DNA from: Parasphingorhabdus flavimaris
GTDB taxonomy: Bacteria; Pseudomonadota; Alphaproteobacteria; Sphingomonadales; Sphingomonadaceae
Direction of reading: 5' to 3'
DNA length: 64,000 bases
NCBI RefSeq assembly: GCF_013371215.1
Contig: NZ_JABWMH010000003.1
Coordinates: forward strand, 186,001-250,000
Of the stretch, positions 1 through 64,000 are shown one piece after another. The position numbers were made by a program, and so were the translations under genes. The notes under the pieces were generated by a model. That model did no database searches. It saw only the letters and a list, made by a program, of their open reading frames with translations, and was not told the origin of the DNA. Each line of letters starts with the position of its first letter. Position 1 is the first letter of the stretch.

Positions 1-1
1 T

Positions 2-1033
2 CTCTGGGTGCGCGAAGCGATGGAGATGGTGGATGACGCACTGGATGCCCTGCAAAAGGCTCTGGTGAGTCGCGCCGAAGAACATGCCGACACGATCATG
101 CCCGGCTTCACGCATCTGCAATCCGCCCAGCCTGTGAGCCTCGGCCACCATCTGATGGCTTATTATGAAATGGTCCGGCGGGATCGCTCGCGTTTCGCCG
201 ATGCCCGCAAGCGGATGAACGAATCGCCGCTTGGTGCCGCCGCGCTGGCAGGCACAGGTTTTGCGATTGATCGCGACAAAACGGCATCGATGCTCGGTTT
301 TGATAATCCGACAGCCAACAGCCTCGATTCGGTTTCGGACCGTGACTTTGCTCTGGATTATCTGATGGCGGCAACCCAGTGCAGTCTGCATCTATCGCGG
401 TTGGCCGAGGAGTTTGTGATCTGGGCGAGTCAGCCATTCGGCTTCATCAAGCTGCCCGACAGTTTCTCTACCGGTTCCTCGATCATGCCCCAGAAACGCA
501 ATCCGGATGCTGCAGAACTGGTGCGCGGCCATTCCGGGCGGATTGCCGGTGCGATGAACGCGCTGGTGATGACGATGAAAGGCCTGCCGCTGGCCTATTC
601 GAAGGATATGCAGGACGACAAGCCGCCGGTGTTTGAAGCCCATGATCTGCTCGGACTGTCAATTGCCGCGATGACCGGCATGATTGCCGAAGTGGAATTT
701 AGCGGCAATCGCATGAGAGCGCTCGCGGAATCGGGTTTCTCGACCGCAACCGATTTTGCCGACTGGCTGGTGCGGGAAGCCAAGCTGCCGTTCCGTGAGG
801 CGCATCACGTCACCGGAGCGGTGGTATCTCTTGCCGAGGAGCAAGGCTGTGGTCTGGCTGATCTTACGCTGGAGCAATATCAGGCGATCGACAGCCGGAT
901 TGATGAGCGGGTTTTCGACGTGCTGAGCGTTGATGCTTCTGTTGCCAGCCGCTCCAGCTATGGCGGGACAGCGCCGGATCAGGTAAGGGTCCAGATTGCA
1001 AAGGCCAGGCAGACGCTGGGGCTGGAGAATTAG
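2..1033 (+). CDS. argH: Argininosuccinate lyase, C-terminal part (5' end outside window)
   Basis: Cleaves argininosuccinate to arginine and fumarate, the last step of arginine synthesis, in the cytoplasm. The reading frame is already open at the window edge, so the N-terminal quarter or so is missing and the GTG at 8 is not a real start. The fumarase/aspartase-superfamily signature [11 protein letters not shown] lies around 475-507 and carries the mobile-loop catalytic serine; the conserved segment [11 protein letters not shown] lies near 100-135. The stop at 1031-1033 is followed after one base by the next ATG, so argH, the small lipoprotein gene and lysA probably form one transcript. Identification is firm. 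Confidence 0.95.
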
Positions 1034-1034
1034 C

Positions 1035-1286
1035 ATGAACAAAGTCCATTCGATGCTGCTGCTGACCGGGGTTACGGTCATATTGGCCGCCTGCGGAAAC
1101 CGAGGCGCATTGCAACCGGCCAAAGGCGAAGCTTTGCCTGCCCCGATCTACGGCGAGGCCATAGCGCCCAGCGGCGAAGACCTGCTGATCCCGTCGTCAC
1201 AGGCCATGCCGGAACGCAGTGACGAACTGCTCCGCCGGTCTGAAAAGCGGCAGGATGACGAATTTGACCTGCCACCTCCCGGCTAA
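1035..1286 (+). CDS. lptM: Small LptM/YifL-like lipoprotein
   Basis: An 83-residue protein with a signal peptide ending in the lipobox LAAC, followed at once by GNRGALQPA. That resembles the LptM (YifL) pattern in which the lipidated cysteine is followed by G-x-K/R-G-x-L. In enterobacteria LptM helps the LptD/LptE lipopolysaccharide translocon mature at the outer membrane; that role here is inferred from family resemblance. The ATG at 1035 sits one base after the argH stop, and lysA follows after about 30 bases. The enterobacterial gene also lies beside a lysine/DAP gene (dapF). The C-terminal half is acidic and low in complexity. Confidence 0.75.
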   Translation: MNKVHSMLLLTGVTVILAACGNRGALQPAKGEALPAPIYGEAIAPSGEDLLIPSSQAMPERSDELLRRSEKRQDDEFDLPPPG

Positions 1287-1317
1287 TCCCGTTCCATCTG
1301 TTTGAAAGTATAAGATA

Positions 1318-2577
1318 TTGGACCATTTCCAGCTCAAAAATGGTGTATTGCACGCTGAAGACATTCCGCTGTCGCAGATTGCGGAAGAAGTCGGGACCCC
1401 TGTCTATGTCTATTCGCGGGCGACGCTCGAGCGCCATGCACGGGTTTTTCGCGAAGGCCTGAAAGACGCGGGCAAGGTCCATCTCGCCTTTGCGGTAAAG
1501 GCAAATCCCAATCTCGCGGTTCTCCGGATATTGGCCAATCAAGGCTATGGTGCGGATGTGGTGTCCGGCGGTGAATTGCAACGGGCGTTGGCAGCAGGAA
1601 TGAAGGCGGAAGACATTGTCTTCTCCGGAGTTGGCAAGAGCCGCGAAGAACTGACCCTCGGTCTCGACCAGGGCATCGGCCAGTTCAACCTGGAATCGGA
1701 AGAAGAGGGCGTAATGCTCGCCGAGATCGCGGCTTCCCGTGGGGAGAAAGCGTCCGCAACTCTGCGCGTCAATCCGGATGTTGATGCGGGCACCCATGCG
1801 AAGATTTCTACCGGCAAGAAGGAAAATAAATTCGGCGTCGCGATTGACGTCGCGCCTGCTATTTTTGCGCGGCTTTCCCAGCTCGACGGGCTCGACCTTC
1901 GGGGAGTAGCCGTCCATATTGGCAGCCAGCTGCAAAGTCTCGATCCGCTCGAGACATGTTATGCCCGAATGGGCGAGCTGGTCGCGCAGCTGCGCGGGGC
2001 GGGGCATACCGTCACCCATGTCGATCTCGGCGGCGGCCTCGGCGTGCCCTATAAGCCCGAAGACAATCCGCCAAGTCCGGCAGAATATGGCGCAATGGTC
2101 GCGCGTGTGACCCGCGATTGGGATGTCACACTGATGTTCGAGCCGGGCCGGGTCATTGCCGGTAACAGCGGCGTCATGATCACCAGGGTTATCCGGATCA
2201 AACCCGGTCTGGGCAGCGATTTTGTAATTGTTGACGCAGCTATGAACGATCTGATGCGGCCGGCCATTTATGACGCGTGGCATGATTTTGAAGCGGTTGA
2301 GCCGAGCGGGGAGACGATGACAGCCTCGATCGTCGGACCGATCTGCGAGAGTAGTGACATTTTCGCCAAGGAACGGGTCGTCGACCGTCTCGAGACCGAC
2401 GACCTCGGAATTTTCCGTACAGCCGGTGCCTATGGGGCTACGATGGCCAACACCTATAACAGCCGGCCTCTGGTACCGGAAGTGCTGGTCGACGGTGATC
2501 GCTATGCTGTGGTTGCCGAACGCATTGAACCGGCGACGATCATGGCTGCCGAACATGTGCCTGACTGGCTGAAATAA
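1318..2577 (+). CDS. lysA: Diaminopimelate decarboxylase
   Basis: PLP-dependent decarboxylation of meso-diaminopimelate to L-lysine, the last step of lysine synthesis. The 419-residue protein shows the fold-type III alanine-racemase-like barrel: Schiff-base lysine K61 in FAVKANPN, the glycine-rich phosphate-binding stretch DLGGGLGVPY, EPGRVIAGN, the active-site cysteine C343 in GPICESSD, and the C-terminal GAYGATMANTYNSRP. The start is TTG at 1318: the protein begins MDHF, matching the expected N-terminus, and no ATG is nearby. Third gene of the probable argH operon. Confidence 0.96.
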   Translation: MDHFQLKNGVLHAEDIPLSQIAEEVGTPVYVYSRATLERHARVFREGLKDAGKVHLAFAVKANPNLAVLRILANQGYGADVVSGGELQRALAAGMKAEDIVFSGVGKSREELTLGLDQGIGQFNLESEEEGVMLAEIAASRGEKASATLRVNPDVDAGTHAKISTGKKENKFGVAIDVAPAIFARLSQLDGLDLRGVAVHIGSQLQSLDPLETCYARMGELVAQLRGAGHTVTHVDLGGGLGVPYKPEDNPPSPAEYGAMVARVTRDWDVTLMFEPGRVIAGNSGVMITRVIRIKPGLGSDFVIVDAAMNDLMRPAIYDAWHDFEAVEPSGETMTASIVGPICESSDIFAKERVVDRLETDDLGIFRTAGAYGATMANTYNSRPLVPEVLVDGDRYAVVAERIEPATIMAAEHVPDWLK

Positions 2578-2626
2578 TATGTCACGCCGGTTGCCGCCGG
2601 GATGATCAACTCTATTGGTGGATGCG

Positions 2627-3403
2627 ATGAACCAATTGCCCATTTTACTGAATTTGAAGGATCGCAGGATTCTTCTGTTGGGAAATGGCGAAATGGCGGA
2701 TGCCAAAAGGCGGCTCTACGAACGGGCCGGCGCGGTGATTACCGATGATGAGCATGCCAGCGGAATTGCGCTCGCGGTGGTCGCACTGGAAAATGACGAT
2801 GAGGCAATGGCGGCGGTGGAGCGATTGAAGGCGAGGGGGCTGCTGGTCAATGCTGTCGACCGGTCTGCGCTCTGCGACTATACCACACCGGCGATCATCG
2901 ACCGCGATCCTGTGCTGATTGCTATCGGCACCGGCGGGGCTTCGGCAGGGCTTGCCAAGGCGCTGCGGCAAAGGCTGGAGCAATTGCTGCCTGCCGGCCT
3001 GGGTGTCCTATCGGTTGCCTTGTATCAGTCGCGGGAGCGGATTCAACAGATCTGGCCGGAAGGCGCCGCGCGGCGCAAGGCGATTGATGCGGCGCTTGAT
3101 CCCAACGGTCCGCTGGATGTTCTGGCGGATCACAAAATGGAAGACTTGGAAGCATGGTTGGAACAGCCGCACGGCCAGGCGCGTTCGCAAGTCATTGATC
3201 TGGAACTGGCCAGCGCGGACCCCGATGACCTGACTCTACGGCAAGCGCGTTGGCTGGGGCAGGCCGACCAGATTTTCGCCAGCGATGACGTCCCGGAAGC
3301 GGTGCTGGTGCGTGCCCGCGCCGATGCCGAGCGGTTCACTCTCTCGTTCTGGGACGAGCAGCCGACGACGGGACTGACACTCCGGATCAGGATGAAGATA
3401 TGA
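2627..3403 (+). CDS. Siroheme synthase-like precorrin-2 dehydrogenase/ferrochelatase
   Basis: A 258-residue protein resembling the N-terminal (Met8p/CysG-N) half of siroheme synthase, which oxidises precorrin-2 to sirohydrochlorin and inserts iron. It opens with LPILLNLKDRRILLLGNGE, the NAD-binding Rossmann start, and later has AIGTGGASAGLAKALR, a typical dimerisation/active-site segment. The nucleotide loop reads GNGEMADAKR rather than the usual GGGxVAxRK, so the call is at family level. The ATG at 2627 is preferred over the TTG at 2615 because the fold begins directly after it. Its stop overlaps the next start (ATGA at 3400-3403), so the two genes are translationally coupled. Confidence 0.8.
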   Translation: MNQLPILLNLKDRRILLLGNGEMADAKRRLYERAGAVITDDEHASGIALAVVALENDDEAMAAVERLKARGLLVNAVDRSALCDYTTPAIIDRDPVLIAIGTGGASAGLAKALRQRLEQLLPAGLGVLSVALYQSRERIQQIWPEGAARRKAIDAALDPNGPLDVLADHKMEDLEAWLEQPHGQARSQVIDLELASADPDDLTLRQARWLGQADQIFASDDVPEAVLVRARADAERFTLSFWDEQPTTGLTLRIRMKI

Positions 3404-3873
3404 ACGGTTTTTCCCAAATTGCCGGCGCCGATATTGTCACGGTTTTGCAAACTGCACTCGCTCCGGCCTTTCTGCTGGTCGGCATCGGGGCGATGCTCAA
3501 CCTGTTCGCCGGACGGCTGGCGCGGATCATCGACCGGTCGCGTGATCTGCAGGAGCTGTTCAAGTCGACCACGGGCGTCGACCATGATCTTGTTGTATCG
3601 GAACTCGGTGATCTGCAGCTGCGTATCAAGATCGTCAACAGCGCCATATTTCTCAGCGTAATCAGCGCTATCATTGCTTGCGGGCTGATCGGTCTCTTGT
3701 TCATCATGGAGATGACGGGCGCAAACCTGTCTCTTGCCATCGCGGGGGCGTTCGTCGTGGCAATCAGCTTGTTGTCCCTTGCGCTCGTCCAGTTTCTGCG
3801 GGAAGTGCGCATCGGTATTCGCGATTTCATGATCCGCGAGGAATATCTGGAAAGAACCGACAAGGTGAAATGA
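3400..3873 (+). CDS. DUF2721 family membrane protein
   Basis: A 157-residue inner-membrane protein with an N-terminal hydrophobic segment (about residues 18-40), the family-like LAPAFLLVGIGAMLNLFAGRLARIIDRSRDL, and two further membrane helices near residues 75-98 and 105-130. This matches DUF2721, whose function is unknown. The start overlaps the stop of the siroheme-type gene by four bases, suggesting coupled expression. A GC-rich hairpin begins three bases after its stop. Confidence 0.8.
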   Translation: MNGFSQIAGADIVTVLQTALAPAFLLVGIGAMLNLFAGRLARIIDRSRDLQELFKSTTGVDHDLVVSELGDLQLRIKIVNSAIFLSVISAIIACGLIGLLFIMEMTGANLSLAIAGAFVVAISLLSLALVQFLREVRIGIRDFMIREEYLERTDKVK

Positions 3874-3908
3874 AAAGAGGCTGCCGGTCCATTTGGACCG
3901 ACAACCTC
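3873..3908 (-). terminator. Rho-independent terminator of a minus-strand transcript
   Basis: Arms GAGG..CGGTCC (3877-3890) and GGACCG..CCTC (3895-3908) pair around the loop ATTT. Read on the minus strand the stem is followed by TTTT (complement of 3873-3876), so it is a good terminator for the micro-ORF transcript. On the plus strand it could also stop the DUF2721 transcript, but no T-run follows there. Confidence 0.75.
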
Positions 3909-3956
3909 TGAACATGGGTCAGCGGTAGGAAGTGCCGCTGCCGGATGGCCTGATAT

Positions 3957-4016
3957 CTAAATCAGATTTGCCCTCCGAACGGATTTTTCCGACCCCTGTG
4001 CTGAACCATGAGACAT
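3957..4016 (-). CDS. 19-residue micro-ORF with consensus Shine-Dalgarno
   Basis: On the minus strand AAAGGAGGTGG (complement of about 4021-4031) sits seven bases before an ATG at 4016. The frame encodes MSHGSAQGSEKSVRRANLI and stops at 3957. The Shine-Dalgarno is almost a perfect complement of the 16S rRNA tail. A TATTAT element (complement of 4043-4048) is a possible -10, and the terminator at 3873-3908 would end a transcript of roughly 160 bases. No minus-strand gene follows, so this is not obviously a leader peptide. I do not recognise the peptide. Alternatives are a dual-function small RNA or a chance match. Confidence 0.45.
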   Translation of the reverse strand: MSHGSAQGSEKSVRRANLI

Positions 4017-4178
4017 CGGACCACCTCCTTTCGCTTGTGAATATAATACGAACTGTTGCATTGAATCATTCTCCGCTGTTCGACGATCCAAATGTGAATC
4101 ATATCGGAAGTTTGAACAAGTCTTGAAATTTTTTATTTTGCTGTCACAATTGCGCGTTCCGGCCTGTGCGCAAGCGGC
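4017..4178. other. AT-rich intergenic region, promoter for the micro-ORF
   Basis: No gene is visible on the plus strand between the DUF2721 stop at 3873 and the lipoprotein stop at 4179. The stretch above 4030 is AT-rich and probably holds the minus-strand promoter of the micro-ORF transcript; only the TATTAT at 4043-4048 (minus) is recognisable. The remainder carries nothing I can name. Confidence 0.4.
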
Positions 4179-4736
4179 TCAGTTGCGGCAATCTTCTACC
4201 ACACGACTGAATTCGGGCCAGGCCGGGATCGCGAGCGACAGGAGACCGGTGGTTTCGACAGCGAAGCGGCCGCGGCTATAGGCAATTCGGTCCATCATGA
4301 TATCGCGCGGCGCCACGGAAATGGCAGCATAGTTCGGCGTGCCGCCGCTATTGGCGGCAGAATATGTTTGCAGACCGGCGCTTGCACGCAGGACCATCTT
4401 GGCCTGATCGCCAACCGAACCGGAACGCGACAGGAATAATTGCCGGTCAGACTGATCACAGCGAATGATGAAGACAGCGTCTCTACCGGCTTCACCGAAC
4501 AGAGCCAGCGAACCGCGGCTATCCTTGCGATAGACCCATTCTCCGGGTGTGATCGGCCAGTCGATCCAGTCTCCCTTCGGTTGCACGGGTTCTGTGGCCG
4601 GCGGCGCTATTGCAACAGGCTTGGTCGGCTGTGGAGCAGGCGCCGGTTCCGGGGGCGCGGGCGAGCAGGCTGCGATCGCAAGCAAGAGCAAGGGAATGGC
4701 CGGCGAAAGGCGGCGTGACTTGGAAATGTTTCTCAT
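4179..4736 (-). CDS. Hypothetical lipoprotein
   Basis: A 185-residue protein with a signal peptide ending in the lipobox AIAAC near residue 24, then a Pro/Ala-rich linker (about residues 25-52) and a globular domain starting at GDWIDWPITPGEWVYR. Cysteines in IIRCDQ and VEDCRN may form a disulfide in the mature periplasmic or outer-membrane domain. The function is not recognised. It is divergent from tlyA, with about 50 bases between the starts. Confidence 0.75.
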   Translation of the reverse strand: MRNISKSRRLSPAIPLLLLAIAACSPAPPEPAPAPQPTKPVAIAPPATEPVQPKGDWIDWPITPGEWVYRKDSRGSLALFGEAGRDAVFIIRCDQSDRQLFLSRSGSVGDQAKMVLRASAGLQTYSAANSGGTPNYAAISVAPRDIMMDRIAYSRGRFAVETTGLLSLAIPAWPEFSRVVEDCRN

Positions 4737-4786
4737 AGCAAAGGATTATGGCCAAAAGCATGGTGCTAGGCTAGTCCTCATTTCCG

Positions 4787-5542
4787 ATGACCAAGACCGA
4801 ACCCAAAATCGTGAAACAGCGCCTAGACCAGATATTGGCAGACCGTGGTCTCGCCGATAGCCGCGCAAAGGCGCAGGCTTATATCATGGCGGGTCTTGTT
4901 TCGGTTGCGGGCAAGAAAATGGACAAGCCGGGACACAAGATTGCCAGCGATGCCGAAATCGAACTCAAGGGCAAAGATCATCCGTGGGTCTCTCGCGGTG
5001 GTATCAAGCTCGATCACGGGCTGCGATATTTCGATATCGACGTCAGCGGCCTGATTGCGATGGACGTCGGTAGCAGCACTGGCGGTTTCACCGACGTGCT
5101 GCTGACCGGGGGCGCAAAAAAAGTTTATGCGGTGGATAGCGGCACCAATCAGCTTGCCTGGAAGCTGCGGCAGGATGACAGGGTTGTGGTCCATGAGCAG
5201 ACCAGCGCAAGAATCCTCACCGACCAGCATATTCCCGAACAGGTCGACATCATTGTCTGTGATGCCAGTTTCATCTCGTTGATCAAGGTACTGGAACGAC
5301 CACTCGAATTTGCCAAGGAAACGGCGATACTGGTGGCGCTGGTGAAGCCGCAATTCGAGGCCGAACGCCATGACGTCGGCAAGGGGGGTGTTGTGCGGGA
5401 CGAAGCGGTTCGCCAGGCGGCGTGCGAGAAAGTGAGGGACTGGTTGATCGGTTCCGGCTGGGATATTCTGGGAATTGCGGAAAGCCCGATCACGGGGCCG
5501 AAGGGGAATGTAGAGTTTCTCATCGGAGCTCGAAAAGCCTGA
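4787..5542 (+). CDS. tlyA: TlyA family rRNA ribose 2'-O-methyltransferase
   Basis: A 251-residue protein with an N-terminal S4 RNA-binding domain (about residues 10-70, QRLDQILADRGLADSRAKAQ) and an FtsJ-like SAM-dependent methyltransferase domain. The SAM-binding motif is DVGSSTGGFTD at about residue 93 and the CDASFISL segment is near 156. The family methylates cytidine 2'-OH groups in rRNA and was first named hemolysin A. Length and domain order are typical. The stop is about 75 bases before the MscS-type gene. Confidence 0.9.
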   Translation: MTKTEPKIVKQRLDQILADRGLADSRAKAQAYIMAGLVSVAGKKMDKPGHKIASDAEIELKGKDHPWVSRGGIKLDHGLRYFDIDVSGLIAMDVGSSTGGFTDVLLTGGAKKVYAVDSGTNQLAWKLRQDDRVVVHEQTSARILTDQHIPEQVDIIVCDASFISLIKVLERPLEFAKETAILVALVKPQFEAERHDVGKGGVVRDEAVRQAACEKVRDWLIGSGWDILGIAESPITGPKGNVEFLIGARKA

Positions 5543-5617
5543 GATCGACAGCGGGAACGGTACTGATTTCCATAGCACGGGTTGTTATTCTGGCGACTTC
5601 TCCCTAGCTGAAAGCTT

Positions 5618-6784
5618 ATGACAAAAACAGCTGAACCCGCCCTTGTACCTACCGCGCCGGATATCGGGGCATCGATCCAGCGGATGACCGTGGACGGCGC
5701 CGACTGGTTGACCACCCATTATGTGGAATTGATCATCGCGGTTGTCATTGGTACCGCAATTTTCTTTGCGCTCGGCGCAGTCAAGCGTCTCGCTGCCCGC
5801 TATGTCCGGAACAATCAGGGCCTGACCGGCTATCGCACGATTATCGGTACGGCGATTTCCCGTACCAGCAAGTTTTTCATGATGATGGTGTCGGCCGAGC
5901 TCGTCGTCAGTTTTGCAAATGCGCCATCCAGCTTTGATCGCGTTGTCCATGTCCTGTTTACGATATCGGTGGTGGTTCAGGTGGCGATCTGGCTTCGTGA
6001 AATCATTCTCGGGCTGATCGTCCGCAAGACCTCGCAGGATCCGGACCAGCACGAAACGCTGGAAAACGCGATGACCTTGATCCGTCTGCTGGTCACGTTC
6101 GTGCTCTTTGCAATCGCGGCAATCATGATTCTTGATAATCTGGGTGTCAATGTCACCGGCCTGATTGCGGGTCTCGGCGTGGGCGGCATCGCCATCGGCC
6201 TCGCCGCTCAGGGCATTTTTTCAGACCTGTTTGCGGCGCTTTCTATTATTTTCGACAAGCCGTTCCGTCGGGGAGAGACAATCACCTATGACAATACCAT
6301 CGGAACAATCGAGAAAATTGGCCTGAAAAGCACTAGGCTGAGAGCAACTACCGGTGAAGAAATCATCATTTCCAACACCAATCTGCTCGACAAGGAAATC
6401 GTCAATATGACCCGTCTGGCGAGACGGCGGACGCGCTTTGGCATTGGTGTGATTTACCAGACCAATCCTGACGAGGCCCGCCGAATTCCGGCACTTCTCA
6501 AAAAAATCGTGGAAGAAAATGAAGCGGTCTTTGTTCGATCCGGCTTTGTCGGTTTCGGCGATAGCTCGATCAATTTCGAACTCGATTTCGATATCATGAG
6601 CAGCGACTATGACGTGGTCTACGAAGGACGCCATACGATCGGGCTGGCGATCTTGCAGAAATTCAACGAAGAAGGTCTGGAATTTGCCTATCCGACGCAA
6701 ACGACCTTCACCTCCGCCCCGAATGGGGAAATGATCATGCCCTATCCGGAAGGTGGATTTGTGCTGCCGCCAACCAAGGACTAG
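5618..6784 (+). CDS. MscS-family mechanosensitive ion channel
   Basis: A 388-residue inner-membrane channel protein. Hydrophobic helices lie near residues 38-55, 85-105, 118-137 and 155-200. The pore helix GLGVGGIAIGLAAQGIFSDLFA has the Gly/Ala packing of MscS TM3 and is followed by the beta domain (IIFDKPFRRGE.I). The C-terminal domain carries ETGEE-type interaction segments and FGDSSINFELDF. The family opens under membrane tension to release solutes on osmotic downshock. Whether it is gated by anything else cannot be told. Confidence 0.9.
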   Translation: MTKTAEPALVPTAPDIGASIQRMTVDGADWLTTHYVELIIAVVIGTAIFFALGAVKRLAARYVRNNQGLTGYRTIIGTAISRTSKFFMMMVSAELVVSFANAPSSFDRVVHVLFTISVVVQVAIWLREIILGLIVRKTSQDPDQHETLENAMTLIRLLVTFVLFAIAAIMILDNLGVNVTGLIAGLGVGGIAIGLAAQGIFSDLFAALSIIFDKPFRRGETITYDNTIGTIEKIGLKSTRLRATTGEEIIISNTNLLDKEIVNMTRLARRRTRFGIGVIYQTNPDEARRIPALLKKIVEENEAVFVRSGFVGFGDSSINFELDFDIMSSDYDVVYEGRHTIGLAILQKFNEEGLEFAYPTQTTFTSAPNGEMIMPYPEGGFVLPPTKD

Positions 6785-6823
6785 CGTTCCGTAACGGCAG
6801 CGCGGCGTTGAAAAAACCCCTTG

Positions 6824-6839
6824 TTAATTGGCCAATTAA
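6824..6839. promoter_or_regulatory. Perfect 16-bp palindrome upstream of the thiolase gene
   Basis: TTAATTGGCCAATTAA is a perfect inverted repeat 55 bases before the thiolase ATG and after the MscS-type stop. Its position and symmetry suggest a dimeric repressor or activator site; the cognate regulator is not visible nearby. Confidence 0.5.
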
Positions 6840-6893
6840 TAGGGACAATGGGCGTCAAAATCGAATCTGACACAAAACATAAGGATTATCATC

Positions 6894-8072
6894 ATGCGTG
6901 ACGCAGTCATCGTTTCTACGGCCCGTACACCTATAGGCCGTGCCTATAAGGGCGCCTTCAACACGACAACCGGTGCAACACTGGGGCATTATTCTGCCAA
7001 AGCCGCGATCGAAAGAGCGGGCATTGACCCGGCCACTATTGACGATGTGGTCTGGGGCAGTGCGTTGCAGCAGGGATCACAGGGCGGCAATCTTGCCCGG
7101 CAGGTAGCCCTGCGCGCAGGCTTTCCGATCGAAGTGCCAGGCATGACGATCGACCGTCAATGTTCCTCTGGTCTGATGGCCATCGCTACGGCATCCAAGC
7201 AGGTGACCCTGGACATGATGGACGTGGTTGTCGGCGGCGGACAGGATTCGATCTCGACCGTGCAGACACCGGAAATGCGGGTGCAGCCGGATCGTGAACT
7301 GATGAAAATGCACGACGATATCTACATGCCGATGCTTCAGACCGCCGAAGTTGTCGCCGAGCGTTACGGTATTGGCCGCGAAGAATGTGACGAATATGCT
7401 CTGCAATCGCAAATGCGCACCGCAGCCGCACAAGACGCTGGCTATTTTGACGCGGAAATCGTTGAAGTGACGACCAGCATGGGCGTGCAGGACAAGGAAA
7501 CTAAAGAAATTTCCCATGTCGAAGTCACCATCAGCAAGGACGAAGGCAACCGCCCGTCGACGACGCTTGAAGGCCTGCAGTCGCTGAAGCCCGTATTGGG
7601 CCCGGACAAGATCGTGACCGCGGGTAACGCATCGCAGCTTTCCGACGGTTCCTCCGCCAGCGTCATAATGGAAGCAAAGGCGGCAGAGAAAGCAGGATTG
7701 AACCCGCTCGGTCGCTATGTCGGCATGGCTGTTGCTGGTACCAAACCTGATGAAATGGGCATTGGTCCGGTTTTCGCGATCCCCAAGTTGCTCGAGCGCT
7801 ATGGCTTGAAGATGGACGATATCGGTCTGTGGGAACTGAATGAGGCATTTGCTGTGCAGGTTCTCTATTGCCAGCAGAAGCTGGGCATTCCTGGCGAGCT
7901 TCTCAACGTCAACGGCGGCTCGATCTCTATCGGTCACCCTTATGGTATGACCGGAGCCCGTTGCACCGGCCATGCGCTGATCGAAGGCAAGCGTCGCGGC
8001 GCAAAATATGCCGTGGTCACCATGTGCATCGGTGGCGGACAGGGTGCAGCCGGACTTTTCGAGATTTTCTAG
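6894..8072 (+). CDS. Acetyl-CoA acyltransferase (thiolase)
   Basis: A 392-residue thiolase. It has the classic triad: nucleophile C90 in RQCSSG, H348 in GHPYG and the second cysteine C378 in MCIGGGQG. The family either cleaves 3-ketoacyl-CoA in beta-oxidation or condenses acetyl-CoA. Starting with [19 protein letters not shown] and lacking biosynthetic-only neighbours (phaB, hydroxyacyl-CoA dehydrogenase), it is more likely a degradative acyltransferase, but this is inference. The start is preceded by AAGGATT. A GC-rich terminator follows 15 bases after the stop. Confidence 0.92.
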
Positions 8073-8087
8073 GAACCGAAATACAGG

Positions 8088-8116
8088 GGGCTGGCGGGAA
8101 ACCGCCGGCCCTTTTT
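8088..8116 (+). terminator. Rho-independent terminator after the thiolase gene
   Basis: GGGCTGGCGG, loop GAAA, CCGCCGGCCC, then five T residues. It ends the thiolase transcript just before the Shine-Dalgarno of the monooxygenase gene, so the latter may depend on read-through. Confidence 0.85.
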
Positions 8117-8134
8117 CATCAAGGAGAATATATC

Positions 8135-8428
8135 ATGGCAGCAATAGGTGTAGTCGCGACGCTAACCGTCGCAGAAGGCAAGAATGCCGATTTTGAAGCG
8201 GCTTTCTCGGAGTTGATGGCGGCTGTTAGCGCGAATGAACCGGGCAATGAATTTTACGCGGCGTTTCAGTGCAAGGACAATCCGCAGCAATATAAAGTGC
8301 TCGAGCGCTATGTCGATCAGGCCGCGCTGGAAGCGCACGGTAAATCGGATCACTTCAAGGCCAGCGGGCCGAAGCTGGCGCCATGCATGGCGGCCGCGCC
8401 CGTGATCGAATATCTGGACGGATTTTAA
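8135..8428 (+). CDS. Putative quinol monooxygenase (ABM domain)
   Basis: A 97-residue single-domain protein of the antibiotic-biosynthesis-monooxygenase/YgiN type: ferredoxin-like fold with GVVATLTVAEGKNADFEAAF at the start, the central NEFYAAFQ and VLERYVDQAALEAHGKSDHFK. Members are small dimeric cofactor-free oxygenases or aldehyde/quinol-acting enzymes. The ATG at 8135 follows AAGGAG at a good distance. Its stop overlaps by three bases the stop of the convergent epimerase gene. The substrate is unknown. Confidence 0.85.
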   Translation: MAAIGVVATLTVAEGKNADFEAAFSELMAAVSANEPGNEFYAAFQCKDNPQQYKVLERYVDQAALEAHGKSDHFKASGPKLAPCMAAAPVIEYLDGF

Positions 8429-9405
8429 TCCAGCCTATCGCCGGGCAATATCCTGCCAAATTCAAACTGGAAGGCGTCGGCGCGGTCTTTTGCGAGTAGC
8501 TGGGGCCCGTCGAGGTCAACCCAGTGCGCCAGTTGCGCCAATGCAAAGGCTGGCCGGATTCCCAGCGAGGTCGACAACATGCATCCGACCATGATCTTCA
8601 ATCCCATAGCCTGTGCGGCATGGGCCATGGCTATCGCCTCGGTCAGGCCGCCAGCTTTGTCGAGCTTGATATTTATCACGTCATAATAAGGGGCAAGCCG
8701 CTCGACATCGGCGCTGGTGTGGCAGCTTTCGTCGGCGCAGAGAGGAACCGGTGATCGTACTCCGCTGAGCAGATGCTCCTTTCCGGCGCTGACCGGCTGC
8801 TCGATCAATTCGACAGAATATTGTGCCAGCAAAGCTGCCTCGGCTGCAATATCGAGATCGTTCCAGCTTTCATTGGCATCGACAATCAGGCGGGCATCGG
8901 GGGCTCCGCGGTGAACGGCGGCGACCCGTTCATGGTCGTCCTCGCCCGACAGTTTCAGTTTTAGCAGTCTCTGTCCGGTGAACGCTGCCTGGCGGGCCTG
9001 CGCTTCCATGATCTCGGGTTTACCCAGAGATATGGTGAAGGCGGATATCAGGGGCATCGGTTCCGGAAGGCTCGCCAGTCGCCAGAGGGATATATTCTTT
9101 TGTCGGCTCTCCAGGTCCCAGAGGGCGCAATCCAGCGCGTTGCGGGCGGCGCCCCGGGGCATGTGCTGGAGCAGGGTCGCGCGATCAAGTTCGGAATTCT
9201 CGGCGGCGAATTCGATGATTTCCTGCGCACATTGTTCTGCGCTCTCGCCCTCGTAATATATCGGTGTAGCCTCAGCCGTCCCGATATGTACACCGTCCGA
9301 TATTTCGCACCGCACGACATCGACATGACCCTTGGCACCCCGGCTGATGATGAAATAGCCAGCGACAGGCCATCTTTCGACGGTGGCGGAAACGGTGAGC
9401 GTCAT
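8425..9405 (-). CDS. Dipeptide epimerase (L-Ala-D/L-Glu type), enolase superfamily
   Basis: A 326-residue enolase-superfamily protein of the muconate-lactonising/dipeptide-epimerase branch. Visible catalytic features are the KxK at LLKLKLSG, the metal ligands in IVDANESW, LIEQPV and CADESCH, and the second-face lysine in NIKLDKAGG. The family epimerises L-Ala-D-Glu released in murein recycling. Exact dipeptide specificity cannot be read from sequence. Transcribed convergently with the monooxygenase gene and alone. Confidence 0.87.
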   Translation of the reverse strand: MTLTVSATVERWPVAGYFIISRGAKGHVDVVRCEISDGVHIGTAEATPIYYEGESAEQCAQEIIEFAAENSELDRATLLQHMPRGAARNALDCALWDLESRQKNISLWRLASLPEPMPLISAFTISLGKPEIMEAQARQAAFTGQRLLKLKLSGEDDHERVAAVHRGAPDARLIVDANESWNDLDIAAEAALLAQYSVELIEQPVSAGKEHLLSGVRSPVPLCADESCHTSADVERLAPYYDVINIKLDKAGGLTEAIAMAHAAQAMGLKIMVGCMLSTSLGIRPAFALAQLAHWVDLDGPQLLAKDRADAFQFEFGRILPGDRLD

Positions 9406-9440
9406 GCTCCGCTTCTACGGCACGCTGGCGAAAGCGCCAC

Positions 9441-10853
9441 TCAATTTGTGAACGGTCTGCGCGGCTGCGGTAAGGCACCCGGTTTTGCCGCTCCGGTCAA
9501 TCGGTTGGCGATCGGCTTCCACTGCGCTTCCGCCGACCTCCGCGTCATATAGGTGTCGAGCCCAATCTGCAGCGCAACCAGCATATAGACAAACGGCTGA
9601 TAAGCGATGCCCAAGAACAGCGCCCCGACGAGAAAGATGATATGACCATGCTGCAGTGCAATGGCGAGAGGCGCAACCCATTGTTCGCCTTGCTTTTCTG
9701 ACTTCGAATATTTCCGTCTCAGTACTTCCATTCGCCACAGGCCACCGAAGTGGATCAACATCCACAGGACCAGGCCGGGATAGCCCTGCTCGCCGAGCAT
9801 CTCGAAATAGCTGCTGTGGAATGCTCGCGCTTCATCCTCTACCAATCGCGCGTCGACATCGTCTGGATCGATCCCCCATTCTTCATATTGGCTGACGTCG
9901 ACTTCCGACAATTCATAGGTCAGCTTGTTGATCCGGTAGACTTCAAAACCGCCTCCGAACGGGTTGTTTTTGGCGTAATCGATTGTCCATTGCCACACCG
10001 CGATACGGGTCGACGCAGACTGGTCGGCTTCGTAATTTTCGATCGTCGCCATCCGTTCGGTGAAGCTTTGCGGAAGAAACGGGATCGACATGAGTCCCAC
10101 CGCCATCGCAAGCCCTGCATAAAGCATCCGGTAGCGGACGAAACGCAATTGCAGTACCGCCAGTACCAAGATGCAGACCAGACCGGTTCGGGCCTGGGTG
10201 CCGATCGGGATGAGCAGCGCAGCAAAGATCAGCGCATAGGCAAAAGCCTTTACCCGCCAGTCGGGCGGGAAAATCGTGCCGTGATTGGCGAGCCAGAGGA
10301 TCAGCGGGATTATGCAGATCGCGACCGTCGAAATGATCGAGCCCTCGTACAGACCGGCATTATTGTCGACCAGCAGAACCAGCACACCATATCCACCGCC
10401 AGAGGCCAGTGTCTTGATGCCACCGGTGATGATCAAAGTCCCTGCGCACAGCACCATGAACAGGGCGAGCGCTTCAAGCCGCAATTTGGTCTTGAGGGTC
10501 AGCGGCAGGAATATCGCGAAAACCAGCGCCTTCCAGACCCAGTCCCATTTTTCCAGCGCCCCGTCCGGAACCTCCGCTTGCAGCGTCGTATATCCGCAAT
10601 AGATGAGCAGCAGAACCATCATGGCCTGCCGGAAGGAAAAGCGACTGTCCTGCTTGTTGTCGGCGAACATGAAGCCGAGGAAGGCCAGAGCGAATACGAT
10701 CAACGACAGCGGTACCGAGTTGAGCATGAAATAGCTCAGCCGTTGAGGAGCTACAATGTCTACATAAGCGTAGATCAGAGTGAACAGAAAGGGTCGCTTG
10801 AAGGCGAGGAACAGCATCGCCACGATATATCCGACAAAGATGAGATCACGCAT
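9441..10853 (-). CDS. Putative O-glycosylation ligase, exosortase-A-associated (Wzy/O-antigen ligase family)
   Basis: A 470-residue polytopic membrane protein with about eleven hydrophobic helices. The start (MRDLIFVGYIVAMLFLAFKRPF) and the segment ARTGLVCIL followed by a long periplasmic loop (about residues 255-350, with NPFGGGFEVYR and RAFHSSYFEMLGEQGYPG) fit the O-antigen-ligase-like proteins found with the XrtA/PEP-CTERM export system. The likely role is ligating or polymerising glycan at the periplasmic face. Its start overlaps the stop of the small upstream gene by eight bases. No exosortase gene lies in this window. Confidence 0.82.
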   Translation of the reverse strand: MRDLIFVGYIVAMLFLAFKRPFLFTLIYAYVDIVAPQRLSYFMLNSVPLSLIVFALAFLGFMFADNKQDSRFSFRQAMMVLLLIYCGYTTLQAEVPDGALEKWDWVWKALVFAIFLPLTLKTKLRLEALALFMVLCAGTLIITGGIKTLASGGGYGVLVLLVDNNAGLYEGSIISTVAICIIPLILWLANHGTIFPPDWRVKAFAYALIFAALLIPIGTQARTGLVCILVLAVLQLRFVRYRMLYAGLAMAVGLMSIPFLPQSFTERMATIENYEADQSASTRIAVWQWTIDYAKNNPFGGGFEVYRINKLTYELSEVDVSQYEEWGIDPDDVDARLVEDEARAFHSSYFEMLGEQGYPGLVLWMLIHFGGLWRMEVLRRKYSKSEKQGEQWVAPLAIALQHGHIIFLVGALFLGIAYQPFVYMLVALQIGLDTYMTRRSAEAQWKPIANRLTGAAKPGALPQPRRPFTN

Positions 10854-11013
10854 CGGAGTGCGACCCGCTGCCAGACGGTGGCTTTAAAAAGCCGTCAGGT
10901 TCCTTGTTGCGTTCGGGCGGTTCTTCGACGTCGAGATCGTCGCGATGGATCAGGCGCCACATCGCAAGCAGCAGCAAGCCATGCGTCACAGCGATAGAAA
11001 AATTGTCTATCAT
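10846..11013 (-). CDS. Small membrane protein upstream of the O-ligase
   Basis: A 55-residue protein with one N-terminal membrane helix (FSIAVTHGLLLLAMWRL) and a charged, Pro-rich tail. The ATG at 11013 is chosen because the helix begins just after it; a longer frame to 11049 also exists. It overlaps the ligase start by eight bases, implying co-translation. The function is not recognised; it could be an accessory subunit. Confidence 0.55.
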   Translation of the reverse strand: MIDNFSIAVTHGLLLLAMWRLIHRDDLDVEEPPERNKEPDGFLKPPSGSGSHSDA

Positions 11014-11122
11014 CGAACCAATCCATCCAGGCACGAGCGGCAAAAACACGCTCTTCTATTATCGCGCGATACAGACATTGGGTTGACGGGACGTTAATCC
11101 TTTTTTGGCAAGGCTTTATGCC

Positions 11123-12355
11123 ATGACGCGTATTCTCCATATTCTCGATCACAGCCTGCCCCTGCACAGTGGCTATTGTTTCCGTACCCGTGCGATCATG
11201 AAGGCACAAATGGCCAGTGGCCTGACGGTCGCGGCTGTTACCGGTGTTCGCCAGAACCAGCATGGCTATGTCGCGGAGCAGCCTCTCGAAGAGGCCGATG
11301 GCCTTCAGTTCTTCCGCACCCTTGATCAGGTTCAGGGGCCATCACCGATACGGGAATGGCGTGAAGTTGCGGTGCTGGCAGAGCGGATCGATCAGGTTAT
11401 TCGTGAATGGCAGCCCGACATATTGCATGCTCACTCGCCCGCTCTCAACGGACTCGCTGCCTTGCGCGCCGCGGAAAAATCGGGCCTGCCGCTGGTTTAC
11501 GAAATTCGGGCCTTCTGGGAAGATGCCGCTGTGGGCAACGGTACGGGCAAGGTGAACAGTCCGCGCTACTGGCTGACGCGGCAGCTGGAAAATCATGTGA
11601 TCAACGGCGCGGACGCGGTCGCGGTGATCTGTGAAGGCCTGCGGTCCGATCTGATGGCGCGGGGCGTGAAGTCGGACAAAATTACCATTTCGCCAAATGG
11701 TGTCGATCTCGAGCTGTTCGGAGAACCGCCTGCGCGCGATGACGAACTGCTGGCCCAACTGGGATTGAAAGAAAAGCCTGTGCTGGGATTTATCGGCAGC
11801 TTTTATGACTATGAGGGTCTCGACGATCTGATCGCGGCGCTGCCGATGATTCAGCGCTCTCAGCCGGACATCCATCTGCTGCTGGTCGGCGGCGGTCCGA
11901 TGGAGGATGCGTTGAAGGCACAGGTGAAACGATTGGGAGTCGGCACGGCAGTGACCTTCACCGGGCGGGTGCCCCATGCGGAAGTGGAGCGATATTACGG
12001 CTTGATGGACATCATGGTCTATCCGCGCAAATCGATGCGGCTCACCGACCTGGTAACCCCGCTCAAGCCGCTGGAAGCGATGGCGCAGGGCCGGCTGGTA
12101 GCGGCATCTGATGTCGGCGGTCACCGGGAGCTGATTACAGACGGTGTTACCGGCACGCTTTTTCCGGCGGGGGACGCTGAAAAAATTGCCGCAAAGCTGG
12201 CCGATTTGCTCGATCACAGTGCAGGCTGGCCTCAAACTATTGAAAAAGCGAGAAAATTTGTTGAAGCGGATCGTAACTGGTCATCAAACATTTTGCGTTA
12301 CACTCCTGTTTACCAAAGGTTGATTGCGCGCAAATCCTATGATCGCGCAGCCTGA
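11123..12355 (+). CDS. Glycosyltransferase, PEP-CTERM/XrtA system type
   Basis: A 410-residue GT-B fold (GT4-type) enzyme. The N-terminal LHILDHSLPLHSGYCFRTRAI is typical of exosortase-A-associated glycosyltransferases; DILHAHSPALNGLAAL and YEIRAFWEDAAV follow, and the donor-binding C-terminal half contains PNGVDLELF, LGFIGSFYDYEGL and PLKPLEAMAQGR. It transfers a sugar from a nucleotide donor to a lipid- or glycan-linked acceptor at the cytoplasmic face. The ATG at 11123 starts the conserved N-terminus. Divergent from the ligase gene. Confidence 0.88.
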   Translation: MTRILHILDHSLPLHSGYCFRTRAIMKAQMASGLTVAAVTGVRQNQHGYVAEQPLEEADGLQFFRTLDQVQGPSPIREWREVAVLAERIDQVIREWQPDILHAHSPALNGLAALRAAEKSGLPLVYEIRAFWEDAAVGNGTGKVNSPRYWLTRQLENHVINGADAVAVICEGLRSDLMARGVKSDKITISPNGVDLELFGEPPARDDELLAQLGLKEKPVLGFIGSFYDYEGLDDLIAALPMIQRSQPDIHLLLVGGGPMEDALKAQVKRLGVGTAVTFTGRVPHAEVERYYGLMDIMVYPRKSMRLTDLVTPLKPLEAMAQGRLVAASDVGGHRELITDGVTGTLFPAGDAEKIAAKLADLLDHSAGWPQTIEKARKFVEADRNWSSNILRYTPVYQRLIARKSYDRAA

Positions 12356-13421
12356 ACTGGTGGAGAATGATGTGGACCCGATGGAGCAGCACATGGCTCG
12401 GTTTAAACAGCCCGCGATGGCTATCGCCGGCGGTATTGCGGCGGCGCTTGTGGTCGCCACTCTGCCACATGTCTATCTTGAAAGCATCATCGGGGCGACC
12501 GGGCTCTCCGAAATCGTCCCCGCCGCAGCGCCGCCTCTGGGCAATACAGCTCGCGGCCTCGTTGCCGTTTTGGCGGGCCTGGTGTGCACTTCGGCCCTCT
12601 ATCTGTTCCTGAATTACAAAACGAAATCTATTGAAGGAGGCTCCGATATGAGCTTGGCAATTCGCAGAAACCTGACCTCGGAAACAATGGACAAGGAGCG
12701 GGATGGCAAATCGGGTTTTTCCGTGCCGAAGCTGAATTTCTCGGCCAAATCTCTTACCAAATTTCTTAAAAAGCCAAAGAAGTCGGCTGGTCAGGTGACC
12801 GAGCTGAAGGATCTGCCAAATGTCAGGCCTGCGGATAGCCATCCCGACGCTCCTGTGCGCCAGCCGATATTCGCCTCCTCTGATCTGGGCGCTCCGCTGG
12901 CCGAGAAAATCAAGCCGTTCGAGCAGCCTGAGATGGCGCAGGATCACGTTGAATTCGAGGAGCCATCTGCTCCGCATCCGGTGACGCCCGCTCCGTTTGT
13001 TGCCGAGAAGACTCTGCATTCGTCACCCGAGCCGGAACCGGTGCCAGCGCCGGCACCAGCACCGGCCCAGCATGAAGATGTTTCACAAGCCGAAGAAACG
13101 GTTGCTCCTCGCGAGGATTTGACAGTTCTGTCTCTTGCGCAGCTTGCCGACCGTCTGGAAGCAGGCCTTCGTCGACTTGAAGCGCTCGAATCCCGTGTCC
13201 GGGGTGCTCCGCCGCCGGAAAGCCCGGTTGCTCCATCTCACGCTGTCGAAGAAGATATGCCACCAGTTCAGGCACCCGAAGAACCTGTCCCGGTTACCAT
13301 CGCTCCGCTACGGTCGGTCGCATCTTCCGAAGACGATTTTCAGGACCATCGGCAGGCCGATATGGATGAGGCCCTGAAAGCTGCGCTCGGTACCCTGGAG
13401 CGCATGACGGCGCAGCGATAA
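12339..13421 (+). CDS. Proline/alanine-rich membrane-anchored protein of unknown function
   Basis: A 360-residue protein. Two membrane helices (about residues 28-48 and 68-88) are followed by a basic cytoplasmic or periplasmic stretch (KSLTKFLKKPKK) and a long low-complexity region rich in Pro, Ala, Glu and Val (about 190-260), ending in a coiled-coil-like LADRLEAGLRRLEALESRV. The ATG at 12339 lies 17 bases inside the glycosyltransferase gene, so the two are coupled. The function is not recognised; a scaffold or length-control role in polysaccharide export is only a guess from the neighbours. Confidence 0.7.
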   Translation: MIAQPELVENDVDPMEQHMARFKQPAMAIAGGIAAALVVATLPHVYLESIIGATGLSEIVPAAAPPLGNTARGLVAVLAGLVCTSALYLFLNYKTKSIEGGSDMSLAIRRNLTSETMDKERDGKSGFSVPKLNFSAKSLTKFLKKPKKSAGQVTELKDLPNVRPADSHPDAPVRQPIFASSDLGAPLAEKIKPFEQPEMAQDHVEFEEPSAPHPVTPAPFVAEKTLHSSPEPEPVPAPAPAPAQHEDVSQAEETVAPREDLTVLSLAQLADRLEAGLRRLEALESRVRGAPPPESPVAPSHAVEEDMPPVQAPEEPVPVTIAPLRSVASSEDDFQDHRQADMDEALKAALGTLERMTAQR

Positions 13422-13424
13422 TTG

Positions 13425-13769
13425 CTATCTATCATTGCTCTCGACGGGATCGATGATCGAGAGGGCCTCCACCAGCAAATGAGTTTCCGTTTGTTCGGTT
13501 ACCAATAGATCGGCGATGAAATGGCCGGGGATTGCGAATTCGTGGTCCGGCAATGTTGTGGCCAGATTTTGTAAAGCAGCAAGGTCGGCAGGGTCCGTCC
13601 AACGGATGGCAAAGCTGTGGCGCGTACCGGAAAAAGTTATGCTTGCCCAGGGACGCTCCCGTTCCAGAGTGACGCTGGCCCGATTGCCCGCCAGCGCCTC
13701 GATTTGACGGACAAGCAAGGAGCCGGGATCTTTTCGGCAGCTTTGCAAACGCGCCGGATCAACGCGCAT
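13425..13769 (-). CDS. Hypothetical protein
   Basis: A 114-residue soluble protein, start ATG at 13769. The visible pattern is a central beta-rich segment (ASVTLERERPWASITFSGTRH) and a C-terminal helix-rich end; no motif is recognised. The start lies inside the end of the small upstream gene (11-base overlap), so the two form a unit and are divergent from the S24 regulator. The stop lies three bases from the stop of the proline-rich gene. Confidence 0.65.
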   Translation of the reverse strand: MRVDPARLQSCRKDPGSLLVRQIEALAGNRASVTLERERPWASITFSGTRHSFAIRWTDPADLAALQNLATTLPDHEFAIPGHFIADLLVTEQTETHLLVEALSIIDPVESNDR

Positions 13770-13947
13770 GGTCGGCGCGCCACAAGTTCATGAAATATTC
13801 TACCCGGTCCGATACGGTCTTGCCGGGCTGGCGCCCGTTCCGCAGGTCTTCGACAAAGCGTGGATCGCGGACCGACAGCCGGCCGAATTTGGTCCAGGGC
13901 ATGTTGGTCTCTTTCAGAAATATCTCGATTTTTCGCAACAATGGCAT
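13759..13947 (-). CDS. Small putative DNA-binding or regulatory protein
   Basis: A 62-residue protein: PLLRKIEIFLKETNMPWTKFGRLSVRDPRFVEDLRNGRQPG reads like a short XRE-type helix-turn-helix, with a helical C-terminus. The ATG at 13947 is preferred over the TTG at 13953 because AAGGAG lies seven bases before it. It is divergent from the S24-type regulator with operator-like repeats between, which fits a small regulatory switch, but its role is inference. Confidence 0.6.
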   Translation of the reverse strand: MPLLRKIEIFLKETNMPWTKFGRLSVRDPRFVEDLRNGRQPGKTVSDRVEYFMNLWRADHAR

Positions 13948-13996
13948 TGGCAATCTCCTTCTCGCTGCTCGTCGCGCGAAATGGCGACTCGATGAA

Positions 13997-14049
13997 TAGG
14001 GAAATTCCTATTTGAAATCTGATTTCCTACATGGCTAGGAAAAATCCTA
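13997..14049. promoter_or_regulatory. Operator-like TAGGAAA inverted repeats
   Basis: Two 14-bp inverted repeats, TAGGGAAATTCCTA (13997-14010) and TAGGAAAAATCCTA (14036-14049), plus a third overlapping pair TTTCCTA (14023-14029) / TAGGAAA (14036-14042). They sit between the divergent small gene and the S24 repressor, as expected for autoregulation. A TTGAAA (14012-14017) could be the -35 of a repressor promoter. Confidence 0.6.
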
Positions 14050-14741
14050 TTGCCTATTCCGGCCAGAGCAACTATGTTGGCTCTATTGTGACCTCAGACC
14101 CGCGCGCCAATCTGGAAGACCTGATCCGCAAAAACGGCCATGATTTTGCCGCCGTTTCGAAAATGCTTGGCAAAAATCCAGCCTATATCCAGCAATATAT
14201 CCGGCGTGGTTCCCCGAGAAAGCTCGACGAGAATGATCGGCGCAGGCTCGCGGAATTTTACGGGGTCGAGGAAGATGTGCTGGGTGCGCCCAAGCAGCGC
14301 GCCGCCGGGCAGGGCGGTCGTGGCGCATCGTCTGCCTTGCTCCGGATCAGGCAATTGCAGGTCGGTGCTTCGGCCGGTCCGGGATCACTGGCGGATGATG
14401 AATATGCCGAATCGATGGGCTTCGGGCCGAAATGGCTCAGGCGACTGGGCCTCGACCCTGCAGACTTGTCGTTGATTGCCGTGGATGGCGATTCGATGCA
14501 GCCGACCCTGGGCGATGGCGATGATATCATGGTCGATCACAGCGCTTCGTCCCGACCGTTGCGCGACGGCATCTATGTGCTGCGTATGGATGATGTGCTT
14601 CTGGTCAAGCGTGTCGCCATGGGGCCTTCGGGAAAATTGTCGATTCGGAGCGACAATCCCCAATATCCGGACTGGGATGATGTCAGTCCGGAAAGCGTGA
14701 ACATCATTGGCCGGGTCGTCTGGACCGGACGGCGGCTTTAA
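14031..14741 (+). CDS. S24 family (LexA/cI-like) transcriptional regulator
   Basis: A 236-residue protein with an N-terminal XRE-type helix-turn-helix (about 30-80, AAVSKMLGKNPAYIQQYIRRG) and a C-terminal S24 peptidase-like domain. The catalytic dyad is visible: S155 in GDSMQP and K193 in LVKRVAM. Such proteins repress genes and may cleave themselves. The conserved part begins about residue 21, so GTG at 14088 could be the true start. In that case the ATG at 14031 lies within the operator. Neither start has a clear Shine-Dalgarno. No visible damage. Confidence 0.85.
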   Translation: MARKNPIAYSGQSNYVGSIVTSDPRANLEDLIRKNGHDFAAVSKMLGKNPAYIQQYIRRGSPRKLDENDRRRLAEFYGVEEDVLGAPKQRAAGQGGRGASSALLRIRQLQVGASAGPGSLADDEYAESMGFGPKWLRRLGLDPADLSLIAVDGDSMQPTLGDGDDIMVDHSASSRPLRDGIYVLRMDDVLLVKRVAMGPSGKLSIRSDNPQYPDWDDVSPESVNIIGRVVWTGRRL

Positions 14742-14797
14742 TCGGCTGGTGAACAGACGGGTTGCAACTTGTGGGCGTTGTCGCCAAATAGTCTGAC

Positions 14798-15460
14798 ATG
14801 ACAGAAGCACCCTTAAAGGCCGTGATTATTCCGGTCACCCCGCTCCAGCAAAATTGCACGCTCCTCTGGTGCACCAAAACCAACAAGGCCGCATTGAGCG
14901 ACCCCGGCGGCGATCTGAACCGGCTGAAGGCAGCGGTTGAAGAGCATGGCGTGGATCTGGAGAAGATCATCATCACCCACGGCCATCTCGATCATTGCGG
15001 GCAGGCAGGGATGCTGGCCGAAGAACTGGGTATCCCGATTGAAGGGCCTCACAAGGACGATCTGTTCTGGATCGACCAGCTCGACGGCGATGGCGCGCGC
15101 TATGGCATGGAAGCGAAGAGCTTTGTGCCGGATCGCTGGCTGGAAGACGGTGACCAGGTGACCGTTGGCGATCTGGTGCTCGACGTGATCCATTGCCCCG
15201 GCCACACGCCGGGCCATGTGATATTCTATCATCAACCGTCACGGCTGGCGGTGGTCGGCGATGTCATCTTCCAGGGATCGATCGGTCGCACCGACTTTCC
15301 CCGTGGCAACCATCAGGACCTGATCGACGCGATCACCCAGAAGCTCTGGCCGCTGGGTGATGACGTGACCTTCATTCCGGGCCATGGGCCGACAAGCCAA
15401 TTTGGCTATGAGCGGAAAACCAATGCGTTTGTCGCCGACGATGTTCTGGCGGCGCGATAG
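14798..15460 (+). CDS. MBL-fold metallo-hydrolase (glyoxalase II-like)
   Basis: A 220-residue metallo-beta-lactamase-fold hydrolase. The zinc-binding motif THGHLDHCG is near residue 65, HCPGHTPGHVIFYH near 130 and VGDVIFQGSIGRTDFP near 155; the C-terminal PGHGPTSQFGYERKTN resembles YcbL-type glyoxalase II relatives. The substrate is likely a thioester, but is not determined. Stand-alone gene between the S24 regulator and a membrane-protein gene. Confidence 0.88.
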   Translation: MTEAPLKAVIIPVTPLQQNCTLLWCTKTNKAALSDPGGDLNRLKAAVEEHGVDLEKIIITHGHLDHCGQAGMLAEELGIPIEGPHKDDLFWIDQLDGDGARYGMEAKSFVPDRWLEDGDQVTVGDLVLDVIHCPGHTPGHVIFYHQPSRLAVVGDVIFQGSIGRTDFPRGNHQDLIDAITQKLWPLGDDVTFIPGHGPTSQFGYERKTNAFVADDVLAAR

Positions 15461-15554
15461 CAGGTAGGAGGGCAATTGGGCCGATAGTGGACATTGATTG
15501 CAGCATAAGCCACAAGGGATATAGATAGTTCTCAAAATAGCTGAAGGATTATTG

Positions 15555-16235
15555 ATGATACCTGTTGATCCGGTTGATTTATCCAATCCAGCCCCGTTCG
15601 ATGCCTTGAGCTACTATGGGCATATTGCAATCGGGATAATCGGCCTGCTAGCCGCCATCATTGCCTTGGCGACCCGAAAGGGGAGCAACGTTCATATTCT
15701 AGCTGGCAGAAGCTTTGCTAGCTGTATTCTGCTCGTCGCCATCACTTCATTGATTTTGCTATCAGTGCGCATGGCTCCGCCGCTTTTTGTCGCTGCCCTT
15801 ACCGCTGTATATGCCGTCGGCACCGCCATTCTGGCCCTGAAGCCCACTACCAAGAAGATTGAAATGATGGAATACGGACTTTTCGTATTCGAGATTTTCG
15901 TTGTCGGCATATTTCTCACCATGGCTATTCCGCAAATCATAGCCGGAAACATCCCGGCCATTGGCCCGTTGGTTATATTGGTCATTCCCATAATATTGCT
16001 CGCCGGAGATGTGCATTTCTTTCGCAACGCCCATCGACGCCCTGTACTAAGGCTACGCCGTCATTTGGCCCGCATGATCTGGGCCTTTATCATTGCCGTT
16101 CGCGCGCCATTGGCCGAAATATATGCCGAGCTTGATATGCCTGTCGCGGTGTTATTATTTGGGCCGCTCGTGGTTGCCCCGGTAATGATAATGATTTTTC
16201 TCAACAAATACGCGAGAAAACCTGGACCAATATAG
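15555..16235 (+). CDS. Multi-pass membrane protein (DUF2306-like)
   Basis: A 226-residue membrane protein with about six helices. The opening YYGHIAIGIIGLLAAIIALATRKGSNVHILAGRSF resembles the DUF2306 pattern (helix, short polar loop with a His, helix), though identity is uncertain. The ATG at 15555 is chosen over the TTG just before it. A strong terminator follows the stop. The function is not known. Confidence 0.65.
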   Translation: MIPVDPVDLSNPAPFDALSYYGHIAIGIIGLLAAIIALATRKGSNVHILAGRSFASCILLVAITSLILLSVRMAPPLFVAALTAVYAVGTAILALKPTTKKIEMMEYGLFVFEIFVVGIFLTMAIPQIIAGNIPAIGPLVILVIPIILLAGDVHFFRNAHRRPVLRLRRHLARMIWAFIIAVRAPLAEIYAELDMPVAVLLFGPLVVAPVMIMIFLNKYARKPGPI

Positions 16236-16266
16236 GGCGCGCGAGAGTTCGCTCGCGCGCCCTTTT
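16235..16266 (+). terminator. Rho-independent terminator
   Basis: An 11-bp GC-rich stem, GGGCGCGCGAG and CTCGCGCGCCC, followed by TTTT. It ends the membrane-protein transcript at 15555-16235. Confidence 0.88.
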
Positions 16267-16347
16267 CGGACTGTAGGTCGAACCAATGGGAACGACCGCT
16301 ATTGAGTTCGTAATGCTGCCTTTTCCGTCCGAAGCAAATTTTCGTGC

Positions 16348-16743
16348 TTATCCCCCCAAATAAGGGATTGCGATTGAATAGACCCCCAGCCCGAGAAGCG
16401 TCAGCATGGTGATAATCGTACCGACCATCCGGCCTTTGCCGAATTTTCCGTTATCCATACCAACCCCGTGCGCGACGCGGCCGAGCAGATAGAGGCCGCT
16501 GACGATCCAGAGCCATGTGGGGGATGTTGTGCTGGCCAATTCAATAGCTGCAACCAGCAGAACCACGAAGGGCGCGCTTTCGATATAATTGCTGTGCGCG
16601 CGCATGCGGCGGATGACTTTCTCGTTGCCGCCGTCGCCTATGCTGACCTTCTCGCTGCCCCTGACCTGTCCCACGCGGATCATCAGCCAGATATTTATCA
16701 GCGCAGCAGCGCCCGCTATCGTCAATGTTATCGGTAAAATCAT
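16348..16743 (-). CDS. MAPEG family membrane protein
   Basis: A 131-residue protein with four membrane helices; the MAPEG signature RMRAHSNYIESAPFVVLL lies at about residues 46-63, followed by LGRVAHGVGM. Relatives are membrane-associated glutathione/eicosanoid enzymes; bacterial members are largely uncharacterised. The ATG at 16743 starts the first helix, with GGGGGACAGG just before it. It is divergent from rpmF. Confidence 0.85.
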   Translation of the reverse strand: MILPITLTIAGAAALINIWLMIRVGQVRGSEKVSIGDGGNEKVIRRMRAHSNYIESAPFVVLLVAAIELASTTSPTWLWIVSGLYLLGRVAHGVGMDNGKFGKGRMVGTIITMLTLLGLGVYSIAIPYLGG

Positions 16744-16940
16744 CCTGTCCCCCAGTTGTATGAAAATTATAGCCCGTCTATAGAAGCACAATGCTTGCAA
16801 CGCACAGGAAATTCATTATACGCGCCACTTCGCGTGCAATCCGTCGAACTTGAACCAGGTGATTCTCCAACGAAGCGGAGACTGGAATGTTTGGCTTGGA
16901 TGCAGGCATTTGACATTAAATTTATAGAACAGGCTTAGCA

Positions 16941-17120
16941 ATGGCTGTACCAAAAAGAAAAACTACACCGTCGAAACGCGGTATGCGCCGGTCTCATGAT
17001 GCTTTGAAGGTCGAAGCATATCAGGAATGTCCGAATTGCGGTGAATTGAAGCGTCCGCACCACATGTGCGGAGCTTGCGGCCATTATAATGGCCGTGAAG
17101 TCTTGGCCGCTGATCTTTAA
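16941..17120 (+). CDS. rpmF: 50S ribosomal protein L32
   Basis: A 59-residue ribosomal protein; it starts [21 protein letters not shown] and has the zinc-ribbon-like CxxC pairs [17 protein letters not shown]. The N-terminal Met is followed by Ala and the basic region typical of L32. Followed after 46 bases by plsX and then fabH, the common rpmF-plsX-fabH order that links ribosome and fatty-acid synthesis. Confidence 0.97.
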
Positions 17121-17166
17121 TCAGCTAGTCTCCGGACTTCTGACGCGCAATCAAGGGGAATAACTG

Positions 17167-18216
17167 GTGGGAATGAGGCCGCGAATCGCGATTGATGCGA
17201 TGGGCGGAGATGAAGGCGCGCGCGTGATGGTCGCAGGCGCAGCTCTCGCGCGTCACCGTCATGCCGGCTTTCAGTTTCTTTTCGTCGGTGATGAAGCGCA
17301 GATCAGAGAAGCGCTCAAGGATCATCCCAATCTCAGCGCGGCATCCGACATATTGCATGCGCCGGACGTGGTGTCCGGTGATGACAAGCCCGGGCAAGCG
17401 CTGCGCGGTTCCAAAACCACATCGATGGGCATGGCTGTCAATGCCGTGAAGACCGGCGAAGTCAGCGCAGCTGTGAGCGCCGGTAATACCGGTGCGCTCA
17501 TGGCCATTGCCAAATTGGCGCTGCGCACGATGCCGGGTATCGACCGCCCCGCACTGTCAGCACTGCTCCCGACGATGAAAGAAACCGATGTCGTAATGCT
17601 CGACCTCGGTGCAAACACCGAATGCAACAGCCGGAATCTGGTGCAGTTCGCGGTCATGGGTGCGGCCTACAGCCGGATCATGCACGGTTTTGACCGGCCC
17701 AGAGTGAAGCTGCTGAATATCGGGACCGAAGAAGCCAAAGGTACCGGCACGATCCAGGAAGCCGCCGCAACGCTGAAAGGCGCTGGCGGTCTGCATATGG
17801 ATTTTCTCGGGTTTACCGAAGCCGACAAAATATCGACCGGCGAGGTCGATGTGATCGTGACCGACGGTTTCTCGGGCAATGTAGCGCTGAAGGCGCTTGA
17901 AGGAACTGCGCGCTTTGTCACCGACCTGCTGAAGCGGAGTTTTCTGAGTAGCCTGCGTTCGAAGATCGGATTTCTGATATCGCGACCAGCCACCGAAATG
18001 CTGCGCGACCAGCTCGATCCCAATAATCATAATGGCGCGGTGTTTCTGGGGCTGAATGGTGTGGTCGTAAAAAGTCACGGTAGCGCTGATGCAAAAGGCG
18101 TCGCCAATGCTGTCGAAGTCGCCGCTCGGCTGGTGGAGGACAGTATCCTGGAACGTATCAGCGAAGATCTGAAAAAAATCAGCGAAACGTCTCCGGTTGC
18201 CGAGGTGGCGAAATGA
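17167..18216 (+). CDS. plsX: Phosphate acyltransferase PlsX
   Basis: Converts acyl-ACP and phosphate to acyl-phosphate, the first acyl donor for phospholipid synthesis, in a peripheral membrane complex. The 349-residue protein has the family start [23 protein letters not shown] and [10 protein letters not shown]. The GTG at 17167 is preferred because AAGGGGA lies about nine bases upstream; the ATG at 17173 is the alternative. Its stop overlaps the fabH start (ATGA at 18213). Confidence 0.96.
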
Positions 18217-19184
18217 GCGTTACTGCTGCCAAGCGTGCGGTGATCAAGGGGACCGGTTCTGCTTTGCCGCGCACCCGGGTCTCCAACGCCGATCTCGCGC
18301 AGCGGGTGGATACAACAGATGAATGGATTGTCGAGCGAACCGGCATCCGGTTCCGGCATATTGCCGAAGATGACGAGACCACATCGACTCTTGCGATCGA
18401 AGCCGCCAAAAAAGCCATGCAGGCAGCGGGTTTCAACAGTGCTGACATCGATCTGATCATCGTCGCGACTGCGACACCAGACCAGACATTCCCGGCGACG
18501 GCTACCATCGTTCAGGATGCGCTCGGCTGCAATGGCTGCGTTGCATTTGACGTTGCTGCAGTTTGTTCGGGCTTTCTTTACGCGCTTTCGGTTGCGGAAA
18601 GCATGATCCGGGCGGGTAGCGCGACAAATGCGCTGGTGATTGGCGCGGAAACTTTCAGCCGTATCCTCGACTGGGAAGATCGCGGCACCTGTGTGCTGTT
18701 TGGCGATGGTGCCGGCGCGATCGTGCTTTCGGCGGAACATGGCGAAAGCGGCGTTCTGGCGACGCGTTTGCATGCTGACGGCGCCCATAACCAGCTGCTC
18801 TATGTCGACGGCGGAGCCGGAACCACCGGAACGGTTGGAAAACTGCGCATGAAAGGCCGCGAGGTGTTTCGTCATGCTGTCGTCAACCTGTCTGCGGTCT
18901 TGAATGAAGTACTCGAAGAATCGGGCCAGTCGATCGGAGATGTCGACTGGGTGGTGCCGCATCAGGCCAACGCCCGCATATTGGACGCTACTGCCAAAAA
19001 GCTGAACCTGGCACCGGAGAAGGTGATCAAGACCGTCGATATTCACGCCAATACATCGGCAGCATCGGTGCCATTGGCTCTGGATACTGCGGTGCGCGAT
19101 GGTCGTATCAAGGTCGGCGATTTGCTCGTTCTGGAGGCTATGGGCGGCGGATTTACGTGGGGCGCCTCGGTCATCCGATATTGA
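18213..19184 (+). CDS. fabH: 3-oxoacyl-ACP synthase III
   Basis: Condenses acetyl-CoA with malonyl-ACP to start fatty-acid synthesis. The 323-residue protein has the KAS III triad: C118 in VCSGF, H250 in PHQAN and N280 in HANTSA, plus the C-terminal GGGFTWGA. It is the third gene of rpmF-plsX-fabH. The next gene, an AraC-type regulator, starts about 110 bases downstream, in place of the ihfA gene often found after fabH in alphaproteobacteria. Confidence 0.96.
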
Positions 19185-19296
19185 AGATATTTTCTTCATG
19201 CGCAGATTGGTGCAGGGGCGGCGTGTTCGTCGACAATTTTACATCTTTATCGAAAGCCTGTTGAGATAGACGAGGATTGGCCTTTAGCTTGGCCGC

Positions 19297-20337
19297 ATGG
19301 CATATCCGATATCCACAAGTTTGACGATTTCCGCCCAGTTTCTCTATCGCGCCTACCTGAGCTGCCACGCGCTTCAGGCCCGCAAGCCCCAGCTGTTGGA
19401 TGCGCTGCAATGTTCCGAGCCGGAATTACGCGACCCCGGCTTCCAGTTGGGCGATGACGCTATTGCCAGCCTGTGTGCGGCGACAAGAGACGAACTCAAT
19501 CGTACGGATATTCATTCTGCCATCGGCAAGAACATGGTGCCGCGCTGCTTTTCCGACCTTGGCTTTGCCGCTCATTTCCAACCCAGTTTCGGCGAAGCGC
19601 TGCTCCAGCTCGTCGAAGAGCAGGGGCTGGGTGGCGAGAAGCCGACGGTAAAGCTCTTGTCCTTGTCCTCGGACGACCGGCTGGTGTGGAATCATGACCG
19701 GCCCGTTTCGCCGGATCTCATCCACATTGTCTTTTCGCTTATCTATCACAGCGGCGAAGTGCTGTCCGACGGGCGCTTCCGTACGGTGAAGGCGGTGCAT
19801 TTCGCCCACCCGAGGCCCGATGGTTTCAGGTGCCTACCGGAAAGAAACTTACGGGACGATCCGGTTCCCTGCTATTTCAACAGGCCTTCCAACTATCTCG
19901 AATATCATCCGATGGCGATGGCAAGGCCGATGCCGCAACATAATCCGGAGATAATTTCAGCCACGGGACGCCAGAGGGCGATTTTTGCGCGAGGCCGATT
20001 CGAGCGCGAAAATATCGCGAAGCTGACCTATGAATATCTACTGCATCTGCTGGACAAATCCGGTCTCAGTCTCGACGCGGCAGCGATGACATTCGGAATG
20101 GCAGAGCGTACCCTGCGGCGTAAACTGGTTGCGGAGGGTCTGTCCTATCGCCAGCTGCTCGAGCAGGTCCGGCGGGATACGTGCAACCTCTATTTTCTCG
20201 AGGGAACCCGCAACCTCTCTGAAATAGCCGCAAAGCTGGGTTACAGCGAGCTAAGCGCTTTCACGCGCGCCTATACAAGCTGGTATGGCCACCCGCCCAG
20301 CCAGGACGCCTGCGCGTCAACGGCGCTGGCTGCCTGA
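19297..20337 (+). CDS. AraC family transcriptional regulator
   Basis: A 346-residue protein with an N-terminal ligand-binding region (Arabinose_bd-like) and a C-terminal double helix-turn-helix from about residue 245 (LSLDAAAMTFGMAERTLRRKL, ISEIAAKLGYSELSAFTRAYTSWYGHPPS). The HTH end is typical. The effector and target genes are unknown. It lies between fabH and a tRNA. The ATG at 19297 has a weak Shine-Dalgarno; start uncertain. Confidence 0.85.
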   Translation: MAYPISTSLTISAQFLYRAYLSCHALQARKPQLLDALQCSEPELRDPGFQLGDDAIASLCAATRDELNRTDIHSAIGKNMVPRCFSDLGFAAHFQPSFGEALLQLVEEQGLGGEKPTVKLLSLSSDDRLVWNHDRPVSPDLIHIVFSLIYHSGEVLSDGRFRTVKAVHFAHPRPDGFRCLPERNLRDDPVPCYFNRPSNYLEYHPMAMARPMPQHNPEIISATGRQRAIFARGRFERENIAKLTYEYLLHLLDKSGLSLDAAAMTFGMAERTLRRKLVAEGLSYRQLLEQVRRDTCNLYFLEGTRNLSEIAAKLGYSELSAFTRAYTSWYGHPPSQDACASTALAA

Positions 20338-20356
20338 AAATATGAATATCGGGAAA

Positions 20357-20431
20357 TGGTGGGCGTAGAGAGAGTTGAACTCCCGACCCCTTCGATGTCA
20401 ACGAAGTGCTCTACCACTGAGCTATACGCCC
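20357..20431 (-). tRNA. tRNA-Val (GAC)
   Basis: Minus-strand cloverleaf: acceptor arm GGGCGTA with TACGCCC, D-arm GCTCAGTGGTAGAGC, anticodon arm CTTCG-TTGACAT-CGAAG with anticodon GAC in the loop, and a T-arm containing GTTCAACTC. The CCA end is encoded (complement of 20357-20359). Confidence 0.95.
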
Positions 20432-20474
20432 ACGCTGGAGGCCGTCTAGCCAGCCGCTTCGACTGGCGCAAGGC

Positions 20475-20852
20475 CTAATTCAAGTCGCTGATACTGTCCG
20501 GTTCAAACAAGCGGTCAACCTCCAGAACCAGATCCCGCAAATGGAAGGGTTTCGACAAAATCTTGGCCTTTGGAACCGACTGTCCGGCGCGCAATGTTAC
20601 GCCGGAAAATCCGGTAATGAACATGACCTGGGTGTCCGGGCAGACCGAAGCGCAATGTTGTGCAAGCTCGATCCCGTCCATTTCCGGCATGACGATGTCG
20701 GTCAGAAGCAGATCAAACCGTTCCGATTCGAGCAATGGCACCGCAGCAGTTCCGCGATCCACCGCCACGACTTCGTAGTTGGCTTTCTCGAGTGCCCGTG
20801 TAAGATGTTCACGCATTGCTTGTTCATCTTCCGCGAGGAGAATTCTGATCAT
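20475..20852 (-). CDS. cpdR: CpdR-like single-domain response regulator
   Basis: A 125-residue receiver domain only: acidic pocket ILLAEDEQ, phosphoacceptor in LLLTDIVMPEMDG, threonine/glycine FITGF and lysine SKPFHLRDLV. The FITGF and SKPFHLRDL motifs match the CpdR family of Caulobacter, which controls proteolysis by ClpXP during the cell cycle via the CckA-ChpT phosphorelay. Role by family. The ATG at 20852 has GGAAGG upstream. Divergent from the N-formylglutamate amidohydrolase, a usual alphaproteobacterial pairing. Confidence 0.88.
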   Translation of the reverse strand: MIRILLAEDEQAMREHLTRALEKANYEVVAVDRGTAAVPLLESERFDLLLTDIVMPEMDGIELAQHCASVCPDTQVMFITGFSGVTLRAGQSVPKAKILSKPFHLRDLVLEVDRLFEPDSISDLN

Positions 20853-20990
20853 ATTGTCGCGCCTTCCAGAATATGTCTGATTTCAGACCGGCCATTATGC
20901 CGAGACCGCTGTATAAGTGCAAATCGGTTAATTTTTTCTGGGAATGGATGATATTTTCAAAGGAATATGCAGGTTTTTTGGAGCATGAAC

Positions 20991-21878
20991 ATGCCTAACG
21001 CCGGTTCCAGCGGACATTCGAGCGAAGTTTCCACTTATTCTCTTGCCAATGTCGACATGTTGAAATTCCCGGTGCTGGTCAGCGTGCCCCATGCCGGGCG
21101 GGATTATCCGTCCCGGCTCATCGACAACCTGAATGTTCCGGCGTCCCATTTGCTCCGGTTGGAAGATCGCTACGTCGATCGTCTGGCGGCGTCAGCCGCG
21201 GCAGCCGGCTTTCCGCTGATCGTTGCGCGAAAGCCAAGGGCATGGCTGGATCTCAATCGCAGTCCCGCCGAAATTGACCCGGAAATGGTCGCCGGGATGG
21301 ATCCCTCGCAGACATCCCATATCAGCCGAAAGGTAAGGGGAGGTCTGGGTATATTGCCGCGTCGTCTGCACGGTGCGGGAAATCTTTGGCGGGAGAAATG
21401 GCCGCATCGGCATGTCATGGATCGCATCGAACAGGACCATGAACCCTATCATGTCAAGATCGCGCATATTCTCGCCCAGATACAGTCCGTCTTTGGAGGC
21501 GCGCTGCTCCTGGACCTGCACAGCATGCCGTCGGTATTTGATCAGGATCGTCGCCAGATCGGCTTTGTCATCGGCGATCGCTTCGGGCGCAGCTGTGATT
21601 CTCGCTATGCGGAACTGGCAGCGGTGCATTTCCGCCGGGGCGGTTATCACGTCCAGACCAATCACCCCTATTCCGGGGGCTATATTCTGGAACGTCACGG
21701 CAAGCCTGCGCGAAACGTTCACGCCTTGCAGCTCGAAGTCGACCGAGCATTATATCTTGACGAAAGCCTGCGCGAGCCGACGGACGCAGCCGGTCCTATT
21801 TCGGAATTGATCCGGAATTGCTGTGTGATGTTAGCTGACCAGCTATCGGGTCGTTTCCAGCTTGAGGCAGCGGAGTGA
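20991..21878 (+). CDS. N-formylglutamate amidohydrolase family protein
   Basis: A 295-residue hydrolase family related to HutG. Motifs VSVPHAGRDYP near residue 30, LLDLHSMPSV and TNHPYSGGYILERHG are visible. The ATG at 20991 is chosen because GGAG sits seven bases before it; earlier in-frame ATG codons at 20967 and 20985 have poorer spacing. Family members hydrolyse N-formyl-glutamate, but with cpdR beside it and no hut genes near, the substrate is uncertain. Confidence 0.82.
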   Translation: MPNAGSSGHSSEVSTYSLANVDMLKFPVLVSVPHAGRDYPSRLIDNLNVPASHLLRLEDRYVDRLAASAAAAGFPLIVARKPRAWLDLNRSPAEIDPEMVAGMDPSQTSHISRKVRGGLGILPRRLHGAGNLWREKWPHRHVMDRIEQDHEPYHVKIAHILAQIQSVFGGALLLDLHSMPSVFDQDRRQIGFVIGDRFGRSCDSRYAELAAVHFRRGGYHVQTNHPYSGGYILERHGKPARNVHALQLEVDRALYLDESLREPTDAAGPISELIRNCCVMLADQLSGRFQLEAAE

Positions 21879-21890
21879 GGGTTTCCCAAT

Positions 21891-21921
21891 AAAAAACCAC
21901 CTCGCCGGATCGGCGAGGTGG
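21891..21921 (-). terminator. Rho-independent terminator, minus strand
   Basis: Stem CCACCTCGCC / GGCGAGGTGG with loop near 21907-21911; the AAAAAA at 21891-21896 becomes a T-run on the minus strand. It probably ends the SapC transcript, which stops about 185 bases away at 22107. A minus-strand leader of unknown content lies between. Confidence 0.75.
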
Positions 21922-22106
21922 CCAAGGTTCAGGGAGGTGGCATTTCAAGGAAATGCCTGTATGGATCCGATCGGGGGATGCGGACCCGTACAACCATAAT
22001 GTGGGTGCAACAGCAACCAGTTGCAAGACCCTTTTGCCGGAAAATTATTCTTTTCCATCCGGTCCGATTCAACCGGACCGGATAGATTGATAGGTCCGTG
22101 AACCGG

Positions 22107-22892
22107 TCAGACTTGAACCGAAGGCGCTTCGGTCACTTGTGGCATTTTGCCAGCGCCGACCTGGCGCGCGAAAACTTCGCGCATCAGCTGGAGCGAAAAG
22201 AGATGGGCGTAGATCAACGGCAACATGCCATTCTGGTTGATCTTGCGGAGTTCATCACCGCGCAGCTCGCGCAATTTCTCTTCATCGACCATTTTGAAAC
22301 CGCGATATACGAACGGCTTTTCGACTCCGGTCTGCTGGATCGAGACTTCACCATCCATCAGCAAACCCAGCTTTTCCAGTTCCTGGACAAACTGTCCGGT
22401 CCGTTGGCCCGCCTGTTCGAACTGCTCGCAAAAATTCAAGATATTCTTTGTGGTCTCGCTTGGCTGATCCTTGTCAAAAAGTGCGTCGCCTTCTTTGTAA
22501 TCACCGATGGCATCCGTTGTCGGGTCGAAGCAGAGCGACAATTCGTCAGCATCCGGCCGCAATTTGGCGAGCATGAATGGATAGCGGCGAACATAGGCGG
22601 GGACATAGGCTGGCTCGCTGAAACGGCCTTCGTCGTCCATGAAAGTGTTCACACCTTCGTTCAGGCCCATGAGGATCAGCGGGACACTATTTTCTCCAAC
22701 CGAGAATACGATCGGATAATTGCGCGCTGCATTGATAAATTCGTCACAGGTGATCGGAATGGCATGCTGCGACTGCATGAAGGATGCGTTGTCGAGCCCT
22801 TTGACTTTCCATTTCGCATGCTCATTGGAATTGAGCGGAACGAGATCCTTGTAGAACATTGGTAGGGCTTGTGCTTGCGGCGTGCTCGCCAT
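22107..22892 (-). CDS. SapC family protein
   Basis: A 261-residue SapC-family protein: YKDLVPLNSNEHAKW near the start, FINAARNYPIVFS near residue 55 and PFMLAKL in the middle. Family members are common in alphaproteobacteria and linked by annotation to antimicrobial-peptide resistance or surface/S-layer functions, but no biochemical role is firm. The ATG at 22892 has GGAGAAAC upstream. Possibly in one transcript with the oxidase upstream (51-base gap). Confidence 0.85.
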   Translation of the reverse strand: MASTPQAQALPMFYKDLVPLNSNEHAKWKVKGLDNASFMQSQHAIPITCDEFINAARNYPIVFSVGENSVPLILMGLNEGVNTFMDDEGRFSEPAYVPAYVRRYPFMLAKLRPDADELSLCFDPTTDAIGDYKEGDALFDKDQPSETTKNILNFCEQFEQAGQRTGQFVQELEKLGLLMDGEVSIQQTGVEKPFVYRGFKMVDEEKLRELRGDELRKINQNGMLPLIYAHLFSLQLMREVFARQVGAGKMPQVTEAPSVQV

Positions 22893-22943
22893 GTTTGTTT
22901 CTCCGAAAAAATGACTGTTGAGACCGAATTAGTTGACTTGGCT

Positions 22944-24392
22944 TTAAGAGCCTGAATGGCCAGACGCAAGGGGAACGAGTTTGCCCGGGTTCATAATGTT
23001 CTTGGGATCGATTGCCGTTTTTATTGCGCGCATCATGGCGAGTCGTCCCGGCGACGACAATCGCTCCAGTTCCGCGCGTTTATTTTGTCCGATCCCGTGT
23101 TCCGCCGATATCGAACCACCGGCTGCGATCACGAGATCATGAACCAGCGGCGTAATCCGATTTCCATAATCTCGCATCCATTCCAATGGTTGCACGCCGG
23201 GTGGTGCCTTCACGTGAAGGTGGACGTTGCCATCGCCCATATGTCCGAATGCGGCGACTTTGGTACCGGGAAATTTCGCTTCGATAACCGGAGATGCCTC
23301 GTTGATGAACCGTGCCATTTTCGGAACCGGAACGCTGATATCATGTTGCAGGGCGGGGCCGCCGGCGCGTTCTGCTTCTGAAATGGAATCCCGGATTTTC
23401 CAGAAATCCTCCGCCTGCTGTTCGCTGGCCGCAAGCGTTGCGTCTTCGATCAGGCCAAGCTCCAGCGCTTCGGCAAGAAGGGCTTCTGCCACCGTTCGCG
23501 GATCTTGCGCATCTGCCTGGTCGCGCACGAGTTCGACAAGAATATTCCAGCGATGCGCGCCAGTCAGCGGCGGACGGGTTCCGGGAATGTGGCGCAGTAC
23601 CGAATCCAGGCAGGTCTCGGGGATGATTTCAAAGCCTTCCAGCGATTGCGGTGTCCGGCGGTTGAGAAACTGAAAGAGGCGATAGGCCGCATCGGTGCTG
23701 TCAACTGCGATCCAGGCAACGCAGCGGTCGATCAGCGCGGGCACTGTCCTCAGCGTCGCGGCGGTGACAACACCCAAAGTGCCCTCGCCGCCAATGAGCA
23801 ATTGTTTCAGGTCATAGCCGCGATTGTCCTTTTTCAGAGCAGCAAGGCCTTCGAGAATCGTGCCGTCGGGCAGCACCGCTTCGATGCCGGCGACCAGCGC
23901 CCGCATCGTTCCGTGGCGGAGCACCTGGGTGCCGCCCGCATTGGTGGAAATCAGTCCGCCGACCGTGGCAGAGCCTTTGCCTCCGAGCGTGAGCGGAAAT
24001 CGCTGTCCTTCATCTGCCAGGGCTTCGTGCAAATTTTGAAGGATCACGCCGGCCTCGCACAGGACCAGCTGGTCTCCCGATTCTATCGCCCGAATCCGGT
24101 TCATGCGGCGAAGAGACAGGAGAATCGATTGCCCGCTGTCGTCAGGAGTTGCGCCACCGACCATGCCGCTATTGCCGCCCTGCGGAACGATCGCGACGCT
24201 ATTTTCATTCGCGATTTTGAGTATCTCTGCTGTTTCTTGCGTGCTGCCCGGCGAAATCATCGCTGCAGCGGCGCCGGTGTAACGGCCGCGCCAGTCGGTG
24301 AGCCAGGGAGACATGTCGTCTGCAGCGCTGGTAAAACCCTTGGCGCCCACAACCGACTGCATCTGTTCCTGCCAATTCACCGTTTTCGGCAT
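22944..24392 (-). CDS. FAD-binding oxidase (D-2-hydroxyacid dehydrogenase/GlcD type)
   Basis: A 482-residue flavoenzyme of the PCMH/vanillyl-alcohol oxidase fold: FAD-binding part with PQGGNSGMVGGATPD (about 70-85) and LGGKGSATVGGLISTNAGG, and the C-terminal domain with GHMGDGNVHLHV and the histidine-bearing ISAEHGIGQNKR. Resembles D-lactate/D-2-hydroxyglutarate dehydrogenases. Substrate not determinable. The ATG is at 24392. No partner Fe-S subunit (GlcF) is visible nearby. Confidence 0.9.
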   Translation of the reverse strand: MPKTVNWQEQMQSVVGAKGFTSAADDMSPWLTDWRGRYTGAAAAMISPGSTQETAEILKIANENSVAIVPQGGNSGMVGGATPDDSGQSILLSLRRMNRIRAIESGDQLVLCEAGVILQNLHEALADEGQRFPLTLGGKGSATVGGLISTNAGGTQVLRHGTMRALVAGIEAVLPDGTILEGLAALKKDNRGYDLKQLLIGGEGTLGVVTAATLRTVPALIDRCVAWIAVDSTDAAYRLFQFLNRRTPQSLEGFEIIPETCLDSVLRHIPGTRPPLTGAHRWNILVELVRDQADAQDPRTVAEALLAEALELGLIEDATLAASEQQAEDFWKIRDSISEAERAGGPALQHDISVPVPKMARFINEASPVIEAKFPGTKVAAFGHMGDGNVHLHVKAPPGVQPLEWMRDYGNRITPLVHDLVIAAGGSISAEHGIGQNKRAELERLSSPGRLAMMRAIKTAIDPKNIMNPGKLVPLASGHSGS

Positions 24393-24570
24393 GCCGTTGC
24401 TCCTCGCGTGTCAGGGCCAATCTCTTCTCGTCCTGCATCCGATCCTGATTTTACCGGGAAGCCGGGACGGTCAGGTTGCCGCAGGAAGAGGATGATTGGC
24501 AATTTGTCAGTTCATGCAATATTCAATCGTCACTGGTATAGCAAAGCCAACGGTTAATTAAGGGATTTTG

Positions 24571-25071
24571 GTGAGCTTCTCACTTATAGCGATATTGCTG
24601 CTCTCCGTGCCGGAAACGCGCGGTATTCAGCCGGTGGATGACTCATCTGCCGAAGCGGGCAGGACCTTTGTTCCGGCGCGTCCGCCTGCATATGCCCAGG
24701 TCCGAATCGAAAAGCGGGTGATCATCCGGGTGCCGCGTCGTCGTCCGAATCAGGTGTCTCCGAGAGCCGATTTTTCGCGTGAAATTCCGCGACAGAGCTA
24801 TCGGGAAAAGAAAATCGGCAAATGCCTGCCGATGAACAATATTCTGGGCGTGCAGATGTTTTCGGACCAATTTCTCGATCTGGTGACCCAAGACCGCAGA
24901 CGTGTCCGTGCGCAGCTCGAAGAAAATTGCCAGGCGCGCAGTTTCTATTCCGGCTTCTATATGGAGAAATCGGCGGACGGCAAAATGTGCGCGGGGCGCG
25001 ATATATTGCACTCGCGGACCGGAGCCAAATGTGAGATTGAACGATTTAGAGAACTTGTCCCGGAACGCTAG
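24571..25071 (+). CDS. Hypothetical exported protein
   Basis: A 166-residue protein with a hydrophobic N-terminus (FSLIAILLLSV), a basic proline-rich middle and a C-terminal cysteine-containing region (RSFYSGFYMEK, MCAGRDILHSRTGAKC). The GTG at 24571 is preferred because AAGGGA lies five bases upstream; an adjacent TTG (24568) is in frame. Function unknown. Confidence 0.65.
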   Translation: MSFSLIAILLLSVPETRGIQPVDDSSAEAGRTFVPARPPAYAQVRIEKRVIIRVPRRRPNQVSPRADFSREIPRQSYREKKIGKCLPMNNILGVQMFSDQFLDLVTQDRRRVRAQLEENCQARSFYSGFYMEKSADGKMCAGRDILHSRTGAKCEIERFRELVPER

Positions 25072-25141
25072 ATCAAGCGAGAAAACTTGACAAATTCGGG
25101 ATATGCGGTCATTGCCGCGCTTAGTCCAAGAGGCTAAGACA

Positions 25142-25159
25142 GGATGCAAGGTTGCATCC
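25142..25159. repeat. Perfect inverted repeat before the helicase gene
   Basis: GGATGCAAGGTTGCATCC is a perfect inverted repeat about 20 bases before the helicase ATG, followed by TATATTTTTC. It may be a terminator for the upstream gene or a leader hairpin controlling helicase expression. Confidence 0.45.
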
Positions 25160-25179
25160 TATATTTTTCCGGAAACACT

Positions 25180-26613
25180 ATGAAATTTGCCGATCTCGGC
25201 CTGTCTGAAGAACTGCTCAAATCCGTGGCCGAAGCCGGCTATGACGAGCCGACGCCGATTCAGGCCCAAGCCATACCACCTGTATTGATGATGAAAGATA
25301 TCATCGGCATTGCCCAGACCGGCACCGGCAAGACGGCAAGCTTTGTGCTGCCGATGATCGACATTTTGGCGCATGGCCGCTCGCGTGCGCGGATGCCGCG
25401 GTCGCTGATCCTTGAGCCAACCCGCGAACTGGCTGCGCAAGTTGCAGAAAATTTCGAGAAATATGGCAAGAACCACAATCTCAGCATGGCCCTGCTTATC
25501 GGCGGTGTTTCGATGGGCGACCAGATCAAGGCGCTGGAAAAAGGCGTCGACGTATTGATCGCGACTCCGGGCCGGTTGATGGATCTGTTCGATCGCGGAC
25601 GGATATTGATGTCGGGCTGTGAATTGCTGGTCATCGATGAAGCGGACCGGATGCTCGACATGGGCTTTATTCCCGATATCGAATCAATCTGCTCGAAACT
25701 GCCGGCGACCCGCCAGACGATGCTGTTCTCGGCGACCATGCCGCCACCCATCAAGCGGCTGTCGGACCAGTTTCTGAGCAATCCGAAATATATCGAGGTC
25801 TCCCGGCCGGCCACGGCCAATACCTCGATCGATCAATCGCTGATGGAGGTTTCTCCAAAGGCCAAGCGCAAGCTGATCGTCGACATATTGGACCATGAGG
25901 GCGTAGATACCGCGATCATTTTCTGCAATCGGAAGACCGAGGTTCGTGACCTCTGCCAGAGCCTGCGCAAGGACGGTTTTGATGCCGGGCAGATCCACGG
26001 CGACATGGACCAAAGCTCGCGTCTCGCGGAGCTGGACCGGTTCAAGTCCGGTGAAATCAATATTTTGTGCGCGTCCGATGTCGCCGCCCGCGGGCTCGAT
26101 ATCAAGGGCGTCAGCCATGTCATAAACTATGATATTCCATGGCATCCGGATGACTATATTCACCGGATCGGCCGCACCGGCCGTGCTGGTGCCACCGGCG
26201 TTGCGATCACCTTTGTGACCCGCAGCGATGCAGAACACGTCGACAGCATCCAGAAGCTGACCGGCATGACAATTCCGGTCCGTACCGAACGCAAGGGCAG
26301 CAAAGGCGGCAACATGCCGGCCGACAAGGCTCCGGCGAAATCCGCTTCGGACAAGCCTGTCCCTGCGAAATCAAGAGCGCCACGGCGTGATGATGCAGCG
26401 AAGAAACCACGGCAGGATGACCGGCCGAAAAAGGCGGAGCAGGACGATACTCCAAAGCCGTCGCGGCAAGATGACGCGCCCAAGAAGCCGGCGCGCGCTG
26501 CCAGGGTCCGGGACGAAAAACCGAAAGTGGTTCAGAGCGGCAATGACGACGGGGCGGATGATGGCTGGAACGGCCCGATGCCCAGTTTTCTGGACGCCAA
26601 GCTCAACCGCTAG
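25180..26613 (+). CDS. DEAD-box RNA helicase
   Basis: A 477-residue helicase: Q-motif region DEPTPIQAQAIP, motif I AQTGTGKT, Ia PTRELAAQ, II VIDEADRMLDMGF, III SAT, and motifs IV-VI ending in HRIGRTGRAG. RhlE/RhlB-type core. The C-terminal tail (about 390-477) is low-complexity, rich in Lys/Asp/Pro/Arg, with repeated RQDDxPKK units, likely an RNA-binding extension. The ATG at 25180 is the real start; the earlier in-frame ATG at 25144 sits inside the palindrome. Confidence 0.93.
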   Translation: MKFADLGLSEELLKSVAEAGYDEPTPIQAQAIPPVLMMKDIIGIAQTGTGKTASFVLPMIDILAHGRSRARMPRSLILEPTRELAAQVAENFEKYGKNHNLSMALLIGGVSMGDQIKALEKGVDVLIATPGRLMDLFDRGRILMSGCELLVIDEADRMLDMGFIPDIESICSKLPATRQTMLFSATMPPPIKRLSDQFLSNPKYIEVSRPATANTSIDQSLMEVSPKAKRKLIVDILDHEGVDTAIIFCNRKTEVRDLCQSLRKDGFDAGQIHGDMDQSSRLAELDRFKSGEINILCASDVAARGLDIKGVSHVINYDIPWHPDDYIHRIGRTGRAGATGVAITFVTRSDAEHVDSIQKLTGMTIPVRTERKGSKGGNMPADKAPAKSASDKPVPAKSRAPRRDDAAKKPRQDDRPKKAEQDDTPKPSRQDDAPKKPARAARVRDEKPKVVQSGNDDGADDGWNGPMPSFLDAKLNR

Positions 26614-26658
26614 ACAGGTTTCCCGATTCTACGCCAGATCAGTCCGCGATAGCCGCTG

Positions 26659-27264
26659 CTATTGCAGGGTCAGGCTGTCCAATATCGTTTTCGCCAACGG
26701 GTCGGTCGATTGGGCCTGATCGGTGGCATAGCTGATTTCCGCCCGGACCATTGTCCCGTCGGGCTTGCGCAGCATTCGCTGGCTTGATTTCTGACCGTTG
26801 GTCGAAATGCCTGAAGCGCGATATTCATTCTTGCCGACCGGCGCGCCTTCCATGGTCTCGCTGCCGTCCTCGACGGTCTGGACAGCTTTGCTCCAGGCCG
26901 CATCTTCGCGATTTTCAACCCAGCTAACGGCCAGTTTTGCACCGCTTTCGGGGTCAGTATAGACCCGGCCATTGTCGTCGCTGGACGCTTGGTCGACGGT
27001 CCAGGCGCCGGGCACCATGATCGTGTAACCGCGCAGGGCGTTGGCATAGCTGTCGAGAGTGGCGAGATCGACCGCGCTTGTCGCGCCATCGCCTTCGGCC
27101 GCATCCGCTTCGTCGCGGATCGCCTGGCTGGCAGCATCGGCCTGTTGCGCCAATTCTTCGCTGGATGGAACATCGCCCACCGCTTCCTGTTTTCCGCAGG
27201 CCGAGAGAAGAAGCGCGAGCGTCAGGGTCGCGCCGAATGGAAGAGTTGGAAGCATGTTTTTCAT
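26659..27264 (-). CDS. Hypothetical lipoprotein
   Basis: A 201-residue lipoprotein: signal peptide with lipobox LLSAC, a short Ala/Asp/Glu-rich linker, then a domain starting around TLDSYANALRGYTIMVPGAW with VSWVENREDAAW and NEYRASGIS. The ATG at 27264 starts the signal peptide, with no hydrophobic segment in the longer frame before it. Function unknown. It is 127 bases from the sigma-54 activator stop and on the same strand. Confidence 0.75.
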   Translation of the reverse strand: MKNMLPTLPFGATLTLALLLSACGKQEAVGDVPSSEELAQQADAASQAIRDEADAAEGDGATSAVDLATLDSYANALRGYTIMVPGAWTVDQASSDDNGRVYTDPESGAKLAVSWVENREDAAWSKAVQTVEDGSETMEGAPVGKNEYRASGISTNGQKSSQRMLRKPDGTMVRAEISYATDQAQSTDPLAKTILDSLTLQ

Positions 27265-27391
27265 GCAAGCAGACTTAAGACCGGCGGTGCCAAACATCAA
27301 TGGCGATGTTGGATTTCGCGAAAACCGATTTTGGCCGAAAATGTCAAATCCAACAGGATCCAACCGGATATCCAACAAAAAAACCGTTTAA

Positions 27392-28819
27392 TTACGCGGC
27401 ATTATCAATGCCAAGGTCGGCCAGCTTGCGATAGAGAGTGGAGCGTCCAATCCCCAGCCGCCGCGCGACTTCGGTCATCCGGCCCCGATAATGGCCGATC
27501 GCAAGGCGGATGACGTCGGCCTCGATTTCTTCCAGCGGCCGCAAATTGCCATCCTCGCAATAAAGCGTGATCCCGATCCCTTCCGGACTGCGGACGAGAT
27601 GCGGCTGACTATCGCCGGATTCGGCAACAAAGGAGGCGATTTGCGGGAATTCCTCGCAGGTCAGGGCATTTCGGTCGCACATGACCGCAGCGCGAAACAA
27701 TACGCTCTGCAGCTGGCGGACATTGCCCGGCCAGCGATAGCTGCGCAGCAGATTGAGCGCTTCGTCGGTAATGCCCAAGCTGCGCAGGCCCGGCTGCAAC
27801 GCGAGGCGAGCGAGGAAATGCCGGGCGAGGGCCGGAATGTCGCCGGTCCGGTCGCGCAATGGCGGGATGGTCAACTGCACGACATTCATCTGGTAATAGA
27901 GATCTTCGCGGAAATTGTCTTTTTCGACTTCCAGCAGCAGCTTGCGATTGGTCGCGGCAATGATCCGGACATCGAGCTGGAAGCTGTTCGGGCTGCCGAG
28001 CGGCTGGATATCGGAATGTTTCAGGAAGCGCAGCAGGCGGACCTGTGTTTCCGGCGGAATCCGGTCGACCTCGTCGAGGAATATCGTGCCGCCTTCGGCT
28101 TGCTGAAGCAGGCCGATCTTGCGGTCGAACGCCCCGGTGAATGCACCTTTTTCGTGGCCGAAGAGGATGGAATCGAGCAGGTTGCCGGTGATTGCACCGC
28201 AATTGAGCTTGAGCATCGGCTGTTTGGCACGGGGGCTGGCGGCGTGGATGGCGTCGGCGATGACTTCCTTGCCGACTCCGCCTTCGCCTTCGATCAGCAC
28301 CGGAACCCGGGCGCGGGCCGCCTTGGCAGCGATGGCGAGGGCTGCGCGGAAGGCCGGGGCAGCGCCGACAATTTCCTCAAATTCGAGCGGTGCCGAGATT
28401 TTCTCGCTGAGCGGACGCAGTTCGCCGTCGTCCCGAGCGGATTCCACCGCGGCGTTGAGCGCATTGAGCATGAGTTCCGGGGCAACAGGTTTGATCAGAT
28501 AATCGGTGGCACCGGCGCGCACGGCATCGACCGCTTCGGCGATCGAGCCGACCGCTGTCAGCATCAGAACCGGCAAGGCGGGCCGGCGGGATTTCAGTTC
28601 GGTGATCAGTTCGGTGGCTTCGGAACCCGGCACCCAATGGTCGAGGATGATGGCGTCGAGCATCATGCCATCCTGCGTGCCGAGCGTCGCAATCGCGGTC
28701 TCTGCGTCACGGGCGTAGATTGTGCGGAATCCCGCCCGGGAAGCGAGCGCGGAAATCAGCCGGCATTGCGCAGGCTCATCATCGATCAGCAGCAGTAATT
28801 TAGTGCCGTTTTGTACCAT
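27392..28819 (-). CDS. Sigma-54-dependent response regulator (NtrC-type)
   Basis: A 475-residue regulator: receiver domain (about 6-125; acidic pair in LIDDE, phosphoacceptor in IILDHWVPG, YLIKPVAP), AAA+ domain with Walker A GEGGVGKE, the sigma-54-contacting GAFTGA and GTIFLDEVDRIP, and a C-terminal Fis-type HTH (MTEVARRLGIGRSTLYRKL). The ATG at 28819 follows GGGAT. It likely activates sigma-54 promoters, targets unknown. The Walker A is a slight variant of GESGTGKE. Confidence 0.92.
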   Translation of the reverse strand: MVQNGTKLLLLIDDEPAQCRLISALASRAGFRTIYARDAETAIATLGTQDGMMLDAIILDHWVPGSEATELITELKSRRPALPVLMLTAVGSIAEAVDAVRAGATDYLIKPVAPELMLNALNAAVESARDDGELRPLSEKISAPLEFEEIVGAAPAFRAALAIAAKAARARVPVLIEGEGGVGKEVIADAIHAASPRAKQPMLKLNCGAITGNLLDSILFGHEKGAFTGAFDRKIGLLQQAEGGTIFLDEVDRIPPETQVRLLRFLKHSDIQPLGSPNSFQLDVRIIAATNRKLLLEVEKDNFREDLYYQMNVVQLTIPPLRDRTGDIPALARHFLARLALQPGLRSLGITDEALNLLRSYRWPGNVRQLQSVLFRAAVMCDRNALTCEEFPQIASFVAESGDSQPHLVRSPEGIGITLYCEDGNLRPLEEIEADVIRLAIGHYRGRMTEVARRLGIGRSTLYRKLADLGIDNAA

Positions 28820-28987
28820 TTTTATCCCGATTGTCCCAATATGAGGCACATCATTAGCGGCAACCGGTAAAGAGCCGATTAAGGGGTGAATAAATTTTCT
28901 ATTTAATATGACACTGGCTAGGGCTTGAGCAGCGACTAATATACGGTTACACCTCGCGCCTGTTTTGAACGATAATATGGGGATATC

Positions 28988-29110
28988 ATGACATCGGATA
29001 ATAATTTTGACGCAGCGGAAGAATCCTACGCCCGTTTTCTATCGCTGCTGAAGGTCGGTACGGTTGCTACCATCATTGTGACAATATTGGTGGTTGTTCT
29101 TATTTCCTAA
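28988..29110 (+). CDS. aa3-type cytochrome c oxidase subunit IV (small peptide)
   Basis: A 40-residue membrane peptide starting MTSDNNFDAAEESYARFLSL, with a single C-terminal helix (VATIIVTILVVVLIS). The DAAEESYARF pattern fits the short bacterial aa3 oxidase subunit IV family. GGGGAT precedes the ATG. Interestingly it lies alone here, immediately before the pnt genes and far from any oxidase core genes in the window. Confidence 0.8.
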   Translation: MTSDNNFDAAEESYARFLSLLKVGTVATIIVTILVVVLIS

Positions 29111-29126
29111 CTGATTGGAATATTTT

Positions 29127-30257
29127 GTGAAAATCGCGGTTTTGAAAGAACTCGCCGATGGCGAGAAGCGCGTCAGCGCGTCGCCGGAAACGGTCAAGAA
29201 ATTCATTGCACTGGGTGCGTCTCTGGCCGTCGAAAAGGGAGCGGGTGTTTCGGCGTCGGTTGCCGACAAGGACTATCAGGACATGGGCGCGACAATCGGC
29301 ATCAGGCAAGCGGTATTGAAAGATGCCGACATTGTCCTGGCGGTGCAGGGACCAGAGCCTGAGTCACTGAAGGGCATCAAGAAGGGTGCATGGCTGGTTG
29401 CCAGCCTCAATCCGTTCGGCGAACGCAAACGCGTCGACGCCTATGCCAAGCTGGGCATTGATGCGCTGGCGATGGAATTCATGCCGCGGATCACCCGCGC
29501 GCAGTCGATGGATATCCTTTCCTCGCAATCCAATCTGTCGGGCTATAAATCTGTTCTCGAAGCCGCCGCCCATTATGGCCGGGTCTTTCCGATGATGATG
29601 ACCGCAGCCGGCACGGTTTCCGCCGCGCGTTGCTTCATCATGGGGGTCGGCGTTGCCGGCCTGCAGGCGATCGCCACCGCCCGGCGCCTTGGCGCTCAGG
29701 TCAGTGCGACCGACGTCCGGGCCGCGACCAAGGAGCAGATCAAGTCGCTCGGCGCGAAACCGATTTTTGTTGAATCGGTCGAAGGCATCGAAGGCGAAGG
29801 CACCGGCGGCTATGCCACCGAAATGAGCGAGAAATATCAGAAAGCGCAAGCCGAACTGGTCTCCGCCCATATCGCCAAACAGGATATCGTCATCACTACC
29901 GCGCTGATCCCCGGTCGTCCCGCGCCGCGTCTGATCTCCGACGCGCAGATCGCGACAATGCGGACCGGCAGCGTGATTGTCGATCTCGCGGCAGAGCAAG
30001 GCGGCAATGTCGAAGGTGCGGTTGCCGGCAAAGTGGTCGAGAAGCACGGCGTCAAGATTATCGGCGCAAACAACATGCCGTCGAGCATGGCGGCGGACAG
30101 TTCCGCTCTGTTCTCGCGCAATCTCTATAATTTCCTCAGCGCTTACTGGGACGAAGAGGCCAAGCGGCCGGTTCTGCCCGATGATGATGAAGTGACGATT
30201 GGCATACGCCTGACCAAGGATGGCAAGGTTGTGAACGAGCGCCTTCTGGCGAAATAG
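29127..30257 (+). CDS. pntA: NAD(P) transhydrogenase subunit alpha part 1
   Basis: A 376-residue cytoplasmic dI domain that binds NAD(H) in proton-translocating transhydrogenase. Begins MKIAVLKELADGEKRVSASPETVKKF; the NAD loop MGVGVAGLQAIATARRLGAQVSATDVR and the C-terminal IIGANNMPSSMAADSS are clear. The GTG at 29127 is chosen because it gives the conserved N-terminus; TTG at 29115 is upstream. The alpha subunit is split in two genes, as in many alphaproteobacteria. Operon with pntAb and pntB. Confidence 0.95.
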   Translation: MKIAVLKELADGEKRVSASPETVKKFIALGASLAVEKGAGVSASVADKDYQDMGATIGIRQAVLKDADIVLAVQGPEPESLKGIKKGAWLVASLNPFGERKRVDAYAKLGIDALAMEFMPRITRAQSMDILSSQSNLSGYKSVLEAAAHYGRVFPMMMTAAGTVSAARCFIMGVGVAGLQAIATARRLGAQVSATDVRAATKEQIKSLGAKPIFVESVEGIEGEGTGGYATEMSEKYQKAQAELVSAHIAKQDIVITTALIPGRPAPRLISDAQIATMRTGSVIVDLAAEQGGNVEGAVAGKVVEKHGVKIIGANNMPSSMAADSSALFSRNLYNFLSAYWDEEAKRPVLPDDDEVTIGIRLTKDGKVVNERLLAK

Positions 30258-30266
30258 GGGTTAGAC

Positions 30267-30563
30267 ATGGACTTTATATCAATACTCTCAATCTTCGTGA
30301 TGGCCTGTTTTGTCGGCTATTATGTCGTCTGGTCGGTGACCCCGGCCCTGCACACGCCGCTGATGGCGGTGACCAATGCGATTTCTTCGGTGATCATCGT
30401 CGGCGCGCTGATCGCGGCGGCTGCAGGAGCGCAGGCTGACGGCAGCCAGGTGGCGAAATGGCTCGGCCTGGTCGGCGTCGTTCTCGCCAGCGTGAATATT
30501 TTTGGCGGCTTTGCCGTGACCGAGCGGATGCTCGCGATGTACAAGAAAAAGGAGCGCAAATAA
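30267..30563 (+). CDS. pntAb: NAD(P) transhydrogenase subunit alpha, membrane part
   Basis: A 98-residue protein with three membrane helices (about 5-25, 33-55 and 62-85), TPLMAVTNAISSVIIVGA being the family signature. Forms part of the proton channel with pntB. It starts nine bases after pntA and its stop overlaps the pntB start (TAATG). Confidence 0.93.
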   Translation: MDFISILSIFVMACFVGYYVVWSVTPALHTPLMAVTNAISSVIIVGALIAAAAGAQADGSQVAKWLGLVGVVLASVNIFGGFAVTERMLAMYKKKERK

Positions 30564-32035
30564 TGCGCGCATTATTGGGGGGCGCAGCAGCGCTATTCTT
30601 CGCCACGCCAGCGATGGCCGCTTCCGGTGAAGCCGTAAATCCCTGGGTCGCCACCGCCTATCTGGTCGCTGGCGTTCTCTTCATTTTTGCTCTGCGCGGC
30701 CTGTCTTCGCCGGAAACCAGTCGGGCGGGCAACCGTTTCGGCATGGTCGGGATGTTGATTGCCGTGGTCACCACCCTGTGGACCCACAGCATCGCCAGCC
30801 TGCCGGAAATCGCCGGTGCCATCGCCATTGGTGGCGCGATCGGTTTCTTTACCGCGCGCCGGATCGCGATGACCGATATGCCGCAGCTGGTTGCGGCTTT
30901 TCACAGCCTTGTCGGTCTGGCCGCGGTGCTGGTCGGTATAGCCGCCTATCTCAATCCCGGTGCCTTTGGCATATTGGACGCGACGGGTGAAATATTGACC
31001 GTCAGCCGGGTCGAACTGGGACTTGGCGTCGCTATTGGTGCGATTACCTTCTCCGGTTCGGTGATCGCCTTTCTGAAACTCAACGGCAATATGTCGGGCG
31101 CGCCGATCATGCTGCCGATGCGTCATGTCCTCAATCTCGGCGTATTGGCCGGGATCATTGGCCTGACCGCCTATTTCGCCATTGCGCCCACCGTCGGTAC
31201 GGGAGCGATTTTCTGGACCATCGTGGGCCTCAGCTTCCTGATCGGCTTCCTGCTGATCATTCCGATCGGCGGCGCGGACATGCCCGTGGTTGTGTCGATG
31301 CTGAACAGCTATTCCGGCTGGGCCGCAGCGGCGATGGGCTTTACGCTCGGGAACACGGCGATGATCATCACCGGTGCGCTGGTCGGTTCTTCCGGTGCGA
31401 TCCTATCCTATATCATGTGCAAGGCGATGAATCGCAGCTTCATCAGCGTGATCGCCGGCGGCTTTGGTGCCGACAGCGGACCGAGCGACGGCGCGGCGAA
31501 GATCGACCGCCCGTGGAAACGCGGTTCGGCCGAGGATGCTGCCTATATGATGAAACAGGCCGAGAATGTGATCATCATTCCGGGCTATGGCATGGCGGTG
31601 GCGCAGGCACAGCACGCGCTGCGCGAAATGGGCGATCTGCTGAAAGAAGAAGGCGTCAACGTCAAATATGCGATCCACCCGGTGGCTGGCCGCATGCCGG
31701 GCCATATGAACGTCCTGCTCGCCGAAGCCAATGTATCCTATGACGAGGTTTTCGAACTGGAAGATATCAACAGCGAATTTGCCCAGGCCGATGTCGCTTT
31801 CATCATCGGGGCCAATGACGTGGTCAATCCGGCGGCGAAAACCGACAAGGGATCGCCGATTTACGGCATGCCGGTGTTCGATGTCGAGAAAGCGAAGACG
31901 ATATTCTTCATCAAACGTTCGATGGGCGGTGTCGGCTATGCCGGCGTCGACAACGAGGTCTTTTATATGGACCAGACGATGATGCTGCTTTCCGATGCGA
32001 AGAAAATGTGCGAGGAAATAGTCAAGGCGCTCTAG
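30563..32035 (+). CDS. pntB: NAD(P) transhydrogenase subunit beta
   Basis: A 490-residue protein: polytopic membrane domain (about nine helices) followed by the NADP(H)-binding dIII domain with IIPGYGMAVAQAQHALRE (about 345), VAGRMPGHMNVLLAEA, GANDVVNPAAK and RSMGGVGYAGVDN. It begins with a hydrophobic leader ending ATPAMA. Couples hydride transfer from NADH to NADP+ to proton flow. Confidence 0.95.
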   Translation: MRALLGGAAALFFATPAMAASGEAVNPWVATAYLVAGVLFIFALRGLSSPETSRAGNRFGMVGMLIAVVTTLWTHSIASLPEIAGAIAIGGAIGFFTARRIAMTDMPQLVAAFHSLVGLAAVLVGIAAYLNPGAFGILDATGEILTVSRVELGLGVAIGAITFSGSVIAFLKLNGNMSGAPIMLPMRHVLNLGVLAGIIGLTAYFAIAPTVGTGAIFWTIVGLSFLIGFLLIIPIGGADMPVVVSMLNSYSGWAAAAMGFTLGNTAMIITGALVGSSGAILSYIMCKAMNRSFISVIAGGFGADSGPSDGAAKIDRPWKRGSAEDAAYMMKQAENVIIIPGYGMAVAQAQHALREMGDLLKEEGVNVKYAIHPVAGRMPGHMNVLLAEANVSYDEVFELEDINSEFAQADVAFIIGANDVVNPAAKTDKGSPIYGMPVFDVEKAKTIFFIKRSMGGVGYAGVDNEVFYMDQTMMLLSDAKKMCEEIVKAL

Positions 32036-32071
32036 ACGCCAGGCTCGTATGTTTCAGGGATATAAAATTCG

Positions 32072-32767
32072 ATGCGGAAAATTGGTCTGATTGGCGGAAT
32101 GAGCTGGGTCTCTACGGCCAGCTATTATACGCGGATCAACCGCATCGTGCAGAACCGGCTCGGCGGCTTTTCCAGCCCGCATATGTTGATCGAAAGCGTC
32201 AACTTCAGCGACTATGCGCGTCTGCAATCGGACGATGACTGGGACGCTGCGGCCGGGTTGATGACGCGGTCGGCCAAGCGGCTGGAAAATAGCGGCGCGA
32301 CGGCGGTGCTGATCTGTTCCAATGCGATGCACAAGATCTATGACCGGGTACAACCGGAAATCGGTGTGCCGATCCTGCATATCGCGGATTGTGTCGGCGA
32401 CAAGATGGTGGCCGACGGGATAAAGTCGGCGACTCTGGTCGGCACGCGCAACGTGATGACCGAGGGCTTCTATCGCAAGCGGCTGGTCGGCAAGGGTATC
32501 ACGCTTTCGCCGCCCGACGAGGAGCGGGTCGAGGAGATTGACCGGATCATCTACGAGGAACTGATGTTCGGTCAGGCCAAGCGCGAGTCCGAACGGACGA
32601 TGAAAACCTATATCACCAATATCGCCAAGCAGGAGATCGAGGCGATCGTGCTCGGATGCACCGAGCTTGATTTGATTGTCGATACCAAGGCGAATATCCT
32701 GCCGATTTACGACAGCACCGAGATTCACGCTGATGCTGCGATCGAATGGATATTGGGCGAAGCCTGA
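32072..32767 (+). CDS. Aspartate/glutamate racemase family protein
   Basis: A 231-residue protein: IGLIGGMSWVSTASYY start, first catalytic cysteine in ICSNAMH near residue 86, second in LGCTELDL near residue 190. Cofactor-independent amino-acid racemase family (Asp/Glu/hydantoin); the exact substrate is unknown. Starts 36 bases after the pntB stop on the same strand. Confidence 0.9.
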   Translation: MRKIGLIGGMSWVSTASYYTRINRIVQNRLGGFSSPHMLIESVNFSDYARLQSDDDWDAAAGLMTRSAKRLENSGATAVLICSNAMHKIYDRVQPEIGVPILHIADCVGDKMVADGIKSATLVGTRNVMTEGFYRKRLVGKGITLSPPDEERVEEIDRIIYEELMFGQAKRESERTMKTYITNIAKQEIEAIVLGCTELDLIVDTKANILPIYDSTEIHADAAIEWILGEA

Positions 32768-32895
32768 GCTTCCTTTTCCCCGAACCAAAGCCGTAGCCGG
32801 ACTGCCAAGGCGGGTAATCTACTGACATGAATGTCAATGCTCTTGGCATCGGCCGGTTTTTGCGTCATTATCCTCTGTTCTTGGAGGAGAGAGAT

Positions 32896-34089
32896 ATGAT
32901 CCGCAGTTTACTGGTTGCCACCGCGCTATGTCTGAGCGCCCCGACACTTGCCAAAACCGTTAGCGTTGCACCCGGCGAAGATGCGCAGGAACGGCTGCAG
33001 GAAGCGCTGATTCTCGCCGAACCCGGCGATGTCATCGAACTCGGGGCCGGTCGCTTTGATCTGGTCGACGGCCTGTCGCTCGACGTCGACAATGTCACCG
33101 TGCGCGGTGCCGGCATGGACCAGACGGTGCTCAATTTTGCCGGACAACTCGGCGCGGGTGAAGGTCTGCTGGTAACGTCCGACCATGTCGTGCTGCGCGA
33201 TTTCGCGATCGAGGACAGCAAGGGCGACGGGATCAAGTCGAAGGGCGCGGATAATATTGTCTATTACCGGTTGCGGGTCGAGTGGACCCGCGGGCCGCAT
33301 CCGGAAAATGGTGCCTATGCGATCTATCCGGTCGAGAGCAGCAACGTGCTGGTCGACAGCGTGACGACGATCGGCTCGTCGGACGCCGGGATTTATGTCG
33401 GCCAGTCGGAGAATATCATCGTCCGCAACAGCGTCGCCAAATTCAACGTCGCCGGGATCGAGATCGAGAACAGCATCGGCGCGGATGTTTACAACAATGT
33501 CGCGGTCAACAATACCGGCGGCATCCTGGTCTTCGATCTGCCCAATATTCCGAAACAGGGCGGCCGCAATGTCCGCGTGTTCGACAATATCGTGGTCGAC
33601 AACAACACGCCGAATTTCGCGCCCGAAGGCAATATTGTCGCCGAGGTTCCCGCCGGCATGGGGGTGATGGTGATGTCGCATTACGAAGTGGAAGTGTTCG
33701 AAAACCGCTTCGCCGAAAATGGCACCGGCAATATCCTGATCGTATCCTATACCAAGGGGCAGGATGACCCCAATTATAACCCGAAGCCGATTGGCGTGCG
33801 GGTGTTTGAAAATGACCATGGCCGGGCCGGCTATAATCCGGCCTTTCCGGGCGGCGCGCAGTTGAAGGCTGCCTTTGGCGGCGCGATCCCGCCGATTATC
33901 GAGGATGGTACCGGAGAAAATCTCCAGATCGGCGATGATGTCGCGATCCTGTCCATGGGGCTGACCACGCCCGGCCAGTCGCTGGCCGAGGCAAAGCCGT
34001 CGCTGGTCGCGGGCGCCAGCGAACCGTTTGACGGTCGCCAGCTGACACCGATCACCCTGCCGCAGGCGATGGAAGACGCGATCAGATAA
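32896..34089 (+). CDS. Secreted parallel beta-helix protein, TIGR03805-like
   Basis: A 397-residue exported protein: signal peptide ending near LCLSAPTLAKT, then a right-handed parallel beta-helix (repeated NIV/VLVDS/NIIVRN-type rungs) from about residues 40-300. Matches the family that pairs with the diheme cytochrome that follows; the start of that gene overlaps by one base. GGAGGAGAG precedes the ATG at 32896, which is chosen over the ATG at 32827. The pair's role is undescribed. Confidence 0.87.
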   Translation: MIRSLLVATALCLSAPTLAKTVSVAPGEDAQERLQEALILAEPGDVIELGAGRFDLVDGLSLDVDNVTVRGAGMDQTVLNFAGQLGAGEGLLVTSDHVVLRDFAIEDSKGDGIKSKGADNIVYYRLRVEWTRGPHPENGAYAIYPVESSNVLVDSVTTIGSSDAGIYVGQSENIIVRNSVAKFNVAGIEIENSIGADVYNNVAVNNTGGILVFDLPNIPKQGGRNVRVFDNIVVDNNTPNFAPEGNIVAEVPAGMGVMVMSHYEVEVFENRFAENGTGNILIVSYTKGQDDPNYNPKPIGVRVFENDHGRAGYNPAFPGGAQLKAAFGGAIPPIIEDGTGENLQIGDDVAILSMGLTTPGQSLAEAKPSLVAGASEPFDGRQLTPITLPQAMEDAIR

Positions 34090-35099
34090 TGCGCTGGCTG
34101 GCTTCTGCGTGCGCGATCGCGGCGCTGGCCTTTTCGGCCGGCGCGCGCGAGCCGGCGAGCGTGGCGGACGGGGTTATCCTGTCCGACGGCCTGCCGCGGA
34201 TGCTGTCGGACTATCGCTTCTTCAAGGACGCCTCGGGCTGGCAGCCGAACGAGCGGGTCGTGCCCTATCAGCTGAACATGCCTTTGTTCTCCGATTATGC
34301 GGAGAAATATCGGTTCATCTATGTGCCCGAGGGCGCGCAGGCGAAAGCCAATGGTGACGGCCTGCTCGATTTTCCGGTAGGGTCCGCGCTGATCAAGAGC
34401 TTTGGCTATGAGCGCGATGGCAAGCCGATGCTGCTTGAGACCCGGGTGCTGCTGCACCGCGCCGACGGCTGGCTGGCTTTGCCCTATGTCTGGAACGAGG
34501 CGCAGACCGAGGCGAAGCTGAAGGTTGCGGGCGCGCGTATCCCGGTTACTTTCACCGATCCGTCCGGGCAGCAGCGTTCGATCAGCTATGCCGTGCCGAA
34601 CAAGAACCAGTGCAAGGAATGCCATGCCCTGTCGGACGCGGTGACGCCGATCGGGCTCAAGGCGCGCAATCTGACCCATGGCGGCCAGCTCGAGCAATTT
34701 GCGCGGCTTGGCCTGATCGACCGGAAGCCGGAGGTCGCATATCGCGTGCCGGTCTGGGGCGACAGCAGCGCCCCGCTGAAGGATCGTGCGCGCGGCTATC
34801 TCGACGTCAATTGCGCCCATTGTCACAATGTCCGTGGCTCGGCGAGCAACTCCGGCCTGTTCCTGACCTATGAGGAAGAGATGCCGGTGCGCATCGGCAT
34901 CCACAAACGCCCGGTCGCGGCGGGGCGGGGCAGCGGCACCCATGATTTCGACATCGCGCCGGGTGATCCGGACGGCAGCATCATGATCTATCGTCTGAAC
35001 AGCCTCGATCCGGGTATCAGCATGCCGGAAGTCGGCCGCTCGATCGTCCATGACGAGGGCGTGGCGCTGCTCAGCCAGTGGATTGCGGAGATGGAGTAG
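34089..35099 (+). CDS. SO2930-type diheme c-type cytochrome
   Basis: A 336-residue exported protein with two CxxCH haem-binding motifs: CKECH (about 34611) and CAHCH (about 34816). Hydrophobic leader with an Ala-rich end (AALAFSAGARE), periplasmic mature part with YRFFKD and EKYRFIYVPEG. The HNE_0200/SO2930 family is a partner of the preceding beta-helix protein. Probably an electron carrier; the actual reaction is not known. Confidence 0.87.
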   Translation: MRWLASACAIAALAFSAGAREPASVADGVILSDGLPRMLSDYRFFKDASGWQPNERVVPYQLNMPLFSDYAEKYRFIYVPEGAQAKANGDGLLDFPVGSALIKSFGYERDGKPMLLETRVLLHRADGWLALPYVWNEAQTEAKLKVAGARIPVTFTDPSGQQRSISYAVPNKNQCKECHALSDAVTPIGLKARNLTHGGQLEQFARLGLIDRKPEVAYRVPVWGDSSAPLKDRARGYLDVNCAHCHNVRGSASNSGLFLTYEEEMPVRIGIHKRPVAAGRGSGTHDFDIAPGDPDGSIMIYRLNSLDPGISMPEVGRSIVHDEGVALLSQWIAEME

Positions 35100-35129
35100 G
35101 GAGGTGCGCCGGCGAAAGCCGGATATCCG

Positions 35130-35564
35130 TTATTTCGCGCGGGTCCAGTTCTGGCCCTGGCAGAGAAAGGCGACGCAGCCCTTCATCTTGAGACTGTTGG
35201 CCGAATTCAGGCTGACTTCCGAGCGATAGGTCTTGCCGGTTTTGGGATCGTAAACCTTGCCGCGCCAGATGTCGCCGTCGGGGGTGAAGCCGGTGAGGAT
35301 CGCGGTGCCGAGCAAGGTACGGTTGCGCAGTTTCTTGTCGGGATTGTTGATATCCTTTTGCCCGACGCCATTGGGCGGGGTCACCAGATATTTGTGAATG
35401 CGGCCGCAGACGGTTGCGCCGCATTTGGATATTTTGACGACGGCATCGCGGTCCTGGGTGATCCAGTTTCCGTGAATCGAATCCGCTGCCAGCGCAGGGG
35501 TGGCAAAGAGCATGGCAGCGGGGATCAGGGCCGCGGCTATTTTGCTGGGGGTAAGAATCGACAT
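35130..35564 (-). CDS. DUF2147 family exported protein
   Basis: A 144-residue protein: signal peptide ending near TPALAAD, then a DUF2147 domain with IHGNWITQDRDAVVKI, GRIHKY, LTGFTPDGDIWRGKVYDPKTGKTYRSEV and paired cysteines (CGATVC; CVAFLC). The ATG at 35564 is preferred because GGGAG lies seven bases upstream; the ATG at 35570 is too close to it. Function unknown; periplasmic. Confidence 0.87.
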   Translation of the reverse strand: MSILTPSKIAAALIPAAMLFATPALAADSIHGNWITQDRDAVVKISKCGATVCGRIHKYLVTPPNGVGQKDINNPDKKLRNRTLLGTAILTGFTPDGDIWRGKVYDPKTGKTYRSEVSLNSANSLKMKGCVAFLCQGQNWTRAK

Positions 35565-35594
35565 GGCCATGCTCCCGTACTGGTGATTTGTAAT

Positions 35595-36848
35595 TCAGGA
35601 ATGAGGCACTAAATCACTTGCGGTTACGCCAGTCTGAACACGCCGGAACAATTTTCCTTTTTCAGCCCAGAATATAAACGCCAATGACGCGATGCCACAG
35701 ACCATGAAACCGGTGGCGAGCGGCAGGACCGTGCCGTCAAATTGCAGGCCGATGGCGGCGCCGATGACGGAAGACAGGCCGGACCTGGCGAAATTCTGGA
35801 ACGAGGAAGCAACACCCGCGGTCCTGCCGAAAGGCTGCATCGCGATCGAACTGAAATTGGCTCCGGTGAAGCCAACCATCGCCATCGAGGGCACCAGCAC
35901 GGCGGTAAAGGACCAGAGATTGAGCCCCCCGGCCTCGGCAAGAGCGAAGTGGATGATCGACACCAGAATGAAAAAGATCAAGGCGGACTGGGAGACCCGC
36001 CGTGCGCCGAAGCGCATGACGATCCGCGAGTTGGTGAAGCTGGCGATAGACATCGCGCCCGCGCTCAGGGCAAAAATATAGACGAAGATGTCACCGGCGC
36101 CGAATATATCGAAAAATATCTGCTGGGCCGACGCGATATAAGCGAAGAGCGGCGCCATCATCAGGCCGCTGGCAATGACATGGCCAAAACTGTTGCGGTT
36201 AAAAATCACTCCATGCCAAGCCGAGGCGACGGATCGGGCCCTGATCGGGGTCTTGTCGTCCGGATGCAGAGTCTCCGGAAGCCGTGTCATGACCCACAGA
36301 AATGTCGCCAGACCGGCTGTGGACAGCACCAGAAATATCGCTTTCCACGGGGCAATATGGAGGACCAGCTGGCCGAGCAAGGGGGCTGTGATCGGAACGA
36401 TCATGAACACCATCATGATGGTGGACATGGACCGGGCCATCGCATCGCCGTCGTAGCGATCGCGGATGATGCTGTTCGCCAGCACACCCATTGCCGACGC
36501 GGCGAGGCCCTGAATGAAACGACCGATCAGCAGCAGTTCGTAATCCCAGGCCAGGGCGCATAATATGCCGAAGAGCGTATAGATGCCGATGGTCACCAGC
36601 AGCACCGGCTTGCGGCCAAAACGATCCGCAAGCGAACCGTATAGGATCGAGCCCATCGCCATGCCGTAAATATAGGAGGTGATGGTCCATTGCCGGTCGT
36701 TGACGCTGGGCAGGGCAAAATCATCGGAGATCAATCCGAGTGCAGGCAACATGATATCGATCGCCAGCGCGTTCAGCGACATCAGGCTGGCCATCATGAT
36801 AATGAGTTCGGTGCGACCGATCGGAAAGGGGAGGGCTTTGTTTTGCAC
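35595..36848 (-). CDS. MFS drug-efflux transporter (Bcr/CflA type)
   Basis: A 417-residue membrane protein with twelve helices: DRFGRKPVLL (loop 2-3 motif A) and LSLMSLNALAIDIMLPAL-type first helix. Matches Bcr/CflA multidrug resistance transporters. The GTG at 36848 is inferred as the start because the first helix lies about 10 residues after it; the region before it is Pro/His-rich and not typical. Divergent from the next gene; promoters share about 90 bases. Confidence 0.85.
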   Translation of the reverse strand: MQNKALPFPIGRTELIIMMASLMSLNALAIDIMLPALGLISDDFALPSVNDRQWTITSYIYGMAMGSILYGSLADRFGRKPVLLVTIGIYTLFGILCALAWDYELLLIGRFIQGLAASAMGVLANSIIRDRYDGDAMARSMSTIMMVFMIVPITAPLLGQLVLHIAPWKAIFLVLSTAGLATFLWVMTRLPETLHPDDKTPIRARSVASAWHGVIFNRNSFGHVIASGLMMAPLFAYIASAQQIFFDIFGAGDIFVYIFALSAGAMSIASFTNSRIVMRFGARRVSQSALIFFILVSIIHFALAEAGGLNLWSFTAVLVPSMAMVGFTGANFSSIAMQPFGRTAGVASSFQNFARSGLSSVIGAAIGLQFDGTVLPLATGFMVCGIASLAFIFWAEKGKLFRRVQTGVTASDLVPHS

Positions 36849-36937
36849 CTGCGGCCTATGGCAAGGTCGGGCGGGTGTGGCTATAGTAGAAGTGATAAGC
36901 TTGAGCCGGAAGGGCTTTGCAATCGAGGGGAAGTGGG

Positions 36938-38509
36938 ATGACGAAGTTATGGTTTCCACAGCTTGCACTGGCTGTATTGGCGCTGGCAGGAACAGGCCCT
37001 GTGCGGGCGGAAACATCGCCGGTAGCGGCCAGCTGCGCATCCATATCGGGTGATATATGGGGAGAGGGCGAGCCGGTTGCTACGCGGCGTGAAATCGATG
37101 GCGGGCAGATAAAGTCGGTAGCCGATTTCTTGCGCTTGTCCGACCGCCGGATAGCGGGCGTGCTGATTGTCAAAGGCGGCGATTTTTCCGGCTGGGATTT
37201 CAGCGGGACGTCCTTTCCCGGCGTCTGCTTCGACGAAAGCAATCTGTCGGGGGCAAATTTTGCGGGTGCATTGGCGCCTGGCGTAGGGTTCATCAAAGCA
37301 GACCTGAGCGGCGCCAGCATGAACGGGGTACATATGTCCGGTGTCCTGTTTCGCAACGCCGGTTTGCGGGATGTGACGGCAAAGGGTGCGGATTTCTCCA
37401 GAGGACATTTCGATGGCGGGTGGTTCGAGGGCAGTGTCGAGGGCTGGGATCTCGACGGCGCCAATATGACCGGCTTTACTTTCGCATGCGGCATCACGGT
37501 TCCGGATGGTTGTCCGGTCTACCAGGGCGGGGCAAAAATGAGCGCGAAGGGAGCGGATTTCTCGGACGCCACGCTGCACAGCTTTGGTCTGCATGCTGTC
37601 GATCTAGCCGGTGCCAGAATTGACCAGTCGATTGTCGGACCCCTTCAATTGCCCGATCTGGCGAGGAGCGATTTCCGCGGTGCCGTCATCCTGCGCGGCG
37701 GTCTCAGCGATGTAAGTTTGACCGCCGAAGAAGCGCGGCAACTGGTGACGGCAAATACCGTACAGATGGCGGCGGAAGCGCAGCCGTCTTTTGATTGTGC
37801 CAAGGCAGACAGCAAGGTCGAACAGGAAATTTGCGGTGAATATGCCAGCGACCTGCGTGCGGCCGACCGCGATATTGCCATCTTGTACAAACGCGCCAAG
37901 GGGAAGGATTCCGCTGTCATCGCAAACCAGCGGGCCTGGCTGAAAGAACGCAATCTGTGCGGCGCGGCCGAATATCCCTCGGACTGCATCCGTGAAAGCT
38001 ATAGCGATCGAAAGGGGCAGTTGCTTGGCCTGCTGGGCGAGAGCCAATGGCTGGCGCGGGGAGAGGCGGCATTGTTCATCGATGACCTGCTGCCGCTACC
38101 TGCCGAGACGGTTTCCTCGGCGCTATTTGCCAGAATCGCGCCGGTTCTGGTTGGTGCTTCGATGACCGAGATATTGATCGAACGCCGCGATGACGGGCTT
38201 TATGCGATCAAGGGAATCGCAATCGGAGCCAATGCCCATTTGTGCAGCGTCGACGCCTCGTATCTCTATTTCGACAAGGCATCGGGCTGGTATGTTCCGC
38301 TATCGGAAGGGGCGGCTGTTCCGGTCTTCCGGATATTCGAAGACCGGCTGGAGATATTTGCCGATGGTCGTCCGGATTATCAAACCCATCCCGAGGCGGC
38401 GGATATCATGAGTTGCGGAATGCGCGCCAGTCTCGGGGAGACGGTCCGCATTCGAGTCAGCAATGAGTATATCGAAGACTACCGGAAATCGTTGAACGAA
38501 GAAATGTAG
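36938..38509 (+). CDS. Exported pentapeptide-repeat / LprI-like protein
   Basis: A 523-residue protein: signal peptide ending near VRAETS, then pentapeptide repeats (about residues 60-250; FSGWDFSGTSF, NLSGANFAGA, KGADFS, RSDFRG) forming a square beta-helix, followed by an LprI-like (DUF1311) domain (about 285-355) with cysteines in FDCAKA, EICGEY, LCGAAEY and DCIRES, then a C-terminal region. Fusion of the two domains is unusual. The ATG at 36938 follows GAGGGGAAG. Confidence 0.85.
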   Translation: MTKLWFPQLALAVLALAGTGPVRAETSPVAASCASISGDIWGEGEPVATRREIDGGQIKSVADFLRLSDRRIAGVLIVKGGDFSGWDFSGTSFPGVCFDESNLSGANFAGALAPGVGFIKADLSGASMNGVHMSGVLFRNAGLRDVTAKGADFSRGHFDGGWFEGSVEGWDLDGANMTGFTFACGITVPDGCPVYQGGAKMSAKGADFSDATLHSFGLHAVDLAGARIDQSIVGPLQLPDLARSDFRGAVILRGGLSDVSLTAEEARQLVTANTVQMAAEAQPSFDCAKADSKVEQEICGEYASDLRAADRDIAILYKRAKGKDSAVIANQRAWLKERNLCGAAEYPSDCIRESYSDRKGQLLGLLGESQWLARGEAALFIDDLLPLPAETVSSALFARIAPVLVGASMTEILIERRDDGLYAIKGIAIGANAHLCSVDASYLYFDKASGWYVPLSEGAAVPVFRIFEDRLEIFADGRPDYQTHPEAADIMSCGMRASLGETVRIRVSNEYIEDYRKSLNEEM

Positions 38510-38548
38510 CCGCTCCCCAAGCCGGGAAACAGGCGCTAGACTGTCGCC

Positions 38549-39673
38549 ATGTCCGATTCCACCCCCGATCTGCTGCAGCGCAAGATCATCCATATCGATA
38601 TGGATGCCTTTTTCGCCAGCGTCGAGCAGCGGGACTTTCCCGAATTGCGCGGCAAGCCGGTGGCGGTGGGTGGCTCGTCGAAGCGCGGCGTTGTCGCGGC
38701 GGCTTCCTATGAAGCGCGCAAATTTGGCGTGAGATCAGCCATGGCTTCGGTGACCGCCAAGCGCCGCTGCCCCGACCTGATATTCGTCAAGCACCGGTTC
38801 GAGGTCTATCGCGAAGTGTCGCAGCAGATCCGCGCGATATTCCGCATGCACAGCGATCTCGTGGAGCCCTTGTCGCTCGACGAGGCCTATATCGATGTCA
38901 CCGAGGACAAGATGGGGATCGGCAATGCGACAAGGATCGCCGAGATGATCCGGGCCGATATCAAGAAGCAGACCGGTCTCACCGCCAGCGCCGGGGTCAG
39001 CTATAACAAGTTCATCGCCAAAATCGCCTCGGACCAGAACAAGCCGGACGGTATTTGCGTGATCAAGCCGCATCAGGGGGCGGATTTTGTCGCCGGGCTA
39101 CCGGTGCGGCGCTTCTATGGCGTCGGACCGAAAACGGCCGAGCGGATGGCGAAGCTCGATATCCACACCGGGGCCGATCTGCGCGCCCAGTCGCAGGATT
39201 TCCTGAGCCAGCATTTCGGCAAGTCGGCAGGCTATCTGTTCCGCGCCTCTCGCGGCGTCGATCATCGCGAGGTGCGCGCCCACCGGATTCGCAAGTCGGT
39301 CGGCGGCGAGCGGACCTATGGCGATGATCTGGTCAGCGACAATGACATGCACGACGCGTTCGAGCATATTATCGATATCGTCTGGAACAGTATCGAGAAA
39401 TGCGAGGCGCGCGGGCGGACAGTAACGCTGAAGGCGAAATATGCCGATTTCCGGCAAGTGACGCGGTCAAAATCCACCGACCATTATGTCGCGGACAAGA
39501 ATGAATTTGCCGCCATCGGGCGGGACCTGCTGGGGCAGATCATGCCGGTGGAAAACGGGGTACGGCTGCTCGGGCTGACGCTATCCTCGCTGGAAGGCGC
39601 TGAATCAGCCGAACAGGAAGAAGGCGATGCCAAGAATGATCAGATCCAGCCGGCGTTTGATTTCCAGGCCTGA
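38549..39673 (+). CDS. dinB: DNA polymerase IV (Y-family)
   Basis: A 374-residue translesion polymerase. Catalytic carboxylates in HIDMDAFFASVEQRD (residues 15-29) and LSLDEAYIDVT (about 110); TASAGVSYNKFIAKIASD and the helix-hairpin-helix region VRRFYGVGPKTAERM are typical. The C-terminal little-finger domain is present. Does not contain an obvious beta-clamp motif beyond QPAFDF at the very C-terminus. SOS control not tested. Confidence 0.95.
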   Translation: MSDSTPDLLQRKIIHIDMDAFFASVEQRDFPELRGKPVAVGGSSKRGVVAAASYEARKFGVRSAMASVTAKRRCPDLIFVKHRFEVYREVSQQIRAIFRMHSDLVEPLSLDEAYIDVTEDKMGIGNATRIAEMIRADIKKQTGLTASAGVSYNKFIAKIASDQNKPDGICVIKPHQGADFVAGLPVRRFYGVGPKTAERMAKLDIHTGADLRAQSQDFLSQHFGKSAGYLFRASRGVDHREVRAHRIRKSVGGERTYGDDLVSDNDMHDAFEHIIDIVWNSIEKCEARGRTVTLKAKYADFRQVTRSKSTDHYVADKNEFAAIGRDLLGQIMPVENGVRLLGLTLSSLEGAESAEQEEGDAKNDQIQPAFDFQA

Positions 39674-39682
39674 ACGAGAGAA

Positions 39683-39711
39683 GCGAGCCACGCACCCTGT
39701 GCGCGGCTCGC
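39683..39711. terminator. Inverted repeat between convergent genes
   Basis: GCGAGCC (39683-39689) pairs with GGCTCGC (39705-39711), with a weaker inner stem GCAC/GTGC. It lies between dinB and the convergent TonB receptor gene. No immediate T-run, so termination is only likely. Confidence 0.45.
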
Positions 39712-39768
39712 TCCTGATCATATCCTTTTTCCTCGAGAGCTCCGCATCGCGTGCGGTGCAAAGGAAGC

Positions 39769-42114
39769 CTAGAATTTGAAGCCGGCTTCGACGCCCCAGA
39801 TCCGTGGTTCGTTGACGAAGCCGGTCAGGTTGTTGAAGTCGATCGCCCCGACCGCCGATTCATCATTGGTGATGTTGCGGACAAATCCGGCAATGTCGAA
39901 ACTGTCGGTCTGGTAGCCGACTCGCAGGCCGCCTTCGAGCTGGCGCTTGTCCTGGAATTCGATGGATTCGTAGAGGAAGAAATTGATCTTCGAACGATAG
40001 GACCAGTCGGTGAAGGCATAGATTTCACCGTCGCCGACCGGGATGCCATAGCGAGCCGTGGCATTGGCAATCCAGCGGGGGCTCTGTGGCAGGCTGTTGC
40101 CGTCGATATTGACAATCGCCGCAGCAAAAGGCGCCGCCGGCGTCACGATCGGGTCGAGCGGTGTGCAAAGCGACACGTTCGGGAATGTATCAACCCTTGT
40201 GGCACCGCAGGCGGCTGTGGTGAGACCGGCGTCGCGGATTTCGGTCTTGTTGTAGCTGAGGCTGGCGGTGAGCAGCAATTCCGGTACCGGCTTGAGCTCC
40301 GCGTCCATCTCCATGCCGTAACCGCGCACGCTGTCGGCGTTGATCAGCCGGTTGGCGTTGATGCCGCCGCCGACCGCGGTCAGCTGGGCATTGTCCAGAT
40401 CATAGAAAAAGCCGTTGAGGTTGAACCGTCCACGGCCATCGAGGAAGGTGGTTTTGACGCCCGCTTCGTAGGAGAGGATGGTTTCCGACTGGCCGACGGT
40501 GACCCCGTCTTCCAGCGGCGTGGCGGTTGCAGGCGGGAACAGGATACGGCCCTGTATGCTCGGCGCGCGATAGCCTTTTGCAACCCGGGCGTAGAGATTG
40601 ACGTCCTCGGTGGCCTTGTAGGTGATACTGGCATCCCAGGTGATATTGTCATCGGAAACCGAACGGCTGACATTGCCCAGCGGATTTTGCAGGAAGGCCG
40701 GAAATTGCGTATCCTGCGTGCGGGCGACGAAATAGTCGCGCTCGTCCTTGTTGTAGCGGATACCGCCGGTCACGCTGAGTTGATCGGTGAGGGCATAGGT
40801 CAGCGAGCCGAACAGACCGAAAGCTTCGCTGTCCTGACGCTGGCTGACGAGAATATTGATCCCGCCGGGGGCGTTGAGCGGATCGCCGAGCGTGGAATAA
40901 TTTTCGCTGACGATGCGCAACCGCTCGTCAAAATAGAAGATGCCCGCCTGATAGTTGAGCGGCCCGTTGCCGTTGCTTTCGAGCCGGATTTCCTGCGTAA
41001 ACTGGCTCAGCGCAGGAACACTGTCGCGGGTTTCCGCCGTGAACGGGATTTCGCCGGGGCCATAGAGTGCGGGCGGGAGGAAGTTGGCGCCAAAGCCGCC
41101 ATCGACGTCGCCAACCGAAGTCGCATCGCCGGTCCAGAAGCTGGTCACCGAGACCAGCGAAACCGGGCCAAAGTCATGGCTGAAACGGCCTGAGAGATTG
41201 TAGGTCTTGACCTTCTGTTCGTTGCGGCCGTCGACCGCAACCTGGTCGCGACGGAAGTCTGGATTGAGACCCTCCTGGCCGCGGGTGAAGATATTGGCGC
41301 GGAAGACGCGCGCGGTGCCGTCGAGATTGCGATACTGGCCGGTCAGCAGCAGCTCGGTATCCTCGGTGAAGTTCATCAGCAATTGCAGGCGCGCGGCGAA
41401 TTCGTCATAGCCTTCGAACGCATTGGTCTGCGGGTTGCCCGGATTGACATTGTCGACCCAGCCGTCCTGCCGCTGGTACATGCCAGAGGCGCGGGCAGAA
41501 ATGCCTTCGCCGAGCGGCACGTTCAGTGCGGCCTCGGCATTGACCGCATTGAACCGGCCATAGCTGACCCTGCCGAAACCGCTCAGGTCATCCTTCGGTT
41601 TCACCGAGTCGAATTTTACGATACCGGCCGGCGTGTTACGGCCAAATAATGTGCCTTGCGGTCCGCGTAATACTTCGACGCGCTCGAGATCGAAAATCGG
41701 GAAGCCCTTGAGAATGGGGTTTTCCAGAACCACGTCATCATAGACCAGGCTGACCGGCTGCGAGGCGTTGAAGTCGAAATCGGTGTTGCCGAGGCCGCGA
41801 ATGTAGAAGCGCGGGAAGGTCCGTCCGAAGGAGGATTCGACCACAAGGCTAGGCACACGGGCAGATAGCGCCCGTACATCCTGTCCGCCCGCGCCGAGGG
41901 CAGCCAGCTTGTCGTCGCTGATCGTCGAGACCGAGAGCGGTACATCCTGCAGATTTTCTTCGCGGCGCTGGGCGGTGACGACGATCACGTCGAGCCCCTG
42001 ACCGTCATCGGCTGCGGTTTCGTCCTGGGCAAAAGCCGGTTGGACGATGCCGCCGGCAAGCAAGGCCGCGGCTAGGGTGGAACGAGAAATAATCTGCTTG
42101 GAACAGAGGCGCAT
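39769..42114 (-). CDS. TonB-dependent outer-membrane receptor
   Basis: A 781-residue receptor: signal peptide ending near PAFAQDE, TonB-box-like IVVTAQ, plug domain (about 55-170 with GLGNTDFDFNASQ, RGPQGTLFGRNTPAG), then a beta-barrel ending in aromatic F (EAGFKF). Substrate unknown. GGAGATT precedes the ATG at 42114. Confidence 0.92.
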   Translation of the reverse strand: MRLCSKQIISRSTLAAALLAGGIVQPAFAQDETAADDGQGLDVIVVTAQRREENLQDVPLSVSTISDDKLAALGAGGQDVRALSARVPSLVVESSFGRTFPRFYIRGLGNTDFDFNASQPVSLVYDDVVLENPILKGFPIFDLERVEVLRGPQGTLFGRNTPAGIVKFDSVKPKDDLSGFGRVSYGRFNAVNAEAALNVPLGEGISARASGMYQRQDGWVDNVNPGNPQTNAFEGYDEFAARLQLLMNFTEDTELLLTGQYRNLDGTARVFRANIFTRGQEGLNPDFRRDQVAVDGRNEQKVKTYNLSGRFSHDFGPVSLVSVTSFWTGDATSVGDVDGGFGANFLPPALYGPGEIPFTAETRDSVPALSQFTQEIRLESNGNGPLNYQAGIFYFDERLRIVSENYSTLGDPLNAPGGINILVSQRQDSEAFGLFGSLTYALTDQLSVTGGIRYNKDERDYFVARTQDTQFPAFLQNPLGNVSRSVSDDNITWDASITYKATEDVNLYARVAKGYRAPSIQGRILFPPATATPLEDGVTVGQSETILSYEAGVKTTFLDGRGRFNLNGFFYDLDNAQLTAVGGGINANRLINADSVRGYGMEMDAELKPVPELLLTASLSYNKTEIRDAGLTTAACGATRVDTFPNVSLCTPLDPIVTPAAPFAAAIVNIDGNSLPQSPRWIANATARYGIPVGDGEIYAFTDWSYRSKINFFLYESIEFQDKRQLEGGLRVGYQTDSFDIAGFVRNITNDESAVGAIDFNNLTGFVNEPRIWGVEAGFKF

Positions 42115-42273
42115 GACGTGAATCTCCAGCTATTCAGATGTGTCGGGAGACGGAAGTGCCCCCTCTTCCTTGCTGCATATTCAGACCGACGGTTTTGCGC
42201 GCGGTCAAGCCAACACTGCTGGCGGGCACCATGCTGTGGTCGAATCACCACCAACTGTTGCTTTTTTGTTACG

Positions 42274-42296
42274 AAAAAAGGCCATGAGCGCCTTTT
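42274..42296 (-). terminator. Rho-independent terminator for gshA
   Basis: On the minus strand AAAAGGC pairs with GCCTTTT around a seven-base loop and is followed by a further T-run (complement of 42274-42279). It lies eight bases after the gshA stop at 42304. Confidence 0.65.
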
Positions 42297-42303
42297 GGCC
42301 CGG

Positions 42304-43677
42304 TCAGAAGCTCATTTCGTCATAGATCCGGCTGACGTCGCCATTCCATTCGCCATGATAGCGTTCGAGCAGCTGCGCCGCCGGTGATTTGCCCTTGGCG
42401 ACCACTTCGCGGAGCGGGTCGAGGAAACCGCTTTCATTGTCGCCGCTGCTGTTGAGGCGATTGCGGGCGGTGAGGCCGGCGGAGGATATGTCGAGGATTT
42501 CCTTGGCCAGGTCTTTGAGCGTCTGACCATTGGGGATCGGCGTGTCCAGGCCCTGCCTGGGTACGTTGTTGCGCAATGCTTCACGCTCTTCCATGGTCCA
42601 GCCCTTGACCCGGTCCCAGGCGGCATCGAGCGCATTCTGGTCATAGAGCAGGCCGACCCAGAAAGCGGGCAGGGCGCAGATGCGGTTCCACGGTCCGCCG
42701 TCGGCGCCGCGCATTTCGAGGAAGCTTTTCAGCCGCACTTCCGGGAAGGCGGTGGAGAGATGGTCGGTCCAGTCGGACATGGTCGGCTTCTCGCCGGGCA
42801 GCACCGACAGTTCGCCCTTGAGGAAATCGCGGAAGCTGAGGCCGGCGGCGTCGATATATTTGCCGTCGCGGAAAACGAAATACATCGGCACGTCGAGCAT
42901 ATATTCGGCATAGCGTTCGTAGCCGAAGCCGTCCTCGAACACGAAGGGCAGCATGCCGGTGCGGTGCGGATCTGTGTCCGACCAGATATGGCTGCGGAAG
43001 CTCTGGTAGCCGTTGGGCTTGCCTTCGGTGAAGGGCGAATTGGCGAACAGCGCGGTGGCCAGCGGCTGCAGCGCCAGCCCGACGCGGAATTTCTGTGCCA
43101 TGTCGGCTTCGCTGGCATAGTCGAGATTGACCTGGATCGTGCAGGTGCGCAGCATCATGTCGAGGCCGAGATTGCCGACGCGGGGCATGTGCCTGAGCAT
43201 GATATCGTAGCGGCCCTTGGGCATGATCGGCAGTTCGGCGCGGGTCTTGTCCGGCCACATGCCCATGCCGAGGAAGCCGGTGCCGGTCTTCTCGCCAATC
43301 GCCTTTACCTGTTGCAGGTGGCGACCGGTTTCGTTGCAGGTCTCGTGGAGATTTTCCAGCGGCGCGCCGGACAGTTCGAGCTGGCCGGCGGGTTCGAGGC
43401 TGATCGCGCCGTCGCTGCCCGACATGGCGATGACCTTGCCGCCTTCTTCGACCGGCTTCCAGCCGAATTCCCGCATGGCGAGCAGCAGGTCTTTTATGCC
43501 GCCGGGTTCGTCATAGCTGGGGGCGTGATGATCCTTGGTAGAATAGACGAATTTCTCGTGTTCTGTACCGATCCGCCAGCGATCCCTGGGTTTTTCGCCC
43601 GAGGCCATGGGCTCGACCAATTGGGCGATATTCTCGATCACAGGATCGTTGCTGTCGGAAACCTGTCTAGTGCTCAT
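42304..43677 (-). CDS. gshA: Glutamate--cysteine ligase
   Basis: First step of glutathione synthesis: ATP-dependent ligation of Glu and Cys. A 457-residue member of the plant/alphaproteobacterial-type GCS2 family with WRIGTEHEKFVYS (about 36), ISLEPAGQLELSGA and MLRTCTIQVNLDYASEADMA. Cytoplasmic. The ATG is at 43677; about 75 bases separate it from the YqaA-like gene stop. Confidence 0.95.
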   Translation of the reverse strand: MSTRQVSDSNDPVIENIAQLVEPMASGEKPRDRWRIGTEHEKFVYSTKDHHAPSYDEPGGIKDLLLAMREFGWKPVEEGGKVIAMSGSDGAISLEPAGQLELSGAPLENLHETCNETGRHLQQVKAIGEKTGTGFLGMGMWPDKTRAELPIMPKGRYDIMLRHMPRVGNLGLDMMLRTCTIQVNLDYASEADMAQKFRVGLALQPLATALFANSPFTEGKPNGYQSFRSHIWSDTDPHRTGMLPFVFEDGFGYERYAEYMLDVPMYFVFRDGKYIDAAGLSFRDFLKGELSVLPGEKPTMSDWTDHLSTAFPEVRLKSFLEMRGADGGPWNRICALPAFWVGLLYDQNALDAAWDRVKGWTMEEREALRNNVPRQGLDTPIPNGQTLKDLAKEILDISSAGLTARNRLNSSGDNESGFLDPLREVVAKGKSPAAQLLERYHGEWNGDVSRIYDEMSF

Positions 43678-43752
43678 CGTCCAGCCTTAGGAAATCATCG
43701 GTGGCTAGGCCACTCAAAAAAATAGTGGAGCGCTAAAAGCTATTGTTTCTTG

Positions 43753-44334
43753 TCAAAGCAACCAGCTGACCGCGGCAAAGCCACCGACGAACAATATGCC
43801 GACGAGAGTCGTTGCAAGCGCGAAATTCTTGTCGATCCAGAGTTTCATTGGCGGCCCGAAAAAGCGCAGCAGCGCCGCGACCAGAAAGAAGCGCGCGGAG
43901 CGGGCGATGATCGCCGCCCCGACCAGAATGTGCAGCGGCATGGCGGTGCTGCCCGCGGCGATGGTGATCACCTTGAATGGCAGCGGCGTGAAACCGGCGA
44001 GCAGGACCACGATCCATCCCTGTTCGTTGAAATTCTGCGCAAAAACATCGAATTTTTCGGTGACGCCGTAAAATTCGAGGATCGGCAGGCCGACCGTTTC
44101 AAAGACGAAATAGCCGATTGCATAGCCGAGCAAGGCGCCGAGCACCGACGCGACGGTGCAGACAAAGGCGTACCAGTAGGCCCGCTCCGGCCGCGCGAGG
44201 CTCATCGGCGCCAGCATGACGTCCGGCGGAATCGGGAAGAAGCTGGATTCGGCAAAGCTGATTCCGGCGAGCCATTTGGGAGCCTGTGGATGGCCCGCCT
44301 TTTCGAGCATCCATTCATAAAGCCGCTTGAGCAT
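43753..44334 (-). CDS. YqaA/DedA-type membrane protein
   Basis: A 193-residue membrane protein with the VTT-like pattern: FAESSFFPIPPDVMLAPMSL near residue 30, then LGYAIGYFV and FTPLPFKVITIAAGS. About five helices. Relatives of DedA act in lipid transport or membrane homeostasis; no specific role is visible. The start is 12 bases after the symporter stop, in the same direction. Confidence 0.87.
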   Translation of the reverse strand: MLKRLYEWMLEKAGHPQAPKWLAGISFAESSFFPIPPDVMLAPMSLARPERAYWYAFVCTVASVLGALLGYAIGYFVFETVGLPILEFYGVTEKFDVFAQNFNEQGWIVVLLAGFTPLPFKVITIAAGSTAMPLHILVGAAIIARSARFFLVAALLRFFGPPMKLWIDKNFALATTLVGILFVGGFAAVSWLL

Positions 44335-44346
44335 TTTTCTTTTACC

Positions 44347-45903
44347 TTAGTGTCCCGGCGTGCCGGAAATATCCTCGAGCAACTCCTTCGGTGTCTCGCG
44401 GCCATGGTCGGTGCCGGCGGTGCGGTCGCCCTTGGCGAGCGCGAAGACGACGCCGGAGAGGGCGAGCAGGCCGATGATGTTCGGCAGGGTCATCGCGGCG
44501 TTGGAAATGTCGCCGAGACGCCAGACCAACTGCAGCGGCGCGAAAGAACCGATGAGAATGACCATGCACCACAATATCCGCCAGATGATATGCAGGGTTT
44601 TTTCGCCCTTGAGGCTGGAACCCGGCAACTGGTCATAGAGGAAGGTGATCGCCCGTTCGCCATAATAGCTCCAGGTGAGCAAGGTGGTGAAGACGAACAG
44701 GATCAGCGCGACCGATACGATCAATGTGCCGATCGGAATGCCGAAGACGAGGAACGGGAAGGCCGCGGCATAGGCGCCGGAGGTCATGGCAAAGCCGTTG
44801 AGATCCGACTGCCAGGCGTGTTCGACGGCCTGCTTGACGCCGTCGGCATCGGTATAGGTGAAGTCCCCGGCCACTGTCAGCATGACCAGCGCGGTCATCG
44901 TGCAGATGACCACCGTGTCGATGAACGTGCCCATCATCGCAAAGCGGCCCTGTGCTGCGGGATCGTTGGTCTGGGCAACCGCGTGGGCAATCGGGGTCGA
45001 ACCCTGTCCGGCCTCGTTCGAGAACAGGCCGCGCGCGACACCGGCGCGGATCGCCATGATGATCGCTGCGCCGAGGAAGCCGCCGGTTGCTGACTGCGCA
45101 TTGAACGCGCCGTCGAAGATGCGGCCGAAGGTTTCCGGCAGATAGGGCAGGTTGATGCCGAGAGCGATCAGCGCCATGATCAGATAGGCGCCGGCCATCC
45201 ACGGCACGATGGTTTCGGCAACCTTGCCGATCGACTTGATGCCGCCGATGATCACGGCAAAGACCGCCACCGCAGCCACCGCGCCGCCGATCCATTCCGG
45301 CACGCCGAACAGTTCGTTGGCGCTGTCGCCGAGGCTGTTGGCCTGGATGCCATTGCCGGTGACCAGCGCGGAAAACAGGGTGCCGAGGCAGAAGAGAATC
45401 GCGAGCCATTTCCATTTCGGGCCGAGGCCGATGGCGATATAGGTCATCGGGCCACCGCGATAGGTGCCGTCAGCGGCCTGCGACCGGAAGCGCACGGCGA
45501 GCGACCCTTCGGCGAAGGCGAGGGCCATGCCGAACAGGGCGGTTACCCACATCCAGAAGATCGCGCCCGGACCACCGAGCGTGATCGCGGTGGCGACGCC
45601 GGCGAGATTGCCGGTGCCAACCTGGCCGGACAGCGCGGTCGACAGAGCCGCGAAGGGAGATATCTCGCCCGCGCCCTTCTTGTCGGATTTTTTGAACAGA
45701 CCGGCCAGCGACGGGAAAAGACGGAATATCGGGTAACCGCGGAGGCCGATCATGAAATAGATGCCGGCGCCCAGCAGGATCACGACCATCGGTGGAATCG
45801 GGAGAATTTCCTCCCCGGCCCAGCTGCCGCCCCAGATGAAATCCGATAGGTTGGTAATCGGCTCGATCGCCGCTTCAAGCCCTGAAACAGGTGCTGTACT
45901 CAC
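44347..45903 (-). CDS. Alanine/glycine:cation symporter (AGCS family)
   Basis: A 518-residue membrane protein with the AGCS signatures LSGQVGTGNLAGVATAI near residue 90 and SNEAGQGSTPIAHAVAQT near 310. It imports Ala or Gly with Na+ or H+. The GTG at 45903 is preferred because GGGGAGAAG lies eight bases before it; the longer frame to 45981 has no conserved N-terminus. Divergent from the DUF2855 gene with about 146 bases between. Confidence 0.9.
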   Translation of the reverse strand: MSTAPVSGLEAAIEPITNLSDFIWGGSWAGEEILPIPPMVVILLGAGIYFMIGLRGYPIFRLFPSLAGLFKKSDKKGAGEISPFAALSTALSGQVGTGNLAGVATAITLGGPGAIFWMWVTALFGMALAFAEGSLAVRFRSQAADGTYRGGPMTYIAIGLGPKWKWLAILFCLGTLFSALVTGNGIQANSLGDSANELFGVPEWIGGAVAAVAVFAVIIGGIKSIGKVAETIVPWMAGAYLIMALIALGINLPYLPETFGRIFDGAFNAQSATGGFLGAAIIMAIRAGVARGLFSNEAGQGSTPIAHAVAQTNDPAAQGRFAMMGTFIDTVVICTMTALVMLTVAGDFTYTDADGVKQAVEHAWQSDLNGFAMTSGAYAAAFPFLVFGIPIGTLIVSVALILFVFTTLLTWSYYGERAITFLYDQLPGSSLKGEKTLHIIWRILWCMVILIGSFAPLQLVWRLGDISNAAMTLPNIIGLLALSGVVFALAKGDRTAGTDHGRETPKELLEDISGTPGH

Positions 45904-46049
45904 AAAACTTCTCCCCGATGGCGCCTGTGGCGCATATTCTGTCCCGTGCAGCAGGATTAGCAGGCCGATGGTTTTTGGCAAATGCTTTTGCCATCCTGAC
46001 GACAGAGCCTATGCTGCGACGAAATCGAAAAATAGATGGAGACGACATC

Positions 46050-47117
46050 ATGCACAGCCTGTGGGTAAAGAAAAACGAACTGGCAAAAGCGCAATGGCAT
46101 GACAGCGATCTGCCGGCTCTGGCCGAGGGTCAGGTCCTGCTGGCAGTCGAAAAATATGCCCTGACGGCGAATAATATCACTTATGCCGTGGTCGGTGACG
46201 GCTTTGGCTACTGGAATTTCTTCCCGACCGGTGATGATGACTGGGGCATTGTTCCGGTCTGGGGTTTCGCCAATGTCGTGGCTTCGGAAAATCCCGATAT
46301 TGCAGTCGGGGAAAGGGTTTACGGCTATCTGCCGATGGCCAGCCATTTGCTGGTCACGCCAACCAACGTCCAGGACGGCGGTTTCATCGATGGGGCTGCG
46401 CACCGGCAGGGCCTGGCGATGATCTACAACCAGTATAACCGGCTCGGGCAGAGTGAGGGACCGCTGGAAGCAGAGCGGGCTATCTTCCAGCCGCTGTTTA
46501 CCACCAGCTTTCTGATCGAGGATTTCATGCGCTCGAACGACTGGTTCGGAGCGGAGGCCCTGGTGATGACCAGCGCGTCGTCCAAAACATCGCTGGGTCT
46601 CGCGATGGTCGCGAAAAGTCTCAGCCCCTCGATCAAGCGCATCGGCCTGACCTCGGCGGGGAACACGGCATTTGTCGAGCAATCCGGTCTTTACGACGAA
46701 GTGCTGACCTATGACAATCTGTCGGCGGCCGACGCTGCGCAGCCAACGGTCTCGGTCGACTTTGCCGGCAATGGCCAGCTGCTTGGCGCGATCCACGCCC
46801 ATTGGGGCGAAAATCTCAAATTCAGTTCGCTGGTTGGTGCAACGCATGTTTCCGAACGTGGCGGCGCCGACGATCTGCAGGGTCCGAAACCACAGCTGTT
46901 CTTTGCCCCGACCGCTGCGGAAAGCCTGATCAAGGAGATCGGGGCGCCGGCATTCCGGGCGCGGGTCGATGAACAATTTGCCGCCTTCGTCGCGGGTGCC
47001 AGTGCCTATCTGAAGGTAGAGGATTTGAACGGACGCGAGGCTTTGCAATCGGCATATCTGGCAATGCTGGCGAATGAGGTGGCCCCCAGTCGCGGACTGA
47101 TGTGCCATATGACGTGA
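46050..47117 (+). CDS. DUF2855 family protein
   Basis: A 355-residue MDR/alcohol-dehydrogenase-like protein of the DUF2855 family: VEKYALTANNITYAVVGD, GYWNFFP, PVWGFANVV and the GYLPMASHLLV segments are typical. The coenzyme-binding fold is without a visible zinc ligand set. The ATG at 46050 follows GGAG. Function unknown. Confidence 0.85.
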   Translation: MHSLWVKKNELAKAQWHDSDLPALAEGQVLLAVEKYALTANNITYAVVGDGFGYWNFFPTGDDDWGIVPVWGFANVVASENPDIAVGERVYGYLPMASHLLVTPTNVQDGGFIDGAAHRQGLAMIYNQYNRLGQSEGPLEAERAIFQPLFTTSFLIEDFMRSNDWFGAEALVMTSASSKTSLGLAMVAKSLSPSIKRIGLTSAGNTAFVEQSGLYDEVLTYDNLSAADAAQPTVSVDFAGNGQLLGAIHAHWGENLKFSSLVGATHVSERGGADDLQGPKPQLFFAPTAAESLIKEIGAPAFRARVDEQFAAFVAGASAYLKVEDLNGREALQSAYLAMLANEVAPSRGLMCHMT

Positions 47118-47191
47118 TATCAAAGACTTGATATTGGCACCATATGGCGGGATAACCGGTCAAGGCGGGTCGCACCGACGGGGGAAACAGT

Positions 47192-48985
47192 TTGGATGGA
47201 CCATCAGATATGCCGGATCTGGCTCGTCACTCGCTTTTTGAGGGCGTCTCACCCGAGGCCTTGAAAGCGCTGCAATCGGCTTCCGCGATGCGCCACGTCG
47301 CGGGGGGTGAGGCGCTGGTTCGCCAGGGCGACGATGCTGACGCGCTATATTTTGTCGAATCCGGCCGTTTTCGGGTGGTGGTCAACAAGATGCGGATTGT
47401 CGCCCATATCGAAGCCGGTGAAGCGGTCGGAGAACTCGCCTTTTTCGCCGGGGGCAAGCGCACCGCCGATGTCATTGCGACGCGCGATTCGACCGTGCGC
47501 GAAATCTCGCGAGAGGCATTTGACAAAATCGCGGCGCTTTATCCCGAGCTGAACGTTGCCATGCTGAAGCTGGTTTCCGAGCGGCTGGCGGTCGCCACTG
47601 CGCGGACGTCGTCAATTTCGTCCAATATTCCGCGTGTGATCGCGATATTGCCCTCCGGAACCAGCAAATTGCCCGACGGATTTCTGGCAAGGCTGGCCAA
47701 TGCGTTTGAAGCGGTGGTCGCGCCGGATACGCCGGTTATCCCGATCGACCGCGCGACCAGCGAAGCCGCGGATGCGCAGGAATATCAGTCGTGGCTCGCC
47801 GAACAGGAAGCGAAGGGGGCCTATGTCCTGATCGACGGTAGCGGGCCGGATGATTGGGGGCAGATGGTCTGCCGCAACGCGGATGCGCTGGTGATGGTCG
47901 CCCGGCCCGGTCAGACCGACCCCGAACCCAATGCGATGGAAGTTGCGGCAATGCGCTGGATCGCGGAGCCGCAGCGGACCCTGTTGTTGTTGCGGACAAG
48001 CGTCGACAAGCTGATCAGCAAGAGCGGCGAGTGGATCGATCCGCGAAGCCCCAAATTGCACCATCATGTCGCGCTCGACAATGATGCGGATTTCACCAAG
48101 ATTGCCCGGTTCATGACCGGTCGCGCTGTCGGCGTGGTGCTGGCGGGGGGCGGGGCGCTCGGCTGCGCGCATCTCGGTGTGATCAAGGCATTGCGACGGG
48201 CAAGCATCCCGATCGACTTTATCGGCGGGGCCAGCGCGGGCGCGGCGATGGGCGGCGCGATTGCGCGCGGGATGACGGTGGACGAGACGCTCGACCAGAT
48301 GGAGGCGATGTTCATTCATGCCAAGGCGATGAAACGGCTGACGCTGCCAATCTATTCGCTGCTCGATCCGACGGTGTTCGATAGCGAATTGAGAACCCGC
48401 TACGGGACGAGAGACATTGCCGACCAGCCGATCAATTTCTTTGGTGTTTCGACCAATCTTTCGACCAACGGCCTGCATATCCACCGGCGGGGGCCGCTGT
48501 GGGAATGCGTCCGGGCCTCGGGCTCGCTGCCAACCATATTGCCGCCGTTCATCGACAAGGACGGCAATATCCTGGTCGACGGCGGGGTGCTCGACAATGT
48601 CCCGGTCAAGGTGATGCACGGGCTCAAGTCCGGGCCGAACATCGTCGTGTCGCTGGGAGATCCGCATGAAATATGGCGCACCGACGTTGCCTATGATGAT
48701 ATCCGCGGGCGGTGGAGCCTGCTGAGAGACGTGATCATGCGGCGCAAGCGGGAGATCGAATTTCCCTCGATCGTCGAGATCATGTCGCGTTCGATGGTGG
48801 TCGCGAGCCGGATGGCGTCGAAGGAAATGCTCGGCGATCAGGACATATTGGTGAACCCGCCGATTATCGCCAACATGCAGATACTGGACTGGCATCTCGG
48901 CCGGGAACTGGCGGAAATGGCGGCGGACTATATCAGCGAGCATGTGTTGCCAACGCTGGACTTTCAGACTGATTTTACCAAATAG
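47192..48985 (+). CDS. cNMP-binding patatin-like phospholipase (NTE-like)
   Basis: A 597-residue protein: N-terminal cyclic-nucleotide-binding domain (about 10-130; EGVSPEALKALQ, GEAVGELAFFAGG), a middle region (about 140-310) and a C-terminal patatin domain with oxyanion GGGALGCAHLGV, nucleophile S348 in GGASAGA and D463 in LVDGG. This order matches bacterial NTE-like lysophospholipases. The TTG at 47192 has GGGGGAAAC about seven bases upstream; ATG at 47210 is an alternative. Probably a membrane-lipid hydrolase regulated by nucleotide binding. Confidence 0.87.
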   Translation: MDGPSDMPDLARHSLFEGVSPEALKALQSASAMRHVAGGEALVRQGDDADALYFVESGRFRVVVNKMRIVAHIEAGEAVGELAFFAGGKRTADVIATRDSTVREISREAFDKIAALYPELNVAMLKLVSERLAVATARTSSISSNIPRVIAILPSGTSKLPDGFLARLANAFEAVVAPDTPVIPIDRATSEAADAQEYQSWLAEQEAKGAYVLIDGSGPDDWGQMVCRNADALVMVARPGQTDPEPNAMEVAAMRWIAEPQRTLLLLRTSVDKLISKSGEWIDPRSPKLHHHVALDNDADFTKIARFMTGRAVGVVLAGGGALGCAHLGVIKALRRASIPIDFIGGASAGAAMGGAIARGMTVDETLDQMEAMFIHAKAMKRLTLPIYSLLDPTVFDSELRTRYGTRDIADQPINFFGVSTNLSTNGLHIHRRGPLWECVRASGSLPTILPPFIDKDGNILVDGGVLDNVPVKVMHGLKSGPNIVVSLGDPHEIWRTDVAYDDIRGRWSLLRDVIMRRKREIEFPSIVEIMSRSMVVASRMASKEMLGDQDILVNPPIIANMQILDWHLGRELAEMAADYISEHVLPTLDFQTDFTK

Positions 48986-48996
48986 GTAAAATTATC

Positions 48997-49025
48997 TTGA
49001 CATCGTCACGCTGTTTGGGTACATA
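48997..49025 (+). promoter_or_regulatory. Strong sigma-70-type promoter before the GTA-like genes
   Basis: TTGACA (48997-49002), 17-base spacer, TACATA (49020-49025). It would start a transcript at about 49032, just upstream of the terminator at 49089-49117. Confidence 0.6.
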
Positions 49026-49031
49026 TCAGGA

Positions 49032-49117
49032 ACATCGCGAAATTGTGATTCGGGCCAACCGGCTCTGAATGACCCCGCCAGACAGGCGGGGCCGTTCCGA
49101 CCGGAAGGCCCTTTTTT
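49032..49117 (+). ncRNA. Candidate short RNA, about 85 nt
   Basis: The promoter at 48997-49025 and the terminator at 49089-49117 bracket about 85 bases without a convincing frame. Predicted folding has a hairpin CCCCGCC/GGCGGGG (about 49071-49092) and the terminator stem. The two share bases, so alternative folds are possible, which suggests an sRNA or an attenuator ahead of the terminase-like gene. No known family recognised. Confidence 0.4.
49089..49117 (+). terminator. Rho-independent terminator
   Basis: GGGCC, bulged G, TTCC, loop GACC, GGAA, GGCCC, then six T residues. It separates the short RNA from the terminase-like gene 40 bases further on. Confidence 0.8.
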
Positions 49118-49157
49118 ATGCCCGGACGGTTCGCGGCGGTCCGGCACGGAGTAGGCC

Positions 49158-49646
49158 ATGGCAAAATCGGAAATCAGGGGACTATATGACGACAGGCGCA
49201 AGCTGAAATTCCTGAAAGAACTCGCAATCAGTTCGCACATCAAAAATTCTGCCACAGCCGCCAATGTTTCGGTGTCGACCGTCTATCTTTGGCGCGAGCG
49301 CGATCCGGAATTTTTTCGCGCATGGATGCGCTCGCTGGCGGCAGGCTATGAGCTGCTCGAAGTCGATATGCTCGAGCGCGCGCGCAACGGCGTCGAGAAG
49401 CCGGTTTTCCACGAAGGAAAAGAAGTGGCGAGGGTCCGGCACTATAATGACGGCATTGGCGTCAAACTATTGCTGGCGCACCGGCATATGGTGGCGATGA
49501 CCCGCGCAGCAGAGGAGGATATCAACCCCGAACAGGTGCGCGCGAGCCTTGACCGGAAGCTGGCGGATATGCGCGAAAAGCTGCTCAAGCGGGAGGCGCT
49601 GGCCGAGGGGCGCACAGGGTCGACGGCTTTTGACAATGATGAATGA
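49158..49646 (+). CDS. GTA/phage small terminase-like HTH protein
   Basis: A 162-residue protein with an HTH (about 28-50, NSATAANVSVSTVYLWRERDPEF) and charged helices, ending in a coiled-coil-like tail. It resembles the small-terminase genes that open RcGTA-type clusters in alphaproteobacteria. It overlaps the following large-terminase fragment by 11 bases. Appears intact, but with its partners gone it probably has no packaging function. Confidence 0.75.
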   Translation: MAKSEIRGLYDDRRKLKFLKELAISSHIKNSATAANVSVSTVYLWRERDPEFFRAWMRSLAAGYELLEVDMLERARNGVEKPVFHEGKEVARVRHYNDGIGVKLLLAHRHMVAMTRAAEEDINPEQVRASLDRKLADMREKLLKREALAEGRTGSTAFDNDE

Positions 49647-50187
49647 TGCCAATGCGACGGAGATATTGGCCCGACTGAAGCCGCGCGATCGCAAACTGTT
49701 TGTCTCGCGGCTGAGCACGGTAGAGCAGCAGGAATTTCTGTATCGCTGGCCCTTTTGGGCGCGGCCCGAACAATTGCCGCCTGATGGCGACTGGTCGATC
49801 TGGCTGATCATGGCGGGCCGCGGCTTCGGCAAGACCCGGGCCGGGGCGGAATGGGTGCGCCATATTGCCGAAGGCGATGGTAGCGCGCGCTTTGCCCTAG
49901 TTGGCGCGAACTATGCCGAAACGCGCACGGTGATGGTCGAAGGGGAAAGCGGCCTGCTTTTGATTGCGCCGCCGAAGCAGCGTCCGGTCTGGGAACCGTC
50001 GCTGAAGCGGCTGACCTGGAATAACGGCGCGCAGGCGCATCTCTATTCGGCTGCCGAACCGGAGGGCCTGCGCGGTCCCCAGCACAGCCATGGCTGCGGG
50101 CCAGGCGCACAAGGAGTTGTTCCACAACGAAGCCCTGACCCGTATCGACTTTTTGATTCATCCGATCGTGCAGGCGATCGAAACTGA
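49636..50187 (+). pseudogene. Large terminase, N-terminal fragment fused at a deletion
   Basis: A 183-codon frame whose first about 151 residues match a GTA/phage large terminase: LYRWPFWARPEQLPPDGDW and the Walker A MAGRGFGKTRAGAEW. Similarity stops at EGLRGPQHSH near 50089, where an expected AWCDEL-type continuation is replaced by an unrelated out-of-frame tail. The normal protein would be about 430 residues. The following DUF2793 sequence abuts the break, so this is a deletion fusion. No nuclease domain is left. Confidence 0.8.
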
Positions 50188-50500
50188 TCCGGCATCCATT
50201 GCCCCCGTTCCCGGCCAGTCCTGGCTTGTGGGTCCGGGCGCTATCGGTGACTGGCTGGATCATGATGATCAAATCGCTGGCTGGTCAGGCAATGGCTGGC
50301 AGTTTTTCTTGCCGCATCCGTTGATGCGCATCTATATCGAATCGAACGACAATTTTGCAGTTTATAAGGAAACCTGGCAGCCGACAGTAGAAGTCGAGGC
50401 CCCGGTGTCGGGTTCTGTCATCGATGTTGAGGCCCGGAGTGCCATCGATTCGATTCTGACCGCTCTTGAAGCGCAGGGGATTCTCAATTCCACCACATGA
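50090..50500 (+). pseudogene. DUF2793 protein lacking its N-terminus
   Basis: A 136-residue frame with the DUF2793 signature: AAGQAHKELFHNEALTRID, then GQSWLVGPGAIGDW and WQFFLPHPLMRIYI. Family members normally begin about 15 residues earlier with a short LNLPLL-type strand; here an ATG (50090) has been created at the deletion junction, with no Shine-Dalgarno. DUF2793 genes belong to the tail end of sphingomonad GTA clusters. Truncated, probably not made. Confidence 0.75.
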
Positions 50501-50621
50501 TGATGTTGGCAGTGGCGTGTAGAAAAGCGGAATCGCCCCGCTGGGCCAATTCTCAACACCATTTTTTGGCCTAAACACCGAAAATGGCGACATTTTCGCA
50601 ACAGTTATGCGATTTGGCTGC

Positions 50622-50650
50622 TTGCACTGACAGTGGCGAGAGGTTAGAAA
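50622..50650 (+). promoter_or_regulatory. Candidate promoter of the OmpA-family gene
   Basis: TTGCAC (50622-50627), 17-base spacer, TAGAAA (50645-50650), about 42 bases before the ATG. AAGGGGAAT is the Shine-Dalgarno. Confidence 0.5.
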
Positions 50651-50691
50651 GCGGCGTGAAATTTAGAACCTAAATGAGAAGGGGAATATAA

Positions 50692-51801
50692 ATGCGGAAG
50701 CTTGCCTTAGGAATGGCGCTTGCCTCCACAGCGCTCGCAACACCTGCACTGGCTCGTGATAGCCAGTGGTATGTTGGTGTCGAGGGCGGTGCAATGATCG
50801 CCGAAGATTTGTCTATGAACGTTGCCGGCAACAATGGCGCGTTTGAAGTTGATCATGACGCCGGTTACGACTTTGACGGCATCGTCGGATATGATTTTGG
50901 AGGTTTCCGGTTGGAAGCCGAAGTTGGTTATAAATCAGCTGCTGCCGATCGTGTGCAAGCCGGTGCGCCCGGTCTGCCTCAGACCGCGAATGGTTCCGGT
51001 CCAACGGCCACTGGAGTCTATTCAATCAATGGCGAAGTAAATGCGCTCAGCTTCATGCTGAACGGTTTGCTTGATTTTGGCGACGATGACGGCATCCAGG
51101 GCTTTGCTGGCGGCGGCGTCGGCGTTGCACGGACCGAAGTTACCAATATCCTTGCAGGACCTTATCTTGATGACTCGGATACTGGTTTTGCATGGCAGTT
51201 GCTTGCTGGCGTTCGCGCTCCATTGAGCGATAACTGGGATGTGGGTCTGAAATACCGCTTCTTCAATGCTGACAAGATCAATCTTGTAGACCAACTTGGT
51301 CGTACCGCTGACACGCGTCTGCGGACCCACTCTGTTCTGGGTAGCCTGATCTACAACTTCGGCGGCGAACCAGCGGCACCACCACCGCCACCGCCTCCAC
51401 CACCACCACCACCGCCACCACCGCCACCACCGCCACCACCACCGGCAGTATGTGCACCTGGCCCTTATATTGTGTTCTTTGACTGGGATCAGTCGGACAT
51501 CACACCAGAAGCGGCTTCGGTTCTCGACAATGCGGTTACCGCATATGGTGATTGTGGTTCGGCTCAGGTCATGCTGGCTGGTCACGCTGACAAATCTGGT
51601 TCTGCCAGCTACAACGTCGGTCTGTCCCAGCGTCGCAACGCGGCCGTTCGTGCTTATCTTGAATCACGCGGCATCGGTGCTGGCGTTATTGCAAGCGAAG
51701 CCTTCGGTGAATCGCGTCCTCGCGTTGACACTGCAGACGGTGTTCGCGAACCGCAGAACCGTCGTGTTGAAGTTATGTACGGACCTGGTTCGGGTAACTA
51801 A
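50692..51801 (+). CDS. OmpA-family outer-membrane protein with polyproline linker
   Basis: A 369-residue protein: signal peptide ending near TPALARDS, an eight-stranded-type beta-barrel (about 25-220), a linker of 22 consecutive prolines (about 230-251), then the peptidoglycan-binding OmpA domain with FFDWDQSDITPEAASVLDNA, GHADKSGSASYNVGLSQRRN and PQNRRVEV. Anchors the outer membrane to murein. The codon choice is biased to highly expressed genes. A strong terminator follows. Confidence 0.93.
   Translation: MRKLALGMALASTALATPALARDSQWYVGVEGGAMIAEDLSMNVAGNNGAFEVDHDAGYDFDGIVGYDFGGFRLEAEVGYKSAAADRVQAGAPGLPQTANGSGPTATGVYSINGEVNALSFMLNGLLDFGDDDGIQGFAGGGVGVARTEVTNILAGPYLDDSDTGFAWQLLAGVRAPLSDNWDVGLKYRFFNADKINLVDQLGRTADTRLRTHSVLGSLIYNFGGEPAAPPPPPPPPPPPPPPPPPPPPPPAVCAPGPYIVFFDWDQSDITPEAASVLDNAVTAYGDCGSAQVMLAGHADKSGSASYNVGLSQRRNAAVRAYLESRGIGAGVIASEAFGESRPRVDTADGVREPQNRRVEVMYGPGSGN
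51379..51444 (+). repeat. Polyproline-coding tandem repeat
   Basis: Sixty-six bases made of CCA/CCG/CCT codons encode 22 prolines inside the OmpA gene. The near-repetitive CCACCACCG pattern suggests length variation by slippage. Confidence 0.85.
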
Positions 51802-51828
51802 TACCAACATAAATGCTTATTGTAGAAA

Positions 51829-51855
51829 GGGCTGGTCTTCGGACCGGCCCTTTTT
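51829..51855 (+). terminator. Rho-independent terminator of the OmpA gene
   Basis: GGGCTGGTC, loop TTCG, GACCGGCCC, then TTTTT. Stable tetraloop hairpin 28 bases after the stop. Confidence 0.9.
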
Positions 51856-52186
51856 CGTTTCAGGTCCGCAAACGAAGCTATTCAGCGATCTTGCTTTTCG
51901 TCTCGACGAAACTGTGGCCTCAGAGCAGGGTCATACACCGGCGCGTGTGAACCTTTCGGGAGCCGGGGCATAGAAGCGGATTGCCGAACCGGGACGAGGG
52001 CTTTTTCGTCCTACAGCCGCTAGAATAGAGTTGCGGATTTTCTGATGGTCAGGATCAAGGCTTATCCTTGGTATATTGACCGATAAAATGTGCGAACCTT
52101 GTCCGCAGCTCTCGCCTGTCGGAACAAGACCTGTGCGATCGCGGCTTCCCGCTTAACCGTCAAAATTCTGCGCGAAGTTCTTGGGT
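51856..52186. other. Intergenic region with nothing recognised
   Basis: About 330 bases between the OmpA terminator and the purQ stop contain no convincing frame, terminator or RNA on either strand that I can support. GACGAGGGCTTTTTCGTCC near 51992-52010 is a weak inverted repeat. Confidence 0.4.
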
Positions 52187-52843
52187 CTAGCCAAGCAGGC
52201 TTTCGAACAGCGGCAGTCCATCAGTCCCGCCGTGCTTGCCGTCGATGGCGCGCTCCGGGTGCGGCATCATGCCTAGGACATTGCCTGCTTCGTTGATGAT
52301 ACCGGCAATATTCCGCGAGGAGCCGTTGATATCGTTTCTATAGCGAAACACGACCTGGTTGCGACTCTCCAACTCATCCAACGTGTTGGCATCGGCGAAG
52401 AAATTGCCGTCATGATGGGCAACCGGAACCGATATGGGTGTGTTTTGCGTGTAGCGCGACGTGAATATAGTATTGCAGTTGCTAACGTCGAGTTCAGCAT
52501 CCCTGCAAATAAAATTGATGTTGCTGTTTCTCATCAGCGCTCCGGGCAACAGTCCGATCTCGGTGAGGATCTGGAACCCGTTGCACACGCCCAGGATCTT
52601 GACCCCGCGCTGCGCTGCTTCAACGACAGAATTGATGATGTTTGATCGGGATGCCATCGCCCCGGATCGCAGATAATCGCCATAAGAAAAGCCACCTGGA
52701 ATTGTGATCAGATCCAGCCCAGAAGGAAGTTCGCTGTCACCGTGCCAGACCATATGAGGCTTGTTGCCCGAAACCGTTTCCAGGGCGACGGCCATGTCGC
52801 GGTCACAATTCGAGCCGGGAAAGACGATCACCGCAGATTGCAT
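52187..52843 (-). CDS. purQ: Phosphoribosylformylglycinamidine synthase subunit PurQ
   Basis: Glutamine amidotransferase subunit of FGAM synthase, step 4 of purine synthesis. A 218-residue protein with [28 protein letters not shown], the nucleophile cysteine in [10 protein letters not shown], and the C-terminal MMPHPERAI with His and Glu of the triad. The ATG is at 52843; overlaps purS by three bases (ATGA). The large subunit purL is not in the window. Confidence 0.96.
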
Positions 52844-53097
52844 CAGCCCATCGTCCCCTGCGCCGCATCCGCAATCTCGATCTCGTAATTTTCGATTACG
52901 GTATTGGCGAGCAGCTTGTCGCACATCTTCTCGATGTCTGCGCGGCTGACCGACGCATCAACGTCAAGTTCGATCAACTTGCCGGCGCGAACATCATTGA
53001 CGCCCGAGAAATCGAGACTTTCGAGCGCATGATGGATGGCTTTTCCCTGAGGATCCAATACGCCATCTTTCAGCGTTACAAATATTCTGACTTTCAT
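52843..53097 (-). CDS. purS: Phosphoribosylformylglycinamidine synthase subunit PurS
   Basis: An 84-residue bridging subunit of the three-part FGAM synthase. Starts [24 protein letters not shown], with GKLIELDVD and ENYEIEI. GAGGACG precedes the ATG at 53097. Directly upstream of purQ on the minus strand; the usual neighbour purC is about 2.9 kb further upstream because of the insertion. Confidence 0.96.
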
Positions 53098-53214
53098 CCG
53101 TCGTCCTCGCGTTGTTCCGCCGCCAATATCGCCTTGCTATAGCGGCAAGATTAGCAGGGGCAAGAGCAAGAAAGCAAAATGGAAAGGTCGCGCGATGAAT
53201 TGCGGCGATTGACC

Positions 53215-54609
53215 TCAGAAATAGCGGGCCAATTTGAAATTCACCCGGTGGCGGTTCATTTCGTAGAGGTCGTAATTGCTGTCCACCCGTGAATAATTAT
53301 AGTCTATCGAGGGAGAGAAACCGAGGAATTTGATTTTGCGGCTGCCGATATAGGCGCGTCCGAAGCTTCTCCAGTCGTCCCGGTTTTCTGTCGAATAGAG
53401 GAGTAATGGTGCATCAAATTCGGAACGACTGATGCTGGCTGAGACACCTGCATTCAGGCCGAGAGGCAATTCACCACCGATGCCCAGATTCATGCCATAG
53501 TTGAAACTCGAGAACCCGGCTTCGTTGAGCAGATCGCGCCTCGCGAAGATACTGGCAGACGCAATCAGGGATTTTCCGATTAGCTGCTCATATGTGACAT
53601 TCGCGCCGAGTTGCCAGCCGCTATAGGCGTTGCTGAGCTGCGATTCTGTCCGGCGAGCATCCAATTCAAATCCCAGTCGCTGTCCTTCATTCAGTGCCTG
53701 TTGGTAGCCGATCCGACCGCCATATTCCCGAGTGGCCAATCTACCGCCATACCAGCGCTGAAGACCGACTGCCTGCAGCGAAAGGCTGGCATAGCGAGCG
53801 ACGCGAAGCTCAGGGCCAGCAGCGACCTGAACAACAATATCGTCGGCTTCCTTGCCGTTATAATTGATGATTTTGCTGTCGGCATCGAACAACAGGGCTA
53901 CACGATCACTGGCTTTCACGCGAACGCCGCCGGAAAACCCAGCTGTCTGGCCGACGCCGGAACGTTCGCGTGCGTTTTCGTCCAGCTGCAGAGGGAGTTT
54001 GATCGGGCCGAAGTTGATATCGATGGTTTCGGCGCTGGTGGCGCCGTTGATATTGGTATCCGGGGCAAAGCCGAAGTCGAAACTGAAGCGCCAGACCCGC
54101 TGGTCGCGCAAGATACTGCGGGTATTGCGAATAGTCCGCGCGATTTCATCCGGCAGGTTTTCGTCATTCTGGGCGAGCCGGAAATGATAGTCCGCGCTGG
54201 CCTCCTTGCCAGTCATCAGATAGGCTCTCGCGAGTTCCAGACGAACACGGGTCTGTCCCGGGTTTTCGTCCAGAATCGAGCGGAACTTTGTGATCGCTCC
54301 GTCGGTATCGCCGGTCTCGATAGCGATGTAGCCAGCCAGAAATCGCTGTTGTATCTGCATTTCGGGAACTTGTCCCAAAGCCTCGACCATCGGCAGAGCT
54401 GCCTGATATTGCTTGGCATGGATCAGGGCTTCGGCTTTGGCCAGAAGCTGCTGGGGCGTTACCCGAACATGGCATTGGCCAGCATCGTCGCAGGAAGGCT
54501 GAACAACAGCGGCGATGTCTGTTGTCGAGCCGGCTGTTGCCGCACTCGATGCCGTCGCGAGAACGAAAGACGCAACTGTGGCTTTGACCAATTTGGCGGA
54601 ACGGGACAT
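53215..54609 (-). CDS. Slam-type surface lipoprotein assembly modifier
   Basis: A 464-residue outer-membrane protein: signal peptide ending near TAGSTTD, an N-terminal TPR-like domain (about 50-165; LLAKAEALIHAKQYQAALPMVEAL, FLAGYIAIETGDTDGAI) and a C-terminal DUF560-like barrel (about 170-464; FDFGFAPDTNING, ending in aromatic RYF). This arrangement is the Slam family, which moves specific lipoproteins to the cell surface. The partner lipoprotein gene ends nine bases upstream. Family assignment is fairly sure; substrate inferred. Confidence 0.85.
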   Translation of the reverse strand: MSRSAKLVKATVASFVLATASSAATAGSTTDIAAVVQPSCDDAGQCHVRVTPQQLLAKAEALIHAKQYQAALPMVEALGQVPEMQIQQRFLAGYIAIETGDTDGAITKFRSILDENPGQTRVRLELARAYLMTGKEASADYHFRLAQNDENLPDEIARTIRNTRSILRDQRVWRFSFDFGFAPDTNINGATSAETIDINFGPIKLPLQLDENARERSGVGQTAGFSGGVRVKASDRVALLFDADSKIINYNGKEADDIVVQVAAGPELRVARYASLSLQAVGLQRWYGGRLATREYGGRIGYQQALNEGQRLGFELDARRTESQLSNAYSGWQLGANVTYEQLIGKSLIASASIFARRDLLNEAGFSSFNYGMNLGIGGELPLGLNAGVSASISRSEFDAPLLLYSTENRDDWRSFGRAYIGSRKIKFLGFSPSIDYNYSRVDSNYDLYEMNRHRVNFKLARYF

Positions 54610-54618
54610 GGCTAGCCT

Positions 54619-55875
54619 TTAAGGTTTCTTGCCGACAAACGTTCCCAGAATATCGATTCTCTCGTCAGGTGTGCCACCAACAATCCGGTAGCCGCCACCC
54701 AGTTCTGCTGCATTGGGGCCATAAAAGGCACCGTCAATGCTTGAGCCAGCAATCACCATGTCGAGACGGGCACCGCCCGGATTGACGAACCATGCTTCGT
54801 TAAACTGCCCGAAGAAGCCTCCGGCGGATACCAGATTGATATCGCCTGCGCCGTTGGCGCGGAACTGGGCGTTCTGGAGAATAGTGTGCTGACGGCTCGT
54901 GCCGTCAAACAAAGGCGCTCCGACCGTGCCGTCTAGCGATAGCGAGAATGTATTGGCGCCGAAATCTACATTGGTGGTTGCGCGGCCTGCGATCCACTGG
55001 AAATAGGTATCGAAATTGCCAATGGTATCGGGCTGGTCGTTGAACACCATCGACGCAAGCATCGTGCCCTCGAACGTTCCTGTCCCTGTCGTTGGCACAT
55101 TGTCGCTCGCGGTAAGCTGACCAAAAGCGAAGGCTCCCCGTTCGAACTGACTATTCTGTTCGATATATTCCGTCGTCGATCCGTCGGCATTATCAATTGT
55201 GATATTGTTGACGGTCGCCCTGTTCCGCAAATATCCGGCAAAAGACACGTAGTCGGTCTCTGTTCCGGGCGTCTGGTAGAAAAATGTCGTCCCCTCGTAG
55301 GTTCCGGGCTGACCAGGGTCTACAAGACCGAAAACAAATTCGCCCGGCACAGGGGTTGTCACATTATTGGCGGACCCGGATTCCAGATAGTTGATACCCT
55401 GAACCCCGAATTGGGCCGATCCCAGGTTGGGTGTGCCGATTTGAGGTTCGACGATCCCTCCGAAATCAGTGCGGTGCAAGGGGTCCTGAAAGCGGCTCAC
55501 GGCGGACGTTCCTGCCAACGGATTGGTGAAGGTCACGTCGAAAATCGCGTCGCGCGGATTATAGGCAATGGTCAAGGCGCTGTTGCGAACCGTCGTGGCA
55601 TCGCCCTGATATAATTGACCAGTCTGACCTGCGCCGGGATCACTGGGCGAGTCCACCCTGTAGTTATAGCTGTGAGAAGCGCCAACGGCCGTATAGGTTT
55701 TAGGTTCGGTCGGGTCGACAAATGTGTGGGCCGTTCCGCCTCCGGTCCCGCCCCCTGTTCCGCCGCCGCCTGTGCCGCCCCCGGTTGGAGGCGCAGTGCT
55801 GCCGACCGATTGAGGTCCGGCTCCACCGCAAGCGGCGAGCATCGTTGTCGTGGCGAGCAAAATTAGTAAGCGCAT
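54619..55875 (-). CDS. Surface lipoprotein with TbpB-like C-terminal barrel
   Basis: A 418-residue lipoprotein: signal peptide with lipobox LAAC, a Gly-rich flexible linker (GGGTGGGGTGGG), a beta-rich body and a C-terminus with GAFYGPNAAELGG and IDILGTFVGKKP. The last matches the FYGPxAxE pattern of TbpB-like beta-barrel domains. Such lipoproteins are typical Slam substrates, and the slam gene follows directly. Ligand unknown. GAGGAA lies about ten bases before the ATG and overlaps a direct repeat. Confidence 0.82.
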   Translation of the reverse strand: MRLLILLATTTMLAACGGAGPQSVGSTAPPTGGGTGGGGTGGGTGGGTAHTFVDPTEPKTYTAVGASHSYNYRVDSPSDPGAGQTGQLYQGDATTVRNSALTIAYNPRDAIFDVTFTNPLAGTSAVSRFQDPLHRTDFGGIVEPQIGTPNLGSAQFGVQGINYLESGSANNVTTPVPGEFVFGLVDPGQPGTYEGTTFFYQTPGTETDYVSFAGYLRNRATVNNITIDNADGSTTEYIEQNSQFERGAFAFGQLTASDNVPTTGTGTFEGTMLASMVFNDQPDTIGNFDTYFQWIAGRATTNVDFGANTFSLSLDGTVGAPLFDGTSRQHTILQNAQFRANGAGDINLVSAGGFFGQFNEAWFVNPGGARLDMVIAGSSIDGAFYGPNAAELGGGYRIVGGTPDERIDILGTFVGKKP

Positions 55876-55888
55876 CGGAAATATTCCT

Positions 55889-55907
55889 CACATGAGTTCC
55901 ACATGAG
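55889..55907 (-). repeat. Direct repeat of CACATGAG at the start of the lipoprotein gene
   Basis: CACATGAG occurs at 55889-55896 and 55900-55907, 11 bases apart, in the leader of the surface-lipoprotein gene; the copy nearest the gene overlaps its Shine-Dalgarno. Could be an operator or a chance. Confidence 0.35.
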
Positions 55908-56027
55908 GGCGGTGCTATCATTTCAATGGTTAAATTCGCGTAAACCATAAGCGATATTCACGGGATATGCCCGCCCCCTGACGGGGTTAATCGCATGATC
56001 ACCTAACCACGGCCCCAAAAACTATGG

Positions 56028-56804
56028 TTACTTTCCGCGCTTCTTTCGTTCACTATTGAGGTCGAGCACTTCGCTTTCGCCTTCCGGGAACAGGCCCAGT
56101 CGACGGGCAACTTCCTGATAGGCTTCGGCTTCGCCGCCAAGATCGCGACGGAACCGGTCCTTGTCGAGCTTTTCATTGGTCTTGATATCCCACAGTCTGC
56201 AACCGTCGGGGCTGATTTCGTCGGCCAGAATGATCCGCGAGAAATCACCTTCGAAAACCCGTCCGAATTCGAGCTTGAAATCGACCAGCTTGATCCCGAT
56301 CCCGGCAAACATGCCGGCCATGAAGTCGTTGATCCGGATGGCCATGGCAGAAATATCCTGCATCTCTTCCTGGCTCGCCCAGCCGAAGCAGGCGATATGT
56401 TCTTCCGCGACCAGCGGATCGCCCAGCGCGTCATCCTTGTAGCAATATTCCAGCAATGTGTGCGGGAGCGGTGTGCCTTCTTCGATGCCGAGACGCTTGG
56501 AAAGAGATCCGGCAGCAACGTTGCGGACGATCACTTCGATCGGAACGATCTCGACCTGTTTGACGAGCTGTTCGCGCATGTTGAGGCGGCGGATGAAGTG
56601 GCTGGGGATGCCGATATGGCCGAGCAGGGTGAAAATATGCTCGCTGATCCGGTTGTTGATCACGCCCTTGCCGTTGATCGTGCCTTTTTTCTCGGCGTTG
56701 AAAGCGGTCGCATCGTCCTTGAAATACTGAATTATGGTGCCGGGCTCCGGGCCTTCATAAAGAATTTTGGCCTTGCCTTCGTAAATTTGGCGACGACGGG
56801 ACAT
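56028..56804 (-). CDS. purC: Phosphoribosylaminoimidazole-succinocarboxamide synthase
   Basis: SAICAR synthase, step 8 of purine synthesis: a 258-residue protein with [45 protein letters not shown] and VDFKLEFGR. In many alphaproteobacteria purC, purS and purQ are adjacent; here two unrelated genes separate purC from purSQ. Confidence 0.96.
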
Positions 56805-56978
56805 TGCTGGTTTCCACTTCGCGAAGAGAGCGACAAAAAATCATGCCCCGATTGTTCGAATCATGGCTGATTGAACGGATCGGGGCAACCGAGCCTTCCT
56901 ATATGCGAAACCCGCTTGCGGCGCAATCAATCCCGTTTCATGATGGTTAACCCGGTGAACGGAAGGATTGCCAACGCT

Positions 56979-57443
56979 ATGGCCAAATATGATACTATCA
57001 ATGAAGTTCTGGACACGCTTTATGACTGCATATCCGGACCACCGGGCGGGCAGGACTGGGAGCGGGACCGGGAAATCTATCATCCGCGCTGCGTGCTTGT
57101 CCGTACCAGGATCGAGAATGGCAAGCCGGTCGCCTATCCGTTCAGCTTTGATGAATTTGTCGAGGCGACGATCCCGTTGCTGGAAGGCAAATCCTTTTAC
57201 GAGATCGAAATCGGACGCAAGGTCGATGTTTTCGGGCAGGTTGCCCATGTCTATTCCAGCTATGAAGCCCGCGAGACGCCTGATCATCCCGCAATCCAGT
57301 TCCGCGGCGTGAACATGATCCATCTCTGGAATGATGATATGGGAGAGGATGGGAAGCCGAGTGGTCGCTGGTGGATCATGGGCATCATCTGGGACAATGA
57401 GCGGGAAGGCCTGGATTTGCCGGGAGAGTGGCTGCAGCGTTGA
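56979..57443 (+). CDS. NTF2-like (SnoaL-type) protein
   Basis: A 154-residue soluble protein with helical start YDTINEVLDTLYDCISG and a cone-shaped beta-sheet pattern (FYEIEIGRKVDVFGQVAHVYSSYEARETP). The ATG at 56979 is taken because similar proteins begin with a short MxKxDTI N-terminus; earlier in-frame ATG codons at 56940 and 56943 exist. Function unknown; its stop overlaps the ceramidase-like gene. Confidence 0.7.
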   Translation: MAKYDTINEVLDTLYDCISGPPGGQDWERDREIYHPRCVLVRTRIENGKPVAYPFSFDEFVEATIPLLEGKSFYEIEIGRKVDVFGQVAHVYSSYEARETPDHPAIQFRGVNMIHLWNDDMGEDGKPSGRWWIMGIIWDNEREGLDLPGEWLQR

Positions 57444-58222
57444 CCGGCATATCCGCAAAGCTGTTTATCGCGCTGGTGCTTACAGCGGTGCCGGCGGCGG
57501 GAACAATTGCATTGCTCATGCTTCTGGGTCCCGACTGGTCGCGTTTTGCCGCAGCAACCTGCACCGAAACCAGATGCTTTTGCGAGATGCCCAGAACCGG
57601 TGCAACGCTATTGCAGCCTTCCAATAGCCTTTCTTCGTTCGGCTTTGTCTTCGTCGGTTTCCTGATGATGTTGCTAGCCTGGTCTCGGGGCTGGATGTCG
57701 GCCTTGTCTCCGCTTGCGGCCAGCGCATTGGGTGTCGCTGCAATCATTACCGGCATCGGATCGGTCCTGCTTCACGCAACGCTCACCTTGTGGGGGCAGT
57801 TTTTCGATGTGCTGGGCATGTATCTGGTCAGCGGATTCTTTCTGATCTATGCGCTCGCGAAATGGCAGGGCATCGATGATCGGCGGGCAATGCTATACTA
57901 TGTCCTGATTTGCGTCGTTCTTGTGGCTATCCTCTATGCAGTGCCCGAAGTTCGCCGCTGGCTCTTCGCGGTTATTTTGCTGGCCGCAATCATCCTGGAG
58001 CTCGGATTTGCCAGACCGCTGCGACCGAATGTCCGGACCGGCTATTATCTTGCCGGACTTGTCGCGAATATTGTTGCCTTCACGATCTGGAATCTGGACC
58101 AGCGCGGCCAGCTTTGCAGCCCCGAGAGCCTGTTGCAGGGCCATGGGGTCTGGCACCTTCTCGGTGCGGTCGCCTTGTGGTTCGCGTTTCTCTATTATCG
58201 CAGCGAGCGGCGCGTGACGTAG
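57428..58222 (+). CDS. Ceramidase-family (CREST) membrane protein
   Basis: A 264-residue membrane protein with seven helices. CREST/alkaline-ceramidase residues are visible: S-rich QPSNSLSSFGFVFVG near 65, H and D in LLHATLTLWGQFFDVLGMY (about 115-135), and HGVWHLLGA near 240. Alkaline ceramidases hydrolyse ceramide with a metal; activity here is inferred. Start uncertain: GTG at 57428 is given, TTG at 57440 overlaps the previous stop with better Shine-Dalgarno spacing. Sphingomonads carry sphingolipids, so relevant. Confidence 0.75.
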   Translation: MAAALTGISAKLFIALVLTAVPAAGTIALLMLLGPDWSRFAAATCTETRCFCEMPRTGATLLQPSNSLSSFGFVFVGFLMMLLAWSRGWMSALSPLAASALGVAAIITGIGSVLLHATLTLWGQFFDVLGMYLVSGFFLIYALAKWQGIDDRRAMLYYVLICVVLVAILYAVPEVRRWLFAVILLAAIILELGFARPLRPNVRTGYYLAGLVANIVAFTIWNLDQRGQLCSPESLLQGHGVWHLLGAVALWFAFLYYRSERRVT

Positions 58223-58307
58223 AATCGTTGCCGAGGGATCCTGTTCCTTCGTCATTCCACAAATTTCCCCCTACCAACCCTGAATCCACCCTGCTATCGC
58301 TCGTCGC

Positions 58308-60581
58308 ATGAGTGATGTAACCGATGCGCCCGAAGCGGCTCCCGAAGATGAATTTGACGCGATAGTCGAGGCCCCCTTTGATGCGGCGCTGTCCGAACGC
58401 TACCTGATTTACGCGATGTCGACGATCACCGCGCGGTCGCTGCCGGATCTGCGCGACGGGCTGAAGCCCGTGCATCGGCGGCTCTTGTGGGCAATGCGTT
58501 TGCTCAAGCTTGACCCGTCACAGGGTTACAAGAAATGCGCCCGTGTGGTCGGTGATGTCATCGGTAAATATCACCCGCATGGCGACCAGTCGGTCTATGA
58601 CGCGATGGTCCGCCTCGCCCAGACCTTCTCGCTGCGCTATCCGCTGGTGGATGGTCAGGGGAATTTCGGCAATATCGATGGCGATAATGCCGCGGCCTAC
58701 CGTTACACGGAAGCCCGGCTGACCCGCACCGCGATCGAGCTGATGCACGGGCTTGACGAAGGCACGGTTGATTTCAAGCCCACCTATAACGGCGAAGACG
58801 AAGAGCCCGAGGTCATGCCGGGGCTCTTCCCCAATCTGCTGGCCAATGGCGCGAGCGGTATTGCGGTCGGTATGGCGACCAGCATTCCATCGCACAATGT
58901 CCACGAGATCATCGATGCGGCTACGCTGCTGATCGATTCTCCCAAGGCCGAACATGCCGAGATCATGGAGATCATCAAGGGACCGGACCTTGCAACCGGC
59001 GGGACGCTGGTCGATCCCAAATCGGTGATCGATGCCGCCTATGAGAGCGGGCGCGGCGCTATGCGGGTGCGCTGCAAATGGGAGAAGGAAGACGCCGAGG
59101 GGCGGGGTGCGTGGCAGATTGTCGTTACCGAGATTCCCTATCAGGTGCAAAAGGGCAAGCTGATCGAGCAGATTGCCCAGATCATCGCTGACAAGAAATT
59201 GCCGATTCTTGCCGATATCCGTGACGAATCCGACGAGCATGTGCGGATCATATTGGAACCGAAAAGCCGGGCGGTCGATCCCGATGATCTGATGAACGCG
59301 CTGTTCCGGATGTCCGATCTGGAAAACCGCTTCTCGCTCAACATGAATGTGCTCGACAAGGACCGGGTTCCGAAGGTGATGGGCATCAGCGAAGTGCTGA
59401 AGCACTGGATCGTCCATCAGATCGAAGTGCTGGTCCGCCGTTCGCAGCACCGGCTCGACAAGATCGATGCCCGGCTGGAGCTGCTCGAGGGCTATATCGT
59501 CGCCTATCTCAATCTCGACCGGGTGATCGAGATTATTCGTAATTTTGACGAGCCCAAGCCGATGTTGATGGAAGAGTTCAAGCTCACCGACCGTCAGGCG
59601 GAGGCGATCCTCAACATGCGGCTGCGGTCGTTGCGCAAGCTTGAAGAGATGGAATTGCGCAGCGAGCTGGATAAGCTGCTCGAAGAACGCGAAGGCCTTG
59701 AGAAGCTGATCGAAAGTCCTGCGCGACAAAAGACAAAGCTCAAGAAGGACCTCGCTGATCTCCGGAAGCTCTATGCCGAGGACACGGCATTGGGCGCCCG
59801 GCGTACAATGCTGATCGAAGCGGCGCCGGCACGCGAAATATCGCTCGAAGCCTTTATCGAAAAGGAACCGGTCACCGTGATCATGTCGCAGCGCGGCTGG
59901 ATCAAGGCAATGAAGGGTCATGCCGATCTCTCCGCACCGGACGGTTTCAAGTTCAAGGAGGGCGACGGTCCGAAATATGCCTTCCACGCGCAGACCACCG
60001 ACAAGTTGCTGATGTGCTGCGATAACGGACGCTTCTATACTCTTGGCGCGGACAAGCTGCCGGGTGCGCGCGGCTTTGGTGAGCCGGTCGGCTCAATGGT
60101 CGATCTCGACGCCAATGCCGAGCCGATGACGTTGATGGTTGCGGACATGAAGGGGAAGCTCCTGATCGCTTCCAGCTGGGGACGCGGATTCGTCTGCAAT
60201 ATTTCCGATGTGGTTGCAGAAACCAAGAAGGGACGTCAGGTCGTGAACCTTAAAGGGGATGCGCGACTGTTGGTTGTGCGCAAAATCCCGGAAGGCGCAA
60301 ACCGCGTCGCGGCGATAGGCGAAAACCGCAAGCTGGTTGTCTTCTCGCTCAGCGAAATGCCGGAAATGGCCAAGGGGCAAGGCGTCATGTTGCAGCGCTA
60401 CAAGGATGGCGGCCTCTCGGATGCGACTGTGTTCAATGACGAGGACGGCCTGAGCTGGGCGATGGGCGGCGAAACCGGCCGCACCAGGACCGAGAACGAC
60501 CTGACCATGTGGCGGGTTGCGCGCGGGGCGGCCGGACGATTGCCGCCTACCGGTTTCCCCAAGAATGGCAAGTTTGACTGA
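58308..60581 (+). CDS. parC: DNA topoisomerase IV subunit A
   Basis: A 757-residue type II topoisomerase subunit that decatenates chromosomes. ARSLPDLRDGLKPVHRRLLWAM near residue 43, the quinolone region PHGDQSVYDAMVRLAQ and the catalytic Tyr Y133 in AAAYRYTEAR. C-terminal beta-pinwheel is present. ParE is not in this window. Confidence 0.96.
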   Translation: MSDVTDAPEAAPEDEFDAIVEAPFDAALSERYLIYAMSTITARSLPDLRDGLKPVHRRLLWAMRLLKLDPSQGYKKCARVVGDVIGKYHPHGDQSVYDAMVRLAQTFSLRYPLVDGQGNFGNIDGDNAAAYRYTEARLTRTAIELMHGLDEGTVDFKPTYNGEDEEPEVMPGLFPNLLANGASGIAVGMATSIPSHNVHEIIDAATLLIDSPKAEHAEIMEIIKGPDLATGGTLVDPKSVIDAAYESGRGAMRVRCKWEKEDAEGRGAWQIVVTEIPYQVQKGKLIEQIAQIIADKKLPILADIRDESDEHVRIILEPKSRAVDPDDLMNALFRMSDLENRFSLNMNVLDKDRVPKVMGISEVLKHWIVHQIEVLVRRSQHRLDKIDARLELLEGYIVAYLNLDRVIEIIRNFDEPKPMLMEEFKLTDRQAEAILNMRLRSLRKLEEMELRSELDKLLEEREGLEKLIESPARQKTKLKKDLADLRKLYAEDTALGARRTMLIEAAPAREISLEAFIEKEPVTVIMSQRGWIKAMKGHADLSAPDGFKFKEGDGPKYAFHAQTTDKLLMCCDNGRFYTLGADKLPGARGFGEPVGSMVDLDANAEPMTLMVADMKGKLLIASSWGRGFVCNISDVVAETKKGRQVVNLKGDARLLVVRKIPEGANRVAAIGENRKLVVFSLSEMPEMAKGQGVMLQRYKDGGLSDATVFNDEDGLSWAMGGETGRTRTENDLTMWRVARGAAGRLPPTGFPKNGKFD

Positions 60582-61057
60582 CGCCAGACAAGATGTCATT
60601 TTCCCAGACCCAATCAGGAAGATGTCAACGTGCAGATATTCCGAGATTTGGTGCGAATGGCTTGAAAAAGCTTTGAAGTCTGCGATGAATAGGCCGATTG
60701 GTTCGCAAAATTTCGAGTGAATTGCTTTTTTACAATCTGCATAACTGTTCTGATACTGCTAACATTGTCATGCTCACTTGATACGGATTTCTTCGAGGTT
60801 GGCGCTTCTCTGTCAAAAGACCCGTTTTCTGGCCGAAAGTGAGTATTTTACTAATCTTGTAGATGATGATTTGGGAAAAAATATGTTGATAGCCCTGACA
60901 TTCACTGATTCTTTATTGGAGCCGACGCAAAAATGCCGAACCTCGTCTTGATTGTGACGCGCTATTTGGAAATAGTTGACTTGATGAAAAAAATTCGTCA
61001 TCTAGATCGCGTCTGATTTCGGCGCTCCACGTATGACAGGAAGAATTTTCTAAACCG
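60582..61057. other. AT-rich intergenic region, no gene seen
   Basis: About 475 bases between parC and the small frame at 61058. It is richer in A/T than the surroundings and has TTGACT (60978-60983), a possible -35, but no clear -10. No convincing frame, terminator or RNA; foreign origin or a regulatory leader are possible. Confidence 0.4.
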
Positions 61058-61231
61058 ATGAGCAGAGATAAAGAGACCTTGTGCGAATGGATCGATCGGC
61101 TCGAGCAGATTTTGGCGCAGCTCGATTCTATCGATGCCAATATCGCGGCAATCCATGTCGATATTGCGATATTGGAACTTTGTCAGATGGCGGAAGTTGA
61201 ACGGGCCGGCGGGTCGATAAAAGCGGCCTAG
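61058..61231 (+). CDS. Small hypothetical protein
   Basis: A 57-residue frame, start ATG at 61058, rich in Glu, Asp, Leu and Ile with a helical pattern (RLEQILAQLDSIDANIAAIHVDIAILEL). Weak Shine-Dalgarno, AGGAAG about 14 bases upstream. It ends 19 bases from the stop of the convergent MarR-like gene. Possibly real; no family recognised. Confidence 0.5.
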   Translation: MSRDKETLCEWIDRLEQILAQLDSIDANIAAIHVDIAILELCQMAEVERAGGSIKAA

Positions 61232-61250
61232 CATTCACAATCCAGCGAGT

Positions 61251-61718
61251 TCAGAACTCGGCGAGCTCGCGCCCGATGTTTCTAAGAGCATTGCTGGTCT
61301 GGGCATCGCCATATGCAGTCAGCTTCAGCACCACCTGTCCTTCGTCTTGCGGTTCTTGTGATTTAGCCACGAGTCCCAGATTGGCCAGATAATCGACATA
61401 TCGGGCCATAGTGCTGAGCGCCATGTTGTGCGTGATTGCAAGGCCATGCGCGGTGACGGGTGTTCCCGAGCTTTTGGCGGCGGCCAGGCCGACTAGAATG
61501 TGCCAGGAAATATCGTCAATATCGGACATAATGGCCCGGAATTGTTCTGATCTTATTACCCGGCTTTTCAACAATAGTTCCGCGGTTCTGGAGATGTCTA
61601 CGTCGCGTCTCGGGTCTTTTGCAAATGTCGGGGTCCGGAATTGAATCCGCTGGAGGGGGCTGTCGATTGGCTGGCCAGTATTGGTGTCGCTGGCGACCAA
61701 ATTCTTGTGCTGACGCAT
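61251..61718 (-). CDS. MarR-like winged-helix regulator
   Basis: A 155-residue protein with a winged-helix pattern: SWHILVGLAAAKSSGTPVTAHGLA, then NMALSTMARYVDYLANLGLVAKS (recognition helix and wing). GGGAG precedes the ATG at 61718. Divergent from the TetR gene, sharing the palindrome at 61759-61772. Ligand unknown. Confidence 0.7.
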   Translation of the reverse strand: MRQHKNLVASDTNTGQPIDSPLQRIQFRTPTFAKDPRRDVDISRTAELLLKSRVIRSEQFRAIMSDIDDISWHILVGLAAAKSSGTPVTAHGLAITHNMALSTMARYVDYLANLGLVAKSQEPQDEGQVVLKLTAYGDAQTSNALRNIGRELAEF

Positions 61719-61758
61719 ATATACTCCCGTCGCATAATCACTTCAAAAAGCTCTACCA

Positions 61759-61772
61759 ACCGAACGCTCGGT
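61759..61772. promoter_or_regulatory. TetR-type operator palindrome
   Basis: ACCGAACGCTCGGT is an inverted repeat (ACCGA/TCGGT) of the form common for TetR-family dimers. It lies 40 bases upstream of the MarR-like gene and about 80 upstream of the TetR gene, so both may be controlled by the TetR protein. Confidence 0.6.
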
Positions 61773-61850
61773 AGTCAACTTCGTTGAACGCCAATATACG
61801 CGAATGCCTGAGAAAAAATGCCATTGTAGAGAAGGGGATAGAGGTGCTAT

Positions 61851-62465
61851 GTGCGAACTATGGCAGATGTGACAACGATAACAACAAAGACGGCAATTAT
61901 GAACGCGGCGGAAGATGCTGTGCGTAAAAGAGGGTATAACGGATTCAGTCTCGATGAAGTCGCGGGTGAAGTTGGGATACAGAAATCCAGCATCTACTAT
62001 CATTTTTCTTCGAAGTCGGATCTGATCACGGCGTTAGTCAGACGGTTCTCCGATCAGATATTTTCTTTTCTCGACGATGCCGCGGCCACTGAAAATCGGG
62101 CTGGCGATCGTTTGATGAAATATCTTCTGGAAACGAGAAGTCTGATCGAGGAAGGAGAATCAATCTGTCTGTCGGTCGCGCTCAATATTGACCAGCAGAG
62201 CCTGCAGGCAAAAATCGTCGATGATCTGCTATTATTTCATCAAGTCAATATCGACTGGCTTTCCCAGACATTCGAGCTTGGCCGGCAGGACGGCAGCATA
62301 AGAAATATCGGCGATCCCGTAGAAGAGGCAAACGCCTGTCTTGCTCTGGTTGACGGCGCCCAATTGATGGCTCGGGCCCATCAGAATGCGGAATTATACG
62401 ATCAAGCGACAGGCCTGCTGCGTTCCAGAATTGTTGCCTCAGCCGGGAAAGATGTCACAAATTAG
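61851..62465 (+). CDS. TetR/AcrR family transcriptional regulator
   Basis: A 204-residue regulator: N-terminal HTH NAAEDAVRKRGYNGFSLDEVAGEVGIQKSSIYYHFSSKSDLI and an all-helical C-terminal ligand domain. GTG at 61851 has GAGG six bases upstream; the ATG at 61860 is the alternative. Divergent from the MarR-like gene. Possibly represses itself and its neighbour through the 61759 palindrome. Confidence 0.88.
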   Translation: MRTMADVTTITTKTAIMNAAEDAVRKRGYNGFSLDEVAGEVGIQKSSIYYHFSSKSDLITALVRRFSDQIFSFLDDAAATENRAGDRLMKYLLETRSLIEEGESICLSVALNIDQQSLQAKIVDDLLLFHQVNIDWLSQTFELGRQDGSIRNIGDPVEEANACLALVDGAQLMARAHQNAELYDQATGLLRSRIVASAGKDVTN

Positions 62466-62586
62466 ATCTGAACAGGGCGATCAAATGGTCCGGTCCGTCC
62501 GGACCGCCCTGGCCATTCCTGCAAAAGCTGATTGCTTTATCCTCCCCGAGCCTTAGTCTGCGGTAGCTGCAGCAAGGGAGGCCAGC

Positions 62587-62880
62587 ATGTCCGAAACCAG
62601 TCTGGATACACCAGACAAGGACGCGGAAACCAGCGTCACGGAAAAGGCTTATTGGTCTCAGAATATCCGGCTGCTCTGTACGCTGATGAGTATCTGGTTC
62701 CTCGTTTCCTTTGGCGCCGGTATCCTCTTTCGCGATTTTCTCGATCAATTTGCCATTGGCGGTTATCCGCTCGGTTTCTGGTTCGCCCAGCAGGGTGCGA
62801 TCTATTTCTTCATCCTGTTGATCATCATCTACAATGTCCGGATGAAACGGATCGAGCGTCAATATGATCTTGATGATTGA
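62587..62880 (+). CDS. DUF4212 small subunit of a sodium:solute symporter
   Basis: A 97-residue protein with two membrane helices (RLLCTLMSIWFLVSFGAGIL; IYFFILLIIIYNVRMKRI), the family seen before SSS symporter genes. Its stop is nine bases before the next ATG. Needed for the transporter by family context; exact role not established. Confidence 0.88.
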   Translation: MSETSLDTPDKDAETSVTEKAYWSQNIRLLCTLMSIWFLVSFGAGILFRDFLDQFAIGGYPLGFWFAQQGAIYFFILLIIIYNVRMKRIERQYDLDD

Positions 62881-62889
62881 GCGCGGCAG

Positions 62890-64000
62890 ATGACAACCCA
62901 GACCCTAATTTATCTGTTCGTCGGCCTGTCATTCGCGCTTTATATCGGGATTGCGATTGCGTCGCGCGCCGGTTCGACCAAGGAATTCTACGTCGCCGGT
63001 GGCGGGGTCAATCCGGTGGTCAACGGCATGGCAACCGCAGCCGACTGGATGTCGGCGGCGAGTTTCATCTCGATGGCCGGGATCATCGCCTTTTCGGGCT
63101 ATGACGGCTCGGTCTATCTGATGGGCTGGACCGGCGGCTATGTGATGCTGGCCCTGCTGCTCGCACCCTATCTCAAGAAATTCGGCCAATATACGGTCCC
63201 CGACTTTATCGGTACGCGCTATTATTCCAAGGCGGCCCGGGTGGTCGCAGTCATCTGCCTGATCTTCATCAGCTTCACCTACATCGCCGGTCAGATGCGC
63301 GGGGTCGGGATCGTCTTTTCCCGCTTCCTCGACGTGCCGATCAATCTGGGCGTGATCATCGGCATGGGTATCGTGTTCATCTATGCGGTGCTCGGGGGGA
63401 TGAAGGGCATCACCTATACGCAGGTCGCGCAATATTGCGTGCTGATCTTCGCCTATATGGTACCCGCCTTCTTCATCAGCTTCCTGATCACCGGCAATCC
63501 GGTACCGCAACTGGGGTTGGGCTCGACGGTCAATGACGGTTCCGGGCTCTATGTGCTCCAGAAACTCGATCTGGTGCTGCAGGACATGGGCTTCGGTGCT
63601 TATACCGACGGCAGCAAGTCGATGATAGACGTCTTCTGCATCACCGCTGCGCTGATGGTCGGCACGGCAGGCCTGCCGCATGTGATCGTGCGCTTTTTCA
63701 CCGTGCCCAAGGCATCGGACGCGCGCAAGTCGGCGGGGTGGGCGCTGGTATTCATCGCGCTGCTCTACACGACCGCACCGGCTGTCGGAGCCTTTGCCCG
63801 GCTCAATTTCATCGATAGCGTCAACAATGTGGAATATGCGCACGCTCCCGAATGGTTCAAGAATTGGGAGAGCAACGACCTGATCGCCTGGCGCGACAAG
63901 AATGGCGACGGCAAGATGCAGCTGGGCAAGGGCGATCCGTTCGAGGGCGCGCCGGAATTTGCCGCGGACACCGGCGCCAGCGGCGAGCGGGTCGTCGCCA
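62890..64000 (+). CDS. Sodium:solute symporter (ActP-like), 3' end outside window
   Basis: The frame from ATG 62890 runs off the window, giving at least 370 residues. Starts MTTQTLIYLFVGLSFALYI; early SSS features are STKEFYVAGGGVNPVVNGMATAADWMSAASFISMAG and SYDGSVYLMGWTGGY. Helices repeat through the frame. Acetate/propionate-type family by similarity to ActP; the true substrate is not known. Translated with the DUF4212 subunit. Confidence 0.9.
   Translation, partial: MTTQTLIYLFVGLSFALYIGIAIASRAGSTKEFYVAGGGVNPVVNGMATAADWMSAASFISMAGIIAFSGYDGSVYLMGWTGGYVMLALLLAPYLKKFGQYTVPDFIGTRYYSKAARVVAVICLIFISFTYIAGQMRGVGIVFSRFLDVPINLGVIIGMGIVFIYAVLGGMKGITYTQVAQYCVLIFAYMVPAFFISFLITGNPVPQLGLGSTVNDGSGLYVLQKLDLVLQDMGFGAYTDGSKSMIDVFCITAALMVGTAGLPHVIVRFFTVPKASDARKSAGWALVFIALLYTTAPAVGAFARLNFIDSVNNVEYAHAPEWFKNWESNDLIAWRDKNGDGKMQLGKGDPFEGAPEFAADTGASGERVVA

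Follow-up and report, generated by a model that had tools for sequence, protein, structure and literature searches.

What are the two genes that stand between purC and the purS–purQ genes in this sphingomonad, how did they come to be there, and what might switch them on? A preliminary description of the window, by which we mean the whole 64,000-nucleotide stretch analysed, had suggested a Slam translocon and a TbpB-like surface lipoprotein, perhaps serving metal or haem capture, that had landed between purine genes that are usually adjacent. As a two-gene unit in a sphingomonad, the pair was recovered as described: both reading frames are open, lie on the minus strand and are separated by 9 bp, with the lipoprotein gene upstream of the Slam gene, in the following setting.

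52187-52843, minus strand: purQ, after purS (Pfam, NCBIfam)
52843..53097, minus strand: purS, the downstream flank (Pfam, NCBIfam)
53136..53166, minus strand: promoter-like element CTCTTGC...GCTATAGC between Slam and purS (alignment of genus sequences)
53215..54609, minus strand: Slam/T11SS outer-membrane protein, 464 aa (ORF, Pfam and model)
53218..54093, minus strand: SlipAM outer-membrane barrel of Slam, aa 173-464 (Pfam and model)
54103..54456, minus strand: TPR-like helical domain of Slam, aa 52-169 (Pfam and model)
54619..55875, minus strand: predicted Slam-dependent surface lipoprotein (cargo), 418 aa, with signal peptide, Cys16, Gly-rich linker, handle and C-terminal barrel
54625..55098, minus strand: TbpB_B_D barrel domain of the lipoprotein, aa 260-417 (Pfam)
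55828..55839, minus strand: lipobox LAAC, aa 13-16 (alignment of orthologues)
56028..56804, minus strand: purC, the upstream flank (Pfam, NCBIfam)

The proposed DUF560 identity of the downstream gene was borne out by the profile search that the preliminary description had called for. Pfam places SlipAM (PF04575) on residues 173-464 with E 1.1e-23 (84.6 bits, cut-off 22) and TPR_19 in front of the barrel with E 2.8e-9 (37.6, cut-off 25); the TPR_Slam model scores below its own cut-off (27, cut-off 35.2). The AlphaFold model (pLDDT 84.4, pTM 0.64) consists of helices over residues 52-169 followed by strands over 173-463. The first Foldseek matches of this model are BcsC and PelB, and the best 50, which comprise these two, porins and other barrels, include no solved Slam structure. 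In a profile search with E up to 0.001, this gene is the only SlipAM match in the genome.

In the lipoprotein, the signal peptide and lipobox were judged by motif: Cys16 comes after MRLLILLATTTMLAA, is invariant in all 28 aligned orthologues and is followed by the Gly-rich linker. The TbpB-type barrel expected at the C terminus was found both by profile, as PF01298 TbpB_B_D on residues 260-417 (E 2.4e-7, 31.7 bits, cut-off 26; the sole TbpB_B_D match of the genome at E up to 0.001), and by structure prediction. The NCBIfam equivalog slam_lipo (NF041636) scores only 23.8 bits where its cut-off is 80, and the protein thus belongs to another subfamily. A sequence search matches it to TbpB chains with E 5.6e-5. 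Its AlphaFold model, computed with 28 aligned sequences as input (pLDDT 81.5, pTM 0.79), has low confidence over residues 1-48, the remainder forming a strand-rich handle, which includes a conserved FQDPxHR motif at aa 129-135, and a barrel. TbpB chains are also the best Foldseek matches of the model (E 1.1e-7), with TM-scores to whole TbpB of 0.2-0.3 that are probably low mainly because TbpB has two lobes. A second aligner superposes it on the TbpB C-lobe with a Z of 16.6 over 214 residues at 3.5 A, and finds NHBA (Z 14.6), fHbp (about Z 14) and HpuA (Z 13.9) as further matches; LbpB is also among the fold matches. TbpB, NHBA, fHbp and HpuA are Slam substrates, and by these matches the modelled lipoprotein seems to have the Slam-cargo fold in a single-lobe version. 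It differs from TbpB proper in having one TbpB_B_D stretch and one handle-plus-barrel lobe.

The gene pair is almost certainly a Slam and its cargo lipoprotein, and we infer that the former moves the latter to the cell surface. It shares with the Neisseria Slam/T11SS systems (TbpB, LbpB, HpuA, fHbp; DUF560 subcluster 1A) the TPR and SlipAM barrel, the adjacent lipoprotein gene and, here by prediction, a cargo with a handle and a TbpB-type barrel; it differs in the single lobe where TbpB has two, in its sphingomonad host, in the apparent lack of a linked TonB receptor and in the CtrA-type box upstream. Most likely it belongs to DUF560 subcluster 1C, which is described as "largely from environmentally isolated Sphingomonadaceae", was reported as a network cluster of the same family and had its DUF560 proteins searched for TbpBBD partners (mBio 2021, PMC8406197). 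The available part of that report describes neither locus, promoter nor purine context for the subcluster and names no characterised member, which agrees with the earlier remark that such systems are little characterised. A 2025 survey of T11SS cargo lists "Sphingomonas surface proteins" and a haemophilin-like group 2, likewise TbpBBD lipoproteins adjoining T11SS genes; the former have several TbpBBD domains and Pro-Thr repeats, whereas our lipoprotein contains just one barrel and its linker is Gly-rich (PMC12282271, from the part of the text available).

The claim that the pair had landed between purine genes was not borne out by comparison with relatives. The order purC–lipoprotein–Slam–purS occurs in 5/5 other same-genus genomes examined. 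Among 40 Slam loci, each from a different genome and drawn from the best-scoring places, a lipoprotein of the present type adjoins Slam in 29, and 20 of these 29 have purC and purS in the stretch. Public genomes scanned with the alignment of the lipoprotein as query yielded 78 loci (the best 80 of 91 matches being kept), and the titles of 77 of them name a sphingomonad genus, the Sphingomonadaceae or the Sphingomonadales. The pair is also present in Parasphingorhabdus marina DSM 22363 (L135). In 75 of the 78 loci, the gene right after that of the lipoprotein is Slam, the other three sequences ending there. Within the same set, drawn from the best 80 of 91, the full order is found across the family in 47/78 loci (48 by gene order, from which we excluded L164, where the purC match stands about 5 kb off on the opposite strand); the rest comprise 6 loci without purS, 4 without purC, 17 without both and 3 incomplete ones. 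In 7 of the 48 ordered loci, the gap between purC and the lipoprotein gene holds about 1-5 kb of other sequence.

A recent horizontal transfer into an intact purine operon would nevertheless fit the patchiness of the system in the wider family, where any SlipAM is present in 90/298 genomes and 54/96 genera. We set against these loci 40 purC regions from genomes without the pair there, chosen among the matches listed and mostly one per genus; 38 of the genomes have no SlipAM match and two (G107 and G092) have one elsewhere. Both purC and purS are present without the pair in 33 of the 40 regions, purS lying outside the stretch in the other 7. The gap between them is empty (<700 bp) in 11 of the 33. 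In 19 it is taken up by an M16 metallopeptidase some 965 aa long, assigned by Pfam for one representative and by phmmer and BLAST clustering for the others, and in the remaining 3 it contains other genes. The description of purC and purS as usually adjacent thus fits about a third of the pair-less regions, which is a point in favour of recent insertion, and does not hold for the other 22. The notion that an ancestral pair would occupy this site in all relatives is upheld within the genus as far as examined (5/5) and fails family-wide (33 pair-less regions). On a purC tree of 63 rows, whose bootstrap had not settled, the state of the pair needs 7 changes, at least 4 of them on well-supported branches, compared with 19 for shuffled labels; the supported changes are again what insertion would predict. 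The shared gene order, however, is joined as evidence against it by the Slam tree, which repeats the main purC clades, by the GC content of the pair, which at 0.53-0.57 is that of the flanks, and by the absence of tRNA genes from 20.4 kb to the window end. Recent insertion is accordingly quite improbable. Insertion by a mobile element was likewise rejected on the even GC, the distance of about 33 kb to the one tRNA of the window and the order in relatives. Across 23 taxa, Slam distances correlate with purC distances (Spearman 0.49; 0/2000 permutations as high), and cargo distances do so more weakly (0.23; 4/2000). The gene order in relatives, the agreement of Slam and purC distances and the common clades indicate that the pair is old at the purine site and has mostly been inherited vertically, with losses, replacements or repeated gains; its origin may lie in one early gain, where the genus began, or in several gains.

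The promoter-like element between Slam and purS is recognisable in 9/10 aligned genus sequences, the exception being L113, and a promoter and terminator scan for co-transcription from purC through purS found fewer sites than shuffled sequences contain. Two further features lie upstream of the lipoprotein gene.

55886..55908, minus strand: predicted 5'-leader hairpin whose 3' arm includes the GAGG of the presumed Shine-Dalgarno sequence, kept in close relatives only
55928..55944, minus strand: CtrA-box-type element TTTACGCGAATTTAACC, whose 5' end lies 69 bp before the start of the lipoprotein gene, of putative function

DNA alignment shows TTTACGCGAATTTAACCAT to be conserved upstream of the lipoprotein gene within the genus. 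To gauge the conservation beyond it, we used 77 upstream regions, namely those of the 78 scan loci (best 80 of 91) and of the window, minus L181 and L186. The pattern TTWR-N7-TTAA is present 50-90 bp before the lipoprotein start in 53/77 orthologues (64/77 in a relaxed form) and before only 3/755 other ORFs in the same loci, two of which (L136, L157) are on or beside the pair itself. Reducing the set to 40 non-redundant lipoproteins under 65% identity left the strict form in 25/40 upstreams and the reversed pattern in 0/40. De novo enumeration of gapped 4-mers ranked TTTA-N7-TTAA first (20/40, background 1/371). The right half is better kept, with TTAACC in 38/40 non-redundant upstreams and 5/371 background sequences, starting 47-70 bp before the lipoprotein start codon. 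Dinucleotide shuffles of the 40 windows gave a mean of 0.28 and a maximum of 3 for the strict form (observed 25), and a mean of 1.65 and a maximum of 7 for TTAACC (observed 38). The copy in the window has TTTA as its left half, one base off TTAA. Of the 15/40 upstreams without the strict form, several have TTGAC at the left half-site, and Chakrabartia-type loci (L133 and its kin) keep TTAACC and not the left half; TTAACC is absent in 2/40.

The element goes with the pair rather than with the site. The strict form is kept in 11/18 pair loci away from pur genes, and no box was found upstream of the M16 genes in the purC–purS slot (0/19), in empty slots (0/11), in these pair-less slots together (0/30) or upstream of the cargos of other-type Slams (0/4).

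A box of this kind, conserved near the promoter across orthologues, resembles the binding site of CtrA. The published motif is TTAA-N7-TTAA (PMC9437464, PMC11264516), also given as TTAA-N7-TTAAC (PMC7200025); most CtrA-activated promoters of Caulobacter have one box at -35, and working sites there include ones that are one base off in the left half (PMC11264516). The CckA-ChpT-CtrA relay is retained in Sphingomonadales (PMC2877005), and one protein of the present genome shares 80% identity with the CtrA of Caulobacter. As upstream of the CtrA-controlled pili and flagella of Alphaproteobacteria, a TTAA-N7-TTAA-type box here precedes the gene of a surface component. We found no link between T11SS cargo and CtrA in the literature searched: CtrA combined with type XI secretion gave no match, and the word CtrA is absent from the texts of PMC8406197 and PMC12282271 and from the others among the related papers listed (15 of 16). 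The only match to CtrA with surface lipoprotein concerned meningococcal genogrouping. The ctrA of such work is presumably the capsule gene of the same name.

In the genome as a whole, the exact pattern TTWAN7TTAACC has 11 sites, or 13 matches as two sites read on both strands, compared with 22 for the reversed control, and with one mismatch allowed the box occurs 23 times against 75 reversed. Most of 8 genus genomes are also below the reversed control, and the box consequently shows no genome-wide excess, so that a match alone proves nothing. Apart from the site before the lipoprotein gene, some are close to hemE, to a FliS/sigma-54-activator pair, to DUF4402 proteins and to a POTRA protein, one is about 400 bp from an SCPU/PapD-like pair, and one is by a GGDEF protein divergent from a lipoxygenase-like protein; several others (L192, L197 and L200 among them) have no evident target. 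In the 8 genus genomes, with three loci read for each context, the pattern recurs near hemE (L199, L219, L210; Pfam on L199 and L219) and ahead of a small gene that adjoins one for a receiver-domain protein (L225, L226, L207; Pfam on L225).

The lack of excess, together with the TTGAC of several orthologues, which could be a plain -35, would also suit a strong housekeeping promoter with no connection to CtrA, in which TTGAC or TTTAC serves as -35 and TTAACC is bound by another factor. We regard this as unlikely, given that the best-conserved part is TTAACC (38/40) and not the -35-like half, that in a Sphingomonas phage predicted CtrA sites coincide in part with a 12-base repeat that ends in TTAACCAT (PMC9437464) and that the pattern turns up again near hemE, a gene with a CtrA-controlled promoter in Caulobacter (PMC11264516); still, TTAACC could be owned by another regulator. 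Judged by these sequence patterns, control of the lipoprotein–slam pair by CtrA is probable.

What might the lipoprotein do at the surface? The suggested capture of metal or haem, in which a TbpB- or HpuA-like co-receptor would hand its ligand to a TonB-dependent receptor encoded elsewhere, draws on the match of the predicted fold to TbpB, LbpB and HpuA and on the haemophores and metal-binding proteins among verified animal-associated T11SS cargo (PMC12282271). We found no positive evidence for it beyond the shared fold, and the conserved upstream motif is of the CtrA type. Moreover, fHbp and NHBA have the same fold and are not co-receptors. The neighbourhoods of the pair show no sign of enrichment in TonB receptors either: when 74 large ORFs from 67 pair loci were searched with Pfam, 5 proved to encode plug-domain proteins. 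The 74 are what remained of 85 after 9 that overlapped known genes on the other strand and 2 others (at the L134 edge and in L180) were dropped, and the 11 pair loci left out were mostly near-identical genus loci, plus the fragments L186 and L187. In pair-less loci, phmmer with two query receptors found 9 TonB-receptor genes in 8/40, two of the 9 being the queries themselves; phmmer is less sensitive, having missed receptors in pair loci that Pfam detected, and the two figures come from different methods. In the window, the one receptor-length ORF between 50.5 and 58.5 kb encodes 757 aa and is, we take it, ParC-like rather than a tbpA neighbour. Linkage to a TonB receptor was set aside, receptors being few in relatives' pair loci and giving no sign of enrichment, and we rate metal or haem scavenging as distinctly unlikely.

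The best explanation overall, and one towards which we lean, is a mostly vertically inherited Slam (type XI secretion) pair wired into a CtrA programme of motility and attachment. Phosphorylated CtrA would bind the TTTAC-N6-TTAACC box near the promoter and give rise to the lipoprotein–slam mRNA; the lipoprotein would be exported by Sec, lipidated at Cys16 and brought to the outer membrane, where Slam, with its periplasmic TPR and outer-membrane barrel, would move it to the surface by way of the C-terminal TbpB-like barrel. The exposed handle-plus-barrel lobe might then bind a ligand within the CtrA-governed programme of motility, attachment and biofilm. The more specific proposal that the pair is part of the CtrA regulon and its TbpB-fold lipoprotein a programmed, perhaps cell-cycle- or subpopulation-specific, surface adhesin or recognition protein has, in our estimate, a little under an even chance. 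A role of the lipoprotein in attachment or biofilm as such is put forward tentatively and is rather doubtful; the CtrA relay of S. melonis reportedly "controls motility and biofilm formation", as the title of that study has it.

The same survey that catalogued the cargo places purine metabolism (map00230) among the pathways co-occurring with T11SS (PMC12282271). In the literature searched, we found nothing that joins purC, purS and a lipoprotein with Sphingomonas. Pairs that have left the purine genes often still have their box, and the slot lacks the box in 30/30 pair-less cases tested, which warns that co-occurrence of T11SS and purine genes can reflect inherited gene position and not shared metabolism, and suggests that part of the survey's purine signal can come from conserved gene position.

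As a secretion pair, the two genes are of a known kind, and the new part, if it holds, is their conserved CtrA-type control. The sphingomonad systems are without a characterised example in the literature examined, and every verified T11SS belongs to a single animal-associated cluster, as far as the available texts of PMC8406197 and PMC12282271 extend; the conserved CtrA-type promoter offers a direct and cheap test of what Slam systems do outside animal-associated bacteria. If the proposed control is true, CtrA would programme a surface lipoprotein as it does pili and flagella, and Slam systems would, beyond nutrient piracy from hosts and immune evasion, have a part in the development of free-living bacteria and in their attachment to surfaces.

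RNA folding predicted a hairpin over the presumed Shine–Dalgarno sequence in the leader of the lipoprotein gene:

window 55886-55908 (-), predicted leader hairpin, 9 bp

The hairpin was predicted in all six sequences folded (the window and five relatives), with folding z between -1.1 and -3.8 (window, -1.4). Its pairing is retained through some substitutions (T–G to T–A), and two pairs are broken in the relative L187. The hairpin may point to translational control of the lipoprotein gene.

Among the 33 pair-less regions containing both purC and purS, 19 have the slot between them filled by an M16 metallopeptidase of ~965 aa:

L085:2804-5701 (and 18 further loci), M16 metallopeptidase

Genus members carry a gene-transfer-agent-like tail protein 2–2.5 kb past purQ, assigned by Pfam for the L111 copy and by identity to it for the other two:

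L111:13798-16023, Rcc01698_C and Phage-tail_3
L113:14215-16422, ~50% identity to L111
L135:13690-15906, ~50% identity to L111

The same gene-transfer-agent-like cluster may lie in the window below 50.5 kb.

A CtrA-type box like that of the pair also occurs at a small-protein gene in several genus genomes (L225, L226, L207 and L198), adjoined by a receiver-domain gene in the first three; the L225 protein gave no match in a Pfam search:

L225:1558-1893, small protein with CtrA-type box

Upstream of the gene for an 882-aa protein at another locus, the CtrA-type box is absent:

L067:6458-9106, protein with three TbpB_B_D stretches, adjoining a divergent Slam

The divergent Slam represents a second Slam type within the family.
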